From positions 1 to 60,108 of IMG/VR virus record IMGVR_UViG_3300044957_000926: a stretch of 60,108 nt of DNA; one strand, written 5' to 3'. Below the pieces are notes generated by a model, which did not search any database, had not been told where the DNA came from, and saw only the letters and a program-made list of their open reading frames with translations. Position numbers and translations under genes: made by a program. Source of the DNA: a virus. This document shows, one piece after another, positions 1-60,108 of this stretch (positions within the stretch are counted from its first letter, which is position 1; each line of letters starts with the position of its first letter).

Positions 1-124
1 CTGTTTTATGTTCAAATCCTCGATATAAATGATTAAATTTATCCACCGATAGATTAACATACTCAATTAATTTTTTCTGATTAATTTTTGAGTTGTTAAT
101 GTTATAAATTTGATAATCTTTCAT
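1..124 (-). CDS. Hypothetical protein, C-terminus outside window
   Basis: An ORF starts at ATG 124 (MKDYQIYNINNSKINQKK) and stays open for 41 codons to the window edge, so only its N-terminus is visible. It follows the stop of the DUF6445-like gene by two bases (TAATTATG), so it is probably co-transcribed with the halogenase cluster. The visible part is Asn/Lys-rich and not recognised. No function can be given. Confidence 0.55.
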   Translation of the reverse strand, partial: MKDYQIYNINNSKINQKKLIEYVNLSVDKFNHLYRGFEHKT

Positions 125-126
125 AA

Positions 127-912
127 TTAAGTTTCAAAGGTAATTGAATATGCATGTGACCATCTAAAATTGCATGATGATCCAACATAAGGTGAATGTG
201 CCAATTCTGTATTATAAATTGTCATTGTATTTTCGTAACTAGGAGCAATACCAACTCTTTCAAATCCCCAATATTGTTCTTCATCTAAAGTTAAAGGTGT
301 CCATTTATCAAGTCTCCTTTCAGATATAGACAACTCTCTACATTCATTAAACAATGGGTGATTTTTATCGGCTTGATAATCAAAATAAAGTTTTTTATCA
401 GGACCTCGTATAATTTTACCATGATACCTATAAAGAACGGTTCCACATTCATTGGGAGAATGATTTGTAAACCAGAAATTAGATACAATCCCATTAGGAC
501 CATCGCAATGAGGTAATCTAAAATAATCATATGGTCTTGCTTCATCTTTAAAATACAAATTTCCCCATTCGGAAAAATTCATATTTAAATGAAATGGAAG
601 TCTATCGTGAAAGAAAGATTTAATTAGCAAAAATATATCAATACAACACCATTCAGGAAGATGGATGGTAGCAAATGGATTTGCATCCAAACATCCATGT
701 AAATTAGTATCTTTGACAATGGGAAAACAAGAAACTAGATCTTTATAAAGTTCAAATCCATCATCATAAAAAGGAGAATCGGTAATCCAATATCCAATTT
801 CTTTATCTAGCTGTACATATTCAACCTTCCAATCTTTCAAAGATTTAATTTTAATAATATCTCTGAATTGATTTGCATTTGGATAACACCTTTTAAAATT
901 AACTTTTTGCAT
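127..912 (-). CDS. DUF6445-like protein of halogenase cluster
   Basis: This 261-aa protein has a central HCDGPNGIVSNFWFTNHSP segment and a late NTELAHSPYVG segment, a layout that recalls the DUF6445 family, which occurs beside tryptophan halogenase genes in bacteria. The paired His-rich motifs could form a cupin or 2-oxoglutarate-oxygenase-like metal site (HCD near the middle, H near the end), but this is inference. It overlaps the upstream oxygenase gene by 14 bases, which implies translational coupling. No signal peptide or membrane segment is seen. The assignment is moderate; it could be a divergent Fe(II)/2OG dioxygenase acting with the halogenase. Confidence 0.6.
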   Translation of the reverse strand: MQKVNFKRCYPNANQFRDIIKIKSLKDWKVEYVQLDKEIGYWITDSPFYDDGFELYKDLVSCFPIVKDTNLHGCLDANPFATIHLPEWCCIDIFLLIKSFFHDRLPFHLNMNFSEWGNLYFKDEARPYDYFRLPHCDGPNGIVSNFWFTNHSPNECGTVLYRYHGKIIRGPDKKLYFDYQADKNHPLFNECRELSISERRLDKWTPLTLDEEQYWGFERVGIAPSYENTMTIYNTELAHSPYVGSSCNFRWSHAYSITFET

Positions 913-1498
913 TGATGTTATATGTCATTACGATACGTTCTTGATCTGTTTTGTTTTCCTGAGTTCTATGATTTAACCATCCAGGAAAAATTAAAACATC
1001 ATTAGTTTCAACTTCTATTTGCTTCCATAAGTTTCTATCTATATTATACTGAAATCCCAATTTATGGTATTCTAATGGATCTCTAAATTCAATATTACCA
1101 GATCCTTTAGGGCACTTAATATATGCAGAAATAACTAAATCTGCTCTATTATGTGCATGTTCTAAAGTTTGACCAGTCAATTTGTGAATATTAAACCAGG
1201 ATTTACTAATTTCACTGGACTTTGAAGTAAAACCAAATTTATCCCAAATAAAAGCAATCTTATCAGATAACCATGTGTGATAATCTAATAAGATTTCCAT
1301 ATTGTGTGGTTGAAAAGTAGTATCATAAACACCAACTGGTGCCGTAGATAAAGCATTTCCTACTTCTAAAATACTACTTTCAGAAGATACTGACCAATGT
1401 GATAGTAATTCTAAAGCTTTGGAACAAATTAAATCACTATCAAACTCATATTTGAATCTCCAAATGGGAGAAGGCCATAAATTAATTTCTTCTATCAT
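899..1498 (-). CDS. 2-oxoglutarate/Fe(II)-dependent oxygenase
   Basis: This 199-aa protein has the layout of the phage and marine-bacterial 2OG-Fe(II) oxygenase family (TIGR02466 type). It starts MIEEINLWPSPIWRF and has an H-x-D-like metal motif in EHAHNRADLVISAYI. A later FPGWLNHRTQENKTDQERI segment supplies the distal His and the Arg that binds 2-oxoglutarate. The reaction would be hydroxylation or a related oxidation using 2OG and O2; the substrate is unknown. It overlaps the genes on both sides by 4 and 14 bases, so it belongs to the halogenase operon. Such proteins are common in cyanophages, often near tail-fibre genes. Confidence 0.78.
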   Translation of the reverse strand: MIEEINLWPSPIWRFKYEFDSDLICSKALELLSHWSVSSESSILEVGNALSTAPVGVYDTTFQPHNMEILLDYHTWLSDKIAFIWDKFGFTSKSSEISKSWFNIHKLTGQTLEHAHNRADLVISAYIKCPKGSGNIEFRDPLEYHKLGFQYNIDRNLWKQIEVETNDVLIFPGWLNHRTQENKTDQERIVMTYNINAKS

Positions 1499-1713
1499 AG
1501 ATTACATTGAACTTTCGCTAACTCTAGTCCTTCAATTGCTCCTTGAAGTTTTAAAATTAATTCATACTGTTCTTGTCTCTTACTAAAATCAATTGTAGTA
1601 ATTCCATATGGATTAAGTTTAGTATCAGAAAATTCTGCTTCAAGCCTTTCTTTTTCTTCTTGTGCCATCGCTTGCTGACCTTTAAAATTTTCAATCAATT
1701 GATCAATAGTCAT
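1495..1713 (-). CDS. Small acidic hypothetical protein
   Basis: This 72-aa protein is mostly charged helix (MTIDQLIENFKGQQAMAQEE...) and looks like a short coiled coil without a membrane segment. It overlaps its neighbours by four bases at each end (ATGA type), so it is almost certainly translated as part of the halogenase operon. Short proteins of this kind are frequent in cyanophage fibre regions, but no family is recognised. Confidence 0.6.
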   Translation of the reverse strand: MTIDQLIENFKGQQAMAQEEKERLEAEFSDTKLNPYGITTIDFSKRQEQYELILKLQGAIEGLELAKVQCNL

Positions 1714-2495
1714 AATTTAACTCCTGGTTTTCTATACTTTTTAAAAATTTCAGTCACTCTATTTATTCTGGATTGAACACTATCAAATCTAATCGCATTG
1801 CATCGGTTGGCATACTGAAAAGACTCTTCCATACTATACTCCAAATCACCAGCACTGTCAATGATAGTATCAAAATTATTTAAATTTAGATATTTCCTAT
1901 TCATTGGAATGTATTGGCATAGTGGTGTTCCGGCTTTAATATGCACTTCACCTTCCATAACATGCCAAAATAGTTGTACATTTAAGACATGAGCATACTT
2001 AGGATCAATAATTCCTGTAGCAGGGGTAAATCTTTTTTCATTATTATATGTAACTGGAAGTTGTAGGATAACAATATCATTTGATGATTTAATTCTCCAA
2101 GGTGTTTCAACTTTTACAATTTCTCTTAAAGTATTGTCTGAATTATCGAGTAAAGGTTCGGTTTGTTTAGAATCATGTTTATTAATATACCCTCTATTAT
2201 TGTCACTAAATTTAAATAGATATGGAACTTCCCACTGAAATGTAATTCCATCTCCATTGGTAGTAATAATAAAATCTGCTGGAGCAGTCATAATATATCC
2301 AGCATTAGCAATATTTGTAATACCAGGGCAGTTTGATGATGATATCATTCCAGAAAAAGGACATTTACTTTTTTTAATTTCTGGTTGCTGCCAAGATCTT
2401 TTTAATGAATGTGCAGTAATTATTGGGTATAAATCTACTACTGCTGGTTCTAAAGAATAAAACCGAATCCAACTTTTAGGCTTGAAGATGTTCAT
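1710..2495 (-). CDS. DUF6065-like protein of halogenase cluster
   Basis: The ORF is open to 2561, but the likely start is ATG 2495 (MNIFKPKSWIRFYSLEPAV), giving 261 aa and a 20-base overlap with the halogenase 3' end. The segments FYSLEPAVVDLYPI, SIKRCPG-like clusters (SKCPFSGMISSSNCPGIT) and ITFQWEVPY resemble the DUF6065 group of uncharacterised proteins. Two Cys residues near residues 47 and 57 and a VMEGEVHIKAGTPLCQYIP segment could belong to a small beta-sandwich. Position directly after the halogenase suggests a partner in substrate binding or modification. The family name is from memory and unsure. Confidence 0.55.
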   Translation of the reverse strand: MNIFKPKSWIRFYSLEPAVVDLYPIITAHSLKRSWQQPEIKKSKCPFSGMISSSNCPGITNIANAGYIMTAPADFIITTNGDGITFQWEVPYLFKFSDNNRGYINKHDSKQTEPLLDNSDNTLREIVKVETPWRIKSSNDIVILQLPVTYNNEKRFTPATGIIDPKYAHVLNVQLFWHVMEGEVHIKAGTPLCQYIPMNRKYLNLNNFDTIIDSAGDLEYSMEESFQYANRCNAIRFDSVQSRINRVTEIFKKYRKPGVKL

Positions 2496-4098
2496 CCACT
2501 CCTCCATAAATGTTATCACGTAAAAACTCATAATGAGATGGTAAAGTTTGAATATATTCAATCAAATTATCTCGGTATTGTTCAAATTTTCTTTTAGAAT
2601 CATGAATTACATCTAATGACCAATCTCTAGCGTGATACAATTCTTTTAATGTTTCTTCACTAGATACAGATCTCATTCCCATACCAGCAGCAATATATAA
2701 TATTCCATTAAATCCAGCACTCCAATTATTATTAGACAAAGAATTTATCAAGAAATTTTGATAAGTATCATGTTTATTTGTAAATGGAGACATCATATCA
2801 GGATTATATTCATTTAATTGTGTTGCCCATCTCCAATATGGAGTATCTTCTCTCATCGAAAATGCATAATGCATAGAAACAAAATCAACAAAATTAGTTA
2901 CTTCATGATCAACTGCATAATTAAATCCGTCAATTTCTGCTTTACAAACATAACCATCTCTTCGATTGAGTAACTCAATCATTTTAATGATATTTTCATG
3001 AGTTGTCAATAGACCCGTTGATTCTAAAGGTTCTACAAATCCATAAGACAATCCAATACCAACTACATTTCTAACCCAAGCTCTAGATCTCTTACCGTGA
3101 CGAATATCTACATGAAACATTTCTGCTTCTTCAGCTCTTTCAGGATCAGATTTTGCAAGATGGTCTCTAAATTCTTGCTGTGCTTCTTCTTTAGTTGTGA
3201 ATCGTGAAGAATAAACATATCCTGTCCCAATTCTATTCCATAGGGGGATATTCCAAACCCATCCATTGTTAAGAGCATGACAATCAGTTAGATTGTGCAT
3301 TTCCTTTTCCCTGTCAATATAGGGAATTCTGCAAGCCCATGCACTATCATTTGCTAATTTTTTCTCAAAAGATTCAAATGGCACACCCTGATATTGTTCC
3401 AAAAGCAAAGATTTAAATCCTGTACAATCAATATAAAGATCTGCTTGAATCGCAGTTTCATCATCAATTACAAGATATTCGATGCTAATATCATGTGCTG
3501 CTTTTGGTTGAAATCCTGTTACATCACCAATGATATGTCTAACGCCATTGGGGATTGCAATTTTTTCTTTTAGGTATTGTCCAAATAATTCAGCATCTAA
3601 ATGATATGCTGTATCATAAGTAAAATTAAAATTTCTTATCTTATTATTTTCATTTCTAGTTTGCTTATTGTAAGTAGCTAAAAATGTATTACTATTATAA
3701 AATCCTGCAAAAGTATCAGGTGTATACGAAGGATCTACACATGTAATATGAGACCAAGTATTTAATCCAGTATGTTTATCAGTTAAATCAAAATCAAAAC
3801 CAAATGGATACTCAAAATGTGTTCCATCATTTTCCCTGAAATTAGTAAAACGAATAGAATTCTTATATGTAGCATTACATGCTGGCATCCAATCTTCGTC
3901 TTTTAAGTCCAACAAACGAAGATATCTATTGATATGTCCTAGTGTTGATTCACCAACGCCAACAGTTTTAACATTTTTAGATTCAACAAGAGCAATTTCT
4001 AATGTTGGGCACAATTTACTTAAAGCTGCCGCAGTCATCCATCCCGAAGAACCTCCGCCAACGATTACAATACTTTCAATTTTCATAATAGAATTCAA
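2476..4098 (-). CDS. Flavin-dependent halogenase, VirX1-like
   Basis: This 540-aa protein belongs to the FADH2-dependent (tryptophan) halogenase family. It has the dinucleotide-binding motif GGGSSGWMTAA near residues 14-24, GVGEST at 47-52, Lys79 in ATYKNSIRF at the position of the catalytic Lys of PrnA, the diagnostic WxWxIP motif as WVWNIP at 280-285, and EPLESTG at 356-362 with the conserved Glu-Ser pair. All key residues are present, so it should be active. Cyanophage Syn10 carries VirX1, a published viral halogenase of this class that prefers iodide; this protein is probably a homologue. It needs reduced flavin from a separate reductase, and none is seen here. ATG 4086 (MKIESIVIVGG) is an alternative start. 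Confidence 0.87.
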   Translation of the reverse strand: MNSIMKIESIVIVGGGSSGWMTAAALSKLCPTLEIALVESKNVKTVGVGESTLGHINRYLRLLDLKDEDWMPACNATYKNSIRFTNFRENDGTHFEYPFGFDFDLTDKHTGLNTWSHITCVDPSYTPDTFAGFYNSNTFLATYNKQTRNENNKIRNFNFTYDTAYHLDAELFGQYLKEKIAIPNGVRHIIGDVTGFQPKAAHDISIEYLVIDDETAIQADLYIDCTGFKSLLLEQYQGVPFESFEKKLANDSAWACRIPYIDREKEMHNLTDCHALNNGWVWNIPLWNRIGTGYVYSSRFTTKEEAQQEFRDHLAKSDPERAEEAEMFHVDIRHGKRSRAWVRNVVGIGLSYGFVEPLESTGLLTTHENIIKMIELLNRRDGYVCKAEIDGFNYAVDHEVTNFVDFVSMHYAFSMREDTPYWRWATQLNEYNPDMMSPFTNKHDTYQNFLINSLSNNNWSAGFNGILYIAAGMGMRSVSSEETLKELYHARDWSLDVIHDSKRKFEQYRDNLIEYIQTLPSHYEFLRDNIYGGVDEHLQA

Positions 4099-4124
4099 AA
4101 AATAATTTTACTTAACTAATTATA

Positions 4125-4619
4125 TCACTTTTCAATTGAAGGTGTTTGATATCCAGACCAACCAGGATAACGCTTCCAACAAGGACAGTCTGCAGTAGAA
4201 ATACCAATTGGTTTATCAGTTCCAGGTTCTTCATTTTCTGCAAAATGCAGTAATTCTTCATAAGTTAATGGAGTTTTTCTTTCTGGTGGTTTGGGAATAC
4301 TTGCTTTAACTGCAGCAATATGATCTTTCCATCTAGTTCCACCATCAAGCATATCTTTATACATCATATCCAGTTGAGCACCAATATCACCATATGCAAC
4401 TTTTCTTGCGATTTCTGGATCTGTGTATGCACCATCTCTTTTCACCCACACCATTTGTCCTGCCGAGGGTGACCATTCTAAAGTCCAATCTACAGTAATA
4501 TCATCGGGTGCATTAACCCATTGAATTGTTGCATCAGGACCGCAATAAATTTCAAAATCCTCACCAGGATCTACAATTTGGCTTACATAACCCTGAATTG
4601 ACATTAAAGCTTTTTTCAT
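4125..4619 (-). CDS. Tail-fibre-associated hypothetical protein
   Basis: This 164-aa protein contains the segment RKVAYGDIGAQLDMMYKDML followed by GTRWKDHIAAVKASIPKPP. That Tyr-Gly-Asp...Gln-Leu-Asp-x-x-Tyr...His...Val-Lys pattern recurs in proteins encoded beside phage tail fibres. The C-terminal ISTADCPCWKRYPGWSGYQ holds a Cys-Pro-Cys. It is preceded by a perfect late promoter at 4644-4651 and a Shine-Dalgarno-like GGAG ahead of ATG 4619, so it should be expressed late and may be a virion or fibre-assembly protein. Its function is not known. Confidence 0.65.
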   Translation of the reverse strand: MKKALMSIQGYVSQIVDPGEDFEIYCGPDATIQWVNAPDDITVDWTLEWSPSAGQMVWVKRDGAYTDPEIARKVAYGDIGAQLDMMYKDMLDGGTRWKDHIAAVKASIPKPPERKTPLTYEELLHFAENEEPGTDKPIGISTADCPCWKRYPGWSGYQTPSIEK

Positions 4620-4643
4620 TGATCCATTTCTCCTTTACGAATA

Positions 4644-4651
4644 TATTTATA
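4644..4651 (-). promoter_or_regulatory. T4-type late promoter
   Basis: The minus strand reads TATAAATA, the T4 late consensus, 25 bases upstream of the start at 4619. Confidence 0.65.
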
Positions 4652-5452
4652 TTATAGATAATGAGTAACAATAACCATCCCAGGTCTTCCGTTAGAACCT
4701 CTATGGCCCGAGTAATAACCACTAGAACCACCAGATCCAGGAGCAGAGTGCGATTGGTGAGCATGAGCGAAGTTTCCTCCTTGAGGATGTCCTGAAGCAA
4801 CAGCACCACCAAAGAAAGAATTACCACCAGCTGATGAATAGTTATGGTGAGATTGACCGCCGCCGCCATAGATATTCAAGTTACCTCCAGAACCAACTCC
4901 ACCTAGACCACCAGAATGCTGGTTATTTCTATTAGCACCATAACCTCCAGAAGCACTTAAAAAACTACCAAAAGAAGATGATCCACCATTGTCTCCCGGA
5001 CCACTATAAAAAGTTCCATTTACTTCTCCAGATACACTAACACTTACCGAAGAAACATTAGTAACATCAATAATTCTTTCGGAATAACCTCCAGCTCCAC
5101 CAGATTCACCATGGCCAGAACCACCTCCACCTCCACCTACTACCTGTACATGAATAAATCTAACATTAGTTGGTTTATTCCAAGTAGAAGAAGACGTAAA
5201 TACTTGCATACTACTAATATTTCTATCGGATGGTCCAGTAATCCATGCAGGATTAGTACCATTTGTGTTTAAAATTTTACCTGCTTGACCAGATTGTGAT
5301 GGTAAAATAGAAGGTGTAGATCCACTCATAGTACCATTAACAATTAAATTGTTAACGATCAAACGACCAACAGCACTCAAAGTACCAGAACTCAAATTAA
5401 ATCCACTGGTTCCTGTATAGTCTCTGATATTTGCAACTTTAATAGTACTCAT
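4652..5452 (-). CDS. Glycine-rich tail-fibre-like protein, copy A
   Basis: This 266-aa protein has an N-terminal segment MSTIKVANIRDYTGTSGFNL typical of phage fibre proteins, a central MQVFTSSSTWNKPTNVRFI segment, and then a Gly/Ser-rich half with HSGGLGG and APGSGGSSGYY repeats. The MQVF...STW...P...V.VVGGGGGG pattern matches the glycine-rich domain of many phage tail fibre and tip proteins. It is a close paralogue of the next protein (5459-6259), with the same length and near-identical C-terminal halves. It likely forms exposed, flexible parts of the virion. Receptor binding is an inference. Confidence 0.75.
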   Translation of the reverse strand: MSTIKVANIRDYTGTSGFNLSSGTLSAVGRLIVNNLIVNGTMSGSTPSILPSQSGQAGKILNTNGTNPAWITGPSDRNISSMQVFTSSSTWNKPTNVRFIHVQVVGGGGGGSGHGESGGAGGYSERIIDVTNVSSVSVSVSGEVNGTFYSGPGDNGGSSSFGSFLSASGGYGANRNNQHSGGLGGVGSGGNLNIYGGGGQSHHNYSSAGGNSFFGGAVASGHPQGGNFAHAHQSHSAPGSGGSSGYYSGHRGSNGRPGMVIVTHYL

Positions 5453-5458
5453 AATTTT

Positions 5459-6259
5459 TTACTTGTAATGTGTAACAACGCAGAAACCTGGTCTTCCGTT
5501 AGAACCTCTATGGCTCTGGAAATAACCACCAGAACCACCAGATCCAGGAGCAGAGTGCGATTGGTGATTATGACTAAAGTTTCCTCCTTGAGGATGTCCT
5601 GCAGCAACAGCACCACCAAAGAAAGAATTACCACCAACTGAAGCATAATTATGATGTGCTTGGCCTCCACCACCAAAGATATTCAAGTCACCTCCAGAAC
5701 CAGCTCCACCTAGACCACCAGAATGCTGGTTATTTCTATTAGCACCATAACCTCCACCAGCACTTAAAAAACTACCAAAAGAAGATCCATTTCCATTATC
5801 TCCAGCACCAGAGTAATAAGTTCCATTTACTTCACCACCAATAGTTACAGAAACAGATGATACTGAAGTTACGTCGATTACTTTTTCGGCATAGCCGCCA
5901 GCGCCGCCAGATTCTCCATGGCCGGAACCTCCACCTCCGCCTCCGCAAATTTGTACTTTAATAAATCTAACATTAGTTGGTTTATTCCAAGTAGAAGAAG
6001 ACGTAAATACTTGCATACTACTAATATTTTCAGTTGATGGAGCAGTTCCCCAATAAGGAGTAGTACCATCAGTATAAAGAATTTTACCTGCATTACCAGA
6101 TTGTGCAGGAAGATATTGTTTACTATTGCCGCTAATAGTACCATTAATTGTTAAGTTAGCAACTGTTAATGTACCATTTGTAGTAATAGCACCAGAGCTC
6201 AGTGTAAAACCACCAGAGTTAGATAAATCTCTTATTGAAGCAACTTTTAAAGTACTCAT
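5459..6259 (-). CDS. Glycine-rich tail-fibre-like protein, copy B
   Basis: This 266-aa tandem paralogue of the protein at 4652-5452 starts MSTLKVASIRDLSNSGGFTL. It shares the segment MQVFTSSSTWNKPTNVRFIK and nearly the whole Gly/Ser/His-rich C-terminal half. Differences cluster around residues 30-90 and in scattered substitutions, as expected after a duplication followed by divergence or gene conversion. A perfect late promoter lies at 6293-6300. The protein probably acts in the tail-fibre or tip complex. Confidence 0.75.
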   Translation of the reverse strand: MSTLKVASIRDLSNSGGFTLSSGAITTNGTLTVANLTINGTISGNSKQYLPAQSGNAGKILYTDGTTPYWGTAPSTENISSMQVFTSSSTWNKPTNVRFIKVQICGGGGGGSGHGESGGAGGYAEKVIDVTSVSSVSVTIGGEVNGTYYSGAGDNGNGSSFGSFLSAGGGYGANRNNQHSGGLGGAGSGGDLNIFGGGGQAHHNYASVGGNSFFGGAVAAGHPQGGNFSHNHQSHSAPGSGGSGGYFQSHRGSNGRPGFCVVTHYK

Positions 6260-6292
6260 GAGTATTGAATGCCGATAGTTTTTCTCTTAGAT

Positions 6293-6300
6293 TATTTATA
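6293..6300 (-). promoter_or_regulatory. T4-type late promoter
   Basis: TATAAATA on the minus strand, 34 bases ahead of the start of glycine-rich copy B. Confidence 0.65.
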
Positions 6301-6304
6301 AGGA

Positions 6305-6784
6305 TTAAATCCACCAAGGATCTTGAACATTAGGAGCATTAAATCTTGGATCTCCTTCTTTAGGTACATCATATAATTCTGGATAATATTCTTGCCAATC
6401 ATGTACTGTAAAAGTACAATTTGACGAAAATCTATCATCATCATTGTAGCACCAAACTGAAAGTTTGTAAAGAACTTCACATGTCAAATTTAAATTTTTA
6501 TTTTCGGTGTATTCAACATCAGTTTCAATATATCCAGTATAATCATATCCCTCAATAAATTTAATCAAATTATTTTCAATAATTGATAGATCATATCCAA
6601 ATTTTAAGTTATTAAATTTAACTGGTAGTTTACCATTATCTCTGAATCCAATCATTAACTGAATATCTTTAAAATCTAAATCGTTCGTATCAAATTTAAT
6701 AGATTTTTCAGCAATATCAATTATTACTTGTAAGTCTGATCTTGGTTTAAATGTTTCTTCTCCAGTTAATCTATCTATTGTCAT
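6305..6784 (-). CDS. Hypothetical protein between fibre genes
   Basis: This 159-aa protein starts MTIDRLTGEETFKPRSDLQ and ends with a Pro/Trp-rich tail (GDPRFNAPNVQDPWWI). It has no membrane segment. The gene overlaps the stop of the glycine-rich gene upstream by four bases (ATGA). It is not recognised; its place in a block of virion genes suggests a structural or fibre-accessory role. Confidence 0.55.
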   Translation of the reverse strand: MTIDRLTGEETFKPRSDLQVIIDIAEKSIKFDTNDLDFKDIQLMIGFRDNGKLPVKFNNLKFGYDLSIIENNLIKFIEGYDYTGYIETDVEYTENKNLNLTCEVLYKLSVWCYNDDDRFSSNCTFTVHDWQEYYPELYDVPKEGDPRFNAPNVQDPWWI

Positions 6785-7707
6785 GCAACATACCTATATC
6801 TTACAACAATTCTACCAGATCCTCCATTAGGTTGACCTGCTCCAGATCTTAAATAGTGTCCACTTCGTCCAGGAGTACTAGCACTTCCGGCCTCGGTGAC
6901 GGAACCGTAATTGCCTCCTCCTCCACCACCGCCGGCACCCTGCTGATCACATCCAGGATTACCGCCGCAACCACCTGCCCAATATCCACCACCGGATCCA
7001 CCACCACCTGAAGCATCATTTCCGGGGCGGCCGCATTCAGAACCACTAAATTGACCGTTGCAATTTGTACATCCACCACCTGCTCCACAAGATCCACCAT
7101 AACCAACTTGGCCTCCAGCACCTCCATGGCCAGCACCGCCACCCTCGGCACCTCCGCCTCCACCGCCACCGGCACCGATAGCCCATGCACCACTAGCAGG
7201 TCCACCGCCAAACACAGCACTCATTGCCCCGCCACCACCGCCGCCTGCGGAACATCCCGAACAAGATGCGTGAGTTCCATTTCCTCCAGAACCTCCGTTA
7301 GGTCCATATCCGCCGCCGCCGCCGCCCCAGCATCCATAGCAACCACACCCATTTCCACCGCCACCGCCAACAGACATAGTATAACTATAAGATCCATCAA
7401 TAGTTAATCCAGTTAGAATATTATAACCAAATCCACCAGCTCCACCAGTATTACCACTTTGTCCTCCAGCGCCACCTGCTGCACCCCAACAAAAAAATTC
7501 AAGAGTATTATAAGTACCCATTCTGCTTACACTAAAACTTTGATTTCCACCAGTATAAGAATAAGCATGATGTCGATATAAAATACTCCCATCAGTTTGG
7601 TCAAATACTGATCCACCAGATGCAACTGTTTGCACAAAAAGATTTTTTGATATTGCTTGAGGTCCAGTAGGTGAAAATTTTGAAATGAATCTAGAAATAA
7701 ATGTCAT
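6781..7707 (-). CDS. Glycine- and cysteine-rich virion protein
   Basis: This 308-aa protein has a folded-looking N-terminus (MTFISRFISKFSPTGPQAI), then YSYTGGNQSFSVSRMGTYNTLEFFCWGAAGGAGG, quoted here as a beta-rich lead-in to about 200 residues of poly-Gly interrupted by Cys clusters such as CGCYGCWGG, ASCSGCSAGG and GCTNCNG. It resembles the Gly-rich repeats in its neighbours but is unusual in its many Cys residues, which could cross-link the repeat in the virion or bind metal. The C-terminus NGGSGRIVVRYRYVA matches the end of other phage Gly-rich fibre domains. Confidence 0.65.
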   Translation of the reverse strand: MTFISRFISKFSPTGPQAISKNLFVQTVASGGSVFDQTDGSILYRHHAYSYTGGNQSFSVSRMGTYNTLEFFCWGAAGGAGGQSGNTGGAGGFGYNILTGLTIDGSYSYTMSVGGGGGNGCGCYGCWGGGGGGYGPNGGSGGNGTHASCSGCSAGGGGGGAMSAVFGGGPASGAWAIGAGGGGGGGAEGGGAGHGGAGGQVGYGGSCGAGGGCTNCNGQFSGSECGRPGNDASGGGGSGGGYWAGGCGGNPGCDQQGAGGGGGGGNYGSVTEAGSASTPGRSGHYLRSGAGQPNGGSGRIVVRYRYVA

Positions 7708-7712
7708 AATTA

Positions 7713-8645
7713 TTAAGCAAACTCGTTAAATTGTAAATAAGCCTTCCAAGTAGTACTAGTACCTCCAACAGCATCAGTATATTGAGTAACTCTCACTAAT
7801 GTTAATCCAACTGTAATTTCTCTATTTGCAGTTAAAGTTGCGGGTACGGATCCACCAAACCAAGTGGAAGTAGCAGCTAAGGATCCATTGATATAGATAT
7901 TACCTGTGGGACGATATCTATTTGATCCATTAAAATACATCACAGTAAATCCATATGCTTGTTGAGAATCAACTCCTCCAAGTCCAATACTAGTAACTGG
8001 TAAATTTAAGATATTAATATCAAAATTATTATTAATATTAGTAAGATAGTAAATTGAAGCTGCAGTATAATTAATATTGACCATCGTATCAGCAGTATTT
8101 AAACGATACGATGCCATTTTTTCACGCATTGCATCAACATCAATTCTTCCAGTAGTTACATCTAAAACACCAGTAACAGTAACATTTTCATATGTGTAAT
8201 TATCAGGATGATCACCAAGGATATAAAATACAGCTCCATTTTCAACGGTGATCGTATAACCAAAACCAATTTCTACAGGTCCAACAACATATCCATTTGA
8301 AAATTGATCTCCACCATTAGCCTGAGAACCAACAGTTACAGTTTCATCAAGAACAGTAGCATTAGTTCTAATATAAGAAGTAGCTTTAGATCCAACATGA
8401 GGTCCTCCAGCACCCACACTTACCCACCCATCTGTTCCCAATCCATCAGAATTAGTTACATAAACTTCTGCAAGATCTGTTGATAAATTAAACCTAAGAG
8501 TACCATAAGAGACGCCAGTTGGTCTTTGTGCTGTAGTACCATTTGGTAATCTAAAAATACTATCAGATGCATTAAAATTCAAAGCATTAATAGTAGCTTG
8601 CGTAGTAGTACTTATCTGATTACCATTAATCTTAGTTAATGCCAT
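7713..8645 (-). CDS. Virion or tail-fibre protein
   Basis: This 310-aa protein starts MALTKINGNQISTTTQATIN and contains FRLPNGTTAQRPTGVSYGTL followed by RFNLSTDLAEVYV. That RP..V..G.LRFNT..... motif is a hallmark of the connecting segments of cyanophage and other marine phage tail fibres. The C-terminal half is Thr/Asn/Gly-rich and likely beta-structured. A late-promoter variant (AATAAATA) lies at 8669-8676. It is probably a virion structural protein; its exact place on the particle is not known. Confidence 0.65.
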   Translation of the reverse strand: MALTKINGNQISTTTQATINALNFNASDSIFRLPNGTTAQRPTGVSYGTLRFNLSTDLAEVYVTNSDGLGTDGWVSVGAGGPHVGSKATSYIRTNATVLDETVTVGSQANGGDQFSNGYVVGPVEIGFGYTITVENGAVFYILGDHPDNYTYENVTVTGVLDVTTGRIDVDAMREKMASYRLNTADTMVNINYTAASIYYLTNINNNFDINILNLPVTSIGLGGVDSQQAYGFTVMYFNGSNRYRPTGNIYINGSLAATSTWFGGSVPATLTANREITVGLTLVRVTQYTDAVGGTSTTWKAYLQFNEFA

Positions 8646-8668
8646 GGTTTTTTAAAACTCTCCTGTAG

Positions 8669-8676
8669 TATTTATT
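8669..8676 (-). promoter_or_regulatory. Probable late promoter variant
   Basis: AATAAATA on the minus strand, one change from TATAAATA, 24 bases upstream of the start at 8645. Confidence 0.4.
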
Positions 8677-8679
8677 AGA

Positions 8680-11600
8680 TTAGATAGGAAATTCCCTAAT
8701 TTGAATCACATCACCATTAGAAGGAGCATCTCCTGTACCAAAAATACAGTTTGTTCCAGATACTGTATAATTTGTGTCTGGAATTTGTACAACACCATTT
8801 ATCATTACCATAATACTCTTAGAAGTGTGTCCAGTGGTAATGGTAAATGTTTGTTGAGTTCCAGTACCAGTATAGGTTCTAACATTATATTTTGTTGATA
8901 GTCCATAACCACCATCAACAACCAAATTACCACTAATATGCTGATTTCCGGTAACATCTAAACGAAATGTTTGATTAGCAAATCCACCCAATGCCATATT
9001 GGTTGTACTGCCAAAAGTAGCAATATCAATAAATCCAGTATTCGTGAGTCCAAACTTATACCAAGTATTAGAATAATACATCCAACCTAGATTCTTACCA
9101 GGAGTCCAAGAAGTATTATAAACAATATCTCCGTCTGAAGGAGTTGTATAGGTTGGAATCGAAGATAAGTTAGGAGAACCAAGACCGTTATCTGGTGCAA
9201 TTAATGTCGATTTAAGAATTGTTCCATCTGGATTAACATAATTAATTCTTTTAGCTTGAATTTCTTTGTCGGAAGTAATTTTGGATTGGAAAGTAACGGG
9301 ACCTGCAAATAAAGATTCGTTTTGGTTGGCCTTACCACCCAAAACAGTTAATTTATCAGTAAGAACGACTTCCGAGAATGTTTGAATTGTAGTATTTTCT
9401 TCACCAAGAATATCTAATTGAGCAACGTCTTCCTGAGTAATCTGTCCTGTAACGGGGTTAATAACTTGGTTACCAATAAATAGATCTCCATTGGAGTTCA
9501 AACCCGAATAAAACGAAACACCTGCTTGCTCTCTTAAAGATTGAGAGAATTTGATTTGATCAGCAGATAGAACTTCAACTTGAGTTTGTGGGAATGCGGT
9601 AGAATAGTTACCAGGGCCAAAACCAGTATATTCAAAGGTATGATTACCAGATCTCTGAATAGAGTGTCTTCTTAATTCAATTTGAATTGGAATAACATTA
9701 TTATTTGAATCAACTTTTAACGGAATTTTTCTTGTTTCCTCATTTCCATTTTTAGAAGTTAATGTAATAGATCCAAGAGTTCCTGCAGATGGGTTCCACG
9801 CAAAATTATTTTGAGTTTCTGCTAAAAAAGATTCTGTGGCTTCCTTAGTAATACTTCTTTGACTATTTTTATTTCCTAATCCATCAGTAGCATATACTGA
9901 ACCAATAGTAACATTATCTGCAATAGATACTGCAGCAAGTGGATCTCCTTTTGGATTATCCCTATCAAATGCAGGATATACTTCATTCACATTTTGTGAG
10001 AATCTATAATCATCAAAGTTTGATGTTGATGGTGCAACTGAAGCATTTAATAATGTTAGGTAATATATACCATCAGAAACACCCCTGGAGAAAGTTTGAA
10101 TTTGTTCAATCTCATAAATGTAATAACAATCAGTGTATGAAGGAGAACTTGTTTCGCTAGATCTTGGTTGAATTACATATCCAGTAATAGGTTCTCTAGG
10201 TACTGGGAATGAATCTTTAGGAACAACATATCGATATCTATAAATTCTATCTTTTAGAACACGAGAGTCTGGTCTTCTTTTAATAAAAGATGCTGGTGTG
10301 AAGGAAGCAGTAGCATATTGATTATTTGTAGTTAGAGTGGAAAAAATAGTATTAGTAATTCCACCACCTATCGTTTGAGTTTGTAAATACCATCCACCAA
10401 CTTGTTCACTTACACCATTAATCGTGTAAGTACTAGCATCAAATTTAATTGGACTTGCAGAACTATTAGCTGAGGATCCAGTTACACTTGGACCGTATGG
10501 ACTAATATATGCACTCTGTACTGTTGGTGTTGCTCCAGCTGATGCTGCTAATAGACAATAAATTCTATCTCCTGTAGTATTTGGTATTCCATCTTGTCTT
10601 GCGCCAATAGTATAACCTTGTGTTTTAGTGCTAGGTGGAGCATCTAAATTTGTATATCCATATAAGTACAATCTATTTGGATTAGATACAACTCTAGTTC
10701 TTTGAATATCGATATTTACCCAATTAAAAGAAACTTCAGAAATATCAGAAATATCTTTGGGTGGAATAACGTGTGTTAGAGTACCAAACTTATCCTTGGT
10801 AAATGCTTCTGCCTTGAATCCCTTACAACGTAGAGCAAGGCTACCAAAATTGGAGTTTGAGTTAGTGATGGACATGTCAGCACCACTATCAGCAAAGAAG
10901 TGATCACCATATCCCACAGCAAACACCGAAACAACCTGAATAAATGCGTCATTTGATGCTTTAATGTGGCAATGTCTCCATCCTTTTTTATATCGACATG
11001 CACCATCTAAATGAGCACCAGATCCACCCTCATCATAAGATCCAGTATTTGTATTATATCTTACAAATGCACGATCATCTTTTTGTAGCGAAAGACCTGT
11101 AAATTGTGCAACAACCATGGATTTGAAACCAGTTGCTTTTGACCCATCAGCGTGCATTCCGTTCATACCCCAAACAGAACGTAATGATAAGTTGAACGCA
11201 TATGGTGATGCAGAATCAACTGTATCAATTTCAACTTTAACAAGAATGTTAGAACCTACAGCATTACCTGTAGGTTCTGATGACATTTGATAAGTAAATA
11301 CATTACCTTGTGCTGATGTGACAGCAAAAGATCCATTATATAAGGCAGAATCTAATTCACTTTGAGTACCAGTAGAACCAGTAACACCAGAAATATTAAT
11401 ATTAACACCGACAGAGAATCCATGATTCCTGGGATTTCCTAATTCATCAACAGTAAGGGCAGTAGCAGTTTGACCATTTCTTGTGATCTGAAGAACTTGA
11501 TATTCATCTGAAATTGGTCCAACAATTCTATTTTCTTCAATTCTTGGTTGAATCTGATCCTGAGAAGGAATACCAGAAGTATCAGGAATTGTAGTAAATG

Positions 11601-12369
11601 CTCGTGAAATTTTTTGATAATAAATTTCAAGATCAGTTCTTGATGTTAAGTCTGGAATGATTGTAGATCCGATATCAAAGTTTGGAACAACTGTACCATT
11701 GCTAATCAGTTGTCCTAAAGTATTTACGCCATCGGCAAAACCAAAACATGTTACTTTATGATGTGAATAATTAGGTTGTATGGTACTAGAATCATTTTCT
11801 TTGTAATAAACTCCTGCAGAATCACCATCAAAAAAAGAAAATTGCCAAAAATAACATCCACCAGTTACTTTAAAAATGTGTGTTGGCCCTGGTTCATTAG
11901 TAGCAGTAATTCCTAATGATGGTTTTGTTGTAGGATATGGAATATATTTGGGAATAAGTTTGGTTCTTCTTAAATCAGAACCAATGACTGAACAACCTCT
12001 AGGAACAATAACCCCACCTTCAACAGAATTAAATTTATATAAAACATTATTGGGTGATGTCAAATCAAAATTAGAATTTTCATCTATTGGTGCAATTTCA
12101 GTATATAATATTTCTCCTGGTCTATTATCAATGATATATTCTGAAGGGTAAAGATAAATGCTAAACGCATCAAATTCATCGTTTGATAATCCAACGCGAT
12201 AAGAAAAACGTGAAACTTCTAAAAGAGCTCTTTGTAATGTTTTAAAGGGTCTTAATGCAGAGTTTCCTCTATTATCGATAGCATCAGAAGCATCAAAATC
12301 ATCTGGATTGACATAGATAATACGTCCTGTCCTCGACGTAATGATATTCTTTAGTCTGGTAAGTGACAT
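8680..12369 (-). CDS. Large virion structural protein (fibre/baseplate-associated)
   Basis: This 1229-aa protein begins MSLTRLKNIITSRTGRIIYV, followed by NPDDFDASDAIDNRG and LRPFKTLQRALLEVSR. The layout resembles pectin-lyase-like (right-handed beta-helix) phage proteins, where a short N-terminal block precedes stacked coils. The C-terminus contains GDIVYNTSWTPGKNLGWMYY and a terminal TGTGTQQTFTITTGHTSKSI...IQIREFPI, a pattern seen at the ends of cyanophage fibre proteins. Its size, its place among late genes and the late-promoter variant at 12392-12399 support a large structural role. It is widespread in cyanomyoviruses as a virion structural protein without a firm T4 counterpart. Confidence 0.7.
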   Translation of the reverse strand: MSLTRLKNIITSRTGRIIYVNPDDFDASDAIDNRGNSALRPFKTLQRALLEVSRFSYRVGLSNDEFDAFSIYLYPSEYIIDNRPGEILYTEIAPIDENSNFDLTSPNNVLYKFNSVEGGVIVPRGCSVIGSDLRRTKLIPKYIPYPTTKPSLGITATNEPGPTHIFKVTGGCYFWQFSFFDGDSAGVYYKENDSSTIQPNYSHHKVTCFGFADGVNTLGQLISNGTVVPNFDIGSTIIPDLTSRTDLEIYYQKISRAFTTIPDTSGIPSQDQIQPRIEENRIVGPISDEYQVLQITRNGQTATALTVDELGNPRNHGFSVGVNINISGVTGSTGTQSELDSALYNGSFAVTSAQGNVFTYQMSSEPTGNAVGSNILVKVEIDTVDSASPYAFNLSLRSVWGMNGMHADGSKATGFKSMVVAQFTGLSLQKDDRAFVRYNTNTGSYDEGGSGAHLDGACRYKKGWRHCHIKASNDAFIQVVSVFAVGYGDHFFADSGADMSITNSNSNFGSLALRCKGFKAEAFTKDKFGTLTHVIPPKDISDISEVSFNWVNIDIQRTRVVSNPNRLYLYGYTNLDAPPSTKTQGYTIGARQDGIPNTTGDRIYCLLAASAGATPTVQSAYISPYGPSVTGSSANSSASPIKFDASTYTINGVSEQVGGWYLQTQTIGGGITNTIFSTLTTNNQYATASFTPASFIKRRPDSRVLKDRIYRYRYVVPKDSFPVPREPITGYVIQPRSSETSSPSYTDCYYIYEIEQIQTFSRGVSDGIYYLTLLNASVAPSTSNFDDYRFSQNVNEVYPAFDRDNPKGDPLAAVSIADNVTIGSVYATDGLGNKNSQRSITKEATESFLAETQNNFAWNPSAGTLGSITLTSKNGNEETRKIPLKVDSNNNVIPIQIELRRHSIQRSGNHTFEYTGFGPGNYSTAFPQTQVEVLSADQIKFSQSLREQAGVSFYSGLNSNGDLFIGNQVINPVTGQITQEDVAQLDILGEENTTIQTFSEVVLTDKLTVLGGKANQNESLFAGPVTFQSKITSDKEIQAKRINYVNPDGTILKSTLIAPDNGLGSPNLSSIPTYTTPSDGDIVYNTSWTPGKNLGWMYYSNTWYKFGLTNTGFIDIATFGSTTNMALGGFANQTFRLDVTGNQHISGNLVVDGGYGLSTKYNVRTYTGTGTQQTFTITTGHTSKSIMVMINGVVQIPDTNYTVSGTNCIFGTGDAPSNGDVIQIREFPI

Positions 12370-12391
12370 CTACCTTATTCCCATATAACTG

Positions 12392-12399
12392 TATTTATT
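12392..12399 (-). promoter_or_regulatory. Probable late promoter variant
   Basis: AATAAATA on the minus strand, overlapping the stop codon of the upstream gene and 23 bases ahead of the start at 12369. Confidence 0.4.
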
Positions 12400-14251
12400 A
12401 TCCTAAAGCAAAATCTACGCTCTGTCTAATATAATAAATTGGGGTAAAATCATTTGTACTATCTTCAAACCCATGCAAAACGTAACTTAAACTTTGAGCG
12501 CTTGAATATACGATTAAGCTATCTCCAGGTCCAACAACTATTCCTGTTGTTCTTTCTACAGTATAGGCAGAAATAGATTTATCATAAACAATATAATCAT
12601 TTTCACTAATTACAGCAATACTGTCAATTGTTGCTTCTTCTCTTGCAGAAGCTGGTTGCAAAGGAGAATCCAAGATAGTATCATTCTCAGCAAAGAGTGA
12701 AGAATTTTTACCTGTTGCAATCTTAATAACAGATGGATTAGACCCTGTTACTTCAGTAACATATCCATATGATCCTATAGTAACATCCGTAATTGTGTAA
12801 TTAACATTACCAAAAGAAAAAGTATCTGTATCTGTTATTATTTTTTTTGTAGGATCAAAAATATAAATTTGAGTATAATTTGGAGTGAGATCAATTGCTA
12901 TCGTCGTACCAAAGTATGTTTTGCCAACACCAGAGTTGTAAGTATAATAAGTTGAGGTAACACCGACATTTTCTAAACTCAAATCAACCCTAGTATATGC
13001 TCCTGCGGATCCAGGAGTTCCATTAATAGTAACACCAGTGGTCAAATCCTCTCCCTCGGGAGATTGTGTGCCATCTGCATTCAAAGAAATTCTTAATGGA
13101 TTAGAAGTATTAGATGCATCCGATTGATCAAATTGAATAATTCTTTCGGCATCAGCTGGTATTGAAGATGGATATGAATACACTGTGCCGCCTGCACCAT
13201 TATTATAAACAAAAACATCATAAGGATTGTAAGCATCTCCTGCCAAACCTGGGATCGCAAGATCAACACTAGCGCCTAATCCATTAGTTACAGTTTCGTC
13301 TAGTTGAAAGAATGCAAAATGACCTGTAGTAACTGTTGTCTGTTGAGTAATGACACTACCATCGGCATGAGTTGCAGCAGTCGTACCAAACTCACCTCTA
13401 GTTACAGTTAAATTCAAACCAACAATTGAATTGATTCGTAAAAATTCATTATCAATTTGAATAAAAGATCCTATTGTTAAACCGGTTGTACTTGCAACTG
13501 TAAGAGTTGTATCAGTACTACTATAAGTTGCCCCTTCATTAACAGTCGTTGTAATTGCACTTGCTCGGAAAATAGTCATTGCAGTGCCAGCAAAGTGTTC
13601 TATTGCTGTAGTTCCGAGCTGACCTCTAGTTACAGTTACATTATAATCAGTAATCGAACTAATACGCATGATTTCATCATCAGTATAGATGTAATCATTT
13701 GCAACAACACCAGTATTATTATTTATTGTAAATGATGTTCCACTTGAAGTAACATTAGGAAGATTTAAATGAAATACTCCTTCGGTGATTCTATACACAG
13801 TTGCAGTGATTCCTGTAGTAGATCCTGTAATTGTGTTACCTACAGAAAAAGTGCCTGTTAATTCTTGAAGATCGAAAGAAGCAGAGCCTATACATACAAC
13901 TTTAGTTAAATAAGTAATAATTTCTGTATCTTGATATATGTCTTGTATTTTGAATGATCCTTGATTTTGATCAAGCGTGATAATATCACCGGGATCAAAA
14001 TCAGAAGTTGTAATACCAGGTTGAATAGTCAATAGATATCTAGAAATAACATTTCCTCTCTGGAAAGAATATGTAGAATCTAAGGTCAATTCTTGAGTAT
14101 AATTTCTCAATCCAACTCTATAAGTAGCAGCGGTTCCGCTTTGATTGCATACTTCTAATGCCGTGCTTGCTGCTTTATCAATTGGGCATTGGTATAGTGT
14201 AGATTGTGTAGTAGCGGCGGCTTTAGTTGCTGCCAATCTTCCTGCTGTCAT
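12398..14251 (-). CDS. Virion structural protein with repeated beta modules
   Basis: This 617-aa protein starts MTAGRLAATKAAATTQSTLY. It contains two related modules: one with DDEIMRISSITDYNVTVTRG then QLGTTAIEH, and one with DNEFLRINSIVGLNLTVTRG then EFGTTAATH. Each looks like a beta-hairpin unit, so the region arose by internal duplication. The rest is Thr/Ser/Gly-rich and likely beta-structured. It follows the fibre gene at 14258 with a six-base gap and precedes the 1229-aa protein, so it belongs to the same late structural operon. It is likely a neck, tail or fibre component; which one cannot be told. Confidence 0.65.
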   Translation of the reverse strand: MTAGRLAATKAAATTQSTLYQCPIDKAASTALEVCNQSGTAATYRVGLRNYTQELTLDSTYSFQRGNVISRYLLTIQPGITTSDFDPGDIITLDQNQGSFKIQDIYQDTEIITYLTKVVCIGSASFDLQELTGTFSVGNTITGSTTGITATVYRITEGVFHLNLPNVTSSGTSFTINNNTGVVANDYIYTDDEIMRISSITDYNVTVTRGQLGTTAIEHFAGTAMTIFRASAITTTVNEGATYSSTDTTLTVASTTGLTIGSFIQIDNEFLRINSIVGLNLTVTRGEFGTTAATHADGSVITQQTTVTTGHFAFFQLDETVTNGLGASVDLAIPGLAGDAYNPYDVFVYNNGAGGTVYSYPSSIPADAERIIQFDQSDASNTSNPLRISLNADGTQSPEGEDLTTGVTINGTPGSAGAYTRVDLSLENVGVTSTYYTYNSGVGKTYFGTTIAIDLTPNYTQIYIFDPTKKIITDTDTFSFGNVNYTITDVTIGSYGYVTEVTGSNPSVIKIATGKNSSLFAENDTILDSPLQPASAREEATIDSIAVISENDYIVYDKSISAYTVERTTGIVVGPGDSLIVYSSAQSLSYVLHGFEDSTNDFTPIYYIRQSVDFALG

Positions 14252-14257
14252 TTTTAG

Positions 14258-15565
14258 TTATCTCCAGGCTGATAAGAAATGTGTTCTGAGTCTAAGTCTC
14301 CCACCGAAAGAATCGGCTGCAAGTGCTCCACCGAAAGTAATACCTTCTAAGGAACCAACGTTATTTGTTGAAAGTAATGTAGCATCTTCATTTGGGAATG
14401 AAATTGTTCTTGTATTTGTGAGGTTGGTTAAATCAAAAATAATTTTTCTATTAATAGATCTACCATCAGTAAATACTGGTATATCATATTGTTTATTTTT
14501 TAGCGTTTGTGTCGCAAGTTCAGATATCAAAATACTAGTGCCAGTAGTATTTAGTGCTGTCGGAAAAGCAAAAGTATCATTCGTTATTGCTTGTCTATTA
14601 GATAATGAAAAATTAACTTTTTTAGTTGCATCAGTAGAATCTGAAAAAATAGGATTTTGATAATTTTTGTTTGAAATAGTTTGAGTTGCATTAGTACCAA
14701 CTAAAATAATATTAAGATCTGGAAAAGTTACGGTTCTTGTTGCAGTAATTACAGAGGCATCAAAATTAACTTTGTTTGATGTTGAAATATTTCCAGCAAT
14801 TTGAGGTTGTACTAAAGTTTTGTTAGAAATAGTTTGAGACGTTATATCATCAATGATATTAACAGATGTTACACTTGGCCCTGGATCACCAAAGAAATAA
14901 GTTTTTGACGCTGTTCCTTGTGTGGTAATCCAGTCAATACCGAATTTAGCAGTTAAAGTATCATCAGTAATAAACAAATTATTTTGATCAATACGAATAA
15001 CTTTGTTTGTAATTGTTTGTACGGTATCTGTACCAACAAGAGTTGTTGCATTACCAACTGTAACTGTTGGAAGAGCAAAGGTCTTTGTTCCAGTTCCAAT
15101 ATTACTAATTTCAAATCGAGCTTTTTTGCTACTTGTTACGTCATCAGCAATTTCAAATTGTGTATCTTGCAACCTAAATATAGATCCAGATTGAACAGTT
15201 ACAACACCAGATCCTTTTGGTTGGAACATTATATTTGTATTATCAAATGCACTATCAATTGCTTGTATTTTTGCAGTTGATACTGTTTGCGATTCCTCAA
15301 TTTTAGTAAAATAGTATCCTGCCGTTCCAAATGATATACCAAGTTCAGAATAATTCGTTTGAAACAATCCAGTTTTACGATCTAGATCAAAACATAGACC
15401 AGGAGCAGTCTTTGATCCTTGAGATACACCACGAAATAACTGATTAACCTTAGCTTTTCTGTTTGGAATTAGAGGATCTGAAATAACAACAGGAAGAATA
15501 GCTTCTCCAGTTAAAATATCATTACCAAGATTATCTAATTGTGATATTTTTTTTGTACCTGCCAC
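14258..15565 (-). CDS. Tail-fibre-like structural protein
   Basis: The reading frame is open to 15637, but the likely start is GTG 15565 (reading MAGTKKISQLDNLGNDILTG), giving 435 aa. A terminator-like hairpin (15611-15634) and a perfect late promoter (15595-15602) lie inside the longer frame, so a longer start would not be on the late mRNA. The protein contains repeated units of the type TRTVTFPD.N..L.GT..TQTISNK, seen four or more times. This TQT..NK repeat is typical of phage tail-fibre shafts. It heads the late structural operon running down to 4.1 kb. The start choice is inference; the fibre-type repeat is directly visible. Confidence 0.68.
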   Translation of the reverse strand: MAGTKKISQLDNLGNDILTGEAILPVVISDPLIPNRKAKVNQLFRGVSQGSKTAPGLCFDLDRKTGLFQTNYSELGISFGTAGYYFTKIEESQTVSTAKIQAIDSAFDNTNIMFQPKGSGVVTVQSGSIFRLQDTQFEIADDVTSSKKARFEISNIGTGTKTFALPTVTVGNATTLVGTDTVQTITNKVIRIDQNNLFITDDTLTAKFGIDWITTQGTASKTYFFGDPGPSVTSVNIIDDITSQTISNKTLVQPQIAGNISTSNKVNFDASVITATRTVTFPDLNIILVGTNATQTISNKNYQNPIFSDSTDATKKVNFSLSNRQAITNDTFAFPTALNTTGTSILISELATQTLKNKQYDIPVFTDGRSINRKIIFDLTNLTNTRTISFPNEDATLLSTNNVGSLEGITFGGALAADSFGGRLRLRTHFLSAWR

Positions 15566-15594
15566 GCCGCGAGTTCCAGATAGTGCTTCAGATT

Positions 15595-15602
15595 TATTTA
15601 TA
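15595..15602 (-). promoter_or_regulatory. T4-type late promoter
   Basis: A perfect TATAAATA on the minus strand immediately downstream of a terminator hairpin and 30 bases ahead of GTG 15565. Confidence 0.65.
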
Positions 15603-15634
15603 AAAGAAAAGGAGATAGATTTCTTCATCTCCTT
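15603..15634 (-). terminator. Rho-independent terminator
   Basis: On the minus strand GGAGAT, a 10-base spacer, then ATCTCC are followed by TTTTCTTTT. It would end transcripts from the gene at 15658-15882 just before the late promoter at 15595. Confidence 0.6.
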
Positions 15635-15657
15635 CACACGGACAACTTATTATAGTA

Positions 15658-15882
15658 TTAATAGGGTGGTCCATCAAATCCTTCTAACTGATGTATTTTC
15701 TGTTTGTGTTCTTTAACTAAGTCTCTTATTTTTTGTGACTGCAATTCATAGAATGGATCCCCAGTACTAATATAGTACTCTTGCAACATGTCAATGTACT
15801 TAATCATTTGGTGAATAAAGGAATTCCAATCATTTCTAGTTTCAACAAAAAAAGTTCTCCGCTCTATCACGGACTGCACCAT
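15658..15882 (-). CDS. Small conserved cyanophage hypothetical
   Basis: This 74-aa protein (MVQSVIERRTFFVETRNDWN...) is a predicted amphipathic helical protein with a DWNSFIHQMIKYIDMLQEYY core and a terminal EGFDGPPY. It lies downstream of tRNA-Thr and upstream of a terminator, at the end of the speD operon. A GATAAATA element at 15894-15901 could give it late expression. No function is recognised. Confidence 0.6.
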   Translation of the reverse strand: MVQSVIERRTFFVETRNDWNSFIHQMIKYIDMLQEYYISTGDPFYELQSQKIRDLVKEHKQKIHQLEGFDGPPY

Positions 15883-15893
15883 TCAGTACATAT

Positions 15894-15901
15894 TATTTAT
15901 C
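15894..15901 (-). promoter_or_regulatory. Possible late promoter variant
   Basis: GATAAATA on the minus strand between tRNA-Thr and the small gene starting at 15882. Confidence 0.4.
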
Positions 15902-15904
15902 AAA

Positions 15905-15975
15905 GCCTCCTATCGGAATCGAACCGATGACCAACGGTTTACAAAACCGTTGCTCTACCTCTGAGCTAAAGAGGC
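15905..15975 (-). tRNA. tRNA-Thr (TGT)
   Basis: The minus strand folds as a full cloverleaf: acceptor GCCTCTT with AGGAGGC, D-arm AGCTCAGAGGTAGAGC, anticodon stem ACGGT/ACCGT around a loop with TGT, and T-arm ATCGGTTCGATTCCGAT. No CCA is encoded. Its 5' part overlaps the end of the upstream ORF, whose stop codon TAG lies in the D-loop. Confidence 0.92.
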
Positions 15976-16176
15976 GTAGTTAATAGGATAAATTGATGTA
16001 ACATCATTATGCACAATTACATCTTTCCAAACTTCTTTATAGCACATTACACAACAGTCAAAAATATTATCTTCGTCATAAACATTAACACAAATAGAAA
16101 TATATTCTTCAGATATAAATCTGATATATCCCTTAACATGTTTCCATTCGACAAAAGATCCGACTTTAAAATTCAT
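15955..16176 (-). CDS. Small SH3-like hypothetical protein
   Basis: The likely start is ATG 16176 (MNFKVGSFVEWKHVKGYIRF), giving 73 aa; the open frame extends to 16230. The VGSFVEW.....IRFISEEYISICV pattern suggests a small beta-barrel and matches a common cyanophage hypothetical that reads VGSLV.....G.V.FI...YITIC. It overlaps the speD 3' end by 11 bases, so it is coupled to speD. The last residues (ASLAQR) and the stop codon are encoded within tRNA-Thr. Function unknown. Confidence 0.62.
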   Translation of the reverse strand: MNFKVGSFVEWKHVKGYIRFISEEYISICVNVYDEDNIFDCCVMCYKEVWKDVIVHNDVTSIYPINYASLAQR

Positions 16177-16516
16177 AGTCTCCCCTGGGAAATGATTTTG
16201 ATGTGTGTGATTTAGGTTTAAACTTTTCAATTACATACCACATGGCCGCTTCAGGATTACACAATCCACATGTATAAATGTCGATTGCAGCGCAACCTTT
16301 CTCGGGCCAAGTATGAATTGAAATGTGCGATTCGGAAAGTAAGAGAATAAAGGTAATACCTTGCGGTTCAAATTTATGAAAAACACTATCTAGAATAGTG
16401 GCACCAGATACGATTGCTGCTTGACGAAGCATGTCATCAATAAACTGCAAGTCATCAAGTAGATTATATTTGACGCCATAAACTTCAAGAGTACAATGCT
16501 TTCCTAAATTTTCCAA
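16166..16516 (-). CDS. speD: S-adenosylmethionine decarboxylase proenzyme
   Basis: This is the prokaryotic AdoMet decarboxylase (SpeD), which makes decarboxylated AdoMet for spermidine synthesis. The self-cleavage and active-site region LSESHISIHTWPE is intact. I prefer TTG 16516 as start because GAGG lies nine bases upstream; this gives 116 aa and places the pyruvoyl-forming Ser at 63, the His at 68 and the Cys at 83, the same numbering as the Thermotoga enzyme. GTG 16537 would add seven residues. It sits in an early operon behind a strong sigma70 promoter at 17086-17114, followed by a small gene and tRNA-Thr. speD is a known auxiliary gene of some cyanophages. Confidence 0.9.
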   Translation of the reverse strand: MENLGKHCTLEVYGVKYNLLDDLQFIDDMLRQAAIVSGATILDSVFHKFEPQGITFILLLSESHISIHTWPEKGCAAIDIYTCGLCNPEAAMWYVIEKFKPKSHTSKSFPRGDYEF

Positions 16517-16575
16517 GGCATAATACCTCGACTTCACTTAAGTTACAGCTTATTTAGTTGTAATAGAGCGAGGAT

Positions 16576-16851
16576 CTAAAATGGCATGTCAAGAGGGGGA
16601 GGTCCAGCAAGTTCAGTTGATCTTGATGATAAATTTAAGGGAGTCTCAAGTGCTTTTTGCATTTCTTCAAGATCAGCAAGCACATCAGAAGGAATAGGGC
16701 TCTTCTCGATTACAGGAATCAAAAGAAAATCACCATGATCTTCTGTAGTTACTCGTAAAGACATTCGATTGCGTCCAACAAGAACTTCACAGATAAATTC
16801 TACGTTCTCAGACAGTTCAAAAAGATTAATTACAGGGACTTGTGTGTTCAT
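16576..16851 (-). CDS. Small hypothetical protein, early operon
   Basis: This 91-aa protein (MNTQVPVINLFELSENVEFI...) has a beta-rich first half and a Pro-rich C-terminus (STELAGPPPLDMPF). It overlaps the upstream gene by four bases (ATGA) and precedes speD. It is not recognised. Being close to the early promoter, it may be a host-takeover or regulatory factor, which is inference from position only. Confidence 0.55.
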   Translation of the reverse strand: MNTQVPVINLFELSENVEFICEVLVGRNRMSLRVTTEDHGDFLLIPVIEKSPIPSDVLADLEEMQKALETPLNLSSRSTELAGPPPLDMPF

Positions 16852-17045
16852 AGTTTATAAATGCGTTGGTCAGCAGGAAGAACTTTTTGACAGTATTCTA
16901 CTATATTTTGAAATTGAATACGTCCTTCTTCAGTAAAAGGACAAGACTCGGACTTAAATTCACCATCATAACCGTACATTTCAATGGTGCGTTTGGTGAA
17001 ATCTAGAACCACACGATCTAGTTCAGAAAAAATGTTGATTTCCAT
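16848..17045 (-). CDS. Small hypothetical protein, first early gene
   Basis: This 65-aa protein (MEINIFSELDRVVLDFTKRT...) is the first gene after the sigma70 promoter at 17086-17114, so it should be made immediately after infection. It has an IEMYGYDGEF segment and a helical C-terminal half with one Cys. It is not recognised as any family. Confidence 0.55.
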   Translation of the reverse strand: MEINIFSELDRVVLDFTKRTIEMYGYDGEFKSESCPFTEEGRIQFQNIVEYCQKVLPADQRIYKL

Positions 17046-17085
17046 AGAGGTGTTTTAAAAAGTTCCAGTGGGCCTGTACAGGGTT

Positions 17086-17114
17086 ATCATAGCACAGTGG
17101 CAACCCCCTGTCAA
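17086..17114 (-). promoter_or_regulatory. Early sigma70-type promoter
   Basis: TTGACA (17109-17114), a 17-base spacer and TATGAT (17086-17091), preceded by TGC, on the minus strand. The -35 box sits in a CCCC/GGGG inverted repeat (17105-17118). It reads the speD operon and tRNA-Thr. Confidence 0.8.
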
Positions 17115-17118
17115 GGGG

Positions 17119-19578
17119 TCAGTTGAGACTAATTAGAGCAGCTTTAACATCGCAGGTAGCAGCTGCTTTAATGCTGACGGCAGCACCTGCATTTATTGCA
17201 ACTGCCCCTGCTGCTGCATTCAAACTTAAAGCACCAGCAGCAACATTTATTGTTCCGTATCCAGCACCAACATTCACTGAAAACCCAACTGCACCAACTT
17301 GAATACTGACTGGTCCTGCTGCATTAGTAACATTAAATCTAGGTACAAAATCAGCCGCACCCATAGCTCCTGGAGTAATGAACATATCATATGATCCACC
17401 CATAATAAATGTAGTAATCCCTCTCTTTATACCAGGAATTCCGCCAACATTAATATTTCTAATAAGAGAAGGTGTTTCAACATACATGCAATTGCCAGCA
17501 GTCAATTTTAAATCATTACTACAATTAATATTCATACTAGGAACATTTAATGACAAATTATCAGAAATAATTTTCTGATCTGTTCCTGATTTTGCAGCAA
17601 CCGTAGATCCCATACTTTGAGTTTCAAATTTGCCCCTACCAGAAATTTCTGTATCGCTATCAAATACAATCAAATTCTTTCTTTGCTTAGAAGAAGTATC
17701 TCCCTTTTTACCATTATTTGCAACTGTCTGTGGCGCTCCACTTACATGCATTGCTAAGCGACCGCCAACTTCAATATCTAAATTACCAACAATTTTTAAT
17801 TTATAATTACCATCAATTGTATGTTGAAATATGCCTTTATTATAAACAGACATGTCTTTATGTACATCAATTGATGTTGGATTTGGACAATTTACATGTA
17901 GTCCTGCAATTGTTTCACCTGCTTTTTCGTTTTTGGGAGGTGAGGGGTTTTTTCCTTCTTTGGCAGCATCTCGTTGTGTTTTAAAGTTATTTGCCACAGA
18001 ATCATTTGACTTGACTGCAGAAACTGTAGTACCATCTGCTGTTCTTACTAAGGTTGCTTCTCTACCAGGAGTACTAAATTGAGCACTATATGATCCATTC
18101 ATAGCATTTGAAAATGCTGTCAAATATGGATCTGCTTCATTAATAATAGCAGTCATTATATTTGTTGCTTTATTTAATCCTCCTGACCCCGATCCACATC
18201 GTCCAGATCCGTCATTTCCCAAAGGACTTCCACCAGTAAAATTACAATCTGTACTTCCTAAAAATGGTATAAATCCTGTATTTACATCACCGCCTGGAGC
18301 TGTCCTATTGCACTGAGTTGGTAACAATCCAATCAAAAGTGATAAGATAGCAGTTATTGAAGAAAAATCACTAATACTTAATTTTTCTAAATTCTCAAAA
18401 AACGATGTTCCTTTTTTAAATGTTTCCGAAACACTCTTAACTACTTGTATTGCTGATGATATCGCAGAAATAATACTTTGTATTTGACTAAACAGTGCAT
18501 CGATAGCACAAAGAATATCCGAAATAATTTGATCAAAAGCAGTTGATACAAGTTCAAATATCATATCAAATGCTTTACCAAGCACACTTGCAATGAATTG
18601 ATCAACAGTTCCACTCAATGCAGATAAAGCACTACCCAAAAAACTAGAATCAATATCACAAAGATACTTCAATACTATTTTAATAATTGCTTGTAGAGCC
18701 GTTGTATATACAAAAGGAATACCAAGAAATGATGTTAGTTTTAAAGCTTTAATAACTTTTGCCATTGTTGTGACAAATAATTCCTTTAATCCAGCAACTG
18801 CTTCAGACAAGACACCAGAAATCAAATTCTTTACTTTTCCTGCTAAGGCATCAACATTTTTAACTGTACCATCGACAACACTAATCCAAGCACCATCTTT
18901 AGGAACCAAAGTCGAAATAGTCAATCCGATATCTTTAAGCATGTAGCTTAAATGCGTTTCAAAGGTATTTGAAGATCCAGCAACACCATTTGCTGCAGGA
19001 CGTAATTCTGGATTTACAAGTGTATTTAAATTTGCATTTAGTGCATTTAATGGTTGCCCTGGAGCTGGTGATGTAGTATTTGTTTTGGAACTTGTGCTGG
19101 TACTTAAACCCGTCCCTCTGGTATCAGATTGACCTGTTGCAGGATTTGTTATACCTAAATTTGTAGTATTATCATAAGTATCTCCCGTATAGATACTTTC
19201 GATTTCACCATTAACTGTTCCTGGTTTATATGCTCTAATAACACCCATAACAACTGGTTGCTGAGCCTCTTGACCATCCAAAAAGAAACCCATAACCATG
19301 GCACCAGGTTTTAATTGTCCTGCTGATTTTCCTGTGCCTTCCTGACCACCTTGATCTGTTGGTTGTAATACAATTGCCCAAGGTAGATCTTCATCGGGCA
19401 TAGTCTCCTTAAATTTATCATCAAGACCAGTATACCAACCAGATATTCTAACCTTTACCCGTCCAACTTGTAACGGATCTTTGTCTTCTACAACTTCGCC
19501 AAACCACCAATAGAATCCATCTTTACCAAGAAAATCCACAGTTGGTTCATTAAGAATTCCATCAAAGGTAGCAGGCAT
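17119..19578 (-). CDS. Baseplate hub/tail spike protein, gp5-like
   Basis: This protein has the N-terminal OB-fold layout of T4 gp5: FYWWFGEVVEDKDPLQVGRV, KVRISGWYTG and DLPWAIVLQP, followed by GAMVMGFFLDGQEAQQPVVM. The C-terminus is a long Ala/Val/Gly repeat (SIQVGAVGFSVNVGAGYGTI...) that looks like the triple-stranded beta-helix spike. Between them lies a hydrophobic helical stretch (residues about 230-400) instead of the T4 lysozyme domain, which is absent. It would cap the tail tube and pierce the outer membrane. I choose ATG 19578 (MPATFDGILNEP); TTG 19587 is upstream in frame. A late promoter lies at 19604-19611. Confidence 0.8.
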   Translation of the reverse strand: MPATFDGILNEPTVDFLGKDGFYWWFGEVVEDKDPLQVGRVKVRISGWYTGLDDKFKETMPDEDLPWAIVLQPTDQGGQEGTGKSAGQLKPGAMVMGFFLDGQEAQQPVVMGVIRAYKPGTVNGEIESIYTGDTYDNTTNLGITNPATGQSDTRGTGLSTSTSSKTNTTSPAPGQPLNALNANLNTLVNPELRPAANGVAGSSNTFETHLSYMLKDIGLTISTLVPKDGAWISVVDGTVKNVDALAGKVKNLISGVLSEAVAGLKELFVTTMAKVIKALKLTSFLGIPFVYTTALQAIIKIVLKYLCDIDSSFLGSALSALSGTVDQFIASVLGKAFDMIFELVSTAFDQIISDILCAIDALFSQIQSIISAISSAIQVVKSVSETFKKGTSFFENLEKLSISDFSSITAILSLLIGLLPTQCNRTAPGGDVNTGFIPFLGSTDCNFTGGSPLGNDGSGRCGSGSGGLNKATNIMTAIINEADPYLTAFSNAMNGSYSAQFSTPGREATLVRTADGTTVSAVKSNDSVANNFKTQRDAAKEGKNPSPPKNEKAGETIAGLHVNCPNPTSIDVHKDMSVYNKGIFQHTIDGNYKLKIVGNLDIEVGGRLAMHVSGAPQTVANNGKKGDTSSKQRKNLIVFDSDTEISGRGKFETQSMGSTVAAKSGTDQKIISDNLSLNVPSMNINCSNDLKLTAGNCMYVETPSLIRNINVGGIPGIKRGITTFIMGGSYDMFITPGAMGAADFVPRFNVTNAAGPVSIQVGAVGFSVNVGAGYGTINVAAGALSLNAAAGAVAINAGAAVSIKAAATCDVKAALISLN

Positions 19579-19603
19579 TATTGTCAATCATAGATTCAAA
19601 AAT

Positions 19604-19611
19604 TATTTATA
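19604..19611 (-). promoter_or_regulatory. T4-type late promoter
   Basis: TATAAATA on the minus strand directly after the terminator of the rlpA-like gene and 26 bases ahead of ATG 19578. Confidence 0.65.
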
Positions 19612-19636
19612 CAAAAAAAGGGAGGTTGCCCTCCCA
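19612..19636 (-). terminator. Rho-independent terminator
   Basis: On the minus strand GGGAGGG, CAA, CCTCCC is followed by seven T. It ends the rlpA-like transcript five bases before that gene's stop is left behind. Confidence 0.85.
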
Positions 19637-19641
19637 CTTAA

Positions 19642-20004
19642 TTAAATTTGACTATAACAAACGTCAGCAACTCCTTGACCTGGGTTAGCAATTGAAGAAA
19701 AAGCACCATAAGACAAGTCAAGAGATCTTCCGCCCACATAAGGTCCTCGATCATTTACTCTCACAGTCACAGATTTACCATTTTGTTGATTGGTCACACG
19801 CAATCTAGTGCCAAAGGGTAACCATTTGTGAGCTACGGAATTGCCATATGCATTGTACGTTTCACCGTTGGCAGTGGTTCTACCATGATACCCATCACCA
19901 ACTCCATAATGAGATGCAAGTGTACAAGAACTTGCTGCTTTTGCTGTTACGGGTGCCAATCCGACGAGACCAAAAGCCATAATTGAAAGTGTTTTAAAAA
20001 GCAT
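19642..20004 (-). CDS. Secreted RlpA-like double-psi beta-barrel protein
   Basis: The likely start is ATG 20004 (MLFKTLSIMAFGLVGLAPVT), giving 120 aa with a signal peptide ending near AKA-AS. The mature part is a double-psi beta-barrel of the RlpA type: CTLASHYGVGDGYHGRTTAN then GETYN, LPFGTRLRVTN and TVRVNDRGPYVGGRSLDLS. The His in GYHGRTTANGE and the Asp in VNDRGPY match the residues needed for lytic transglycosylase activity in Pseudomonas RlpA, so it may cut denuded peptidoglycan in the periplasm. TTG 20031 is an alternative start. No lipobox Cys is seen after the signal peptide. Its presence in a phage beside hub genes suggests a role in lysis or entry. Confidence 0.8.
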   Translation of the reverse strand: MLFKTLSIMAFGLVGLAPVTAKAASSCTLASHYGVGDGYHGRTTANGETYNAYGNSVAHKWLPFGTRLRVTNQQNGKSVTVRVNDRGPYVGGRSLDLSYGAFSSIANPGQGVADVCYSQI

Positions 20005-20126
20005 TAAATTTGATTGAACTCTACATCCCAATAAAGAAAGCGCACGTCCCCCTTCTCAAGGGGCAATCTCCTGGGCTCTAAATGATAGTAGTCAAATTTT
20101 TCATAATAAAAAAGGCTACTATCAAT

Positions 20127-20197
20127 GGGTGATGACGGATTCGAACCGCCAACCTACTCCGTGTAAAGGAGGTACTCTACCGTTGAGTTAATCGCCC
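20127..20197 (-). tRNA. tRNA-Val (TAC)
   Basis: The minus strand has acceptor GGGCGAT with ATCACCC, anticodon loop TTTACAC (TAC), and T-arm GGCGGTTCGAATCCGTC. The acceptor contains one C-A mismatch at the fourth pair, unusual for a functional tRNA. No CCA is encoded. Its 5' third is shared with the 3' end of cpeT. Confidence 0.88.
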
Positions 20198-20632
20198 GAA
20201 ATGATAATAGTCTTTACTGCCCCAAATCATTTTATTATCTATATATCCCGCATCACGGGTTAAGTATTCCCCTTGTTTTAGTTTAAACTCTGAATGGAGG
20301 ACTGCACCACGAATGATACAGTCCTTTCCAATGTTTTTACCTAGAAATTGTCCTTCCGAAAATGTAACCACAAGATCACATTTTTTATTTCGAGTACCAT
20401 CAATTTCCCAACTCTGTATAATAATTTCAGATTCTGTTTCAATAAAAGTTTTAATATTTTCTCGGTATGGTTTTTGTTCTCCTTCATAGTGATACCATGA
20501 TTTAGACAAGTACTTACCATCTCCGACATCTTCCCAAGAATTTAAAATCCAGGCATATTTAGATGGGTTACTGTATGCTTGATCTTTGTTTGACCATCGA
20601 CCAAGCAGGTAACTTAAGAACTCCGTAATCAT
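20177..20632 (-). CDS. cpeT: CpeT-type phycobiliprotein lyase
   Basis: This 151-aa protein has the CpeT/CpcT layout: LLGRWSNKDQAYSNPSKYAW near the N-terminus, SWYHYEGEQKPYRENIKTF in the middle and a late AGYIDNKMIWGSKDYYHFGR. The family attaches bilins to Cys of phycobiliproteins; cyanophage CpeT proteins are known auxiliary genes. The length is shorter than cyanobacterial CpeT (about 200 aa), as in other phage versions. The last residues and TAG stop are encoded inside tRNA-Val. A TTGACA-N17-TATGAT promoter has its -10 box over the ATG, so the mRNA start is unclear. Confidence 0.82.
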   Translation of the reverse strand: MITEFLSYLLGRWSNKDQAYSNPSKYAWILNSWEDVGDGKYLSKSWYHYEGEQKPYRENIKTFIETESEIIIQSWEIDGTRNKKCDLVVTFSEGQFLGKNIGKDCIIRGAVLHSEFKLKQGEYLTRDAGYIDNKMIWGSKDYYHFGRLTQR

Positions 20633-20656
20633 AGCAGAAAGGTGTCAAGTTGTCAA
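20628..20656 (-). promoter_or_regulatory. Sigma70-type promoter overlapping cpeT start
   Basis: TTGACA (20651-20656), a 17-base spacer and TATGAT (20628-20633); the ATG of cpeT is part of the -10 box. A second TTGACA lies at 20643-20648. Confidence 0.6.
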
Positions 20657-20689
20657 ACGTCGTATGTAAATAAATGTGTTATTATTTAG

Positions 20690-22117
20690 TTACTTAGGAA
20701 TGGATGATCCTAAAGAATCTTTAACAAGAACTAAATCGGAAAACATTACGTTACCATTTAATTGTTGTCTAACGCCAGCAATAACATACAAACCACTATA
20801 AATTGTGTCAAGTTCTATTTTTCCTTCATCTGGTATTTGTCTTGGTATTTCAACAGTGATTGGATTTCCGACATGCATAGCTGCATTACCAGCAATTCTA
20901 ATACTCAATTTAATTGAAGAAAAAGTAGTTTTTCTTGCATGAGTATATACAGAAACTTCTTTTGCTCTTACTGGATTTGAACCAGATTCCAACGTTGGAG
21001 TTTTTTCATTAGGGTCATCAAAAGCATGTATCATATCTGCTTTCATTCTATTTCTTCTAGTTGCTCTAAAAGTATAATCCTCCTTATTATTTTCATATGG
21101 ACTTATTGATCCCAAATGTGACTGTTTTGCATATAAATTTGCAAAATCTCCTGCTGTGCCTGAAGTTAAAGAAAAATATATTCCACTGTAAGGTGCTTGT
21201 TTGTTACCTTTAGGTTTATTGAATTGACTGTTAGGTATGACATCTAATGCTAATGAAGTAAATAGACCCGCATAAGATCCATTTCTAACTGGTTCTGTCA
21301 GATTAAATACATCAGGATATTGAATACTTTCAATAATTCCATAATCTTTAACTGTAGAATCATCAGAAGATTTTTTTGGTTGATATTTATAATACCAAGA
21401 TTTTATTTTATTTCCATTTCGGTCAGTATATTCTTTAAAATTTTTACAATCTTCTACAATTTTATCGAAGGATTTAAAATAAAATCCATCAAAATTTTCA
21501 TAGAAAATAAATCCACTTTGAAAGGATGCCCCTGATGATGGATTGTTGCGAACCGCCTTACTTCCTAACCAATTAACAGCATCAAATGCTCTCATTCCAG
21601 GTATCACACATTGAAATTTATCTTTAGTATCTTCAATTTCTAATTTTTTGTTACGACTAAGTATATTAATACCTTTTGAAGTTTGTTTTGTACTCTTATC
21701 ACCAGATTGTGGTCCGCTAGTAAGAATTTCCTTTATGATTTCAGATACTTTTTTATTTTTATATGAACCAAAAATATATGATAGTTCATTGATCATACAT
21801 TCTTGAGAGATACATTCGATATTATATCTTGCTTTTTGATGCAATTTAACGATTGGTCCAACTCTATAAACTTTAAATATATATGATTTTTTTTGTCCCA
21901 GATCTGGTAAAGTATATTCTATTTGCAATAATTCATTTCCAGTTAATTTAGTATATGTACTGATAGCATCTTCAACAGTTACTGTACATCTTATGGCAGG
22001 AAAATCGATACTTTCAACGATACTAATTTCGGAAACCATCTGACCAAAATCAGCACCCTCTTTGCCAGATACAGGATTGACAAGTTTTACGGATTGTAAT
22101 TTATATTTTGTGCTCAT
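20690..22117 (-). CDS. Baseplate hub subunit, gp27-like
   Basis: The start is ATG 22117 (MSTKYKLQSVKLVNPVSGKE), overlapping the stop of the upstream gene as ATGA; the protein is 475 aa. The segment EISIVESIDFPAIRCTVTVE followed by ARYNIECISQECMINEL and KVSEIIKEIL resembles the hub fold of T4 gp27 and P2 gpD-like proteins, in which a beta-barrel ring of three copies links the tail tube to the spike. It lies between the spike gene and the tape-measure-like genes, as expected for a hub. The T4 name is by position and fold pattern. Confidence 0.68.
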   Translation of the reverse strand: MSTKYKLQSVKLVNPVSGKEGADFGQMVSEISIVESIDFPAIRCTVTVEDAISTYTKLTGNELLQIEYTLPDLGQKKSYIFKVYRVGPIVKLHQKARYNIECISQECMINELSYIFGSYKNKKVSEIIKEILTSGPQSGDKSTKQTSKGINILSRNKKLEIEDTKDKFQCVIPGMRAFDAVNWLGSKAVRNNPSSGASFQSGFIFYENFDGFYFKSFDKIVEDCKNFKEYTDRNGNKIKSWYYKYQPKKSSDDSTVKDYGIIESIQYPDVFNLTEPVRNGSYAGLFTSLALDVIPNSQFNKPKGNKQAPYSGIYFSLTSGTAGDFANLYAKQSHLGSISPYENNKEDYTFRATRRNRMKADMIHAFDDPNEKTPTLESGSNPVRAKEVSVYTHARKTTFSSIKLSIRIAGNAAMHVGNPITVEIPRQIPDEGKIELDTIYSGLYVIAGVRQQLNGNVMFSDLVLVKDSLGSSIPK

Positions 22118-25100
22118 TGTAGTAATGATAGTGATGGTTGATATAATGATGTAGTAGGTGCCCAAGCAACTTCAATAGGAATTGTAGTTACTTTACCAGG
22201 CATAAAAATTGGTTGCGGGGGAGCTCCCCGATTTTCTTTAGTTGCTGCTTTAACCTTCGCCTTTGCATTATCCATTGCCTTTCCTGCAGATGCTGCTGCT
22301 TTTTCTTTTGCTGCTTTTATAGCATTTGTCTTTGCTTTATCCGTAGATTCGGTTGCATCAGCAACACTAGTATCTGATGGTGCGTATCCAAGAGATACAT
22401 GTAATTTCTTGATTGCTTCTTCAAGAACTTGAAAAGGATCACCCTGCTCCTGTTGCTCACCATCTAATTTAATTGGGTTTTCTGGAGTTTCTTCAGTCCC
22501 AGGTTGGGCACCTTTGACTGGTTTACCACCAATAGTAATATCGTTAAGTGCTCCAGTTTTAAGTGGGTCGAAAGATCCCTCTTGACCAAAACTTAACCTG
22601 CTTCTATGTTCATAATGTAAGTGTGGACCAGTACCAATGCCAGTGTTACCTAAAGTACCAATCTTAGTTCCAGGTTGAATAACATCCCCCTTTTTGACAA
22701 GGAAACCATCTAGGTGTGCAAAACGAAGAACTTTACTAGGGCTAACTTGAAGATCGACAGTATTACCATAACCACTATAAGTTGATGCATATAAAACTTT
22801 ACCCCCAGTCAAAGAAGTAATAGGAGTACCGACAGGAACACCAGCAAGATCGATGCCAGCATGGAATCTGCCCCAGCGGGGTCCATACAACGATGTAATA
22901 ACAGCACCACCAGAAGTCGCAGTTTGCAATCCTTTATCACCAGAACCTTTATTGTCTTTAACTTTAGTCTTGTCTTTAACTGCACCACCTTTAGCATATC
23001 CAGGAAGAGCATATCCTCCCTGCTTTGCTTGACGCATTCTAGATCCTGTCAGTCCAGGATTATTTCTAGTTGCTGGTGTATCAAATGGAACTACGAATGC
23101 ACCACCAGAGGCAGCTTTCATTCCTACCCATTCTGTTCCATGACCAATAAAAGCAGTTGATCCTCCACCATCTAAAGATACTGGATACCCAGACATAGGA
23201 CCACTAATCCATCCTCCCCTTGCTTTTGATGGCGTAGATTCTTTTGATGGCGTAGATGTATTTGGTGTAATTGTGGGTCCATATTTACCGTCAGTTGGTT
23301 TTTCCCATTTATCTGGAGTGTTTCCAGCTCTTCCTGTTTTCTTTCCTCTAACTTTGAGAATAGAACCCATGGCATAATTAAAATAACCAACAGGAGTTTG
23401 ATCACCACCAAACATTCCTTGTAATATTTTTACTTCACCTGTTTTCAAATCTCTAACTAATACTCCCTTTAAAGATTTGGAATCAATCAATCCAGATGAA
23501 GTTATATCAGTAAGAGGATCTCCTGGGTTTTTCCACATAAAGACATCACCAGATTCATTGTACCAATACTGCCTATTTCCATTCTTTACTGGCAATAAAC
23601 CAGCTCCGGGGGAAGACTCTGAGGCTTTTTTATCAGTTGCTTTTATAGTAGTTCCCTGTACCCCTTTCAATGACCCATCTTCTCTTAGTCCGTCTGCCTT
23701 TTGTAAGGTTGCTTTAGCGGTATTAGTAGGTCCACCAGAAGCTCCACCACCTTGAGCACCAGAAGTAACTTTGGGGGTATCACCTTGCCCTGGTGGCGGC
23801 GACGTTGGTGTAGGCGTTGTTGTAGGCGTTGATTTTTGTGTTGGTGTTGAACCACCTACTTTATTACCAATAACATGAACTGCAGCAATCATATTGCTAA
23901 GCAATCCTAAGACAGAAGTATCAGCTACTTTTTTAAATTTTTTAGAATCTTCAATTACTACTTTACCCTTACCAAAAATTTTAGATATATCTCCCTTACC
24001 CTTACCACCTTTACCTTGATCTTGTGGTTTAGAACCAATTTGAGTCTTAGCAGTTAGTGTTTTAACTAATGATGGAGGAACCCCGAAACTATTAGCAATT
24101 GGAGTAATAATATTACTCAAAATAGGAGTTAGCGCCTGTCCTGCAGGACCTATACTACTGACAATTTGAGATATATTAGCTAAGATACCAGCACCGATTC
24201 CTCGAAATGGTGCCATAAACAAATCTGATAATTTTTTTGCTTGCTTGCTATCGCCACTACCCGTAAACATTCCACCAAGAGACGATAGTGGTTTGATACC
24301 AGAGTTTTGCATTGCCTTAGCATTGCTTAAAGGCATACGAACTTCTGGTCCAGCCTCACCTATTAATGCTGATGTTGGGCGGGTTGCAACACCGCCCATA
24401 GCAAGTTTAGCTAATCCAGTATCTCCGCCACCGCTTCCTCCTCCAGTTCCATCAGTGCCTCCAGTGCCTCCAGAAACACTTCCAGGAGCAGATGAGAACT
24501 CATCTGGCCCACTTGCCATCTGAGCACCAACAACAACAGGAACTGCAATTGCAGAGGCAGCTGCTATTCCTTTTGCTATTCCTCCAAATCTTCCCCCTTT
24601 AGCACCTTTCGCACTTTGATCTGCAGACCACGATGCAAATCCACCAGCAGCTCCTTTTGTGGCACCACCAGCAGATCGTTTTGCTAAACTAAGTTTAGTT
24701 TTAAATAAATTTGCCCATAATGTTGTAAGTACCCAGTGAACACCTTTCAAAACTAATCCGGGTTTTTTAAGAATTAATGATGCTCCTAATATAGTTCCAA
24801 ATCCAGCAACAAAAGTAACAAAACCACCTATTTTTTCAAATATATTTTTCTTGCCGTCCAACATAGTGGCAAGACCATCTAACATTTTAGTGACACCGCT
24901 ACTCAAAAGTTTAGCAAAGAAACTAATCACATTCCAAATTGCTTGGACAACTGTAGTAAGTTTTTGTATATTTGCAGGATTGCCAATCCATCTCAAAATA
25001 GATTGTGTCAATACAAATTTCATCAATGCTCCACCAAGTAAAGCAAGACCCTGCAAAAATCCAATTGCTACTCGTTCTACTGCTTTACCGATAGCAGCAA

Positions 25101-25401
25101 ATCCACTAAATCCTTTTTTTGCTACCTTATTTTTTTCTTCCTTTTCTTTCTGGAATCTTTTTTTTTCTTCCTCAAATTCTTTATCTTTGAGTTTCAAATT
25201 TATTATCAACGCATCTCTTATTTGCTTATTGACAACTATTGTTGAGTTAATAGTTCCACCAATTCTGTTGAGACCAGTTGTAAAAGCACGATATGATAGT
25301 TGAGTTGATTTTATAGCAGCATCTTTAGATCCTCCGCCAGCAGGCAAAGAGACCATCTTATACATTGTAATTTTTGAACTTTTTAAACCTGTTACTGCCA
25401 T
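22114..25401 (-). CDS. Tape-measure-like hub protein with M23 peptidase
   Basis: This 1095-aa protein has a coiled-coil N-terminus (residues about 60-95) and hydrophobic segments (110-240, starting AVERVAIGFLQGLALLGG). A low-complexity Gly/Thr/Pro middle follows. The peptidase M23 domain spans about 832-950: HAGID (H847, D851) and HLHYE (H927, H929) are the zinc-binding motifs, with AHLD at 895-898. This should be an endopeptidase cutting peptide cross-links. It shares the LRWIGNP block, an EAGPEVRMPLS-type motif and a DPFQVLEEAIKKL tail with the next upstream protein, so the two are ancient paralogues. It is probably ejected or exposed at the tail tip during entry. Confidence 0.78.
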   Translation of the reverse strand: MAVTGLKSSKITMYKMVSLPAGGGSKDAAIKSTQLSYRAFTTGLNRIGGTINSTIVVNKQIRDALIINLKLKDKEFEEEKKRFQKEKEEKNKVAKKGFSGFAAIGKAVERVAIGFLQGLALLGGALMKFVLTQSILRWIGNPANIQKLTTVVQAIWNVISFFAKLLSSGVTKMLDGLATMLDGKKNIFEKIGGFVTFVAGFGTILGASLILKKPGLVLKGVHWVLTTLWANLFKTKLSLAKRSAGGATKGAAGGFASWSADQSAKGAKGGRFGGIAKGIAAASAIAVPVVVGAQMASGPDEFSSAPGSVSGGTGGTDGTGGGSGGGDTGLAKLAMGGVATRPTSALIGEAGPEVRMPLSNAKAMQNSGIKPLSSLGGMFTGSGDSKQAKKLSDLFMAPFRGIGAGILANISQIVSSIGPAGQALTPILSNIITPIANSFGVPPSLVKTLTAKTQIGSKPQDQGKGGKGKGDISKIFGKGKVVIEDSKKFKKVADTSVLGLLSNMIAAVHVIGNKVGGSTPTQKSTPTTTPTPTSPPPGQGDTPKVTSGAQGGGASGGPTNTAKATLQKADGLREDGSLKGVQGTTIKATDKKASESSPGAGLLPVKNGNRQYWYNESGDVFMWKNPGDPLTDITSSGLIDSKSLKGVLVRDLKTGEVKILQGMFGGDQTPVGYFNYAMGSILKVRGKKTGRAGNTPDKWEKPTDGKYGPTITPNTSTPSKESTPSKARGGWISGPMSGYPVSLDGGGSTAFIGHGTEWVGMKAASGGAFVVPFDTPATRNNPGLTGSRMRQAKQGGYALPGYAKGGAVKDKTKVKDNKGSGDKGLQTATSGGAVITSLYGPRWGRFHAGIDLAGVPVGTPITSLTGGKVLYASTYSGYGNTVDLQVSPSKVLRFAHLDGFLVKKGDVIQPGTKIGTLGNTGIGTGPHLHYEHRSRLSFGQEGSFDPLKTGALNDITIGGKPVKGAQPGTEETPENPIKLDGEQQEQGDPFQVLEEAIKKLHVSLGYAPSDTSVADATESTDKAKTNAIKAAKEKAAASAGKAMDNAKAKVKAATKENRGAPPQPIFMPGKVTTIPIEVAWAPTTSLYQPSLSLLQ

Positions 25402-25404
25402 TTA

Positions 25405-28400
25405 TCAGATCGCAATGGTGATGATTGGTTTTCCATAAAACACCTGAGTAGAGGCAGCAGATTGTGAAGCTCCACTATTCATATTTATTGGTATAGGCAT
25501 AGGTAAAATACTATTTGCTTCTTCTGTTAATGATCTAATATTTTCTAATTGCTGTACTTGCTTAGACCTATAATTAATAGTACTTGATTTTGCTGCAGGA
25601 ACTGGAGCAGATACAGGAGTTGCTTTTACTTTTGCTTTTTGTGGTGTTGGTTTTAAACTATCTTCAGAAACAGGTGGTGTAGTATATCCAAGAGAAGTTT
25701 TCAATCCGCTAATTGCTCTCTCAAGTATCTCGAATGGATCTTCTTCTGGTTCTTCTTTAGCTGCTCCTGATGATCCTGATGATGATCCTGATGATGATCC
25801 TGATGATGGTCCTGATGATGATCCAGATTCATTTATTATTGTTGAATCTCCACCCATAAAACCTTTAGCCATAGCACGAAGTTTATTTCCACCGCTACCA
25901 TCTGGCTCTCCCTTTTGCAATTGCCAAAGATCCCATCGCTCACCAGTTCCTCCCCATCCCCGTGGACCATAATTCTCATGAGGGGCAGTTCCATCTTTAT
26001 TTGATGCTGCTTCTGCATGAGTCATAACATTTTTTATGTTAATATCATTTGGTTTCCAGTTCCAACTTTTTGCGATATTTGCGATTTCTTTAGCCATATT
26101 TGTAATCTGTATCGGTTTTGGAGGCATACTCCATGGGTCAGGGTTACCACCCATAGCAGCAATACTTAATCCAACACCAGATTTATTTCTGGAATAAGTA
26201 TGACCAGGAGATCTGGAAGCATAGTCATGAAGTCTAGCAACGGTTCCATCACCTTGTATAATTGAATGATAGAAACCTGGTTGCTTAAAATGATATCCAC
26301 TGGCGGTCCAATGCAGAAATATTTTTCCTCCCTTAGCAAATTTTAAATTCTCTTCCTTCAAAATCATCTTATTTTCGCTCAAAGGTCCATTTCCAGATCT
26401 GCGTTTAGTTACCAAACCGCCTTTTGCCATTGGAATTCCAAATTCGGACTTCTTTTTATCAATTCTTTTTCCTAATTCATCGATAGTCAATTTACCATCA
26501 TTATTCATATCCAATCCACGATTACTAGAGTACCACCGTCTTGATTGTGGGTAACCAGCGGGTTCAGTTCCAGACCTATTCGCAATTACAAAATTAGCGG
26601 GTTTACTAACAAAAGCGGGCAAAAATACTGCTGTATATAAATGACCTGCAGTAGCACCTTGGGGAAGCTTCCAGTACTGCAAATATTTTTTGACATATTC
26701 CATTTGCTGTACTCTTGTCATTTTTCTTAGTGCTGCTTGAGTAGTTCCTACAGTTCTAGCTGAATCAGAACTAAATTGAATCAAACCCACATGAGTTCCG
26801 TTGGTTGCGGCGGGATTTAATCCAGATTCAGATGCCATCAATCCAAGAAGATCATTTGAACGAATATTAAAATGTTTTGCAACATCATTTACAGCATTTG
26901 CAAATTCTGGGTCTTTTTTCCATGCTGTAGCTTCGTATGAATTTGGACCTTCAGATCCACCACCTCCGCCATCGCCGGCAGTGGCACCACCGCCGCCTCC
27001 ACCGTCACCACCTCCGCCACTGCTAAGGTTTTTCTCACTCAACCAAATTAAAGAACTAAGAACGTTAGCAAGTTGCCCTCTTAATGTTGTTGCTTTGTTT
27101 TGTGGATTTTTTTTATCATTAATAATAACAGAATCTTTTCCAAGGATTAGAGAAATATCATCACCAGCATCAATTTCAAGGGATCCTTCCCTGATACCTT
27201 TATTAACAGATTTACCTAAGGTATCTCCTCCACCTCCCGCAACTGCTTGAACACCAAACATATTCTCAGCATCTTTAATAGTATTACCAACTAAGGACCT
27301 TGCTACCTCACCCGGAGCACCCATTCTCTTTAGTGCAGAATCTAATCCCCCCGCTAATGTCCCTGCCGTACCACCAAGAGAATTTAATTTTCCAAGAGGA
27401 ATAACTGCTTCTGGACCATTCTCACCAAGGCCAGCGATAGTTGGTTTATTGACAATACCACCCTCAGCAAGCATAGGAATTTTTGGTAGAGAATCTTGAA
27501 TAGATTTAAGTGGTCTCATGATGCCACCAATAATCGTATCAAGGAAATCATTTTCCTTCTTAATTACATCAGGAAAAAAGTCTCTACCAAATAGATATGC
27601 ATCCAAGCCCATAGAGATAAATGGACCAGGAACAAAACCAAAAAGTCCTGATAAATCTAAAATAGCAGATAATGCTTCAAGAGCAGCACCAGACTTATCT
27701 CCACGCTTTAACCTATCATATGCAAAATATAAGTTTACCAATCCACCGATAATTGGAATTGCCTTTCCACCTATCTTCTTAAGCATTTCTTGTCCGCCTT
27801 CTTCAGACACCTTCTTCATTACCTTATCATATCCTGGAATCTTAGTAATAGCATCTTTGGCAGTTTCACCTGCTTTCTTTGCAGCAGAAATTATACCTTT
27901 CTTTTCCAATAAGTCGTAGGCACCTTTAGCAATTGGTGTTAATTTGCTACTAACACCATCTTGAAACCACTTAGTAGATGATGCTAGAGTATTCCTAACA
28001 CCTTTAGAGACACTGCCCCCAAGCATTTTAACATTCTCCCACCCCTTCATAAATCCAGTCTTCACATTGGATAATCCAGTCTTCACATTGTCCAATCCAC
28101 CAGTTAATCTCTTTTTCCATGAATCAAATAGATCACCAGTCTTACCAAGAAGTGTTTTTGGTTTTGGTGGTATTAATTTAAATCTGCCTCTTACAGCTTT
28201 AAGAGCCTGAGCAGGACTTTTACCTCTACTAATTAGATCGTCATAATATCTTGCAGCATCAGCACCATATTTTTCTGCAATCTTTTGAGTTGATGCTTTT
28301 GGTTTTGCTGTGGGTGAAGGCGATGAAGATCCTCCTCCACTGCCGGCGCGGGCAGAAAGACCATCAATCAAATTAAGTATATCGCTAATAAGACTAAAAG

Positions 28401-29106
28401 GATTCAACAAATATCCAAGTGCTTTGAATCCAGCAATACCAATTAATAAAGTTCCAAGTCCACCTAAAACTTCACCAAATCTATCAAGTCCTTTCTTATC
28501 ACTACTTCCAAATACCTTTGCAAATCCTGTCATTACAGCATCAAAAGATTTGTATGCTATGTTATATGACCATTTAAATATTGTTCCTATTGCTTTAACA
28601 AAAGTTACTACCTTATCGATATTCTTTGGATCACCAATCCATCTAAGAACACCTTGAGTAATAATAAATCTACCAACAAAAGATATAATTCCTTCAAAAG
28701 GTTTGAATAATTTTTCGATCCAACTAAGTTTTTTCTTAACTTTATCGTTCTTTACTACTTCTTTACTAGCACCTTCCTGTTGCTTCTTATCAAATGATTC
28801 TGACTGTGCTTCTGATTTTTGATCTTTACGATATGACTCTTTTACTTTATTAAGTTTCTGCATGTTCTGCAGATACTTATTTTCATAAACTATGATGTCA
28901 CGAATTTGTTGTTGTGTTTTTCCTAATCCCTCCATCGCCATACCAATGCGATTGAGAGCAAGTACTGTTACACGAGCAGATTTTACTTGTGTTGATGCAC
29001 CACCAGCAATTTTCTTCCCTCCGACAATAAGTGTTGCTCCACCGCCAGAAGAGATTGATGATGGATTAACAAACTTATATGGTTTAATTATGCTGGTAAA
29101 TGCCAT
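25405..29106 (-). CDS. Tape-measure-like hub protein, transglycosylase plus amidase
   Basis: This 1233-aa protein has an N-terminal helical and hydrophobic part (130-250), long helical regions to about 540, an AEGGIVNKPTIAGLGENGPE motif at 547-566, and a Gly-rich linker (695-720). A lysozyme-like transglycosylase domain spans about 725-845 with E760 in MASESGLNP, followed by GLIQF. An EF-hand-like loop DMNNDGKLTIDE lies at 866-877. An amidase_2 domain spans about 925-1065 with H932 in LHWTAS and H1030 in MTHAEA. The C-terminus repeats the DPFEILERAISGL block of the paralogue. It probably combines tape-measure/hub and local peptidoglycan digestion. It overlaps the gp51-like frame by one base (TAATG). 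Confidence 0.78.
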   Translation of the reverse strand: MAFTSIIKPYKFVNPSSISSGGGATLIVGGKKIAGGASTQVKSARVTVLALNRIGMAMEGLGKTQQQIRDIIVYENKYLQNMQKLNKVKESYRKDQKSEAQSESFDKKQQEGASKEVVKNDKVKKKLSWIEKLFKPFEGIISFVGRFIITQGVLRWIGDPKNIDKVVTFVKAIGTIFKWSYNIAYKSFDAVMTGFAKVFGSSDKKGLDRFGEVLGGLGTLLIGIAGFKALGYLLNPFSLISDILNLIDGLSARAGSGGGSSSPSPTAKPKASTQKIAEKYGADAARYYDDLISRGKSPAQALKAVRGRFKLIPPKPKTLLGKTGDLFDSWKKRLTGGLDNVKTGLSNVKTGFMKGWENVKMLGGSVSKGVRNTLASSTKWFQDGVSSKLTPIAKGAYDLLEKKGIISAAKKAGETAKDAITKIPGYDKVMKKVSEEGGQEMLKKIGGKAIPIIGGLVNLYFAYDRLKRGDKSGAALEALSAILDLSGLFGFVPGPFISMGLDAYLFGRDFFPDVIKKENDFLDTIIGGIMRPLKSIQDSLPKIPMLAEGGIVNKPTIAGLGENGPEAVIPLGKLNSLGGTAGTLAGGLDSALKRMGAPGEVARSLVGNTIKDAENMFGVQAVAGGGGDTLGKSVNKGIREGSLEIDAGDDISLILGKDSVIINDKKNPQNKATTLRGQLANVLSSLIWLSEKNLSSGGGGDGGGGGGATAGDGGGGGSEGPNSYEATAWKKDPEFANAVNDVAKHFNIRSNDLLGLMASESGLNPAATNGTHVGLIQFSSDSARTVGTTQAALRKMTRVQQMEYVKKYLQYWKLPQGATAGHLYTAVFLPAFVSKPANFVIANRSGTEPAGYPQSRRWYSSNRGLDMNNDGKLTIDELGKRIDKKKSEFGIPMAKGGLVTKRRSGNGPLSENKMILKEENLKFAKGGKIFLHWTASGYHFKQPGFYHSIIQGDGTVARLHDYASRSPGHTYSRNKSGVGLSIAAMGGNPDPWSMPPKPIQITNMAKEIANIAKSWNWKPNDINIKNVMTHAEAASNKDGTAPHENYGPRGWGGTGERWDLWQLQKGEPDGSGGNKLRAMAKGFMGGDSTIINESGSSSGPSSGSSSGSSSGSSGAAKEEPEEDPFEILERAISGLKTSLGYTTPPVSEDSLKPTPQKAKVKATPVSAPVPAAKSSTINYRSKQVQQLENIRSLTEEANSILPMPIPINMNSGASQSAASTQVFYGKPIITIAI

Positions 29107-29315
29107 TAGAGACTTTGCCTACCCTGTGCTGCTTTTTGTTGTTCTTGATATTTTTGTTTTTGATCGTCAAGATGTCCAAGAAGTTTATTAACATAAAAAT
29201 CCTTTTCCCAAGGAATCATGTTTTCAAGGTCCGAATAAGACCATTTATGATGATGCATTAATGCAAAATTAGTTTCTAGATGATTCTCTAGGGTAGCATG
29301 GAGTAGGGCTATGCG
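29106..29315 (-). CDS. gp51-like extension read by -1 frameshift from gp26
   Basis: This 69-codon frame (starting RIALLHATLENHLETNFALM, then HHHKWSYSDLENMIPWEKDF) has no ATG, GTG or TTG at its start. It is in the -1 frame relative to gp26 and joins it exactly at T TTT TTC (29315-29321), a canonical -1 slip heptamer read in frame by gp26 two codons before its stop. A GGAGGG element lies about ten bases upstream. The result would be a 305-aa gp26 fusion. The Trp-Glu...Tyr-Val...Leu pattern resembles the extension of tail assembly chaperones of other phages. In cyanophages this segment is related to what is called gp51. An ATA start after GGGAG is the alternative. Confidence 0.72.
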   Translation of the reverse strand, partial: RIALLHATLENHLETNFALMHHHKWSYSDLENMIPWEKDFYVNKLLGHLDDQKQKYQEQQKAAQGRQSL

Positions 29316-30022
29316 AAAAAAGCTCCCAAACCCTCCAATTTCACAGTGCTCTTAACACCAGTTTTAGGATTTTCAATTTCAACATCATGTTCTAATTTAG
29401 GCATATTAGAGAAAAAATCTTGAAGTTTAAGAAACTGATCACTCTTCATAGATTCGAAGAACTCGATTAGTTCTTTTTTAGTATAAGTTTTCACATCTTG
29501 CACTTCATCGCCTTCATAAACTTGATCTAGACATTGAATAGCCAATTCAAAAATATTATCTACTGTAATATCTTCACCAATAAAATTTAATTTCACAAAA
29601 GTATCCAAAGAAGGATATTTCATAATTAATCCTACATCATCAGTCAATTCAATTTTTGTAGAGTGATTTTCCGGCCAGGTAATTTCAATTGAATCCAAAT
29701 CAATTTCAACTTCCACTTGAGTTTCATCATCATCTGGACATGTAATCATAATTTTAGAAACTTCGCCAATAGATTTAGAACGAATCTTTAAGAAAAGGTA
29801 TTCAATATCAAAAGTTGCTAAATTATCAACTCTAGATTTAAGATTGGTGCAATTTTTAATAATAGTTTTAACTGCATTCATCATATCTTTCTCTTCGCCA
29901 AGTTGTATGGCAATGAGAAGAAGTTTTTCTTCTTTTACAAGAAAAGGACGATATTTAACAGTTTCTTTTGTTGATGGCAATTCCAATTCATATTCAGGAA
30001 CCACTAATTTAGGTAAAGGCAT
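29309..30022 (-). CDS. 26: Baseplate hub subunit / tail assembly chaperone gp26
   Basis: This 237-aa protein (MPLPKLVVPEYELELPSTKE...) matches the T4 baseplate family (gp26): VKYRPFLVKEEKLLLIAIQL then KTIIKNCTN, followed by FDIEYLFLKIRSKSIGE and an acidic DDDETQVEVEIDLDSIEITW segment. T4 gp26 is 208 aa, so this is slightly longer. It lies just upstream of the tape-measure-like gene and ends with AFFA encoded over a slip site, so it probably acts as a tail assembly chaperone, with a longer frameshifted form. The late-promoter-like CTAAATAA at 30054-30061 could serve it. Confidence 0.85.
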   Translation of the reverse strand: MPLPKLVVPEYELELPSTKETVKYRPFLVKEEKLLLIAIQLGEEKDMMNAVKTIIKNCTNLKSRVDNLATFDIEYLFLKIRSKSIGEVSKIMITCPDDDETQVEVEIDLDSIEITWPENHSTKIELTDDVGLIMKYPSLDTFVKLNFIGEDITVDNIFELAIQCLDQVYEGDEVQDVKTYTKKELIEFFESMKSDQFLKLQDFFSNMPKLEHDVEIENPKTGVKSTVKLEGLGAFFA

Positions 30023-30066
30023 AATTACTCCAAGTAAAATAATATTATTGAAATTATTTAGTAGAG

Positions 30067-30933
30067 TTATTTGATCTTACCAGAACTATCAATTTTAGCT
30101 GTTGTTGTAGCTGTAGATGATCCATCAGCAGTTGCAGCCGGAGTTTGTAATAATTGCTCTATGGTTGTAGCTGTAGAAGATCCAATTTCTGCTGGTATAT
30201 TAGATGTACCAGAATTCTTTGGAATAAAGAAACGATATCTTTCATAATAAAAAGATACTTCCATATTCAATGTCCCTGCTTGACCATTTGTTAATTGAAT
30301 ATTACTAATATTAAATGGAAATATATTTGATAATGACCAAACACCTGATATTTTATTGAATTGGACAAAATCTCTTACACCTTGCGGTGTTGTTGGATTT
30401 ACAACACTAATTGCCGCATTAGAAGGATTAACTCCACCTCTCTCATATTTAAATATATCCATAAATGGACATGTAATATCTTCGTACCAACTAACTCGGT
30501 TTCCAGAATCCTCTGTAATATAATTCATCCATCTTTCAAAAAAAGTTCTGGTTGTCAAATCTCTAGATAGAGTAAAATTAATAGAAATTTCGCTAAATGT
30601 TGTACCAGTCGGATATCTATATAATGCACCTACAGTTTTAGCATCACCTGTAGTAATCTGTCTGCTAGGAATAGTAACATCGTTCGCATAATAATTTATT
30701 AGTCTAGATTCATCTCTACCAGAAGATCCGTAACTAAGTCCCGTGCTATTATCACTGCCACCATCAAAAAATGGCGAAAAAAAGGAATCTGCTTTTATTC
30801 TAAGTGTATTTGGAATACTTCTAAATCTAACCCAATATAAATTATTATATGACGGGGGTCTTCTGGAAGCAAAAGCTTTAAATCCCTGTAAACTATTTGC
30901 TCCAGATCCATGAGTAGATAAATACGATGACAT
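30067..30933 (-). CDS. Baseplate tail-tube initiator, gp54-like
   Basis: This 288-aa protein has the tail-tube fold pattern: NDVTIPSRQITTGDAKTVGA, RYPTGTTFSEISINFTLSRD then RTFFERWMNYI, followed by SGVWSLSNIFPFNISNIQ and EVSFYYERYRFF. Tube-like proteins of this length in T4-type phages are gp48, gp54 and gp19. The other tube-like gene in this window (31412) reads as gp48, so I call this one gp54-like by elimination. It heads the hub operon and is transcribed from a CATAAATA late promoter at 30971-30978, back-to-back with the plus-strand operon. Confidence 0.62.
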   Translation of the reverse strand: MSSYLSTHGSGANSLQGFKAFASRRPPSYNNLYWVRFRSIPNTLRIKADSFFSPFFDGGSDNSTGLSYGSSGRDESRLINYYANDVTIPSRQITTGDAKTVGALYRYPTGTTFSEISINFTLSRDLTTRTFFERWMNYITEDSGNRVSWYEDITCPFMDIFKYERGGVNPSNAAISVVNPTTPQGVRDFVQFNKISGVWSLSNIFPFNISNIQLTNGQAGTLNMEVSFYYERYRFFIPKNSGTSNIPAEIGSSTATTIEQLLQTPAATADGSSTATTTAKIDSSGKIK

Positions 30934-30944
30934 CAGGTTGACCC

Positions 30945-30952
30945 TATAAATA
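30945..30952 (+). promoter_or_regulatory. T4-type late promoter
   Basis: TATAAATA on the plus strand, 24 bases ahead of gp4. It lies upstream of and interleaved with the opposite late promoter at 30971-30978. Confidence 0.7.
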
Positions 30953-30970
30953 GATATGTTAGTCCTATAT

Positions 30971-30978
30971 TATTTATG
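30971..30978 (-). promoter_or_regulatory. T4-type late promoter variant
   Basis: CATAAATA on the minus strand, 38 bases ahead of the gp54-like start and overlapping the first codon of the plus-strand gp4 gene. Confidence 0.55.
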
Positions 30979-31410
30979 ACCTATACTGGACGTTTTAATC
31001 CAACAAACACCTATAAGTACAAAGGTGATGTGAAGAATATCATTTATAGGTCGTCATGGGAATTAAAATTCATGATCTATTGCGATAATAATAAAAATAT
31101 TCTTGAATGGGGAAGCGAAGAACTCTTTATTCCATATATTTCACCTGTTGATGGAAAAAAACATAGATATTTTCCAGACTTTTATATCAAAGTTAAAACT
31201 AAAACTGATTCAACAAAAAAATATCTTGTGGAAGTTAAACCACAATACCAAACTCAAGAACCAAAACTAAAAACAAAAATAACTAAACAGTATGTAAGTG
31301 AAGTGATTACATATTCAGTTAACCAAGCAAAATGGAAAGCTGCCGAAGAATTTTGTAAAGATCAATTATGGGAATTTATTGTTCTAACAGAGAAAGAATT
31401 AAAGGTATAA
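30976..31410 (+). CDS. 4: Head completion protein gp4
   Basis: This 144-aa protein matches T4 gp4 closely in layout: MTYTGRFNPTNTYKYKGDVK, IIYRSSWELKFMIY, EWGSEELFIPYISPVDGKKH then RYFPDFYIK, YLVEVKPQYQTQEP, and YSVNQAKWKAAEEFC. The E...PDF...EVKP pattern is a PD-(D/E)XK nuclease fold. In T4 the protein acts on the DNA end or vertex to let the tail join the filled head. The gene is first in the plus-strand operon, one base before gp48. Confidence 0.92.
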   Translation: MTYTGRFNPTNTYKYKGDVKNIIYRSSWELKFMIYCDNNKNILEWGSEELFIPYISPVDGKKHRYFPDFYIKVKTKTDSTKKYLVEVKPQYQTQEPKLKTKITKQYVSEVITYSVNQAKWKAAEEFCKDQLWEFIVLTEKELKV

Positions 31411-31411
31411 A

Positions 31412-32452
31412 ATGGCAGACGCTAAAAAATTAATATATCCAAAAAATTATCCCGTAGGATCTGAATTAGATGCAGGACTAAGAGAATTGGGTGCAAGTTT
31501 TAGTAGAGGTGGCGAAGGTATAACACCATTTATAGATTATATGAAATTTTCTGGTTATCGTTACACCTATGATGGTGAAGCAATTTTAGATTCTTTGACA
31601 AATAAAGGTGCTGCAAATGCTGCAAGTGCGCCTAAAGAAACTGGAGTTGGTGGAACAGTATATTTATATATGCCGTCAAATATTGCTACTAGTTATGGAG
31701 CAAATTATAATCAAGTTGCATTTGGTGTTGGTGGCGTAATGGCAGCACAAATGCTAGGAAGTAATAGTGCAGAAGGAGTAGCAGCATCATTAAAAAACGC
31801 AGCAGGACAGGCAGCTCCTGAAGCAGCATTTAATTCAGTTGGAAGTGCTATTAACGGTATAAATGCTGTAATCGGCGTTGGAGGTAATATTAATGGTGCA
31901 GATTTATCTGCAGTAACCCAAGGCAGGATATTCAATCCATATGAAGAGCAGATTTTTAATGGTGTTACATTTAGAAGCCATCAATTTCAATGGAAATTAA
32001 TCGCAAGAAGCGATAAAGAAGCACAAGAAATTAGCGATATAATAGGATTTTTTAAAACAATTATGCATCCTAGTTTTACTGGTCAGATAGGTAAAGTTGG
32101 AGCTGGCAGTTCATCTGCAACTGCTGGATCTCCATCACCATCGAAAGGGGGGGATAAAACAATTGCAGAATCATTTAGTTTTGCGGGGTCATCAGATAGA
32201 AGATATATGCAAGTCCCTAGTAGATTGCATGTTGATTTTGTGAGAATTGGAACCCCTATTGATAAATCTGGTGCAAGTGCAATTCATATGTATAGAATTA
32301 AAGATTGTATCGTTGAATCAGTTCAAGTAAACTATACTCCTGATGGAGGATATGTTACAACGACCGAAGGACGTGTTCCAGCGTATGAATTATCCATAAA
32401 TCTAAAAGAAGTTTCAATCCTTACAACAGAGGATATCGCTAACGGTTACTAA
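31412..32452 (+). CDS. 48: Baseplate tail-tube cap gp48
   Basis: This 346-aa protein contains IFNPYEEQIFNGVTFRSHQF then QWKLIARSDKEAQEISDII and later RLHVDFVRIG and HMYRIKDCIVESVQVNYTPD, which is the tail-tube-like fold of T4 gp48/gp54. An Ala/Gly-rich stretch (residues about 65-170) is inserted. T4 gp48 is 364 aa. In T4 phages it caps the baseplate and starts the tube. It is followed two bases later by gp53. The choice of gp48 over gp54 rests on its place next to gp4 and gp53. Confidence 0.75.
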   Translation: MADAKKLIYPKNYPVGSELDAGLRELGASFSRGGEGITPFIDYMKFSGYRYTYDGEAILDSLTNKGAANAASAPKETGVGGTVYLYMPSNIATSYGANYNQVAFGVGGVMAAQMLGSNSAEGVAASLKNAAGQAAPEAAFNSVGSAINGINAVIGVGGNINGADLSAVTQGRIFNPYEEQIFNGVTFRSHQFQWKLIARSDKEAQEISDIIGFFKTIMHPSFTGQIGKVGAGSSSATAGSPSPSKGGDKTIAESFSFAGSSDRRYMQVPSRLHVDFVRIGTPIDKSGASAIHMYRIKDCIVESVQVNYTPDGGYVTTTEGRVPAYELSINLKEVSILTTEDIANGY

Positions 32453-32453
32453 T

Positions 32454-33134
32454 ATGGCAAATTATTTTTCTTACTTACCAAATATAAGAGTTGGTGTCCC
32501 AGAGACAAATAGCTCTATAAAAAATTATATTATTACTAAAAATATTTTTAGAAGAGTTAAAGCGCAATCACAATTTCTTCGCAACTTAACATACTTTGAA
32601 AAATTCACTATTCCTGGTGATGACAAACCATATACTGTATCATACAATGTTTATGATACACCAAAATATGAATGGATCATTTTGTTAGTAAATGATATTG
32701 TTAATTTATATTCAGAATGGCCTTTATCGAGGCCAGAATTTGAATATTCGATTAAAACAAAATATGGTACTAAAGACCATGAAATACATCACTATGAAAC
32801 TAAAGAAATATTAGATTCGGATGGAAATATAATTTTACCTAAAGGTATTATTGTAAATTCAAACTTTAGTAAAAGAATAAATGGGTTCATACTTTCTGGC
32901 GAGCAATTACTAAAATCAGTTTCAAATTACGAATTTGAAGAAAAAATTAATGAAGAAAAAAGAGAGATATATTTACCATATCCTTCTACAATATCGACGA
33001 TTGAAAATGAATTAGTCACATTACTTCAGTATGATCCAAGTAAAGATATTATAGATGATATGAGTCATACTAAAAATTCTGGCGATGATGACTTTTATTC
33101 ATTCAAATATTTTAGTAAAGGAATTAGCATATAA
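32454..33134 (+). CDS. 53: Baseplate wedge subunit gp53
   Basis: This 226-aa protein starts MANYFSYLPNIRVGVPETNS and contains FEKFTIPGDDKPYTVSYNVY then DTPKYEWIILLVNDIVN and YSEWPLSRPEFEYSIKTKY, all typical of the wedge protein gp53 of T4-like phages. The C-terminus IYLPYPSTISTIENELVTLL is likewise conserved. It is the last gene of the plus-strand operon and is followed by a bidirectional terminator at 33169-33206. Confidence 0.9.
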   Translation: MANYFSYLPNIRVGVPETNSSIKNYIITKNIFRRVKAQSQFLRNLTYFEKFTIPGDDKPYTVSYNVYDTPKYEWIILLVNDIVNLYSEWPLSRPEFEYSIKTKYGTKDHEIHHYETKEILDSDGNIILPKGIIVNSNFSKRINGFILSGEQLLKSVSNYEFEEKINEEKREIYLPYPSTISTIENELVTLLQYDPSKDIIDDMSHTKNSGDDDFYSFKYFSKGISI

Positions 33135-33168
33135 TATTATTAACTTTTTCTTAACTTTTGGTTTTTGA

Positions 33169-33206
33169 CAAAAAAATGTGGCGTTTTTGAAGCGCCACAT
33201 TGGTTT
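33169..33206. terminator. Bidirectional rho-independent terminator
   Basis: A nine-pair stem (AATGTGGCG, 33175-33183, with CGCCACATT, 33193-33201) has A-rich sequence on the left and a T run on the right, so it works for both the plus-strand gp53 transcript and the minus-strand gp32 transcript. Confidence 0.9.
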
Positions 33207-33224
33207 TTAGTGAGGGTTTTAGTT

Positions 33225-34160
33225 TCAGTCTTCTTCAGCAAGACGAGCAAAGTAACTCAGGTCATCATCTTCCTCACTACCAAAGTTGGGAAGAGAGGGA
33301 GCAGATGTGGACACCGCAGAACGGAAAGAACTAACTTCTTCACTCCAACTAGAAGGTTCTGCAGGGCTAGAACCAATTTCATCCTCTTCAGTTTCCTGAT
33401 CAACACGACGAGCAGGTGCGTTAGTATTGAGAACCACATTCAGACGTGCTTCAAGTTCTTCGAAGGTCTTAAAGTTAGACTCAACAGTAAACTCATTCAA
33501 AGAATATTGCCTCTTCCATACTGCTTCCAGTTCATCATCACCGAAGTTACCAAGAGTATTGGGACGTGAGAACTCAGACTTATCATAGTTCCAGTATCCA
33601 TCCACCTTGCGGATCTTTACTTTGAAGTCTGCTCCTTGCCAGAAATCAAAGGGATTGATGGGGGTTTCATCTTTAAATTCTGGTTGCATTGCTGCCATGA
33701 TTTTATCAAAGATTTTCTTGCCAAACTTATAGAGGAAGACTCGTCCTTCATTCTCTGGATGTGCAGGATCTTCCACAACATAGATGTTAGCATAGTAGCT
33801 TAGTTTGCGTTTTTGTTTGCGAGCAATTTCCTTATCGGCATCACTACCACTGTTCCACAATTGGCGATTCATTTCACCTACAGGATCCTTTTTGTTGAGG
33901 GTAGTAAGAGAGTTCTCGATATACCAACCACCAGGACCTTGGAACGCATGACTCCAAACCTTTGCCCAGGGCAGGTCCTCACCCTCAGGAGCAGGCAGGA
34001 ATCGAATAACTGCATAACCATTACCCGACTTGTCCACCTCGGGTTTCCAGATGCGCTCATCGGCACCAGAACCAGATTCAGGATTAGAGATCTTTTCAAC
34101 CTCTTTAGTCAGTTTCTCAAAAACAGAATTGGATTGTTTCTTGAGGGTTGCAAATGACAT
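33225..34160 (-). CDS. 32: Single-stranded DNA-binding protein gp32
   Basis: This 311-aa protein starts MSFATLKKQSNSVFEKLTKE, with the basic N-terminus of the cooperativity (LAST-like) region. The OB core includes GNGYAVIRFLPAPEGEDLPW then AKVWSHAF and GGWYIENSLTTL. The Cys cluster that binds zinc in T4 gp32 is missing, as in other cyanophages. The C-terminus is acidic (EEDDDLSYFARLAEED) for contacts with other replication proteins. It has its own sigma70 promoter (34213-34241), a hairpin and AACTAATAC repeats in the leader, and a strong terminator. Confidence 0.95.
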   Translation of the reverse strand: MSFATLKKQSNSVFEKLTKEVEKISNPESGSGADERIWKPEVDKSGNGYAVIRFLPAPEGEDLPWAKVWSHAFQGPGGWYIENSLTTLNKKDPVGEMNRQLWNSGSDADKEIARKQKRKLSYYANIYVVEDPAHPENEGRVFLYKFGKKIFDKIMAAMQPEFKDETPINPFDFWQGADFKVKIRKVDGYWNYDKSEFSRPNTLGNFGDDELEAVWKRQYSLNEFTVESNFKTFEELEARLNVVLNTNAPARRVDQETEEDEIGSSPAEPSSWSEEVSSFRSAVSTSAPSLPNFGSEEDDDLSYFARLAEED

Positions 34161-34212
34161 TTGTATTCTCCGTATTAGTTGTATTAGTTGGATTGATCAT
34201 ACCAACAAAGGT

Positions 34213-34241
34213 ATGATACTCTATTTAGTCTGCCCTGTCAA
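34213..34241 (-). promoter_or_regulatory. Sigma70-type promoter of gene 32
   Basis: TTGACA (34236-34241), a 17-base spacer and TATCAT (34213-34218) on the minus strand, overlapping the end of the upstream gene. The -35 box lies between CCC and GGG. Confidence 0.75.
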
Positions 34242-34557
34242 GGGAAGCAAGCACGTTGTCTAGGTACAGATTCATTGAATTAAGAGATTCTGTCAAATTT
34301 TTATATCCAAACATGTTTGTAATTAAATCAATACGATGTTTCATATCAGCAGCATCTCCATCTTCCTTGGAAGACAGTTGAAGCCTAGTATAAAAAAGTT
34401 TTTGTTTCTCTATAAGTTGTTTTGTCTTATTGATATGTTTAATTGCTTTATCTTTTGGCATATCGCCAATTGCTTCTGCTACTTTTTGCAAATCTAAATA
34501 TGTGTCGTAAATTGATTGAAGTTGTACCTGAACGATTTCAGAATTAAAAAAACTCAT
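34225..34557 (-). CDS. DUF1825-like protein
   Basis: This 110-aa protein reads MSFFNSEIVQVQLQSIYDTY...LDLQKVAEAIGDMPK, then QLIEKQKLFYTRLQLSSKED and ADMKHRIDLITNMFG. This agrees with the cyanobacterial DUF1825 family, which is helical and found in cyanobacteria and their phages. Its function is unknown. It overlaps gp59 by four bases and lies in the gp59-gp32 block, so a link with replication is possible but unproven. Confidence 0.75.
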   Translation of the reverse strand: MSFFNSEIVQVQLQSIYDTYLDLQKVAEAIGDMPKDKAIKHINKTKQLIEKQKLFYTRLQLSSKEDGDAADMKHRIDLITNMFGYKNLTESLNSMNLYLDNVLASLDRAD

Positions 34558-35165
34558 ACCTTTTCTCTAACAATTTTTAATATAATTGGTTTATACTTCT
34601 TACAATCAATATTTAGAAAGGGAGCATACTTTATTACTTTAGTTCTAACTTGTTTCCAAACTGGATCTGTTAGAATTTTATCTAATCTTTTAACATATCC
34701 CAAACAATTTTCAAAAATAATTAGGGTCTCTACACTGATTTCTTTTCTCAAATAAGAAGTAAGAATTATTGGATGACGACCCTTTGAACAGATAAACAAA
34801 CTGTCAAAGTTTTCTTCATATGGAGAATCGAGATTATCTAATAAGGTGCTAATCTCTTCTCTAAAAATATATAGGAAACTCTCTTGTTTCCTTTTCCAAT
34901 CTTTATAAGTCGTTTCACCAATAGGTCTAATTATCTCTTTTATGTATCCTTTATTATCACTTATAAAATTTGATACAAAATACTCTTCAATTCTATTCCT
35001 TTCATACTTAGATGCAAGTTTTTTAAAAAAATAAGCGTCATTTCGTTTGTCGAATGACGCTTGACTTGTTCTAGTTTTTCCATTGAATCTAAAGTAATCA
35101 TAGTTATCTTTAGTGAAATGAAGTTTAAGAGATAAGTACATTTGATAAACCTCAAATCCCGTCAT
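34554..35165 (-). CDS. 59: Loader of DNA helicase gp59
   Basis: This 203-aa protein starts MTGFEVYQMYLSLKLHFTKD then NYDYFRFNGKTR, the conserved N-terminus of T4 gp59, followed by AYFFKKLASKY and FVSNFISDNKGYIKEI. Its length is close to T4 gp59 (217 aa). It loads the gp41 helicase onto gp32-coated DNA at forks. The gene overlaps gp33 and the DUF1825-like gene by four bases each. Confidence 0.93.
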   Translation of the reverse strand: MTGFEVYQMYLSLKLHFTKDNYDYFRFNGKTRTSQASFDKRNDAYFFKKLASKYERNRIEEYFVSNFISDNKGYIKEIIRPIGETTYKDWKRKQESFLYIFREEISTLLDNLDSPYEENFDSLFICSKGRHPIILTSYLRKEISVETLIIFENCLGYVKRLDKILTDPVWKQVRTKVIKYAPFLNIDCKKYKPIILKIVREKV

Positions 35166-35494
35166 AGTGGCAAAATTCCCTTAGAAGTTTTTTTTATATA
35201 GTTTAAAGTTTGAGCCTGATATTTAATTTTTTCCTTGAGTGGTTTGGAAATTAATTTATTTACTGTTTCCAATTCAATATCATTTTCATCACAGTAAGTT
35301 ACAATTGCTTCAATATAATTAACTAATCCATTAGATTGCTTAACTATTTGCTCTATAGTTTCAGAAAATTTTGTTTGTGTTAAAAATTTATCGTTAGGAA
35401 CAACGTCAGAAGAAACTACAGGAGAATATTTATAAAATTTATCATTCCTTACTGGTCCTTTACCATCTTTTTGCAGTTGCTTATTGTGTTGCAT
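35162..35494 (-). CDS. 33: Late promoter transcription accessory protein gp33
   Basis: The likely start is ATG 35494 (MQHNKQLQKDGKGPVRNDKF), giving 110 aa; the open frame reaches 35518. The core TFSETIEQIVKQ-like segment (KFSETIEQIVKQSNGLVNYI, then EAIVTYCDENDIELETVNKL) and ISKPLKEKIKYQAQTLNYIK match cyanophage gp33. It should bridge RNA polymerase, the late sigma gp55 and the clamp to activate TATAAATA promoters, which are frequent in this window. It overlaps the exonuclease gene by 14 bases. Confidence 0.8.
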   Translation of the reverse strand: MQHNKQLQKDGKGPVRNDKFYKYSPVVSSDVVPNDKFLTQTKFSETIEQIVKQSNGLVNYIEAIVTYCDENDIELETVNKLISKPLKEKIKYQAQTLNYIKKTSKGILPL

Positions 35495-36161
35495 TAAGCC
35501 TACCTCTAGTAAAAGCATCGATATACTCCTTTAATAATGTAAAATAATAATCTAGATTTGTTTTTTCAATCACTTGGCAATGACCTTCTTCTGTTGCGAT
35601 GATAATCACAATCTTTTTGGGTTGAATACCAGTCAATTCATAGAACATAACTGCATATGCAGTTGCCTGCACAAAATAATTTTCAATCCATTCTTCTTTT
35701 TTGTCTTTATCAGATGTTTTAAAATCGATTACTGCTAAATCCCCATCAAACTCAGCAATACAATCAACCCGACCAGCAATATTAAGGTAATCAGAGTAAA
35801 GAGCCCCTTCGAGCACATGAATATTATTAATCCGATTAAGATCAGGTTTCGCAATTTGAAAAAGTGTGAAAGGAAGAGGATCAAAAGAATTGCTATTAAT
35901 AGACTCATTTTTTAAATATGCTTCAACGATACTATGAAAAGCAGTTCCTCTTCCTGTTGCTTTTGCTGTCTTTCTGTCTGCTACTTCAGGTCCTACACGT
36001 TGTCTCCATTCCTTAAAGAATGCAGCCTTTTTAAAGGATGTGACTGTGGTAATTGATGGATAAAATTTACCACTAGGTACAGGATAATATCTTTGTCCAT
36101 CCCTATCTATGGACTCAAGATGTAATAATTTAACAGGAAGATCAACAAAGTTAAACATCAA
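35481..36161 (-). CDS. PD-(D/E)XK (RecB-like) exonuclease
   Basis: This 226-aa protein has the Cas4/RecB-type motifs: GRGTAFHSIVEAYL (first motif with conserved His), AGRVDCIAEFDGDLAVIDFK with TSDKDKKEEW (catalytic Asp, then D-x-K), and YFVQATAYAVMFYEL (Gln motif). It is a conserved cyanophage exonuclease located between phoH and gp33, probably acting in recombination or host DNA breakdown. It overlaps phoH by four bases. Confidence 0.85.
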   Translation of the reverse strand: MMFNFVDLPVKLLHLESIDRDGQRYYPVPSGKFYPSITTVTSFKKAAFFKEWRQRVGPEVADRKTAKATGRGTAFHSIVEAYLKNESINSNSFDPLPFTLFQIAKPDLNRINNIHVLEGALYSDYLNIAGRVDCIAEFDGDLAVIDFKTSDKDKKEEWIENYFVQATAYAVMFYELTGIQPKKIVIIIATEEGHCQVIEKTNLDYYFTLLKEYIDAFTRGRLNATQ

Positions 36162-36913
36162 AAACCTAAATTCAATTTACTAATAATATAGCTACGAACT
36201 AAACCAGAACGAACGATGTCATCGACACCAAACTCAATACAACAGAACTCTTCCATTGTTTCAAGAATTTTCATAAAGTCAAGCACTCCATTTTTTTCAT
36301 TTTGTCTTACAAGATCAGATTGTGAAACATCACCAGAGAAAACAATTTTAGTATCTTGACCTACACGAGTGATCATAGAATCAAGTTCATGGAAGTTTAA
36401 ATTTGCAAATTCATCTACAATGATGATGCAATTATCAAGAGTAACACCACGAATATATGAAGTTGACCAGAATGAAATAGTTTCCTGAGTTCTTAGGTTA
36501 TTATACAACATTTCAAACGCATTATCATCTGGCATTTCAAACATAAACTTTACCATATTCTTATAAGGAATCTGATAAAGTGCTGACTTATCCTCATGAT
36601 CTCCAGGAAGGAATCCAATCTCTCTAGTAGGAACTAAAGAGCGTACAATATAAATTTTATCGTAAGGAGTATTAGGGTTTAATACATCTCTGAGTGCGAG
36701 ATAAAGACTGATAAATGTTTTACCAGTACCAGCACAACCATGAAGAACTAAATGTTTATCTTCTGCCCAACAATCAAAAACGTCTTTCTGTGAATCTGTG
36801 AGTGGTTCAATGTTGAGAAGGTGATCCGTGTTGATTGGTTTTTTCTTTCTCATTTGCTTTGCACTCATTCCTGCAGGTACAACGGAGTTATTATTCCTCT
36901 TTTTTACTGGCAT
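36158..36913 (-). CDS. phoH: PhoH-like P-loop ATPase
   Basis: This 251-aa protein has Walker A GCAGTGKT at 59-66, IIIVDEFANL (Walker B) and SGDVSQSDL (sensor I-type motif), all characteristic of PhoH. The N-terminus is a short basic tail. PhoH is widespread in marine phages; it is a predicted RNA/DNA-linked ATPase of unknown role and is not proof of phosphate regulation. It is coupled to the exonuclease by overlap. Confidence 0.93.
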   Translation of the reverse strand: MPVKKRNNNSVVPAGMSAKQMRKKKPINTDHLLNIEPLTDSQKDVFDCWAEDKHLVLHGCAGTGKTFISLYLALRDVLNPNTPYDKIYIVRSLVPTREIGFLPGDHEDKSALYQIPYKNMVKFMFEMPDDNAFEMLYNNLRTQETISFWSTSYIRGVTLDNCIIIVDEFANLNFHELDSMITRVGQDTKIVFSGDVSQSDLVRQNEKNGVLDFMKILETMEEFCCIEFGVDDIVRSGLVRSYIISKLNLGF

Positions 36914-36914
36914 A

Positions 36915-37145
36915 CTAGATGAATCGAGAAAGGTTTGCTCTTGGATGTGCAGCTTGGACCTTAGACATTACCTCTTTGAAACCATCAGACTGTTTGGGCA
37001 TACCGTAGGTTACACCACCTACACCAGCAGACCAATTTTTATCCCAATCCGGATTATCTTTTCTCCACTGATCATACTCACTTATGGTCATATAGATTTC
37101 TTTGATTTCACCAGTCTTTATATTTTTAATGGGATATGTTGGCAA
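36915..37145 (-). CDS. Small conserved cyanophage hypothetical
   Basis: This 76-aa protein reads MPTYPIKNIKTGEIKEIYMT with ISEYDQWRKDNPDWDKNWSA and GVGGVTYGMPKQSDGFKEVM. The N-terminal half resembles the FmdB-type regulatory fold seen in T4-like phages but without the Cys pair. It starts at TTG 37145 with GGAGG six bases upstream. AATAAATA lies at 37159-37166. The C-terminal part (SDGFKEVMSKVQAAHPRANL) is strongly conserved in cyanophages. Function unknown. Confidence 0.72.
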   Translation of the reverse strand: MPTYPIKNIKTGEIKEIYMTISEYDQWRKDNPDWDKNWSAGVGGVTYGMPKQSDGFKEVMSKVQAAHPRANLSRFI

Positions 37146-37157
37146 GATGCACCTCCA

Positions 37158-37295
37158 CTATTTATTAATAGATGAAATATCAAATTCTTTTTTCAATTCT
37201 TTACGAATTCGTCGATAAAATTGAAGGATGTCATAGTTATTATTATATACAAGATTACATGCTTTTGCAATCTCAAGAATTTGCTGGTTATTCAT
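37158..37295 (-). CDS. Small basic hypothetical protein
   Basis: From ATG 37295 this is a 45-aa protein (MNNQQILEIAKACNLVYNNN...). It starts two bases after the thyX stop. It looks like a short helical protein with a basic FYRRIRKELKK stretch. No family is recognised; the tight spacing supports translation. Confidence 0.5.
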   Translation of the reverse strand: MNNQQILEIAKACNLVYNNNYDILQFYRRIRKELKKEFDISSINK

Positions 37296-37297
37296 TG

Positions 37298-37993
37298 TTA
37301 ATCTATCCGAATACAAGGTTGAACATCTTCCCATTCTGCACAATCACATTTACCATGACACCATCCAAGTGCTTCGGCAACTGTTGGGAACTGACAAATG
37401 AACACTTTCTTTATTGCTTCAGCAATATCCATATGTTCTTTCTGAGTTCCATTTGCAGAACGAAGATTAATATAGTGAATCCAAGAACGGCAGGTTCCAG
37501 TCATATAAATTTTGGTCGTTACTGCCAAAGGCAATACAAAACGAGCACATTCTTTTGCCACTCCTGAAGCAAGCATATCATCATACAGATTCAGGATGTC
37601 TGCAAACAAATGCTTGATACGTTGTTCAAAACTATTTTTAAGTTTAGGATCAAGATCATCAGTAGAGTTCTGACGATTTTTAGTGTCCTGACGACGAAGT
37701 TCTGGAACTGGAATCCCTTCATCCAATAGGGTAGCATCAGCATATCGTTGCGAAAACTCTTGGTATGTGAAGGATCTATGACGAAGAATTTGAGCTGCGA
37801 TACCGCGACTGGTTTCAATCTCAAGAGTCATAGAAGCCTGTTCAAAAACAGACCAATGATTATGCTTAATACAATAGGCAAGCAACTTGGCATAGTTTTG
37901 ATTCTCTTGATTATCAGGGTTGCTAACCCTAGCAATATATGCCATTGTTTTCTCGGCATCTGGGGTTATCGAAATTAAACAAACTTTAGCCAT
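37298..37993 (-). CDS. thyX: Flavin-dependent thymidylate synthase
   Basis: This 231-aa protein carries the ThyX motif RHRSFTYQEFSQR at residues 71-83 and the typical N-terminal VCLISITPDAEKTMAYIARV. It makes dTMP from dUMP using FAD, NADPH and methylenetetrahydrofolate. Length matches the family. A TTGACA-N17-TAAGAT promoter (38056-38084) sits inside the upstream gene and probably reads it. It would act together with NrdA/NrdB for phage DNA synthesis. Confidence 0.95.
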   Translation of the reverse strand: MAKVCLISITPDAEKTMAYIARVSNPDNQENQNYAKLLAYCIKHNHWSVFEQASMTLEIETSRGIAAQILRHRSFTYQEFSQRYADATLLDEGIPVPELRRQDTKNRQNSTDDLDPKLKNSFEQRIKHLFADILNLYDDMLASGVAKECARFVLPLAVTTKIYMTGTCRSWIHYINLRSANGTQKEHMDIAEAIKKVFICQFPTVAEALGWCHGKCDCAEWEDVQPCIRID

Positions 37994-38261
37994 TAGATTT
38001 CTTACCTCTTAGTACTCTTGCAACAATTACAATTCCAAGGGATTCAACGTAACCTATCTTATCAAGACTGAACATCTTTGTCAAGGATAGGTTAAAAGCA
38101 AACATGAATAGCAGGGGAAGTATTACAGTATATGCAAGTAATTCATTAATAACTAACATTACCTTTTCAACATTCGCTTGCTTTTCTTGCTCTTCATTTT
38201 GCTTTCGAATTTCTTCTGATTCTTCCTGAGCAGGACCTCTAGGGTCTAGATACACTGTCAT
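37986..38261 (-). CDS. Small membrane protein
   Basis: From ATG 38261 (MTVYLDPRGPAQEESEEIRK) this is a 91-aa protein; ATG 38273 is also possible. After an acidic, Gln-rich helix it has a hydrophobic segment (LLAYTVILPLLFMFAFNLSL) and a basic end (ARVLRGKKSNG). It likely spans the inner membrane once or twice. It overlaps genes on both sides. Function unknown. Confidence 0.55.
   Translation of the reverse strand: MTVYLDPRGPAQEESEEIRKQNEEQEKQANVEKVMLVINELLAYTVILPLLFMFAFNLSLTKMFSLDKIGYVESLGIVIVARVLRGKKSNG
38056..38084 (-). promoter_or_regulatory. Sigma70-type promoter upstream of thyX
   Basis: TTGACA (38079-38084), 17 bases, TAAGAT (38056-38061) on the minus strand, inside the coding region of the small membrane protein. 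Confidence 0.6.
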
Positions 38262-38679
38262 TTTGTTCTTCATTTTCGTTACAATTAAATATCCATGGAG
38301 CACAAATCCTTATTTCTCCTCCTAATGATTGACATTCCTTTGTGTAACATACTGTAGTATCAATATCTTTTTCTAGGAATCTTGGACTATCAACTCCGGA
38401 GGGGTTTAAATCAGTCTTTCTAATATAATCATCAATAGCACGGTCAACATCTCTCTTAATTCTTCGATCTAATTTTTCAGGATCTTTAATCACAATCTCA
38501 TTAATAATACCTTGCGGGAAATATTTTCTTTGAATTTCATCTAGTAGGTCCCAAATTTTATCTGTAGATACTCCTGTGCATTGTGAGAGTATTCCTATTA
38601 TAGTTGTTAGTACAATACTAACAATAATAAGTTGCTTAAGGTCTGGTTTCTTTTTTCCGAAATTGAAATTGAAATTCAT
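38239..38679 (-). CDS. Hypothetical protein with N-terminal membrane anchor
   Basis: From ATG 38679 (MNFNFNFGKKKPDLKQLIIV) this is a 146-aa protein. A hydrophobic segment follows (LIIVSIVLTTIIGILSQC), then a charged helical stretch rich in Lys, Asp and Arg (DPEKLDRRIKRDVDRAIDDY). The C-terminal part has four Cys (CYTKECQS and ICAPWIFNC), which fits a domain outside the cytoplasm. It could be a membrane-anchored periplasmic protein with a role in lysis or exclusion, but nothing firm can be said. Confidence 0.6.
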   Translation of the reverse strand: MNFNFNFGKKKPDLKQLIIVSIVLTTIIGILSQCTGVSTDKIWDLLDEIQRKYFPQGIINEIVIKDPEKLDRRIKRDVDRAIDDYIRKTDLNPSGVDSPRFLEKDIDTTVCYTKECQSLGGEIRICAPWIFNCNENEEQNDSVSRP

Positions 38680-38936
38680 TTCTTTTTCCTTTCTTGTTCT
38701 TTCGGAGGAGCCCAAAATTTAGGATCAGTTCTTCCTTGACATACTTTAAATGTAACTAGATCGTTTCTATATCTATCCCAATAATAATCAAAGATATCCA
38801 CTCTTTTATCTGATACTACCAGATCATAATGAATCATTCCATCTAATTTATATTCAACTAAAAATGCCGAATAAGGAAGAGATCGATCATTAGCAATTTC
38901 AGGATCACAATCTTTTGAAATGATTTTAACTGTCAT
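38676..38936 (-). CDS. Small conserved cyanophage hypothetical
   Basis: The start is ATG 38936 (MTVKIISKDCDPEIANDRSL), giving 86 aa, with TGATGACAG-type coupling to the previous gene. It has the segment YSAFLVEYKLDGMIHYDLVV and a basic tail ending in KEQERKKK. It resembles short hypothetical proteins found beside RNase H in cyanophages. Function unknown. Confidence 0.6.
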   Translation of the reverse strand: MTVKIISKDCDPEIANDRSLPYSAFLVEYKLDGMIHYDLVVSDKRVDIFDYYWDRYRNDLVTFKVCQGRTDPKFWAPPKEQERKKK

Positions 38937-39388
38937 CAGGAACGGCCTCCCCATTTAATCTGAGGAAATGCTTCTTCTACAACCGCTTTAGTGATTCGAT
39001 ACTTCTTTTGAAGTTGCTTATCCTTAATTAAAATTAGAAGTTCTGCTTCAGACGAATGAAGGCCCTCTAGCATCTGAATAAACATTTTCTCACGTTGAAA
39101 TTGTTTGAGATTTGCATCTCCACCCTTGATAAAATAATACAATTTGCGAGATTCCTTTTCAAGAACAGTATGTTCTGTACCTGCGGGTGCTTCATTCGGA
39201 GTATAAGGAACTTCCCCCTCAGGAACAAGAGAAACTACACTATCATCATAATTCCAAATAAGAAGTGACCGTAGTCCTTGAGTGTTATTATCGTGTAAAA
39301 TCTTAATCTTTTCTGCTTTAGTTTTTGCATTAGATACTTTCTGTAAAACCTCAGAAAGTAACAGACGATTGCTTGTATCCATTGACAT
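38936..39388 (-). CDS. Conserved cyanophage hypothetical (DUF6433-like)
   Basis: The start is ATG 39388 (MSMDTSNRLLLSEVLQKVSN) with GAGG nine bases upstream; 150 aa. The protein is helical with LLSEVLQKVSNAKTKAEKIK and KILHDNNTQGLRSLLIWNYD and ends with AFPQIKWGGRS. This matches a very common cyanophage protein of unknown function near RNase H; the DUF6433 label is from memory. It may be linked to DNA replication or packaging by position. Confidence 0.68.
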   Translation of the reverse strand: MSMDTSNRLLLSEVLQKVSNAKTKAEKIKILHDNNTQGLRSLLIWNYDDSVVSLVPEGEVPYTPNEAPAGTEHTVLEKESRKLYYFIKGGDANLKQFQREKMFIQMLEGLHSSEAELLILIKDKQLQKKYRITKAVVEEAFPQIKWGGRS

Positions 39389-39389
39389 T

Positions 39390-40268
39390 TTAAAATTCCT
39401 CAATTTTTTCAAGTAAGATAGTAAGTTGATTACTCACAAAATAATTGTACATTTTGTTTCGTGAAGCTGGGATTAGCGAATCATAGAACTCGATAATTTT
39501 TTCTTCGACCTCTACAGGTATATATGTAAAATCAATAAGAGTTAAATTTCTCTTATAGTATTCCATCTGTTCTTCATTGCAAAATTGATCTGGTGATAGA
39601 TGAACAATTTTATCCAAAGTTTTTTTAATTAAAGGGCGTTGTCGTTTACCTTCAATAAAAGTATTATCTGGAGAAAGATAATTGGGAATACCATCAGATT
39701 TATCTCCTTTAAGAACATGCTCGATGATATATTGTTTCGGATTCACACCAGAAACAAATTTTTTCATTACAGGATTATATTGCTTGAGCCAAGGATATTT
39801 CTGTAATTGAATAAAATCTTTGTCCCCCGAAAGAATAAGAACCTTTTCAACAGGCTGAATATCTTTTTGAAGGCGAATATTTTTATGAGCAACATGTTTG
39901 GTCAATACTGAAATAATATCATCTGCTTCAGAACCATCAACTTCCATAACTTTGTATGGCATATTCTCACGAATTTCATCTCGAATTTGATTTAGGATTT
40001 CAAAAATCTGACACCAATTAAAACTAGATTTTTCTCGGTCTTTTTTACGAGTTCCTTTATAATATGGAAAGAACTCTCTTCTCCAATAACGTTTTGAATC
40101 ATAACAAAGGACTAGTTCATCACCATATTCGTCACAAAACTTCTGGAAATACATCCGAAGCGAATTGAGCACCATATGTCGAACTAATCCTTTATCGATT
40201 CCATCAGAAAGTTTAATTTGAACCATCAGATTGGAAATCATCACCTGGTTCATGTCGATAAGGATCAT
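39390..40268 (-). CDS. rnh: RNase H / 5'-3' exonuclease (T4 rnh)
   Basis: This 292-aa protein is of the FEN/5'-nuclease family: MILIDMNQVMISN, CYDSKRYWRREFFPYYKGTR, EVDGSEADDIISVLT, LILSGDKDFIQL and GDKSDGIPNY supply the acidic metal ligands. T4 RNase H is 305 aa. It removes primers from lagging-strand fragments. Its likely promoter (TTGACA-N17-TATGAT, 40296-40324) lies in the upstream gene. Confidence 0.94.
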   Translation of the reverse strand: MILIDMNQVMISNLMVQIKLSDGIDKGLVRHMVLNSLRMYFQKFCDEYGDELVLCYDSKRYWRREFFPYYKGTRKKDREKSSFNWCQIFEILNQIRDEIRENMPYKVMEVDGSEADDIISVLTKHVAHKNIRLQKDIQPVEKVLILSGDKDFIQLQKYPWLKQYNPVMKKFVSGVNPKQYIIEHVLKGDKSDGIPNYLSPDNTFIEGKRQRPLIKKTLDKIVHLSPDQFCNEEQMEYYKRNLTLIDFTYIPVEVEEKIIEFYDSLIPASRNKMYNYFVSNQLTILLEKIEEF

Positions 40269-40516
40269 GTTAGACTTATATCATCTTCATCCTCTATCAT
40301 ATCATCATCATCAAGCACTGTCAAGTAACACAGTTCATCTCTCAACAGTTCTCCGTTTTTATCATACATTTCTGGATGTAAAATATGTTTAGCATATCCA
40401 GCTTTATCATACCAAGCATCGAATAAATTATTAGCAAACCAACCTGCCATAAAGGCAACAATAAAAGTTCCTATTGTTAGAAAAAAGGAAATATAAATAA
40501 ACTCTAAATCTTTCAT
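40265..40516 (-). CDS. Small membrane protein
   Basis: This 83-aa protein has one clear membrane segment (LEFIYISFFLTIGTFIVAFM) and an acidic C-terminus (VLDDDDMIEDEDDISLT). AGGAGG lies four bases ahead of ATG 40516. It overlaps rnh by four bases. AATAAATA at 40578-40585 could give late expression. Similar short proteins are common in cyanophages. Function unknown. Confidence 0.65.
   Translation of the reverse strand: MKDLEFIYISFFLTIGTFIVAFMAGWFANNLFDAWYDKAGYAKHILHPEMYDKNGELLRDELCYLTVLDDDDMIEDEDDISLT
40296..40324 (-). promoter_or_regulatory. Sigma70-type promoter upstream of rnh
   Basis: TTGACA (40319-40324), 17 bases, TATGAT (40296-40301) on the minus strand, inside the gene for the small membrane protein. 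Confidence 0.65.
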
Positions 40517-40577
40517 GGGTCCTCCTAAGATACATACAGAAATTACAAAGGGCCCGCCCTCCTTTTTGAACTATTAT

Positions 40578-40585
40578 TATTTATT
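40578..40585 (-). promoter_or_regulatory. Possible late promoter variant
   Basis: AATAAATA on the minus strand, overlapping the glutaredoxin stop and 62 bases ahead of the small membrane protein. Confidence 0.35.
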
Positions 40586-40829
40586 AAATCCAACCCATAG
40601 CTCTAAAATAATGAACGGATTCTGTGCAACCACCAAGTTTTAAATCATCATATACAACTTGTGGAAAAGTTGCTGCATCTCCAAATTCAGAATAAAATTG
40701 TTCTTTTGTAAAATGCTCTCCAAGAACATACTCAGTATAATTGGCACCCTTTTTAGATACAACTGCTTTAATTTTATCGCAATATGGACATCCGTTTTTA
40801 GTATAGATTACAAAATTCTTATTGTTCAT
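40584..40829 (-). CDS. Glutaredoxin
   Basis: This 81-aa protein has a CPYC active site at residues 14-17 (FVIYTKNGCPYCDKIK), then the conserved TFPQVVYDD cis-Pro segment and a GGCTE motif that binds glutathione. It would supply electrons to the class Ia ribonucleotide reductase (NrdA/NrdB) encoded 10 kb away. The length equals that of other phage glutaredoxins. It is followed by a late promoter variant. Confidence 0.93.
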   Translation of the reverse strand: MNNKNFVIYTKNGCPYCDKIKAVVSKKGANYTEYVLGEHFTKEQFYSEFGDAATFPQVVYDDLKLGGCTESVHYFRAMGWI

Positions 40830-40832
40830 TAT

Positions 40833-41009
40833 TTACTCCTGTCTAAAAGATTTAGTAAACTGTTCCATTTCCTTTTTAATTTGAATAAGTGCCTTTAATT
40901 TTTCTTGTTCATTATCCACATATTTATCATAATGATCTGTTAATACTTTAATTGCTTGTTCAAATGTTTCTTTGTGCAATTTTTCTAAATCGGAAAAATC
41001 AAATTTCAT
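40833..41009 (-). CDS. Small charged helical protein
   Basis: From ATG 41009 (MKFDFSDLEKLHKETFEQAI) this is a 58-aa protein, fully helical and Lys/Glu-rich. The open frame extends upstream through tRNA-Pro, but that part is not coding. It sits between tRNA-Pro and glutaredoxin, three bases from the latter's start. Unknown function. Confidence 0.6.
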   Translation of the reverse strand: MKFDFSDLEKLHKETFEQAIKVLTDHYDKYVDNEQEKLKALIQIKKEMEQFTKSFRQE

Positions 41010-41031
41010 TTTTTTATTTCTATTTAGAAAT

Positions 41032-41104
41032 CGGGATGACAAGATTCGAACTTGCGACATCTCGCTCCCAAGGCGAGTGCTCTACCAAACTGAGCTACAT
41101 CCCG
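41032..41104 (-). tRNA. tRNA-Pro (TGG)
   Basis: The minus strand gives acceptor CGGGATG with CATCCCG, anticodon stem CTCGC/GCGAG around loop CTTGGGA (TGG), and T-arm with GTTCGAATC. All stems pair well. Confidence 0.95.
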
Positions 41105-41120
41105 AGCGAGTACCTCTAGC

Positions 41121-41204
41121 GGAAAGGGTGGGATTCGAACCCACGGATGCTTTCACATCGCTAGTTTTCAAGACTAGAGCCTTCAACCACTCGGCCACCT
41201 TTCC
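41121..41204 (-). tRNA. tRNA-Ser (TGA)
   Basis: A class II tRNA: acceptor GGAAAGG with CCTTTCC (one wobble), anticodon stem CTAGT/ACTAG around CTTGAAA (TGA), long variable arm (GATGTGAAAGCATC) and T-arm with GTTCGAATC. Confidence 0.95.
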
Positions 41205-41232
41205 ATAAAAAGAGATTGTCTTCCAAATTATC

Positions 41233-41448
41233 TTAACATTCACTACTATAGTCGGTGTTGAAATTTTTGTCAATCCCCCTGTCAATATTTTTAATAGCAT
41301 ATAAAGAAGATTTAAAATACCGTTGTACTTTTTTTACTTCTTTCCACGTTTCATTTTTTCCAAGTTCTTTTTTATGGACATTTTGAAGTGCTTTCATTTC
41401 ATCCAATTGTTTTTGAATTTTTCTATTCAAATAATCATCTTTACTCAT
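41233..41448 (-). CDS. Small basic hypothetical protein
   Basis: This 71-aa protein (MSKDDYLNRKIQKQLDEMKA...) is a Lys-rich helix. It overlaps the large Gly-rich gene upstream by four bases (ATGA). A sigma70 promoter for the two tRNAs lies inside it. It is not recognised. Confidence 0.5.
   Translation of the reverse strand: MSKDDYLNRKIQKQLDEMKALQNVHKKELGKNETWKEVKKVQRYFKSSLYAIKNIDRGIDKNFNTDYSSEC
41245..41273 (-). promoter_or_regulatory. Sigma70-type promoter of the tRNA-Ser/Pro genes
   Basis: TTGACA (41268-41273), 17 bases, TATAGT (41245-41250) on the minus strand, about 40 bases upstream of tRNA-Ser. Confidence 0.72.
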
Positions 41449-44129
41449 TCTTCTGCCTCATAAACTGTATCTACTGTTAAATATTGAACTCTAGCAAATC
41501 CAGCAGCCCCTGGTTGCGATTGAAATTTATCTCTTTGACTTGTCTGACCTACTATAATCGAAAAACTAAAGGTTTGTCCAGTAGTTGATAATTTAAATTT
41601 ATTATCTGTAGGATCTAAAAATCCTAGCACATGCCAAGATGAAGTATTATCAGTAATTATATCCCACCAAGGTTGTGTTCCTTGAGATCTAGAAGGAGGC
41701 ATTACTCCAGGTAATACATCACCATCAGCAAATCCAGTTCCTAATCCCCAACCAGGTTTTCCAACTAGTCTAATTTTAGTATCCCAATTATTTGCACTAG
41801 TTTTAATTGGAGTCCATTTAAATGCAAGTTCTAAAGATCTTGCTGCATAAAGTGAAGATCTAGTTGCAGCAGGGCAATTAATTGCATGTTGATAGGAACC
41901 AAGCATAATACGATCTCTCATATCTCCAATAGATGCAGGAACTGTGGTCGGACCACCATCTTTAGTTAATCCCCACATATAATGATATTGAAAAGTTTTA
42001 CCACTCATAAAATCAGTCCAGACTCCAGTCCCCATTCCAGGAATGGTTACCTCTTTGAATGCTCCAGCACTAGAAACTAAATCATAATCAATTCCGTTAT
42101 ATCTAATTTTAAAAAATTCTGGTCTTCCTCCACCCAATCCACCATAACCTTTACGAGTACTAGGATCTTCGGTAGGTGTTTGCCAACCAGAATGAAATCC
42201 TCCTGGAGCTTGATCAAAAAAATTAACTGTTACTCCAGGATGATCAATAATATAACTCCATCCAGCAGATCCACCTTGTCCAGTAGAATCTGCTGCGCCG
42301 CAGCTGCCACCCGTAAGACCTGTATTTGCCGCTACAAGACCAGCAAAACCAGAATTGCCACCGCCGCCACCGCCGCCTCCTCCGTCACCACTAGCTAAAG
42401 TTCCTAACATATTATCACCATTGGCACCAAAACCATATCTAGTTGTCCAAAATACAGAACCATCCGGTTTAGTTATTCTGATTGCCATTCCAGCTGGATT
42501 TTTTAACCAATCTTTTCCTTGTCTCGTTGCATTAAAAAGAATAAATCTAAGAACATATCTACCAGGAGAAGTAATATTATAAGTCGCCACATCTGGAGTA
42601 GGTTCAGTAAATATTCCTGTTGCACCAACTAATATCCAAGTTGGATATCCAGGATTAGAAATAGTAGGTGGGGGTGTCGTAAGTTGAATAATTGGATCTA
42701 CAATTACCATCGGAAAAGAACCATTATGCAAAATATCTTGCACGTAATAAGTTTCACCAGGATCTGTCCAAGGAGCAATATAAATTGAAAGCCTGTTATC
42801 ACCCATTAGCTCAAAAGTATAAGTACCTGCAGTATCAAAATTTAAATTAACTCTATTCTCTAGTTCAGTTTCTTCGTAATTATCTTCTCCACTATTAAAA
42901 AATACAACATATTGATTAAACCAGGGCCCCCATAAAGAATGTTTAATAGGTGGATCAAATACAGAATATTGCATTAAACCAGAAGCCCTAGATCTTATCA
43001 ATCCATCTTGTGTTGTTGATAGATTACCATTGTATGATTTGTTATTCCAGTTACCCCAAGGTTTCCCCGTAGTAGCTTGAAAATAATTACATCCATTGCC
43101 ACCACCACCGCCGCCGCCTGCAATACTTGCTATCAATCTTTCATTCAAATATATATCGGTAGCGCCACCACCACCGCCGCCACATCCAGAAACGCCAGTA
43201 GGTCCAGAATGCCCACCATATCCTCCACGATTATATCCTGGAAGGGTTGGAATTGGCTCATTAACCCAAGTTCTTCCAGCAGGACCCCCACCGCCAACGA
43301 CAATTTTAGCTCTATTCGGTATTGAAGGATTTAATTCAGCAGTAAGAAATGCAAAAGATCCAGATCCTCCAGAATTATTTCCACTACCACTAGGCCCGAG
43401 GGATGCATCGCCACCTCCAGATCCACCTCCTGCTCCAAAAATAACAAAATTTACTGAAGTTATTCCTTGGGGTATATCACAAAAATAAACTCCTGGTGCA
43501 GAATAATAATTTGTTGCACCGCAAACTAAGTTATTATAATAAATATATTTTCTTTTTCCTGATGGTAAAGTAATTCCCAAATCAGGTGCTGTCCATCCAG
43601 AAAAATCTCCTACAACTGGAATACAATCTTTAAAATATTTTATAATTTTAGTTGTACCATCATCTTGCTGTAATTCAAGCTCCGCAATTTCGCATTTTAA
43701 TCCTGGAAGTTCAATGTCATAATTAACATTTGTTTGTTGTTGACGGAGGGGATCACGTGATCGATCACCTTGCTGGAAGAACTTCGGTTTATCAATGTAT
43801 TTAAGTACTTCTGGTACTGTATCATCAGGACACAATTCAAACGAACTTGCACCACCACCACCACCATCACCACCATCACCAGCATTATCGCAAACAGGTC
43901 CATACCCAGCAGGACTTGCTCCAGATAATAAAGTTCCAACCCTGATCGTAGAACAAATTTTTATTCGATTTAATGGATTAATAGGAATATCAGTATCACC
44001 TCGATTTTCTATTCCTATATCAATCTTAGGTTCTAATCTAGTAACCTCATATTGTATCGGTGCATCTGCGATTTCGGTTGAAACATCACAGACAGGTCCA
44101 TATAATCCAGATGGATAATATAATGTCAT
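41445..44129 (-). CDS. Large glycine-rich virion protein
   Basis: This 894-aa protein starts MTLYYPSGLYGPVCDVSTEI. A short unit (GLYGPVCD and AGYGPVCD) occurs twice in the first 80 residues. The middle carries a Gly-rich domain (PGVYFCDIPQGITSVNFVIF then GAGGGSGGG) like phage tail-fibre Gly-rich domains. A second part (residues about 430-520) with FDTAGTYTFELMGDNRLSIY looks like a PA14-type or carbohydrate-binding beta-sandwich. A further Gly-rich block follows. It is probably a tail-fibre or decoration component; receptor binding is inferred. It is bounded upstream by a strong terminator (44180-44208). Confidence 0.65.
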   Translation of the reverse strand: MTLYYPSGLYGPVCDVSTEIADAPIQYEVTRLEPKIDIGIENRGDTDIPINPLNRIKICSTIRVGTLLSGASPAGYGPVCDNAGDGGDGGGGGASSFELCPDDTVPEVLKYIDKPKFFQQGDRSRDPLRQQQTNVNYDIELPGLKCEIAELELQQDDGTTKIIKYFKDCIPVVGDFSGWTAPDLGITLPSGKRKYIYYNNLVCGATNYYSAPGVYFCDIPQGITSVNFVIFGAGGGSGGGDASLGPSGSGNNSGGSGSFAFLTAELNPSIPNRAKIVVGGGGPAGRTWVNEPIPTLPGYNRGGYGGHSGPTGVSGCGGGGGGATDIYLNERLIASIAGGGGGGGNGCNYFQATTGKPWGNWNNKSYNGNLSTTQDGLIRSRASGLMQYSVFDPPIKHSLWGPWFNQYVVFFNSGEDNYEETELENRVNLNFDTAGTYTFELMGDNRLSIYIAPWTDPGETYYVQDILHNGSFPMVIVDPIIQLTTPPPTISNPGYPTWILVGATGIFTEPTPDVATYNITSPGRYVLRFILFNATRQGKDWLKNPAGMAIRITKPDGSVFWTTRYGFGANGDNMLGTLASGDGGGGGGGGGNSGFAGLVAANTGLTGGSCGAADSTGQGGSAGWSYIIDHPGVTVNFFDQAPGGFHSGWQTPTEDPSTRKGYGGLGGGRPEFFKIRYNGIDYDLVSSAGAFKEVTIPGMGTGVWTDFMSGKTFQYHYMWGLTKDGGPTTVPASIGDMRDRIMLGSYQHAINCPAATRSSLYAARSLELAFKWTPIKTSANNWDTKIRLVGKPGWGLGTGFADGDVLPGVMPPSRSQGTQPWWDIITDNTSSWHVLGFLDPTDNKFKLSTTGQTFSFSIIVGQTSQRDKFQSQPGAAGFARVQYLTVDTVYEAEE

Positions 44130-44179
44130 TGATAGATTAAGTTCCCTACAATACTATTTAACAATAAAACTCACCTCCC

Positions 44180-44208
44180 AAAAAGGGAGGGGGGTCAACC
44201 CCCCTCCC
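44180..44208 (-). terminator. Strong rho-independent terminator
   Basis: A ten-pair G/C stem (44185-44194 with 44199-44208) around a TTGA loop is followed on the minus strand by five T. It ends the ParB-like gene transcript. Confidence 0.9.
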
Positions 44209-44243
44209 TGCCAGTAAAGTTACTTGTTCGTGATATTAGACAC

Positions 44244-44265
44244 ATGACGGTCACGTGACCGTCAT
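44244..44265. repeat. Perfect 22-bp palindrome
   Basis: The half-site ATGACGGTCAC is followed directly by its reverse complement GTGACCGTCAT. It covers the last codons and stop of the ParB-like gene (encoding TMTVT) and has no T run. Confidence 0.9.
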
Positions 44266-45357
44266 AGTGGATACTTCATCTACCCGAGTACGAATAATTA
44301 CTGGAGAATTTTTAATAAAAGTAAGATACTCATTTGATGAGTAACCAATAGCATTTTTATTATTGGTTGGAATCTTTGCTCTTACAACTTTTTCACAAAA
44401 CTCATTATACAATGAGATCAAACGAGAAACATTAACCTCGGGATCTTTAACACTACCATTACCTTCAGTAAGTTTTGCTTGAGTTACATTTGAAAGAAAT
44501 GCATGAGATCGATTTTCACGCTCATGGTAAATATATTTCATAAAGAGATCAAATGAGTTGATATCATTGTTGATATCGATATATTTAATTGAATTGGAGA
44601 ATGCATTTAAGAAAAATACACCTGCATAAGTAGCATTTCCCCCAACTTCCTTTTCGCAGTTATTTTTTGTGAATGCTTCAAGATAAACTTCACAAAGATT
44701 TGCGGATAAAGATCTTGCCTTCGCAACATAAGAATGAGAAGAGACCGAAAATGTTGCTGCAGCATTAGTATCAGCAATACCAATACCAAATCGATCTAAA
44801 AAATTATATAAGGAAATTGCTTCTTTGTCTTGTGCATAATAAGCAGATTTAAACCGATCTTCTTGACTTTGACTGGTTCGGAAATTGCAATCAAAGTGAT
44901 GATCTTCAGATTCAATCTTTACAATTTCATCATAAGATTCAGTTTCGTGATAGGTAATTTCAACAGGAACATATATTTCTGGGTTTCTATAAGCAGCATA
45001 TGCCATTGTTGCTCTATGATTACCTTTTGTTAGAACTAGTTTCTGATTTGGGCGAATAAATGCAGAAAGAACTCCAGCTGCCTTGTAAGAAAATCCACTA
45101 AGTTTTGAAAGATTTTTAGTGCAATTTTTGTAATGAATTCTCTCAGATCGATTGTATTTTGGATCACTATAAAGTTCAGATACTTTCACGAGAGCAACAA
45201 AAGTATCTCCTGCTTTCGGTTTATACTTTCCAATTGCATCTTGAAATGGTAAAATGCCAAGTGGAAATCCATCCACAAATCCAAGTTTGGCATTTTCTTC
45301 TTTTTCAAGTTCTTCAACACGATTCTCGTATTGTTGAACAATGTTAATTAAAGTCAT
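44251..45357 (-). CDS. ParB-like domain protein
   Basis: This 368-aa protein has the ParB/Srx-like segment RPNQKLVLTKGNHRATMAYA at residues 102-121 with the GNHR motif, preceded by VALVKVSELYSDPKYNRSER. The C-terminal two thirds are helical and resemble nothing I recognise. Known ParB-fold proteins bind CTP or act as nucleases, so it may bind DNA or nucleotides. It is transcribed from a sigma70 promoter fused to the psbA terminator and ends in a perfect palindrome and a strong terminator, so it is its own transcription unit. Confidence 0.65.
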   Translation of the reverse strand: MTLINIVQQYENRVEELEKEENAKLGFVDGFPLGILPFQDAIGKYKPKAGDTFVALVKVSELYSDPKYNRSERIHYKNCTKNLSKLSGFSYKAAGVLSAFIRPNQKLVLTKGNHRATMAYAAYRNPEIYVPVEITYHETESYDEIVKIESEDHHFDCNFRTSQSQEDRFKSAYYAQDKEAISLYNFLDRFGIGIADTNAAATFSVSSHSYVAKARSLSANLCEVYLEAFTKNNCEKEVGGNATYAGVFFLNAFSNSIKYIDINNDINSFDLFMKYIYHERENRSHAFLSNVTQAKLTEGNGSVKDPEVNVSRLISLYNEFCEKVVRAKIPTNNKNAIGYSSNEYLTFIKNSPVIIRTRVDEVSTMTVT

Positions 45358-45425
45358 AGTTACTCCTGGTTGTCATTAGGGGTTGCTAATAATAGCTACG
45401 AGATTTGTGATTCCCGTATGCGTAC

Positions 45426-45453
45426 ATCATAGCACAAAAAAGGGGGGTGTCAA
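45426..45453 (-). promoter_or_regulatory. Sigma70-type promoter of ParB-like gene
   Basis: TTGACA (45448-45453), 16 bases, TATGAT (45426-45431) preceded by TGC on the minus strand. The -35 box is the loop of the psbA terminator hairpin and the T run is in the spacer. Confidence 0.7.
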
Positions 45454-45461
45454 CCCCCCCC
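45436..45461 (-). terminator. Terminator of psbA
   Basis: On the minus strand a run of G, the loop TTGACA, six C and six T form a strong terminator 30 bases after the psbA stop. Confidence 0.9.
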
Positions 45462-45490
45462 TTCATTCTCATTCAGTTTTGTAACAAAAC

Positions 45491-46570
45491 TTAACCAATA
45501 GCAGGTGCGGTCAGAGCAACATGGGTTGCTTCGGCAGCAGCCAAGTCCAAAGGAAAATTATGTGCATTTCTTTCGTGCATCACCTCTAAACCGAGTCCAG
45601 CACGATTAAGAATATCAGCCCAAGTAGGAATTACTCGGTTTTGACTATCAACGATAGACTGGTTGAAGTTGAATCCATTCAGATTAAACGCCATAGTAGA
45701 TACGCCAAGAGCAGTGAACCAAATACCCACCACTGGCCATGCAGCAAGGAAAAAGTGCAGAGAACGACTATTATTAAAACTTGCATATTGAAAAATCAAA
45801 CGACCGAAGTAACCATGAGCGGCTACGATATTGTAGGTCTCTTCTTCTTGTCCGAACTTATATCCATAATTTTGGGATTCGGTTTCGGTTGTCTCACGAA
45901 CGAGGGAAGAAGTAACCAAAGAGCCGTGCATCGCAGAGAACAGAGAACCACCAAATACACCAGCAACACCAAGCATGTGAAAGGGGTGCATAAGGATATT
46001 GTGCTCAGCCTGAAAAACAAGCATGTAGTTAAATGTTCCACTAATACCGAGTGGCATAGCATCAGAGAAAGAACCCTGACCGAAAGGATATATAAGGAAC
46101 ACTGCGGTTGCAGCAGCAACGGGTGCAGAATATGCTACACAAATCCAAGGACGCATACCTAATCGATAGCTAAGTTCCCATTCTCGTCCCATGTAAGCAA
46201 AGATGCCAATGAGGAAGTGGAAGATGACAAGTTGAAACGGTCCACCATTGTAGAGCCATTCGTCAAGTGAAGCAGCTTCCCAAATTGGATAGAAATGTAG
46301 TCCGATTGCGTTGGAGCTCGGCACAACTGCTCCTGATATGATGTTATTTCCATAGAGTAAAGATCCAGAAACAGGTTCGCGAATTCCATCAATGTCCACG
46401 GGAGGCGCACCGATGAAGGCAACGATGAAACATACAGCAGCAGCTAGCAGTGTAGGAATCATAAGAACTCCAAACCAACCAACATAAAGTCGGTTGTCTG
46501 TTGAAGTCACCCACTGACAAAATTGTTGCCAGTAGTTTGTTTTTTTGCGTAAAGCAATTGTAGCAGTCAT
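45491..46570 (-). CDS. psbA: Photosystem II D1 protein
   Basis: This 359-aa protein is a complete, uninterrupted D1 with Tyr161, Asp170, His190, His198 and the C-terminal [20 protein letters not shown] processing region. Residue 130 is Glu (AYMGRE), the high-light D1 type. There is no group I intron, unlike psbA of some cyanophages. It replaces damaged host D1 in thylakoids so that photosynthesis feeds phage growth. It has its own composite early/late promoter (46732-46764), a 160-base leader with three hairpins, and a terminator. Confidence 0.98.
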
Positions 46571-46595
46571 TTTTTCTTTAAAGGGTAGTGAATTA

Positions 46596-46690
46596 GTTCA
46601 GGAGGTGCTGAACGATACAAATATTCCTATGCAACCCTCCTGCATAGGTATGAGAGATGCTTTACTTCTGATGATCTCGGTTGCAGAAGT
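46596..46690 (-). promoter_or_regulatory. Structured psbA 5' leader (three hairpins)
   Basis: Three inverted repeats: 46664-46669 with 46685-46690 (ACTTCT/AGAAGT), 46626-46633 with 46641-46648 (eight perfect pairs, RNA loop GGAGGGU), and 46596-46601 with 46608-46613 (six pairs, RNA loop CACCUC). The last holds CACCTCCT, the same as the anti-Shine-Dalgarno end of 16S rRNA. Confidence 0.7.
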
Positions 46691-46731
46691 GTAAGAAATC
46701 GTAAAGTTTTATCTTGATTCCCTAACTTATT

Positions 46732-46764
46732 TATTTATATAAAGAATCACTCAATTTTCGTCAA
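46732..46764 (-). promoter_or_regulatory. Composite early/late promoter of psbA
   Basis: TTGACG (46759-46764), 17 bases, TATATA (46736-46741), with the late box TATAAATA (46732-46739) overlapping the -10 box, all on the minus strand. Confidence 0.65.
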
Positions 46765-46768
46765 GTCC

Positions 46769-47032
46769 TTAAGGTAAATCAAATAACCATTTATCAATGG
46801 GACATTTGGTTGCTTTTAAACTTGTTTTAGATTCTAAATAGCATCCACATTGTTTGCAACGACCTTCCGACCTGTCATAATATTGACAGGATTTACAAAT
46901 TGCCATTCGACGATCTTTTACTGCACTGTTACAAAAAATACCATTCCCTTGAACAGCATTTGATACAACATCACCTACCGTTTTAGATAGATTTTCTGCC
47001 ATTTGGCGAAATTTAGGGTACTCTTGTTCCAT
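46769..47032 (-). CDS. Small zinc-ribbon-like protein (DUF6171-like)
   Basis: This 87-aa protein has Cys46, Cys49, Cys59, Cys62, Cys64 and Cys77 in the pattern CKSCQYYDRSEGRCKQCGCY...KCPIDKW, which fits a treble-clef or zinc-ribbon fold. It matches a common cyanophage family that I recall as DUF6171. A role in nucleic-acid or protein binding is likely but unproven. It lies just upstream of psbA. Confidence 0.75.
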   Translation of the reverse strand: MEQEYPKFRQMAENLSKTVGDVVSNAVQGNGIFCNSAVKDRRMAICKSCQYYDRSEGRCKQCGCYLESKTSLKATKCPIDKWLFDLP

Positions 47033-47090
47033 AAAATTAGAAAATAAACGAAGGGGTTTCCCGGCCGGTGCTGTTAGAGTCCATCCGTGA

Positions 47091-47387
47091 CTAACTGAAG
47101 GTAATTATATCGTCACTCATCCCACCTTTAACGCCACTGTTAATATAATTATATGGCATTTCATCTAGTCCATAATCAAAACTAGAACTTAAATCAAAGT
47201 TGATTCCTGAACTAGTAGTTTCTTTGGTGATGTTATATCTAAAATTAGTTTGCCATCCTTTAATTGTATTAATTGATTCACTAATATTTTTTAAAAGATA
47301 AGGATCTTCTGTTTCAGCTCCGAGTTTAAGTGCTGTACGAAGAGCATCTTCAGCACGTTCTAATTGATACTTTACAAGATAATTCAT
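47091..47387 (-). CDS. Small helical hypothetical protein
   Basis: From ATG 47387 (MNYLVKYQLERAEDALRTAL) with GGAG nine bases upstream this is a 98-aa protein. The first half is helical; the second is Asn/Ser/Gly-rich and less ordered (TSSGINFDLSSSFDYGL). It overlaps the upstream gene by 38 bases. Not recognised. Confidence 0.6.
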   Translation of the reverse strand: MNYLVKYQLERAEDALRTALKLGAETEDPYLLKNISESINTIKGWQTNFRYNITKETTSSGINFDLSSSFDYGLDEMPYNYINSGVKGGMSDDIITFS

Positions 47388-47628
47388 TGTCATCATCTCC
47401 ATGTACATAAGAGGGAACATTATCAGGATCTAACCAGCATGTATAATCATGATCATCCATGGCAGTTAGAAATTGCATCTCATTATCACAGAGATACATA
47501 TCTCGATATCGACCAGTGTAGGAATTTACTTTCTGAATTCGACAGTCAGGTTTTCCATTGATTTCTAATGTGCCAACTTGCACATAACGATAAGGAAAAC
47601 GTTCTAGGAAGATAGTGGGTTTTTTCAT
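47350..47628 (-). CDS. Small hypothetical protein
   Basis: From ATG 47628 (MKKPTIFLERFPYRYVQVGT) this is a 92-aa protein with a beta-rich core (YVQVGTLEINGKPDCRIQKV then NSYTGRYRDMYLCDNEMQFL) and an acidic loop (YVHGDDDNELSC). The codons upstream of ATG 47628 run into tRNA-Arg and are not coding. It lies directly after the tRNA. Unknown function. Confidence 0.58.
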   Translation of the reverse strand: MKKPTIFLERFPYRYVQVGTLEINGKPDCRIQKVNSYTGRYRDMYLCDNEMQFLTAMDDHDYTCWLDPDNVPSYVHGDDDNELSCKVSIRTC

Positions 47629-47647
47629 AAAAATCAAATTGAGAGGC

Positions 47648-47719
47648 GACTCAGGTTGGATTCGAACCAACGACCGACTGCTTAGAAGGCAGTTGCTCTA
47701 TCCACTGAGCTACTAAGTC
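47648..47719 (-). tRNA. tRNA-Arg (TCT)
   Basis: Acceptor GACTTAG with CTGAGTC, D-arm AGCTCAGTGGATAGAGC, anticodon stem ACTGC/GCAGT around CTTCTAA (TCT), and T-arm with GTTCGAATCC. The arms pair fully. Confidence 0.95.
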
Positions 47720-47727
47720 ATTCTACA

Positions 47728-47883
47728 TCAAGCAACAGATTTTTGCAAGATCTTGATTTGTTTTGCAACCTTTTTCGCCTCAACGAGTTTACCTTCACTT
47801 GCAAGAGAGTGAAGTTTATCAATGAGTGTTTCTACTGTTTTATCTACGATGCGAGAATCATCATAGTTGTCGTAAGCAATCAT
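47728..47883 (-). CDS. Short helical protein (51 aa)
   Basis: This short gene starts at ATG 47883 (MIAYDNYDDSRIVDKTVETL) and has AGGAGG five bases upstream. It is helical and Lys-rich at its end (EAKKVAKQIKILQKSVA). A sigma70-like promoter lies at 47913-47941. The good ribosome site makes it credible. Function unknown; early expression suggests a host-directed role. Confidence 0.68.
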   Translation of the reverse strand: MIAYDNYDDSRIVDKTVETLIDKLHSLASEGKLVEAKKVAKQIKILQKSVA

Positions 47884-47912
47884 CAGAACCTCCTCTTTGA
47901 CTTGACCTATTT

Positions 47913-47941
47913 AGGATAGCACGGGGATTGTCCGATGTCAA
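47913..47941 (-). promoter_or_regulatory. Sigma70-type promoter
   Basis: TTGACA (47936-47941), 17 bases, TATCCT (47913-47918) preceded by TGC on the minus strand. It reads the 51-aa gene and tRNA-Arg. Confidence 0.6.
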
Positions 47942-48276
47942 TCTTCGCGGCCGTGTAATTTTATATAGTATTCCGCATCCACAACAATTAGAGGTTTTTT
48001 ACCATTTTTTTTCATCACAATAATAGGTTCATAGTCACCAGAGTTAGATACTGCTTGTTCATACGCTTCCCATACATTTAATTTTTCCACATTTTTACAT
48101 TCAATACTGTGTGGAAACTTTGACCTAGCAGCACGAGCCATAATTAAATCTTCCCCACCAGCACCCATACTTCTAGATTCTATATCTTCTGGATGAATTT
48201 CCAGACATTCAATTAACTTTTCTCTAATCCATTGTTGTAATCTACGACCTTTTGCTTTTGCCGATTGTGGGCGCAT
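47938..48276 (-). CDS. PD-(D/E)XK nuclease (resolvase-like)
   Basis: This 112-aa protein (MRPQSAKAKGRRLQQWIREK...) has an Arg/Lys-rich N-terminus, EIHPEDIESRSMGAGGEDLI and FPHSIECKNVEKLNVWEAYE, matching the G-x-x-D...E-x-K motif of archaeal Holliday-junction-resolvase-like and VRR-type nucleases. It may resolve or trim branched DNA. Its GGAGG ribosome site is in the stem of a terminator-like hairpin that ends nine bases before ATG 48276. Confidence 0.72.
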   Translation of the reverse strand: MRPQSAKAKGRRLQQWIREKLIECLEIHPEDIESRSMGAGGEDLIMARAARSKFPHSIECKNVEKLNVWEAYEQAVSNSGDYEPIIVMKKNGKKPLIVVDAEYYIKLHGRED

Positions 48277-48279
48277 AAT

Positions 48280-48297
48280 AAAAAACCTCCATCATGG
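48280..48297 (-). terminator. Hairpin with terminator features and embedded GGAGG
   Basis: CCTCCA-TGA-TGGAGG followed by TTTTTTATT on the minus strand, immediately before ATG 48276. Confidence 0.6.
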
Positions 48298-48307
48298 AGG
48301 TATTTAG

Positions 48308-48466
48308 TTAATAACTTGCGTCTTGATATGGTGGTGGGTCTAGTGTCAGAACTTTGTAATTTTGTTGCAATTCTTTAATTTTTTCTTCCAATTCTTCTGA
48401 TGTTAAACTATGCGCTAATACTTTATTGTTGAAATCGTATATATGATGAACTGGTTCTAGTAGCAT
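48308..48466 (-). CDS. Short conserved cyanophage protein (52 aa)
   Basis: It starts at ATG 48466 (MLLEPVHHIYDFNNKVLAHS) with AAGGAGG just upstream and ends LDPPPYQDASY. The YDF..KVLAHSLTSEELE segment recurs in cyanophages. A possible late box (GATAAATA, 48489-48496) is upstream. Function unknown. Confidence 0.68.
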   Translation of the reverse strand: MLLEPVHHIYDFNNKVLAHSLTSEELEEKIKELQQNYKVLTLDPPPYQDASY

Positions 48467-48474
48467 ATACCTCC

Positions 48475-48636
48475 TTATGAACCACTATTATTTATCGAAC
48501 CAGGCCCCTGATATTTGCGTTTCATTGCTCCTAGAAACCATGCTTCCGACAGACCTTTCGGGCCTTCCCTCAATATTCGTTTATTGTGCTCTGATAGTTT
48601 CTCGTACTTTAGCGCATTTTCTTTCCAATCTTTCAT
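48475..48636 (-). CDS. Short conserved hypothetical (53 aa)
   Basis: It starts at ATG 48636 (MKDWKENALKYEKLSEHNKR) with AAGGAGA six bases upstream, and contains ILREGPKGLSEAWFLGAMKR then KYQGPGSI. It is basic and helical. Its stop lies inside the ribosome site of the next gene. Unknown function. Confidence 0.66.
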   Translation of the reverse strand: MKDWKENALKYEKLSEHNKRILREGPKGLSEAWFLGAMKRKYQGPGSINNSGS

Positions 48637-48680
48637 AAGTTCTCTCCTTAATTAATTTAGTCGGATGTTATAACAAATAA

Positions 48681-49190
48681 TTAACTATAATGATAAGCAG
48701 GTTTGTTTGTTTTGGATGGCAGCTTTGTAGAACGTACTGAAGTTCCAGAAGTCTCTCCATACCCCTCTGGATGTTTGCCTGGTGTTGATGATCCAATATT
48801 ATCGCTCTTCATCTTAGCATCTTTTCCCGTATAGTGCAACCTTGCTGGTTTATTGGGTTTTTTCGTAATGACCGCCTCCTGATCATGCTCTCTGCCTAGT
48901 TTACGCATAAGCTTACCAAAGCCTCTGTTAGACATGTGAGGAGGTTTGGTAGTTTGATATGAAACTTCACGACCAGTTTCGCCAGAAGAATACTTATATT
49001 CACCTACACCTTTTGAAAAACCAATTCTATGCTTTGCTAAAGCGTCCTCTAATTTTTTTCTTCTTTGTCTATTCTCAGTTTCATTATCCCTCGTATCTGC
49101 AGAAATATGACCTGTTACTTGAGTATTAGATTTATGAAACATCCTAGCAGTACGATTACCTTCTGCCATAAATTCTTTATATGTTTTCAT
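48681..49190 (-). CDS. Candidate internal head protein with targeting tag
   Basis: This 169-aa protein starts MKTYKEFMAEGNRTARMFHK, close to the capsid targeting sequence of T4 internal proteins (IPIII starts MKTYQEFIAE and is cut after Glu10). The remainder is basic, Gly/Ser/Lys-rich and low in hydrophobics, as expected for a protein packed with DNA. It has a perfect late promoter (49213-49220) and an early promoter (49246-49274). The role is inference from the tag and composition. It may be ejected into the host. Confidence 0.62.
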   Translation of the reverse strand: MKTYKEFMAEGNRTARMFHKSNTQVTGHISADTRDNETENRQRRKKLEDALAKHRIGFSKGVGEYKYSSGETGREVSYQTTKPPHMSNRGFGKLMRKLGREHDQEAVITKKPNKPARLHYTGKDAKMKSDNIGSSTPGKHPEGYGETSGTSVRSTKLPSKTNKPAYHYS

Positions 49191-49212
49191 TTTTTAAAAA
49201 CTCTTTATTAAT

Positions 49213-49220
49213 TATTTATA
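49213..49220 (-). promoter_or_regulatory. T4-type late promoter
   Basis: TATAAATA on the minus strand, 22 bases ahead of ATG 49190. Confidence 0.65.
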
Positions 49221-49245
49221 ATATCTTATGAACTCTTACAGAGTC

Positions 49246-49274
49246 ATTTTACAGATAAAAAAAGGGGTTGTCAA
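49246..49274 (-). promoter_or_regulatory. Sigma70-type promoter
   Basis: TTGACA (49269-49274), 17 bases, TAAAAT (49246-49251) on the minus strand. The -35 box is in the 3' arm of the endolysin terminator. Confidence 0.6.
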
Positions 49275-49299
49275 GTGGTCTTTGTCACCTGACAACCTT
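49258..49299 (-). terminator. Terminator of endolysin operon
   Basis: GGTTGTCA with TGACAACC form the stem on the minus strand, with CC and seven T following. Confidence 0.82.
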
Positions 49300-49334
49300 G
49301 CGACGACGATAATTGGGTGACCCCAAATTATTTA

Positions 49335-50702
49335 TCAATCAAAAATTCTACCCCATCCATCATTGACACCAGGACACCACCGTGCTTTGAGCATGGATCT
49401 GCTATATACCGTACCCTTACCATTTGTTACGGGACCAGTATAATTATCGTTGCATGAACCATAAGGATCATTCACAACATATCCATCACCGTTCTTACCA
49501 ATAACTACACACATGTGACCACCAGTAGGAGCACTAAGAGAACCACGATGAAGAATACCAATAACTACAGGCTTGCCGCGAGCAAGAGACTTATCTAGAT
49601 CAGCAAAAGAAAGATTGTATGAGAAATGGGACTTGACACCATACGACGCAAGAACCTTCGTCTGAACATCATGGTCCGTAGTGTCACCAATTGCAAATAC
49701 TTTTTTAACATACTCATCATCTCCTTTAGCACCACTGAGAGTGCCTGGTTTGAGGAACTCCAGGCACATTGCACATGAGGATGAGTTGCATGTTCTATGG
49801 GCATCACGATAGTTATCCACCTGGCTAAAGTATGGTACTGCTAAAACAGATGGAATGGGTGGCTTGCTACGAAACTTCTCGATCCAAGCAGCATCTTGAG
49901 ACCCCCCTACACCATCTTCTACGAGGCATTCGGGGTCTGTCTGTGCTATTGCCTCCTCAAGTTGACTAACTGCCTTCATATGAGCGGTATTCCTCTCTGA
50001 GAAGAACTCAAAGAACTTGTGAAGGTTCACTGGACCACCGTTGGCATTACCGTTACGATAAGAAACAACCCAAGGGGAATTTTGCTTTAGATGCTCGGAA
50101 ATCGATGCCTCTAGAAGACTGACTGCGGCAACATGATTTGTATTGTTCTCATCGTAAAACTTAAAGAAATTAAGTAGTACTTTGGACAGTTTAAACTCCT
50201 GTTGTGTTGGTACGTTAGTGGATCCTGTTAATCCTTTCTTCCATAGGTTTCCTTCAGCAGTTCTACGTCGAGCCAATCCTGCCTCAACTGAAGTGCCTGG
50301 ATTTCTATACTTATAGAGAGCAGTTGGTACGTCCTTCCAGTTTGCTTTAGAAGATAGTGCAACATTAATAGAATTAAAATTGACACGATCACCAACGAAT
50401 CCTGCACCCAAATTATAAGCAAAACTTAGGATAGCACCCTGCTGCTCTGGTGTCATTTCGTTCCAATATGGAATTTTAGTTAATGCCGGAAGGAATTGTT
50501 TCTCGCATTGAGAAATGAGTAAATCATCTGCTTCTTGTTGGGTAATCGAATCTCCCAACACAAATGGTGATCCATTTTTTTTACGAGTTGAACCCCAACC
50601 AATTGTGATTGGGAGATCACCAGTTAAAGGATCTGGGTATGCCTTCAGATGGCATCCCTCAAACTCTTTGATTAATTTTAATCCTGCTAAGGGTAAAGTC
50701 AT
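49335..50702 (-). CDS. Two-domain endolysin: GH24 lysozyme plus C39-like peptidase
   Basis: This 455-aa protein has an N-terminal phage lysozyme (GH24) domain: E15 in KEFEGCHLKAYPDP, D24, and T33 in ITIGWGS, followed by AILSFAYNLGAGF and AGLARRRTAEGNLW. The C-terminal part (about 285-455) has the papain-like C39 layout: VPYFSQVDNY, Cys in RTCNSSSCAMCLEF (C305/C310), H396 in GGHMCVVIG and D412 in VVNDPYG. Between them, a roughly 25-residue unit occurs twice (FFKFYDENNTNHVAAVSLLE at 179-198 and FFEFFSERNTAHMKAVSQLE at 230-249) and may bind the wall. No signal peptide is present, so release needs a holin. It overlaps nrdB by four bases. Confidence 0.85.
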   Translation of the reverse strand: MTLPLAGLKLIKEFEGCHLKAYPDPLTGDLPITIGWGSTRKKNGSPFVLGDSITQQEADDLLISQCEKQFLPALTKIPYWNEMTPEQQGAILSFAYNLGAGFVGDRVNFNSINVALSSKANWKDVPTALYKYRNPGTSVEAGLARRRTAEGNLWKKGLTGSTNVPTQQEFKLSKVLLNFFKFYDENNTNHVAAVSLLEASISEHLKQNSPWVVSYRNGNANGGPVNLHKFFEFFSERNTAHMKAVSQLEEAIAQTDPECLVEDGVGGSQDAAWIEKFRSKPPIPSVLAVPYFSQVDNYRDAHRTCNSSSCAMCLEFLKPGTLSGAKGDDEYVKKVFAIGDTTDHDVQTKVLASYGVKSHFSYNLSFADLDKSLARGKPVVIGILHRGSLSAPTGGHMCVVIGKNGDGYVVNDPYGSCNDNYTGPVTNGKGTVYSRSMLKARWCPGVNDGWGRIFD

Positions 50703-51841
50703 AATTTGAAACCTGCGAATGTGTTTTTAGTTACATCTTGTTTAATTCCACCAATAACATAAGATTCAATCTCTGTTTCTTGTGGAGCATTTTGCATTGA
50801 TTTTGAATTTAACCAATGTTCTGTCCAAGGTAATGGATTATTTTTTGCTGGAATATCATAAATGGGATTCAATCCAATTGCTTTTAGACGACGATTCGCC
50901 ACCCATTCTACATATTTAGAAAGAAGTTTGATATTTAAACCAATCATAGATCCATCTTTAAAAAGATACTCTGCCCACTGTTTCTCTTGGTCTACAGCAT
51001 CTCTAAACATCTGTACTACGTTTTCCTTCTCTTCTTCTGCAATACAAACTATATCAGGATCATCACCCTGAGACCACTTATTCAAAATCTTCTGAGTTAA
51101 AACTAGGTGTTGAGATTCGTCTCTGGCGATGAGTCCGATGATTTTGGCACTTCCTTCCATGAGTTTAAGTTCACCAAAAGCGAATGAGCAGGCAAACGAC
51201 ACATAGAACCGAATTCCTTCGAGGATATTAACGTTCGCAATCGCTCGATATAGTTTTCTTTTGAGGTCATACAAGGTATCTTTTGCTGCAGAAACTCCTT
51301 CTAATTGATGCCGCCATTGATTGCCCGAAGAATAATCTTGAGCTGCACAAATAAAATCATCATATGCTGTGGTTACACTTTTAGCACGTTCTAAAATTTT
51401 AGGATCATCTAAAATGGTATCAAATATATCAGAAGGATCCGAATATACATTCTTAATAATATAAGTATAAGAGCGAGAATGAACCATTTCCATGAAACCC
51501 CATACTTCCATACATGCTTCCAATTCTGGAAGGGAGCAGTAGGGAATAAAAGCCATACCAGGACCACGACCTTGAACAGAATCCAGAAGAATTTGATACT
51601 TCAAATTAGAAGTAAAAATATGCTTTTGCTCTGGACGAAGTTGTTGGTAGTCGGCACGATCTTTTTGAAGGGAGACCTCTTCAGGTCTCCAAAAATATCC
51701 CAATTGTGTTTGTGTAAGTTTATCAAAGTCTGGATACTTGTATGAATCGTATCTTTGAACTCCTAGTGGAGAACCAAAAAACATCGGTTGCTTTTTAGTA
51801 TCTAATTTGTTCGAGTTAAAAACTGTCATGCCTTTTATCAT
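50699..51841 (-). CDS. nrdB: Ribonucleotide reductase class Ia, small subunit
   Basis: The true start is ATG 51841 (MIKGMTVFNSNKLDTKKQPM) with AAGGAG six bases upstream; it gives 380 aa. Iron ligands are visible in LPELEACMEVWGFMEMVHSR and in RDESQHLVLTQKIL. It forms the diferric-tyrosyl radical subunit with NrdA. The T4 version has a group I intron; this one has none. A TTGACA-N18-TACAAT promoter (51887-51916) in the end of nrdA may add expression. Confidence 0.95.
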   Translation of the reverse strand: MIKGMTVFNSNKLDTKKQPMFFGSPLGVQRYDSYKYPDFDKLTQTQLGYFWRPEEVSLQKDRADYQQLRPEQKHIFTSNLKYQILLDSVQGRGPGMAFIPYCSLPELEACMEVWGFMEMVHSRSYTYIIKNVYSDPSDIFDTILDDPKILERAKSVTTAYDDFICAAQDYSSGNQWRHQLEGVSAAKDTLYDLKRKLYRAIANVNILEGIRFYVSFACSFAFGELKLMEGSAKIIGLIARDESQHLVLTQKILNKWSQGDDPDIVCIAEEEKENVVQMFRDAVDQEKQWAEYLFKDGSMIGLNIKLLSKYVEWVANRRLKAIGLNPIYDIPAKNNPLPWTEHWLNSKSMQNAPQETEIESYVIGGIKQDVTKNTFAGFKL

Positions 51842-51851
51842 ATACTTCTCC

Positions 51852-54152
51852 TTAAACTTTACATGAATCACAATCTTCTTCATCAGATTGTAACAGATCG
51901 TTGATAATACTGTCAACGTCTTGTTTTACATCATCACCATCTTTTTTGGCATCATAGGTGTTCTGATAATAGCTGGTCTTCCACCCATATTTGTATGTAG
52001 TCAAAAAGTCATTTGCCATTACTGAAGTAGGAACTTCATTATCGGCATAATTTTCTGGATTATACGACCAGTTTCCAGATATCGCTTGATCAAAGAACTT
52101 TTGCATAACAGCAACAATATTAATATAACCAGTATTGCTAGGCATATCCCAGAGCAACGTATAATTGTTCTTAAGAGATTGATACTGGGGGACAATCTGT
52201 TTAAGAGGTCCCTTCTTTGATTTTTTAACGGACAGATAATCTCTAGGTGGTTCGATTCCGTTAGTGGCGTTTGACACAACGGAACTACTCTCTGATGGCA
52301 TCTGTGCGGATAAGGTTGAGTTCCTAAGACCATATTGTTTAATAGATTTTCTGAGATCATCCCAATCATACTTCAACTTATTAGGTACGATTTCATCCAC
52401 ATCCTTCTTGTATGTATCAATAGGAAGAATTCCATCTGCATACTTAGTACGATCATAGTATCCACATGGACCATATTCTTTGGCAAGTTGGTTAGATGCT
52501 TTCAGTAGATAGTACTGGAATGCTTCTGTGAGATCATGAACAAGTTCCCATGCAGGAGGATCATCGTAGTGCTCACCATGACGAGCAAGGTAATGTGCTA
52601 GACCAATATAACCAATACCAAGAGAACGACGATTCAGTGTAGAAAGTTCAGCAGCAAGAACAGGATACTCTTGATAATCAATCAAGGAATCAAGAGCACG
52701 AACAGCTAGATCACAAAGTTCTTCAAGATCATCCAGATGCTTCAGTTTACCAACGTTAATAGCAGAAAGAATACATAAAGCAATCTCACCTACAGGATCA
52801 TCGATATGCTGAATTGGTTTTGTAGGAAGAGTAATTTCCTGACAAAGGTTCGACATATATACCTTATCCTTGAATGAAGAATGAGAGTTACAGTGGTCAA
52901 TATTCATAATGTAAATACGACCAGTCTCTGCCCTTTCCTTTAACAAATCCAAGATGAGTTCTTGAGCACTAATAGATTTTTTGGGGATGATTGGGTCTGC
53001 TTCGTATTGGGTGTATAGATCATCAAAATCATCAGTGCCAAAAGCGGCATAAAGATCAGGGACATCATGAGGGCTGAAAAGATGCATAGATTCATTCTTA
53101 ATGAATCGTTCGTAGAAGATCTTGCTGATTTGTATGCTGTAATCAAGTTTGCGAACACGATTATCTTCTGTTCCTTTATTATTTTTTAGAACTAAGATAT
53201 CTTCTATTTCTTGATGCCAGATTGGAAAGTGGACCGTAGCACTTCCACCGCGAATCCCGTTTTGTGTACAGCATCGGACAGTGCTCTCAAACTTTTTGAG
53301 AAAGGGTACGACGCCCGTATGAGTAACTTCACCCCCTCGGATTTTGCTATTGATACCCCTGATGCGACCTGAGTTGATACCAATTCCTGCTCTTTGAGCA
53401 ACATACCTACCAATAGCCATGTCGCTACTGAAGATGCTATCAAGGGTGTCATCAGAATCAACAAGCACACAACTAGCGAATTGGCGAAGTGGGGTTCTAA
53501 CACCTGCCATGATTGGTGTAGGAATGTTGATTTTGTGCTTTGAGATTGCGTCATAATACCTCTTAACATATGACAGACGAGTTTCTGCAGGATAATCTGC
53601 AAACAACGTAGAAGCAATCAAGATATACATGTATTGAGGAGTCTCAAACAGAGTTCCGTTGCTGCGATCCTGTACCAGATATTTATCTGCAACTTGTCTT
53701 AGACCCGCATATGTGAACAAAAAATCACGATGATGATCAACAAATTCATTGATCTTACTCCAATCTTCCCTGGAATACTTGCTTAAAAGTTTTCCATCAT
53801 ATACATTTAATGATACACCATCACAAAGATGATCATGAACATCTGGAAATGCTACTTTCCAATTCTGTCCAAAAACATGCTTACGTAGACCGAACAGCAG
53901 AAGGCGAGCAGCAACATACTGATAATTTGGATGTTCAAGAGAGATGAGGTCGCTAGCTGATCTAATCAAGATTTCTTGGATTTCCGATGTTTTAATTCCA
54001 TCATAAAATTGAAGGTTTGCATTCATTTCTACTTGTGAAGCAGACACACCACTCAGTCCCTCACAAGCATGTTCAACCATAATATGAATTTTTTCAATGT
54101 TAATAAACTCTATGGAACCATTTCTTTTTTCTACTTTGATGCCGTTGCTCAT
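51852..54152 (-). CDS. nrdA: Ribonucleotide reductase class Ia, large subunit
   Basis: Start ATG 54152 (MSNGIKVEKRNGSIEFINIE), overlapping the primase stop as ATGA; 766 aa. The N-terminal ATP-cone region, the active-site segment SNLCQEITLP, IRGGSATVHFPIWHQEI and the C-terminal EEDCDSCKV Cys pair are present, so the enzyme should be complete. It reduces ribonucleoside diphosphates for phage DNA synthesis and needs NrdB and glutaredoxin. Confidence 0.96.
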   Translation of the reverse strand: MSNGIKVEKRNGSIEFINIEKIHIMVEHACEGLSGVSASQVEMNANLQFYDGIKTSEIQEILIRSASDLISLEHPNYQYVAARLLLFGLRKHVFGQNWKVAFPDVHDHLCDGVSLNVYDGKLLSKYSREDWSKINEFVDHHRDFLFTYAGLRQVADKYLVQDRSNGTLFETPQYMYILIASTLFADYPAETRLSYVKRYYDAISKHKINIPTPIMAGVRTPLRQFASCVLVDSDDTLDSIFSSDMAIGRYVAQRAGIGINSGRIRGINSKIRGGEVTHTGVVPFLKKFESTVRCCTQNGIRGGSATVHFPIWHQEIEDILVLKNNKGTEDNRVRKLDYSIQISKIFYERFIKNESMHLFSPHDVPDLYAAFGTDDFDDLYTQYEADPIIPKKSISAQELILDLLKERAETGRIYIMNIDHCNSHSSFKDKVYMSNLCQEITLPTKPIQHIDDPVGEIALCILSAINVGKLKHLDDLEELCDLAVRALDSLIDYQEYPVLAAELSTLNRRSLGIGYIGLAHYLARHGEHYDDPPAWELVHDLTEAFQYYLLKASNQLAKEYGPCGYYDRTKYADGILPIDTYKKDVDEIVPNKLKYDWDDLRKSIKQYGLRNSTLSAQMPSESSSVVSNATNGIEPPRDYLSVKKSKKGPLKQIVPQYQSLKNNYTLLWDMPSNTGYINIVAVMQKFFDQAISGNWSYNPENYADNEVPTSVMANDFLTTYKYGWKTSYYQNTYDAKKDGDDVKQDVDSIINDLLQSDEEDCDSCKV
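51887..51916 (-). promoter_or_regulatory. Possible sigma70-type promoter of nrdB
   Basis: TTGACA (51911-51916), 18 bases, TACAAT (51887-51892) on the minus strand, within nrdA. Confidence 0.45.
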
Positions 54153-55150
54153 ACTTTCTTCCAAACGTTTAATTTAAGTTGTGCTTCTAAACCCTCGTAA
54201 ATATTATTATCTACGATTTGCTGAACATTTACTCCATCCAAAACCATGTCATTTAAATCTTTATTATTAATTTCGGAAGGAAAGATAACGATAGCAAACT
54301 TTCTATCTATTACTTTTTGCATTCTGTCAACAATCTGTTGATTCCTGGGTTCATTATCAAACACAAATATAAAATCAGTTTCATAGTTTGTCATCAAAAA
54401 TGACCAGTCAATATCCGCTCCTGCCATAGCAATCGCGTTATTAATGAACAGACTATCAATAGGACCTTCTGTAATGAAGACATTTTTGGTGTAATCCACT
54501 CCATCTAGATTATAGATTTTTGGTTGGGAATCATCCAGTATGGTAGTAATATACCTTAACTGGGTTTTGTTTGTCAATGCACGACCTTGAAATCCAAACC
54601 ACTTACCACCACTAATAAGTGGAATAATAATTCGGCCATGATCATCATCTAAACTATTAAACGTATCTTTTTGTGAATTTACCCACTCTTTATATTTGGG
54701 GCAGTAATACAATTTACTTAGTTTATCTTTTGGGATCTTGCGACCTAGTAAATACTTTTTTGCGGGGTGTTCCTCATCAAGAATGGAAATTGGCACCACA
54801 CCTTTCTTATTATTTTGAAATTTGGGTTTATCAAATTCTAGTTTGGGGTTAGGGGTGTTTGTTGCCTTTCCAGTGAGGCCCTCTTTATATCGTTTTAAAA
54901 TATATTCGTCATAAATATCATTTGCATTGTCTTTGAGAAAGTTTGCAAGAGTCCTTCCGACTCCACAGTTATGACATTTAAACAAAATTTCATTCTTTTT
55001 CTGATAAAAATACCCCCGTGTCTTAGACTGATTCTTCTGAGAGTCTCCACAATAGGGGCAACGAAAGTTGTATAGATTTTCTTTTTTACGTGAGAACTTA
55101 TCAAGCCTGGATGAAACCAGATTTATATACTCAAGGTCAATGTAACTCAT
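54149..55150 (-). CDS. 61: DNA primase gp61
   Basis: This 333-aa protein has a zinc finger (C31, C34, C59, C62 in CPYCGDSQK and KCHNCG) and Toprim motifs (VFITEGPIDSLFINNAIAMA and DFIFVFDNEPRNQQIVDRM). It makes primers for lagging-strand synthesis together with the gp41 helicase. T4 gp61 is 342 aa. The gene overlaps nrdA and the coiled-coil membrane gene. Confidence 0.93.
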   Translation of the reverse strand: MSYIDLEYINLVSSRLDKFSRKKENLYNFRCPYCGDSQKNQSKTRGYFYQKKNEILFKCHNCGVGRTLANFLKDNANDIYDEYILKRYKEGLTGKATNTPNPKLEFDKPKFQNNKKGVVPISILDEEHPAKKYLLGRKIPKDKLSKLYYCPKYKEWVNSQKDTFNSLDDDHGRIIIPLISGGKWFGFQGRALTNKTQLRYITTILDDSQPKIYNLDGVDYTKNVFITEGPIDSLFINNAIAMAGADIDWSFLMTNYETDFIFVFDNEPRNQQIVDRMQKVIDRKFAIVIFPSEINNKDLNDMVLDGVNVQQIVDNNIYEGLEAQLKLNVWKKV

Positions 55151-55545
55151 TTAGAGTGGGTTATGGAGGGCTCTACCTTAGCACCAATATTCCCAATTGT
55201 CAAGATATTACCGAAGAATGTTGCAGAACCAATAACGAGGGTGCAAGCACCAACAACTCCCATAGTGATCCAACGAAACTTAGAGAGATCTTCAACCTTC
55301 TTTTCAAGAACACATAGTTTTGCTTTCACATCTCTAATAAGTTCCATGATTGCTGTTTCTGATCTATCTACTTGTTCCAATCTGTTTTCATGGCGTTCTA
55401 ATATTAAAGCAACTTGTTGATTGCTCTCACTTATTTTATCAACTGCTCTTTCAAGTTTATCAAGCATCTCTTTGGAGAGATCTTCATAGATTTGGAACTT
55501 TGCTTCTAGTATTGAAATTTCTTTGTTTTGATTGTGTCCAAACAT
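55147..55545 (-). CDS. Coiled-coil protein with C-terminal membrane segment
   Basis: This 132-aa protein has heptad-rich helices (EAKFQIYEDLSKEMLDKLER, then AVDKISESNQQVALILERHE) followed by one or two membrane segments (RWITMGVVGACTLVIGSATF then FGNILTIGNI). The order coiled coil then membrane segment resembles hemolysin XhlA-type proteins linked with phage lysis. No other holin candidate is nearby apart from the 50-aa protein at 57221. It might help lysis or anchor the replication machinery, which is speculative. It overlaps the primase by four bases. Confidence 0.65.
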   Translation of the reverse strand: MFGHNQNKEISILEAKFQIYEDLSKEMLDKLERAVDKISESNQQVALILERHENRLEQVDRSETAIMELIRDVKAKLCVLEKKVEDLSKFRWITMGVVGACTLVIGSATFFGNILTIGNIGAKVEPSITHSK

Positions 55546-55552
55546 ATTGACC

Positions 55553-56164
55553 TCAAACTGCTTGGTTATCTGTTAATGAACCAGACTTAGCTTTTGCTTG
55601 CAGTGTTTTTTGTTGAGCAGCAAGATTTCTCTGCATCTCAGTCTTCTTTTGTTTGAGTAGTGATGCTGCTTGCTGCTTCTGTAATTGGATTCTTTTAGCA
55701 ACAGATTGCTTTGCCTGTTGTTGATTACGGGTAAGTTGTTGCTTTTCTACTTGAGGATTTAGTTCTGTTGAGTTTTCCATTTGTTCTAACACCACATCTG
55801 GTAATCTTTTTAATGCCTTTGCTCTTTTTTTTGTATAGAAATCTATAACATCAGTAGCAAAGATTCTATCAATATTTATAATTTGACTGGAGTTGCGAAG
55901 ATAATCTCTTAGTTTAGTTCGAACTTGTGTTAGATTCTTAGCATATACAATAATATCTCCAAGGTCAGCAATAGTAACTTTAAATGCATATACCATTGCT
56001 GCTTCATAAATTTTATCAGGCTTTCTTTTTCTCGACCGTTTTACCACTTTGGAACCTCTAGGAATGCCAGGTGGTTCTATAGAAGGAGGTAAAGACGTTT
56101 CAACCCCAGTACCAACAGAATTAGTAGGTGGGGTTCCAGCAGATATATTAGTTTCTTCTTTCAT
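55553..56164 (-). CDS. Basic coiled-coil hypothetical protein
   Basis: This 203-aa protein has a Pro/Thr-rich N-terminus (SLPPSIEPPGIPRGSKVVKR), a basic stretch (RSRKRKPDKIY), a globular middle (AFKVTIADLGDIIVYAKNLT, then VRTKLRDYLRN), and a Gln/Lys-rich coiled coil to the end (VEKQQLTRNQQQAKQSVAKR...). It could bind nucleic acid or act as a scaffold. It shares one base with the gene upstream (TAATG). Not recognised. Confidence 0.55.
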   Translation of the reverse strand: MKEETNISAGTPPTNSVGTGVETSLPPSIEPPGIPRGSKVVKRSRKRKPDKIYEAAMVYAFKVTIADLGDIIVYAKNLTQVRTKLRDYLRNSSQIINIDRIFATDVIDFYTKKRAKALKRLPDVVLEQMENSTELNPQVEKQQLTRNQQQAKQSVAKRIQLQKQQAASLLKQKKTEMQRNLAAQQKTLQAKAKSGSLTDNQAV

Positions 56165-56526
56165 TAGATTAAACTTAGTTGATCTTTTACATCATCATCT
56201 ACATTAACATCATCTAACAGATTCTCAGGCCAACGATTCAAAAATAATAAAAAAGTTTTTAAACACGACCAATATTCTCTTTCGAGTTTATAAAGCAATA
56301 GGGGAGTAGCTGCTTCTCCCCAAACATTATACAGAATTATTAAATGATTTATAATTAAATGAGTGCGAAGTGATCCTCCTTTTAAATAACGTTTGAAGAG
56401 TCTCTTAAGATATTTAAATATTTTAAGATCCTCTTCAAAGTCATCATAGGTTACAGATTGAGGATTTTCATAATTTTTAATTGCAAATAATAAAAAATTA
56501 TCCTCATTTAATTCATCAAAGTGCAT
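56164..56526 (-). CDS. Conserved cyanophage hypothetical
   Basis: This 120-aa protein has the pattern KIFKYLKRLFKRYLKGGSLR then THLIINHLIILYNVWGEAAT and LLYKLEREYWSCLKTFLLFL, strongly helical, and an acidic C-terminus (LLDDVNVDDDVKDQLSLI). The RTHLIINHLIILYNVFG-type signature is widespread in cyanophages. Function unknown. Confidence 0.72.
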   Translation of the reverse strand: MHFDELNEDNFLLFAIKNYENPQSVTYDDFEEDLKIFKYLKRLFKRYLKGGSLRTHLIINHLIILYNVWGEAATPLLLYKLEREYWSCLKTFLLFLNRWPENLLDDVNVDDDVKDQLSLI

Positions 56527-56540
56527 AATTTACATATTCA

Positions 56541-57188
56541 TCAGGTTCCGAACGTTAGTGTTGCTGCACCGTTAGAAATTACTTCCTCAGTACCACCAGA
56601 AGAGGTGATCTTGACACGGAACTTCGTGCCATCTCTTGCTGCGCTAGCAAGACCAGAGTAAGTTAGAGTTGCTGAAGTGAAACCAGCATAGGTGATTCCA
56701 GCATCTAGAGATGCTGTAATATCCTTCCAGGTTGTACCGCTAGCAGTTTGACGTTGCCACTTATAAACAAGAGTGCCAGGGGTTCCAGTGGTGGTTGTAG
56801 TAAGTGTGAATGAACCAGCACCCGAAGATGAAGTGCTAGATGCAGGTTGAACTGTAATAGTTACTGCTGATGCTACGTCTGCTGCAATAGTGTCATCGGA
56901 AAGAGATTCGTTAGCATTTGATTCACCACCAGAGAAAGCAACTAGATGTTCTGCTCTATGCTTAGTTGCTCCAGATTCAGTTGTATAGGTTGAATAAGCC
57001 CACCATCCAGGAGCGGTAATTCCACGAGTTTTATTTTCGTGAAGTGTTGCCTCAGTGTCATCAACATAAACAAAAGTCTTAGTTACCGAGTTAGGACCAC
57101 CGCCAACTGTACCAGCTGCTTTGATTCCGATTGCATTCTTTGCTTTGTTTTGATTTTCTGAAGTGTCTGTTTTTCCGTAAAGAGACAT
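56541..57188 (-). CDS. Virion structural protein with Ig-like C-terminus
   Basis: This 215-aa protein starts MSLYGKTDTSENQNKAKNAI and contains KTFVYVDDTEATLHENKTRG then ITAPGWWAYSTYTTESGATK, known from cyanophage structural proteins. The C-terminal half (VTITVQPASSTSSSGAGSFT...LVYKWQRQTASGTTWKDI and ATLTYSGLASAARDGTKFRV) looks like an Ig-type beta-sandwich with the typical YKWQ core Trp and YRV-type strand. It may decorate the capsid. A late promoter variant is at 57222-57229. Confidence 0.75.
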   Translation of the reverse strand: MSLYGKTDTSENQNKAKNAIGIKAAGTVGGGPNSVTKTFVYVDDTEATLHENKTRGITAPGWWAYSTYTTESGATKHRAEHLVAFSGGESNANESLSDDTIAADVASAVTITVQPASSTSSSGAGSFTLTTTTTGTPGTLVYKWQRQTASGTTWKDITASLDAGITYAGFTSATLTYSGLASAARDGTKFRVKITSSGGTEEVISNGAATLTFGT

Positions 57189-57220
57189 TTGATTCTCCGA
57201 CTAACTTTAATATCCTATAT

Positions 57221-57373
57221 TTATTTATGTAATACACTTCTTAGAAATAGTTGAATAAACTCAAGTATTCCATTTGCTTTAATCTTATTTGTTTTCGATA
57301 ACCACTCAGACAAAGAAAGGAGTAACCCCAGAACGATAGTTACTCCCCAGTTGGTTACGATGCACGTAATCAT
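57221..57373 (-). CDS. Small membrane protein (50 aa)
   Basis: It starts at ATG 57373 (MITCIVTNWGVTIVLGLLLS) and overlaps the stop of the gene upstream by ATGA. It has one membrane segment (ITCIVTNWGVTIVLGLLLSL) and a basic helix (EWLSKTNKIKANGILEFIQL). A late promoter variant overlaps its stop. It may be a small holin-like or head-membrane protein; this is only suggested by its size and topology. Confidence 0.6.
   Translation of the reverse strand: MITCIVTNWGVTIVLGLLLSLSEWLSKTNKIKANGILEFIQLFLRSVLHK
57222..57229 (-). promoter_or_regulatory. Late promoter variant
   Basis: CATAAATA on the minus strand, 33 bases ahead of the Ig-like virion protein. Confidence 0.5.
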
Positions 57374-57588
57374 AGTTTAATGCCTAGATTTGCAGCTGCG
57401 TTTGATACTTGACCAGTAACTTGATCCCTAAACAATGCTGCTTTAACAGTTGCAACAATCGCATCATCAATGCTATTGTCGGTTGTTTTTACATACTTCT
57501 CTAGAAGATCTAGAACAAGTTTTTTAACTGCGGGACTGGTTGCAATTTGCATAAGAAGTGGTTTTACCACTGAGACTACTAATTTCAT
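57370..57588 (-). CDS. Small conserved cyanophage hypothetical
   Basis: This 72-aa protein (MKLVVSVVKPLLMQIATSPA, VKKLVLDLLEKYVKTTDN, AVKAALFRDQVTGQVS-like end) is helical and hydrophobic at its N-terminus. It has AGGAGG ahead of its start and a CATAAATA late box at 57633-57640. It is coupled by ATGA to the 50-aa membrane protein. Similar small proteins occur near structural genes of cyanophages. Function unknown. Confidence 0.65.
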   Translation of the reverse strand: MKLVVSVVKPLLMQIATSPAVKKLVLDLLEKYVKTTDNSIDDAIVATVKAALFRDQVTGQVSNAAANLGIKL

Positions 57589-57632
57589 GATGACCTCCTT
57601 AATTTAGTTTTAATGTAATGGGTTTCCCCAGT

Positions 57633-57640
57633 TATTTATG
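57633..57640 (-). promoter_or_regulatory. Late promoter variant
   Basis: CATAAATA on the minus strand, overlapping the stop of the upstream gene, 44 bases ahead of ATG 57588. Confidence 0.5.
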
Positions 57641-58049
57641 CAAGACTCTGTTTATTCTTCTTCTCCATTTCCTTACGTTTTGCTGCAGTCTTAGCAAGTA
57701 GTCTTGCCTTTGCTGCATCACGCTCAGACTGAGGAATAGCAGTTACAGCACCAAGTCTTTCAGCAGGTTGGCCAGGAACAGCAGATTCTTGCTGGTCCTT
57801 ATTCTTTTGCTTCCAAGCAGTAGCATAAGCGATGCCCTTTTCTTTCTTGGTTAGTTTGCCATCCTTAGAATAACCTTTCTTGATGTGCTTTACCATACGC
57901 TCATAAGTATCACCAGGAGGAGCTACCTCTTTGAGCTCCTCACTATCGGGATTGATCTTTACAGTATTTTTACCCACTGAAACTTTCTTTCCATTTTTAC
58001 CATCTTTAGAATATTCTTGTTCTAAAATAAAAGATTTAAATGATTTCAT
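57636..58049 (-). CDS. Candidate internal head protein with targeting tag
   Basis: This 137-aa protein starts MKSFKSFILEQEYSKDGKNG, which fits the T4 capsid targeting type (F..FI.E) with ILE before a possible gp21 cut. The rest is basic: NTVKINPDSEELKEVAPPGD, TYERMVKHIKKGYSKDGKLT, KKEKGIAYATAWKQKNKDQQ. The ERMVKHIK.GYSKDGKLT.KEK.IAYATAWK signature is very common in marine phage genomes. It is probably packaged in the head or is a scaffold-related protein; not proven. Confidence 0.65.
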   Translation of the reverse strand: MKSFKSFILEQEYSKDGKNGKKVSVGKNTVKINPDSEELKEVAPPGDTYERMVKHIKKGYSKDGKLTKKEKGIAYATAWKQKNKDQQESAVPGQPAERLGAVTAIPQSERDAAKARLLAKTAAKRKEMEKKNKQSLA

Positions 58050-58086
58050 TTTTCCAAAATTAAAATTGAAGACTGTTTTTTAATGC

Positions 58087-58665
58087 TTACTCATCCCAGT
58101 CCTTATCGGTGGTTCTAACCTTGGTGCCTCCCTGCCCCTGATCTGCGTATCCTGAACCATATTTCCAAGTGGAAGATGGTTTAACAAAAGGAGGTTTTTT
58201 CTTTCTGAATGGTTTTTTTGGTGGTAATGGTTCCTGGTTTACTTCTGTAATAATATTCTCTCTCCATTCTTCACTCATATTCACCATAATTGCTTCTGCT
58301 GCTTCTGGTGTTTCAGCATATCCTTCATCAAGTAAGTGTGAGAGGATAATATCGTAAATATCTACTTGTTCTTTTTTTAGTTTTGATTGTGCTTTCTTTC
58401 GTTCTATGTAACTATCTGGTTCTCCAGTTTCCTTTGCTTTTTTAGCAGCGGCTGTTCTTTCTGAAAACTCGGCACCTACTTTTTCCATTCCTGGGTCTCT
58501 ATAACCGTGAGGGTCTTCTGGAGTTCCCATTCCCATACCACCTCTTTTAGAAAGTTTGGCGAGATAATCCTTTCTATTAAATCTTGGTTCTTGATAACCT
58601 TCATCAAGTTCCTGATAAACTTCCAAATATGCTTCTTGAAGACTGCGAAGTTCTTGTGTGTTCAT
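58087..58665 (-). CDS. Hypothetical protein of internal/structural gene block
   Basis: This 192-aa protein starts MNTQELRSLQEAYLEVYQEL followed by DEGYQEP, an N-terminus that recurs in several cyanophage virion proteins. The middle contains YDIILSHLLDEGYAETPEAA and the end is Lys/Pro-rich (PFRKKKPPFVKPSSTWKYGS). The HLLDEGYA.T.E.AE.IM.NMSEEWRE motif is shared with other marine phage proteins thought to be packaged. A late promoter variant is at 58685-58692. Confidence 0.62.
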   Translation of the reverse strand: MNTQELRSLQEAYLEVYQELDEGYQEPRFNRKDYLAKLSKRGGMGMGTPEDPHGYRDPGMEKVGAEFSERTAAAKKAKETGEPDSYIERKKAQSKLKKEQVDIYDIILSHLLDEGYAETPEAAEAIMVNMSEEWRENIITEVNQEPLPPKKPFRKKKPPFVKPSSTWKYGSGYADQGQGGTKVRTTDKDWDE

Positions 58666-58684
58666 TGCTGAATGTCCTTTTAGT

Positions 58685-58692
58685 TATTTATT
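58685..58692 (-). promoter_or_regulatory. Possible late promoter variant
   Basis: AATAAATA on the minus strand, 20 bases ahead of the start at 58665. Confidence 0.4.
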
Positions 58693-58711
58693 AAAAAAAA
58701 TATATTATATA

Positions 58712-60108
58712 TCAGCGTGCATTAGCACGATACCACTTCTCAAATTCCTCTCTACGCTTATCACCTCTTGATTGTTGTTCCATAACTTCTTTCCAAGAAT
58801 AATTACGAACTTCAAGACCACCCTCTTCTAGAGAAGTACCGATCATTTCATAACCGTTATTTTGTAGTTTCTTTTTTAGATTTGCTTTACGATATTGTAG
58901 TTCTGTGCGTTGACCTGTAGTCATGCGACCTTGCCCGTGAGGTCTCTGGGAACCACCTGCAGGATTGGGACCAGTGTTCTTTACACCACGATAAGTGTAT
59001 GCAGCACCACTCAACTTAGAGGTTCCAGAAACTATCTTGCCAGCATCAGAACGTGAGTCCTGATACTCAGTTTCCGACTGTCCGTGCCTACCCTTATAGA
59101 GTTCAGAAAGAACTACATCATAAAGTTCTTCAATCTCTTCTTGAGATAGATCTTCTATGAGTTCAAAGAACTGATCTTCGCTTTCGATAACACCTTCAGC
59201 ATAAAGCCAATCAGCAACTATCTCTACATCAGAGAGGAACTGTGCTTCTTCATCAAGAACTTCTTGAATTTCGTTAATGGTAACTCCTTCTTCTTCAAAG
59301 ATGACTTCAAATCCATCTTCGTATGCTGCGATTACTTCTAGAACTTGCTCAAAGGTGTAACCCTCTTCAAGCATGTCTCTTTCAATATCAACATACTCTT
59401 CTTTAGGAACACAATTAGGAACTTCACGACCACCCTTCTTCTTCATTCCAATCATTTCATATCCTTTCCAACAGGGTCCTTGCTTTGCTTCATCTAAATG
59501 ATCCGCAGTCTTATCTTTAGGAACACAGTTAGGAACTTCACGACCACCTTTCTTCTTCATACCAATCATTTCGTAACCTTTCCAGCAAGGATCTTTCTTT
59601 GCTTCATCTAGATGATCCGCAGTCCTATATGCTTTATTACCTGCTTTATAATTTTGCCATGCTTTGGTATTTGCCTTCCGATCAGCAGCAGTGACAACCA
59701 TTCTTGGATCTTTTGGTTCTTCCTTCTTACCACCATAGACTGCTTCCTGACGGATTTGATTGAGAAGATTGGTTAGGTTATCACTTTTCTTCTTAGCAGT
59801 TGCAGTTTTAGGTGCAGGTTTTGCGGCAGGAGCAGAAACAGGGGCAGATTTATCACGACCATCATCGTATCCTGCCTTAGCAGTCTTCACAACTTTACCC
59901 ACTGCCTTACCAGCACCATAAATTGCTTTTTTAAGACCTGACTTAAGAGCAGTACCAACTCTACCTAAAATGCCAGGACGCTTAGTTCCTGATACATTAG
60001 TTCCTGATACATTAGTTCCTGATACAGACGAAGATCTTTGTCTGTATTTTGATCCTGTGTTAGATGAAGATCTATCTGCTGCTGCAGATGCTTTTCTATA
60101 ACCAGTAA
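58712..60108 (-). CDS. Repeat-containing internal/structural protein, N-terminus outside window
   Basis: The frame is open from its stop at 58712 to the window edge; GTG 59902 is an internal Val codon rather than a start, since KSGLKKAIYGAGKAVG precedes it. At least 464 residues are visible. They include three copies of NVSGT-type repeats, two tandem copies of a unit with PCWKGYEMIGMKKKGGREVP and NCVPK separated by DHLDEAK, a degenerate third (YEMIGTSLEEGGLEV), and an acidic region (FEVIFEEEGVTINEIQEVLD, LSQEEIEELYDVVLSELYKG). The Cys-Trp-x-Gly-Tyr unit is common in marine phage proteins of unknown role. It may be a large internal head protein. Confidence 0.65.
   Translation of the reverse strand, partial: TGYRKASAAADRSSSNTGSKYRQRSSSVSGTNVSGTNVSGTKRPGILGRVGTALKSGLKKAIYGAGKAVGKVVKTAKAGYDDGRDKSAPVSAPAAKPAPKTATAKKKSDNLTNLLNQIRQEAVYGGKKEEPKDPRMVVTAADRKANTKAWQNYKAGNKAYRTADHLDEAKKDPCWKGYEMIGMKKKGGREVPNCVPKDKTADHLDEAKQGPCWKGYEMIGMKKKGGREVPNCVPKEEYVDIERDMLEEGYTFEQVLEVIAAYEDGFEVIFEEEGVTINEIQEVLDEEAQFLSDVEIVADWLYAEGVIESEDQFFELIEDLSQEEIEELYDVVLSELYKGRHGQSETEYQDSRSDAGKIVSGTSKLSGAAYTYRGVKNTGPNPAGGSQRPHGQGRMTTGQRTELQYRKANLKKKLQNNGYEMIGTSLEEGGLEVRNYSWKEVMEQQSRGDKRREEFEKWYRANAR

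Follow-up and report, generated by a model that had tools for sequence, protein, structure and literature searches.

Sequence evidence for a programmed -1 frameshift joining gp26 to a gp51-like extension in a T4-like cyanophage and its relatives

The window, by which we mean the whole 60,108-nucleotide stretch of viral DNA analysed here, carries on its minus strand the set of features collected in Table 1. The gp26 of the window belongs to the T4 gp26 family, as the PF12322 profile matches essentially the whole protein (residues 9-237 of 237, E 6e-69); it also matches phrog_150 (E 2e-77). The 3' end of the gene, GGA GCT TTT TTC GCA TAG, contains the heptamer T TTT TTC in the gp26 reading frame, with its TTC two codons ahead of the stop, exactly where an earlier note made from this sequence had placed it. 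Following a one-base backward slip, translation in the -1 frame would begin RIALLHATLENHLETNFALMHHHKW. Upstream of the slip site this frame is open for 10 codons only. The extension downstream matches phrog_634 ('baseplate hub assembly catalyst', gp51) with an E value of 1e-22, the match being confined to the second half of the profile (positions 58-119 of 121), and the predicted fusion has 236 + 69 = 305 aa, the length that the earlier note had expected. That note had also described the -1 frame correctly in its length, its phase and its lack of an early start, while its boundary at 29108 was one base off. The GGAGGG that it had put about ten bases upstream of the heptamer is indeed present at that distance.

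The gp26 gene and its extension are placed between a tail tube gene and a tape-measure-like gene, as in lambda-type tail assembly chaperones, and as in that arrangement a second frame, in -1 phase and lacking its own start, overlaps the first. The 1233-aa product of the downstream gene gave weak matches to tape-measure PHROGs as well as matches to endolysin PHROGs; given its position and these weak matches, we refer to it as tape-measure-like. Translation of this gene may be coupled to the slipped ribosomes through the TAATG at 29104-29108.

Table 1. Features of the gp26 locus, in window coordinates.
Feature	Position	Strand	Remarks
Tail tube-like gene, directly upstream of gp26	30067..30933	-	phrog_45, E 1.5e-39
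gp26, putative short chaperone (TAC-N, lambda G-like)	29309..30022	-	237 aa; PF12322 / phrog_150
SD-like GGAGGG, presumed frameshift stimulator	29331..29336	-	9 nt upstream of heptamer
Slippery heptamer T TTT TTC, gp26 reading frame	29315..29321	-	
gp26 stop TAG, for non-slipping ribosomes	29309..29311	-	
-1 frame extension, gp51/T-like domain	29109..29315	-	69 codons; phrog_634
Small hairpin CTAGA-GAATCA-TCTAG, weak possible stimulator	29276..29291	-	23 nt past heptamer
Extension stop TAA	29106..29108	-	last base is first base of next gene's ATG (TAATG)
Tape-measure-like gene, directly downstream	25405..29106	-	1233 aa; amidase and transglycosylase-like domains

A scan of IMG/VR yielded 80 relatives of this gp26, with 48-80% identity. 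As the alignment suggested in the earlier note would require, T TTT TTC was present in the gp26 frame near the end of the gene in all 80 relatives as well as in the window, and never more than one or two sense codons of gp26 remained after it. Furthermore, the extension was in -1 phase and aligned from its first residue in every one of the 79 relatives whose contig was long enough. Using 75 sequences filtered to <75% codon identity, we observed that the phenylalanine pair was written TTT and then TTC without exception (75/75), while phenylalanine usage across these gp26 genes is 65% TTT and 35% TTC. The probability of this pattern given codon usage is ~10^-65 under the assumption of independent sequences, an assumption that does not hold here. 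For synonymous conservation, the two phenylalanine codons rank first and second of 234 codon columns. Because TTC accounts for about a third of phenylalanine codons, the fixed order TTT TTC indicates selection on the nucleotides and not on the protein alone, and by this measure the sharing of the slip site is far beyond chance.

The sequences on either side of the heptamer are also constrained. An SD-like core, defined as AGGA, GGAG, GAGG or AGGG, was present upstream of the heptamer in 54 of 55 sequences (a set filtered at 80% identity). Glutamate was encoded by GAG in 38 of the 52 Glu-Gly pairs, compared to a gene-wide usage of 32% (p 1.5e-9), and GAA was never followed by GGT or GGC (0/14, versus 17/38 otherwise; p 0.002), indicating that the purine run is kept even where GAA is used. 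When RNA folding energy was compared against synonymous-codon controls, only the ~50 nt 3' of the site showed excess folding, with a mean z of -1.85 as against -0.97 to +0.05 in other windows. The downstream RNA structure of the window phage itself is ordinary (z about -0.4 to -1.0), with small stems only, whereas the stems of relatives in the same stretch are stronger and lineage-specific, as with the 14-bp stem of S-PM2. Since the stems differ by lineage and that of the window is weak, we do not accept that one stem or pseudoknot is conserved downstream of the site.

The arrangement extends to ten phages of other T4-like or related groups (KVP40, Ah1, VmeM-32, S13, Cr30, Mendera, phiN3, IC12, Melnitz-3 and C48C1), in which gp26 ends T TTT TT(C/T) and the extension is again in -1 phase. 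In the public records of Ah1, VmeM-32 and S13 the conserved extension is left unannotated, presumably for want of the usual start codon. The Vibrio phages SD25 and D493 carry remote gp26 relatives without T TTT TTC, in which the gp26 stop shares bases with an ATG (TAATG) that opens the extension frame; SD25 has GTTTTT, a motif reported for the chaperones of Vandenendeviridae. A separate, ATG-started gp51 without a slip site, which the earlier note had named as evidence against frameshifting, was found in none of the cyanophages and perhaps in two remote, Ackermannviridae-like relatives.

In T4, gp51 is a protein of 249 aa, of which residues 1-201 belong to the gp26 family (PF12322, E 4e-52) and the C-terminus corresponds to the extension, with a phrog_634 match at 147-246. 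Profile comparison aligned cyanophage gp26 with the N-terminal part of T4-type gp51 (92% probability, E 5e-7) and the extension with its residues 202-246 (93% probability, E 3e-7). Cyanophage gp26 is also homologous to T4 gp26 over its full length (hhalign E 3e-12). The layout of whole T4 gp51, a gp26-like N-terminal part plus the extension, is found in the predicted fusion only and not in the extension alone. The predicted fold of T4-type gp51 keeps the general order of elements seen in gp26 and adds extra C-terminal helices. No slip site is present in the gp26 genes of T4 and seven T4-type relatives, and T4-type gp26 genes that retain the FF pair write it TTC TTT. Read from these alignments, the T4-type phages have lost the slip site, and their gp51 consists of a gp26 paralogue to which the extension has been joined in frame. 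They thus provide what we regard as a natural control, in which a separate gene for the long form goes together with absence of the heptamer, and T4 appears to have replaced the frameshift with a second, duplicated gene. The equivalence of gp26/gp51 with lambda G/GT that the earlier note had drawn holds after refinement: the cyanophage 'gp51' is only the T-like C-terminal piece, and it is the whole T4 gp51, comprising the gp26 paralogue and the C-terminal piece, that matches GT, with T4 gp26 matching G.

Further records were noted in passing. In Klebsiella phage CP-p-KP-21068 (2501-3792 of the sequence examined), gp51 and gp26 are tandem genes on one strand with a four-base overlap, unlike the divergent arrangement of T4. 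One weak profile match, of T4 gp26 to the gp28 family (phrog_1140, E 9e-4), hinted at T4 gp28 (10349-10882 of the sequence examined) as a third paralogue, which hhalign did not support. The record of Citrobacter phage Moon annotates a GT-like gp27/gp28 fusion at 11607-13245 of the sequence examined; its reading as a tape measure chaperone conflicts with the homology found here, and we therefore did not follow it.

Because the slip site, the SD-like purine run and the downstream folding are conserved, and because the site is lost in T4-type phages, the programmed -1 frameshift that the earlier note proposed for the end of gp26 is, as judged from sequence, close to certain. One gene would then very probably give two chaperone versions, according to the fraction of ribosomes that slip one base back. 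Most ribosomes would terminate at the TAG just past the slip site, producing the 237-aa, G-like gp26. A minority would pause there, pushed by the purine-rich SD-like element 9 nt before the heptamer and, in many relatives, by a downstream stem-loop as well; on U UUU UUC both tRNA-Phe would re-pair one base back, and these ribosomes would go on to produce the 305-aa, GT-like fusion. On the lambda model (PMC5009743), the gp26 part would cover the tape measure protein, whose gene comes next, while tail tube subunits would be brought in by the extension; neither chaperone would stay in the finished tail. We infer slippage in infected cells, and its efficiency, from the sequence, and the binding of the tape measure and the tail tube by gp26 and the extension from the lambda analogy.

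It is highly likely, in our view, that this T4-like cyanophage makes its two tail assembly chaperones from gp26 and its -1 extension by frameshifting. The best reading is that gp26 is the equivalent of lambda G and the 305-aa fusion that of GT, given the gene order, the homology of both parts to T4 gp26 and gp51 and, weakly, the fold. The AlphaFold2 model of gp26 (pLDDT 90) gave its highest probabilities, among the PDB matches listed, with chains of the HK97 tail assembly chaperone 2OB9 (0.35 and 0.30; TMt 0.37 and 0.36), at E values of 2.4-2.8 that are far from significant. The match to 3FGX had a probability of 0.15, and the fold-match E values overall were 2.4-5.5. A sequence search for a solved structural relative of gp26 detected no similarity to any solved chaperone.

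Several other explanations of the locus were weighed. The most direct is that gp51 is a separate small gene, translated by termination and reinitiation at or after the gp26 stop without any frameshifting. Public records annotate it in this way (S-PM2 gp51 from an ATG; KVP40.0327), an ATG lies within the first seven extension codons at 58 of 82 loci, and stop and start overlap as TAATG or TGATG in KVP40, Cr30, phiN3 and Mendera. However, an SD core 5-16 nt upstream is lacking for every one of these 58 ATGs, and the window and 13 relatives have no ATG, GTG or TTG in the first 18 extension codons, which reach well into the conserved domain, with the slip site invariant regardless. In the window the first such codon is the 20th, within that domain. 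In addition, extension codon 4 is Met or Leu at all 82 loci and ATG at 37, indicating that a hydrophobic residue of the chain has been kept and not a start codon, and the homologous stretch is internal to T4 gp51. The extension codons vary chiefly at their third positions in the -1 frame; in the 14 loci without a start, the first 18 codons gave variation of 0.30, 0.26 and 0.55 at the three positions, which shows that the -1 frame is translated in these loci too. On the start-codon and SD evidence at the 82 loci, we rejected an independent gp51 start as the main route and regard a separate gene without frameshifting as very unlikely. In relatives, reinitiation at the early ATG (58/82 loci) could still yield some free extension. 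It is rather doubtful that many relatives, the window phage not among them, make both a frameshift fusion and a free T-like domain by reinitiation at this ATG. If they do, then the frameshift, the overlap and the duplicated gp51 of T4 would be three interchangeable ways to set the chaperone ratio. KVP40, phiN3, Cr30 and Mendera combine a T-run slip site with a stop/start overlap, so both products could arise in these phages.

Since the site is a T run, slippage by RNA polymerase rather than by the ribosome could in principle shift the frame and give the fusion, and the longer runs of C48C1 (eight Ts) and Melnitz-3 (seven Ts) could do so. Transcriptional slippage involves a long homopolymer, usually of nine or more, yet each of the 81 window-like genes has six Ts followed by a conserved C, a short run for this mechanism. 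Tandem in-frame codons, the upstream SD-like run and the downstream structure instead fit ribosomal slippage, and we rate the polymerase as even less probable a cause than a separate gene. A frame change at a T run is also a common artefact in single genomes, which would make the locus a sequencing error or a decayed gp26-gp51 fusion gene. This explanation is refuted by the comparison of relatives, as site and phase are identical across 80 metagenomic contigs as well as named isolates from a wide range of laboratories, with purifying selection in both frames; its probability is negligible. Finally, the frameshift may be real while gp26 and the fusion serve hub assembly instead of chaperoning the tape measure and tail tube as in lambda. 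T4 gp26 and gp51 appear in PMC3004832 as chaperones of hub assembly, with gp51 described there as of unknown function, needed for assembly and absent from the final particle, and the fold similarity to HK97 gp13 is weak. Against this are the position of gp26 and the extension between the tail tube and tape-measure-like genes, the G/GT layout of the short and long forms, and the independent identification of tail assembly chaperones in T4-like phages, as cited in PMC10885494 and PMC12846349. We consider a hub-assembly role unlikely, though less so than the explanations that dispense with ribosomal frameshifting.

The predicted frameshift into the extension is widespread in T4-like and related phages, and the T4-type phages, without the slip site, carry the long form as a duplicated gene. 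The annotation is corrected as well: what cyanophage records give as a short 'gp51' gene is best taken for the downstream portion of one frameshifted gene. The T4-like tail assembly chaperone genes were reportedly identified by Vladimirov, Gautam and Davidson (Virology 2022, 566:9-15), and to judge from the title of that paper and from papers citing it, these genes belong to the same family as gp26. Citing this work, PMC10885494 describes some T4-like phages with a short copy and a longer fused copy, and PMC12846349 attributes to it the poly-T slip sites seen in the TAC-N genes of T4-like phages. A 2016 review describes the G-T frameshift as conserved except in T4 (PMC5009743). In the open literature searched we found no account of gp26/gp51 frameshifting in cyanophages, nor of the SD-like and downstream signals or the loss of the site in T4-type gp26, all of which may be in the 2022 paper. 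The mechanism itself is already known, and the cyanophage case is a well-supported further example.

Among known systems, the dnaX gene of E. coli has a -1 signal that consists of an A-run slip heptamer with an SD-like element ~10 nt upstream. The window phage resembles it in having a homopolymeric heptamer and an SD-like element at about this distance, and differs in that the run is of T and that no single conserved downstream stem is present. T4 differs in that its gp26 and gp51 are separate genes on opposite strands. With G/GT of lambda the window phage shares the organization, a short protein and its -1 extension being encoded between the tail tube gene and the tape measure gene, although gp26 is larger than lambda G and the slip site, G GGA AAG in lambda, is T TTT TTC in the window phage.
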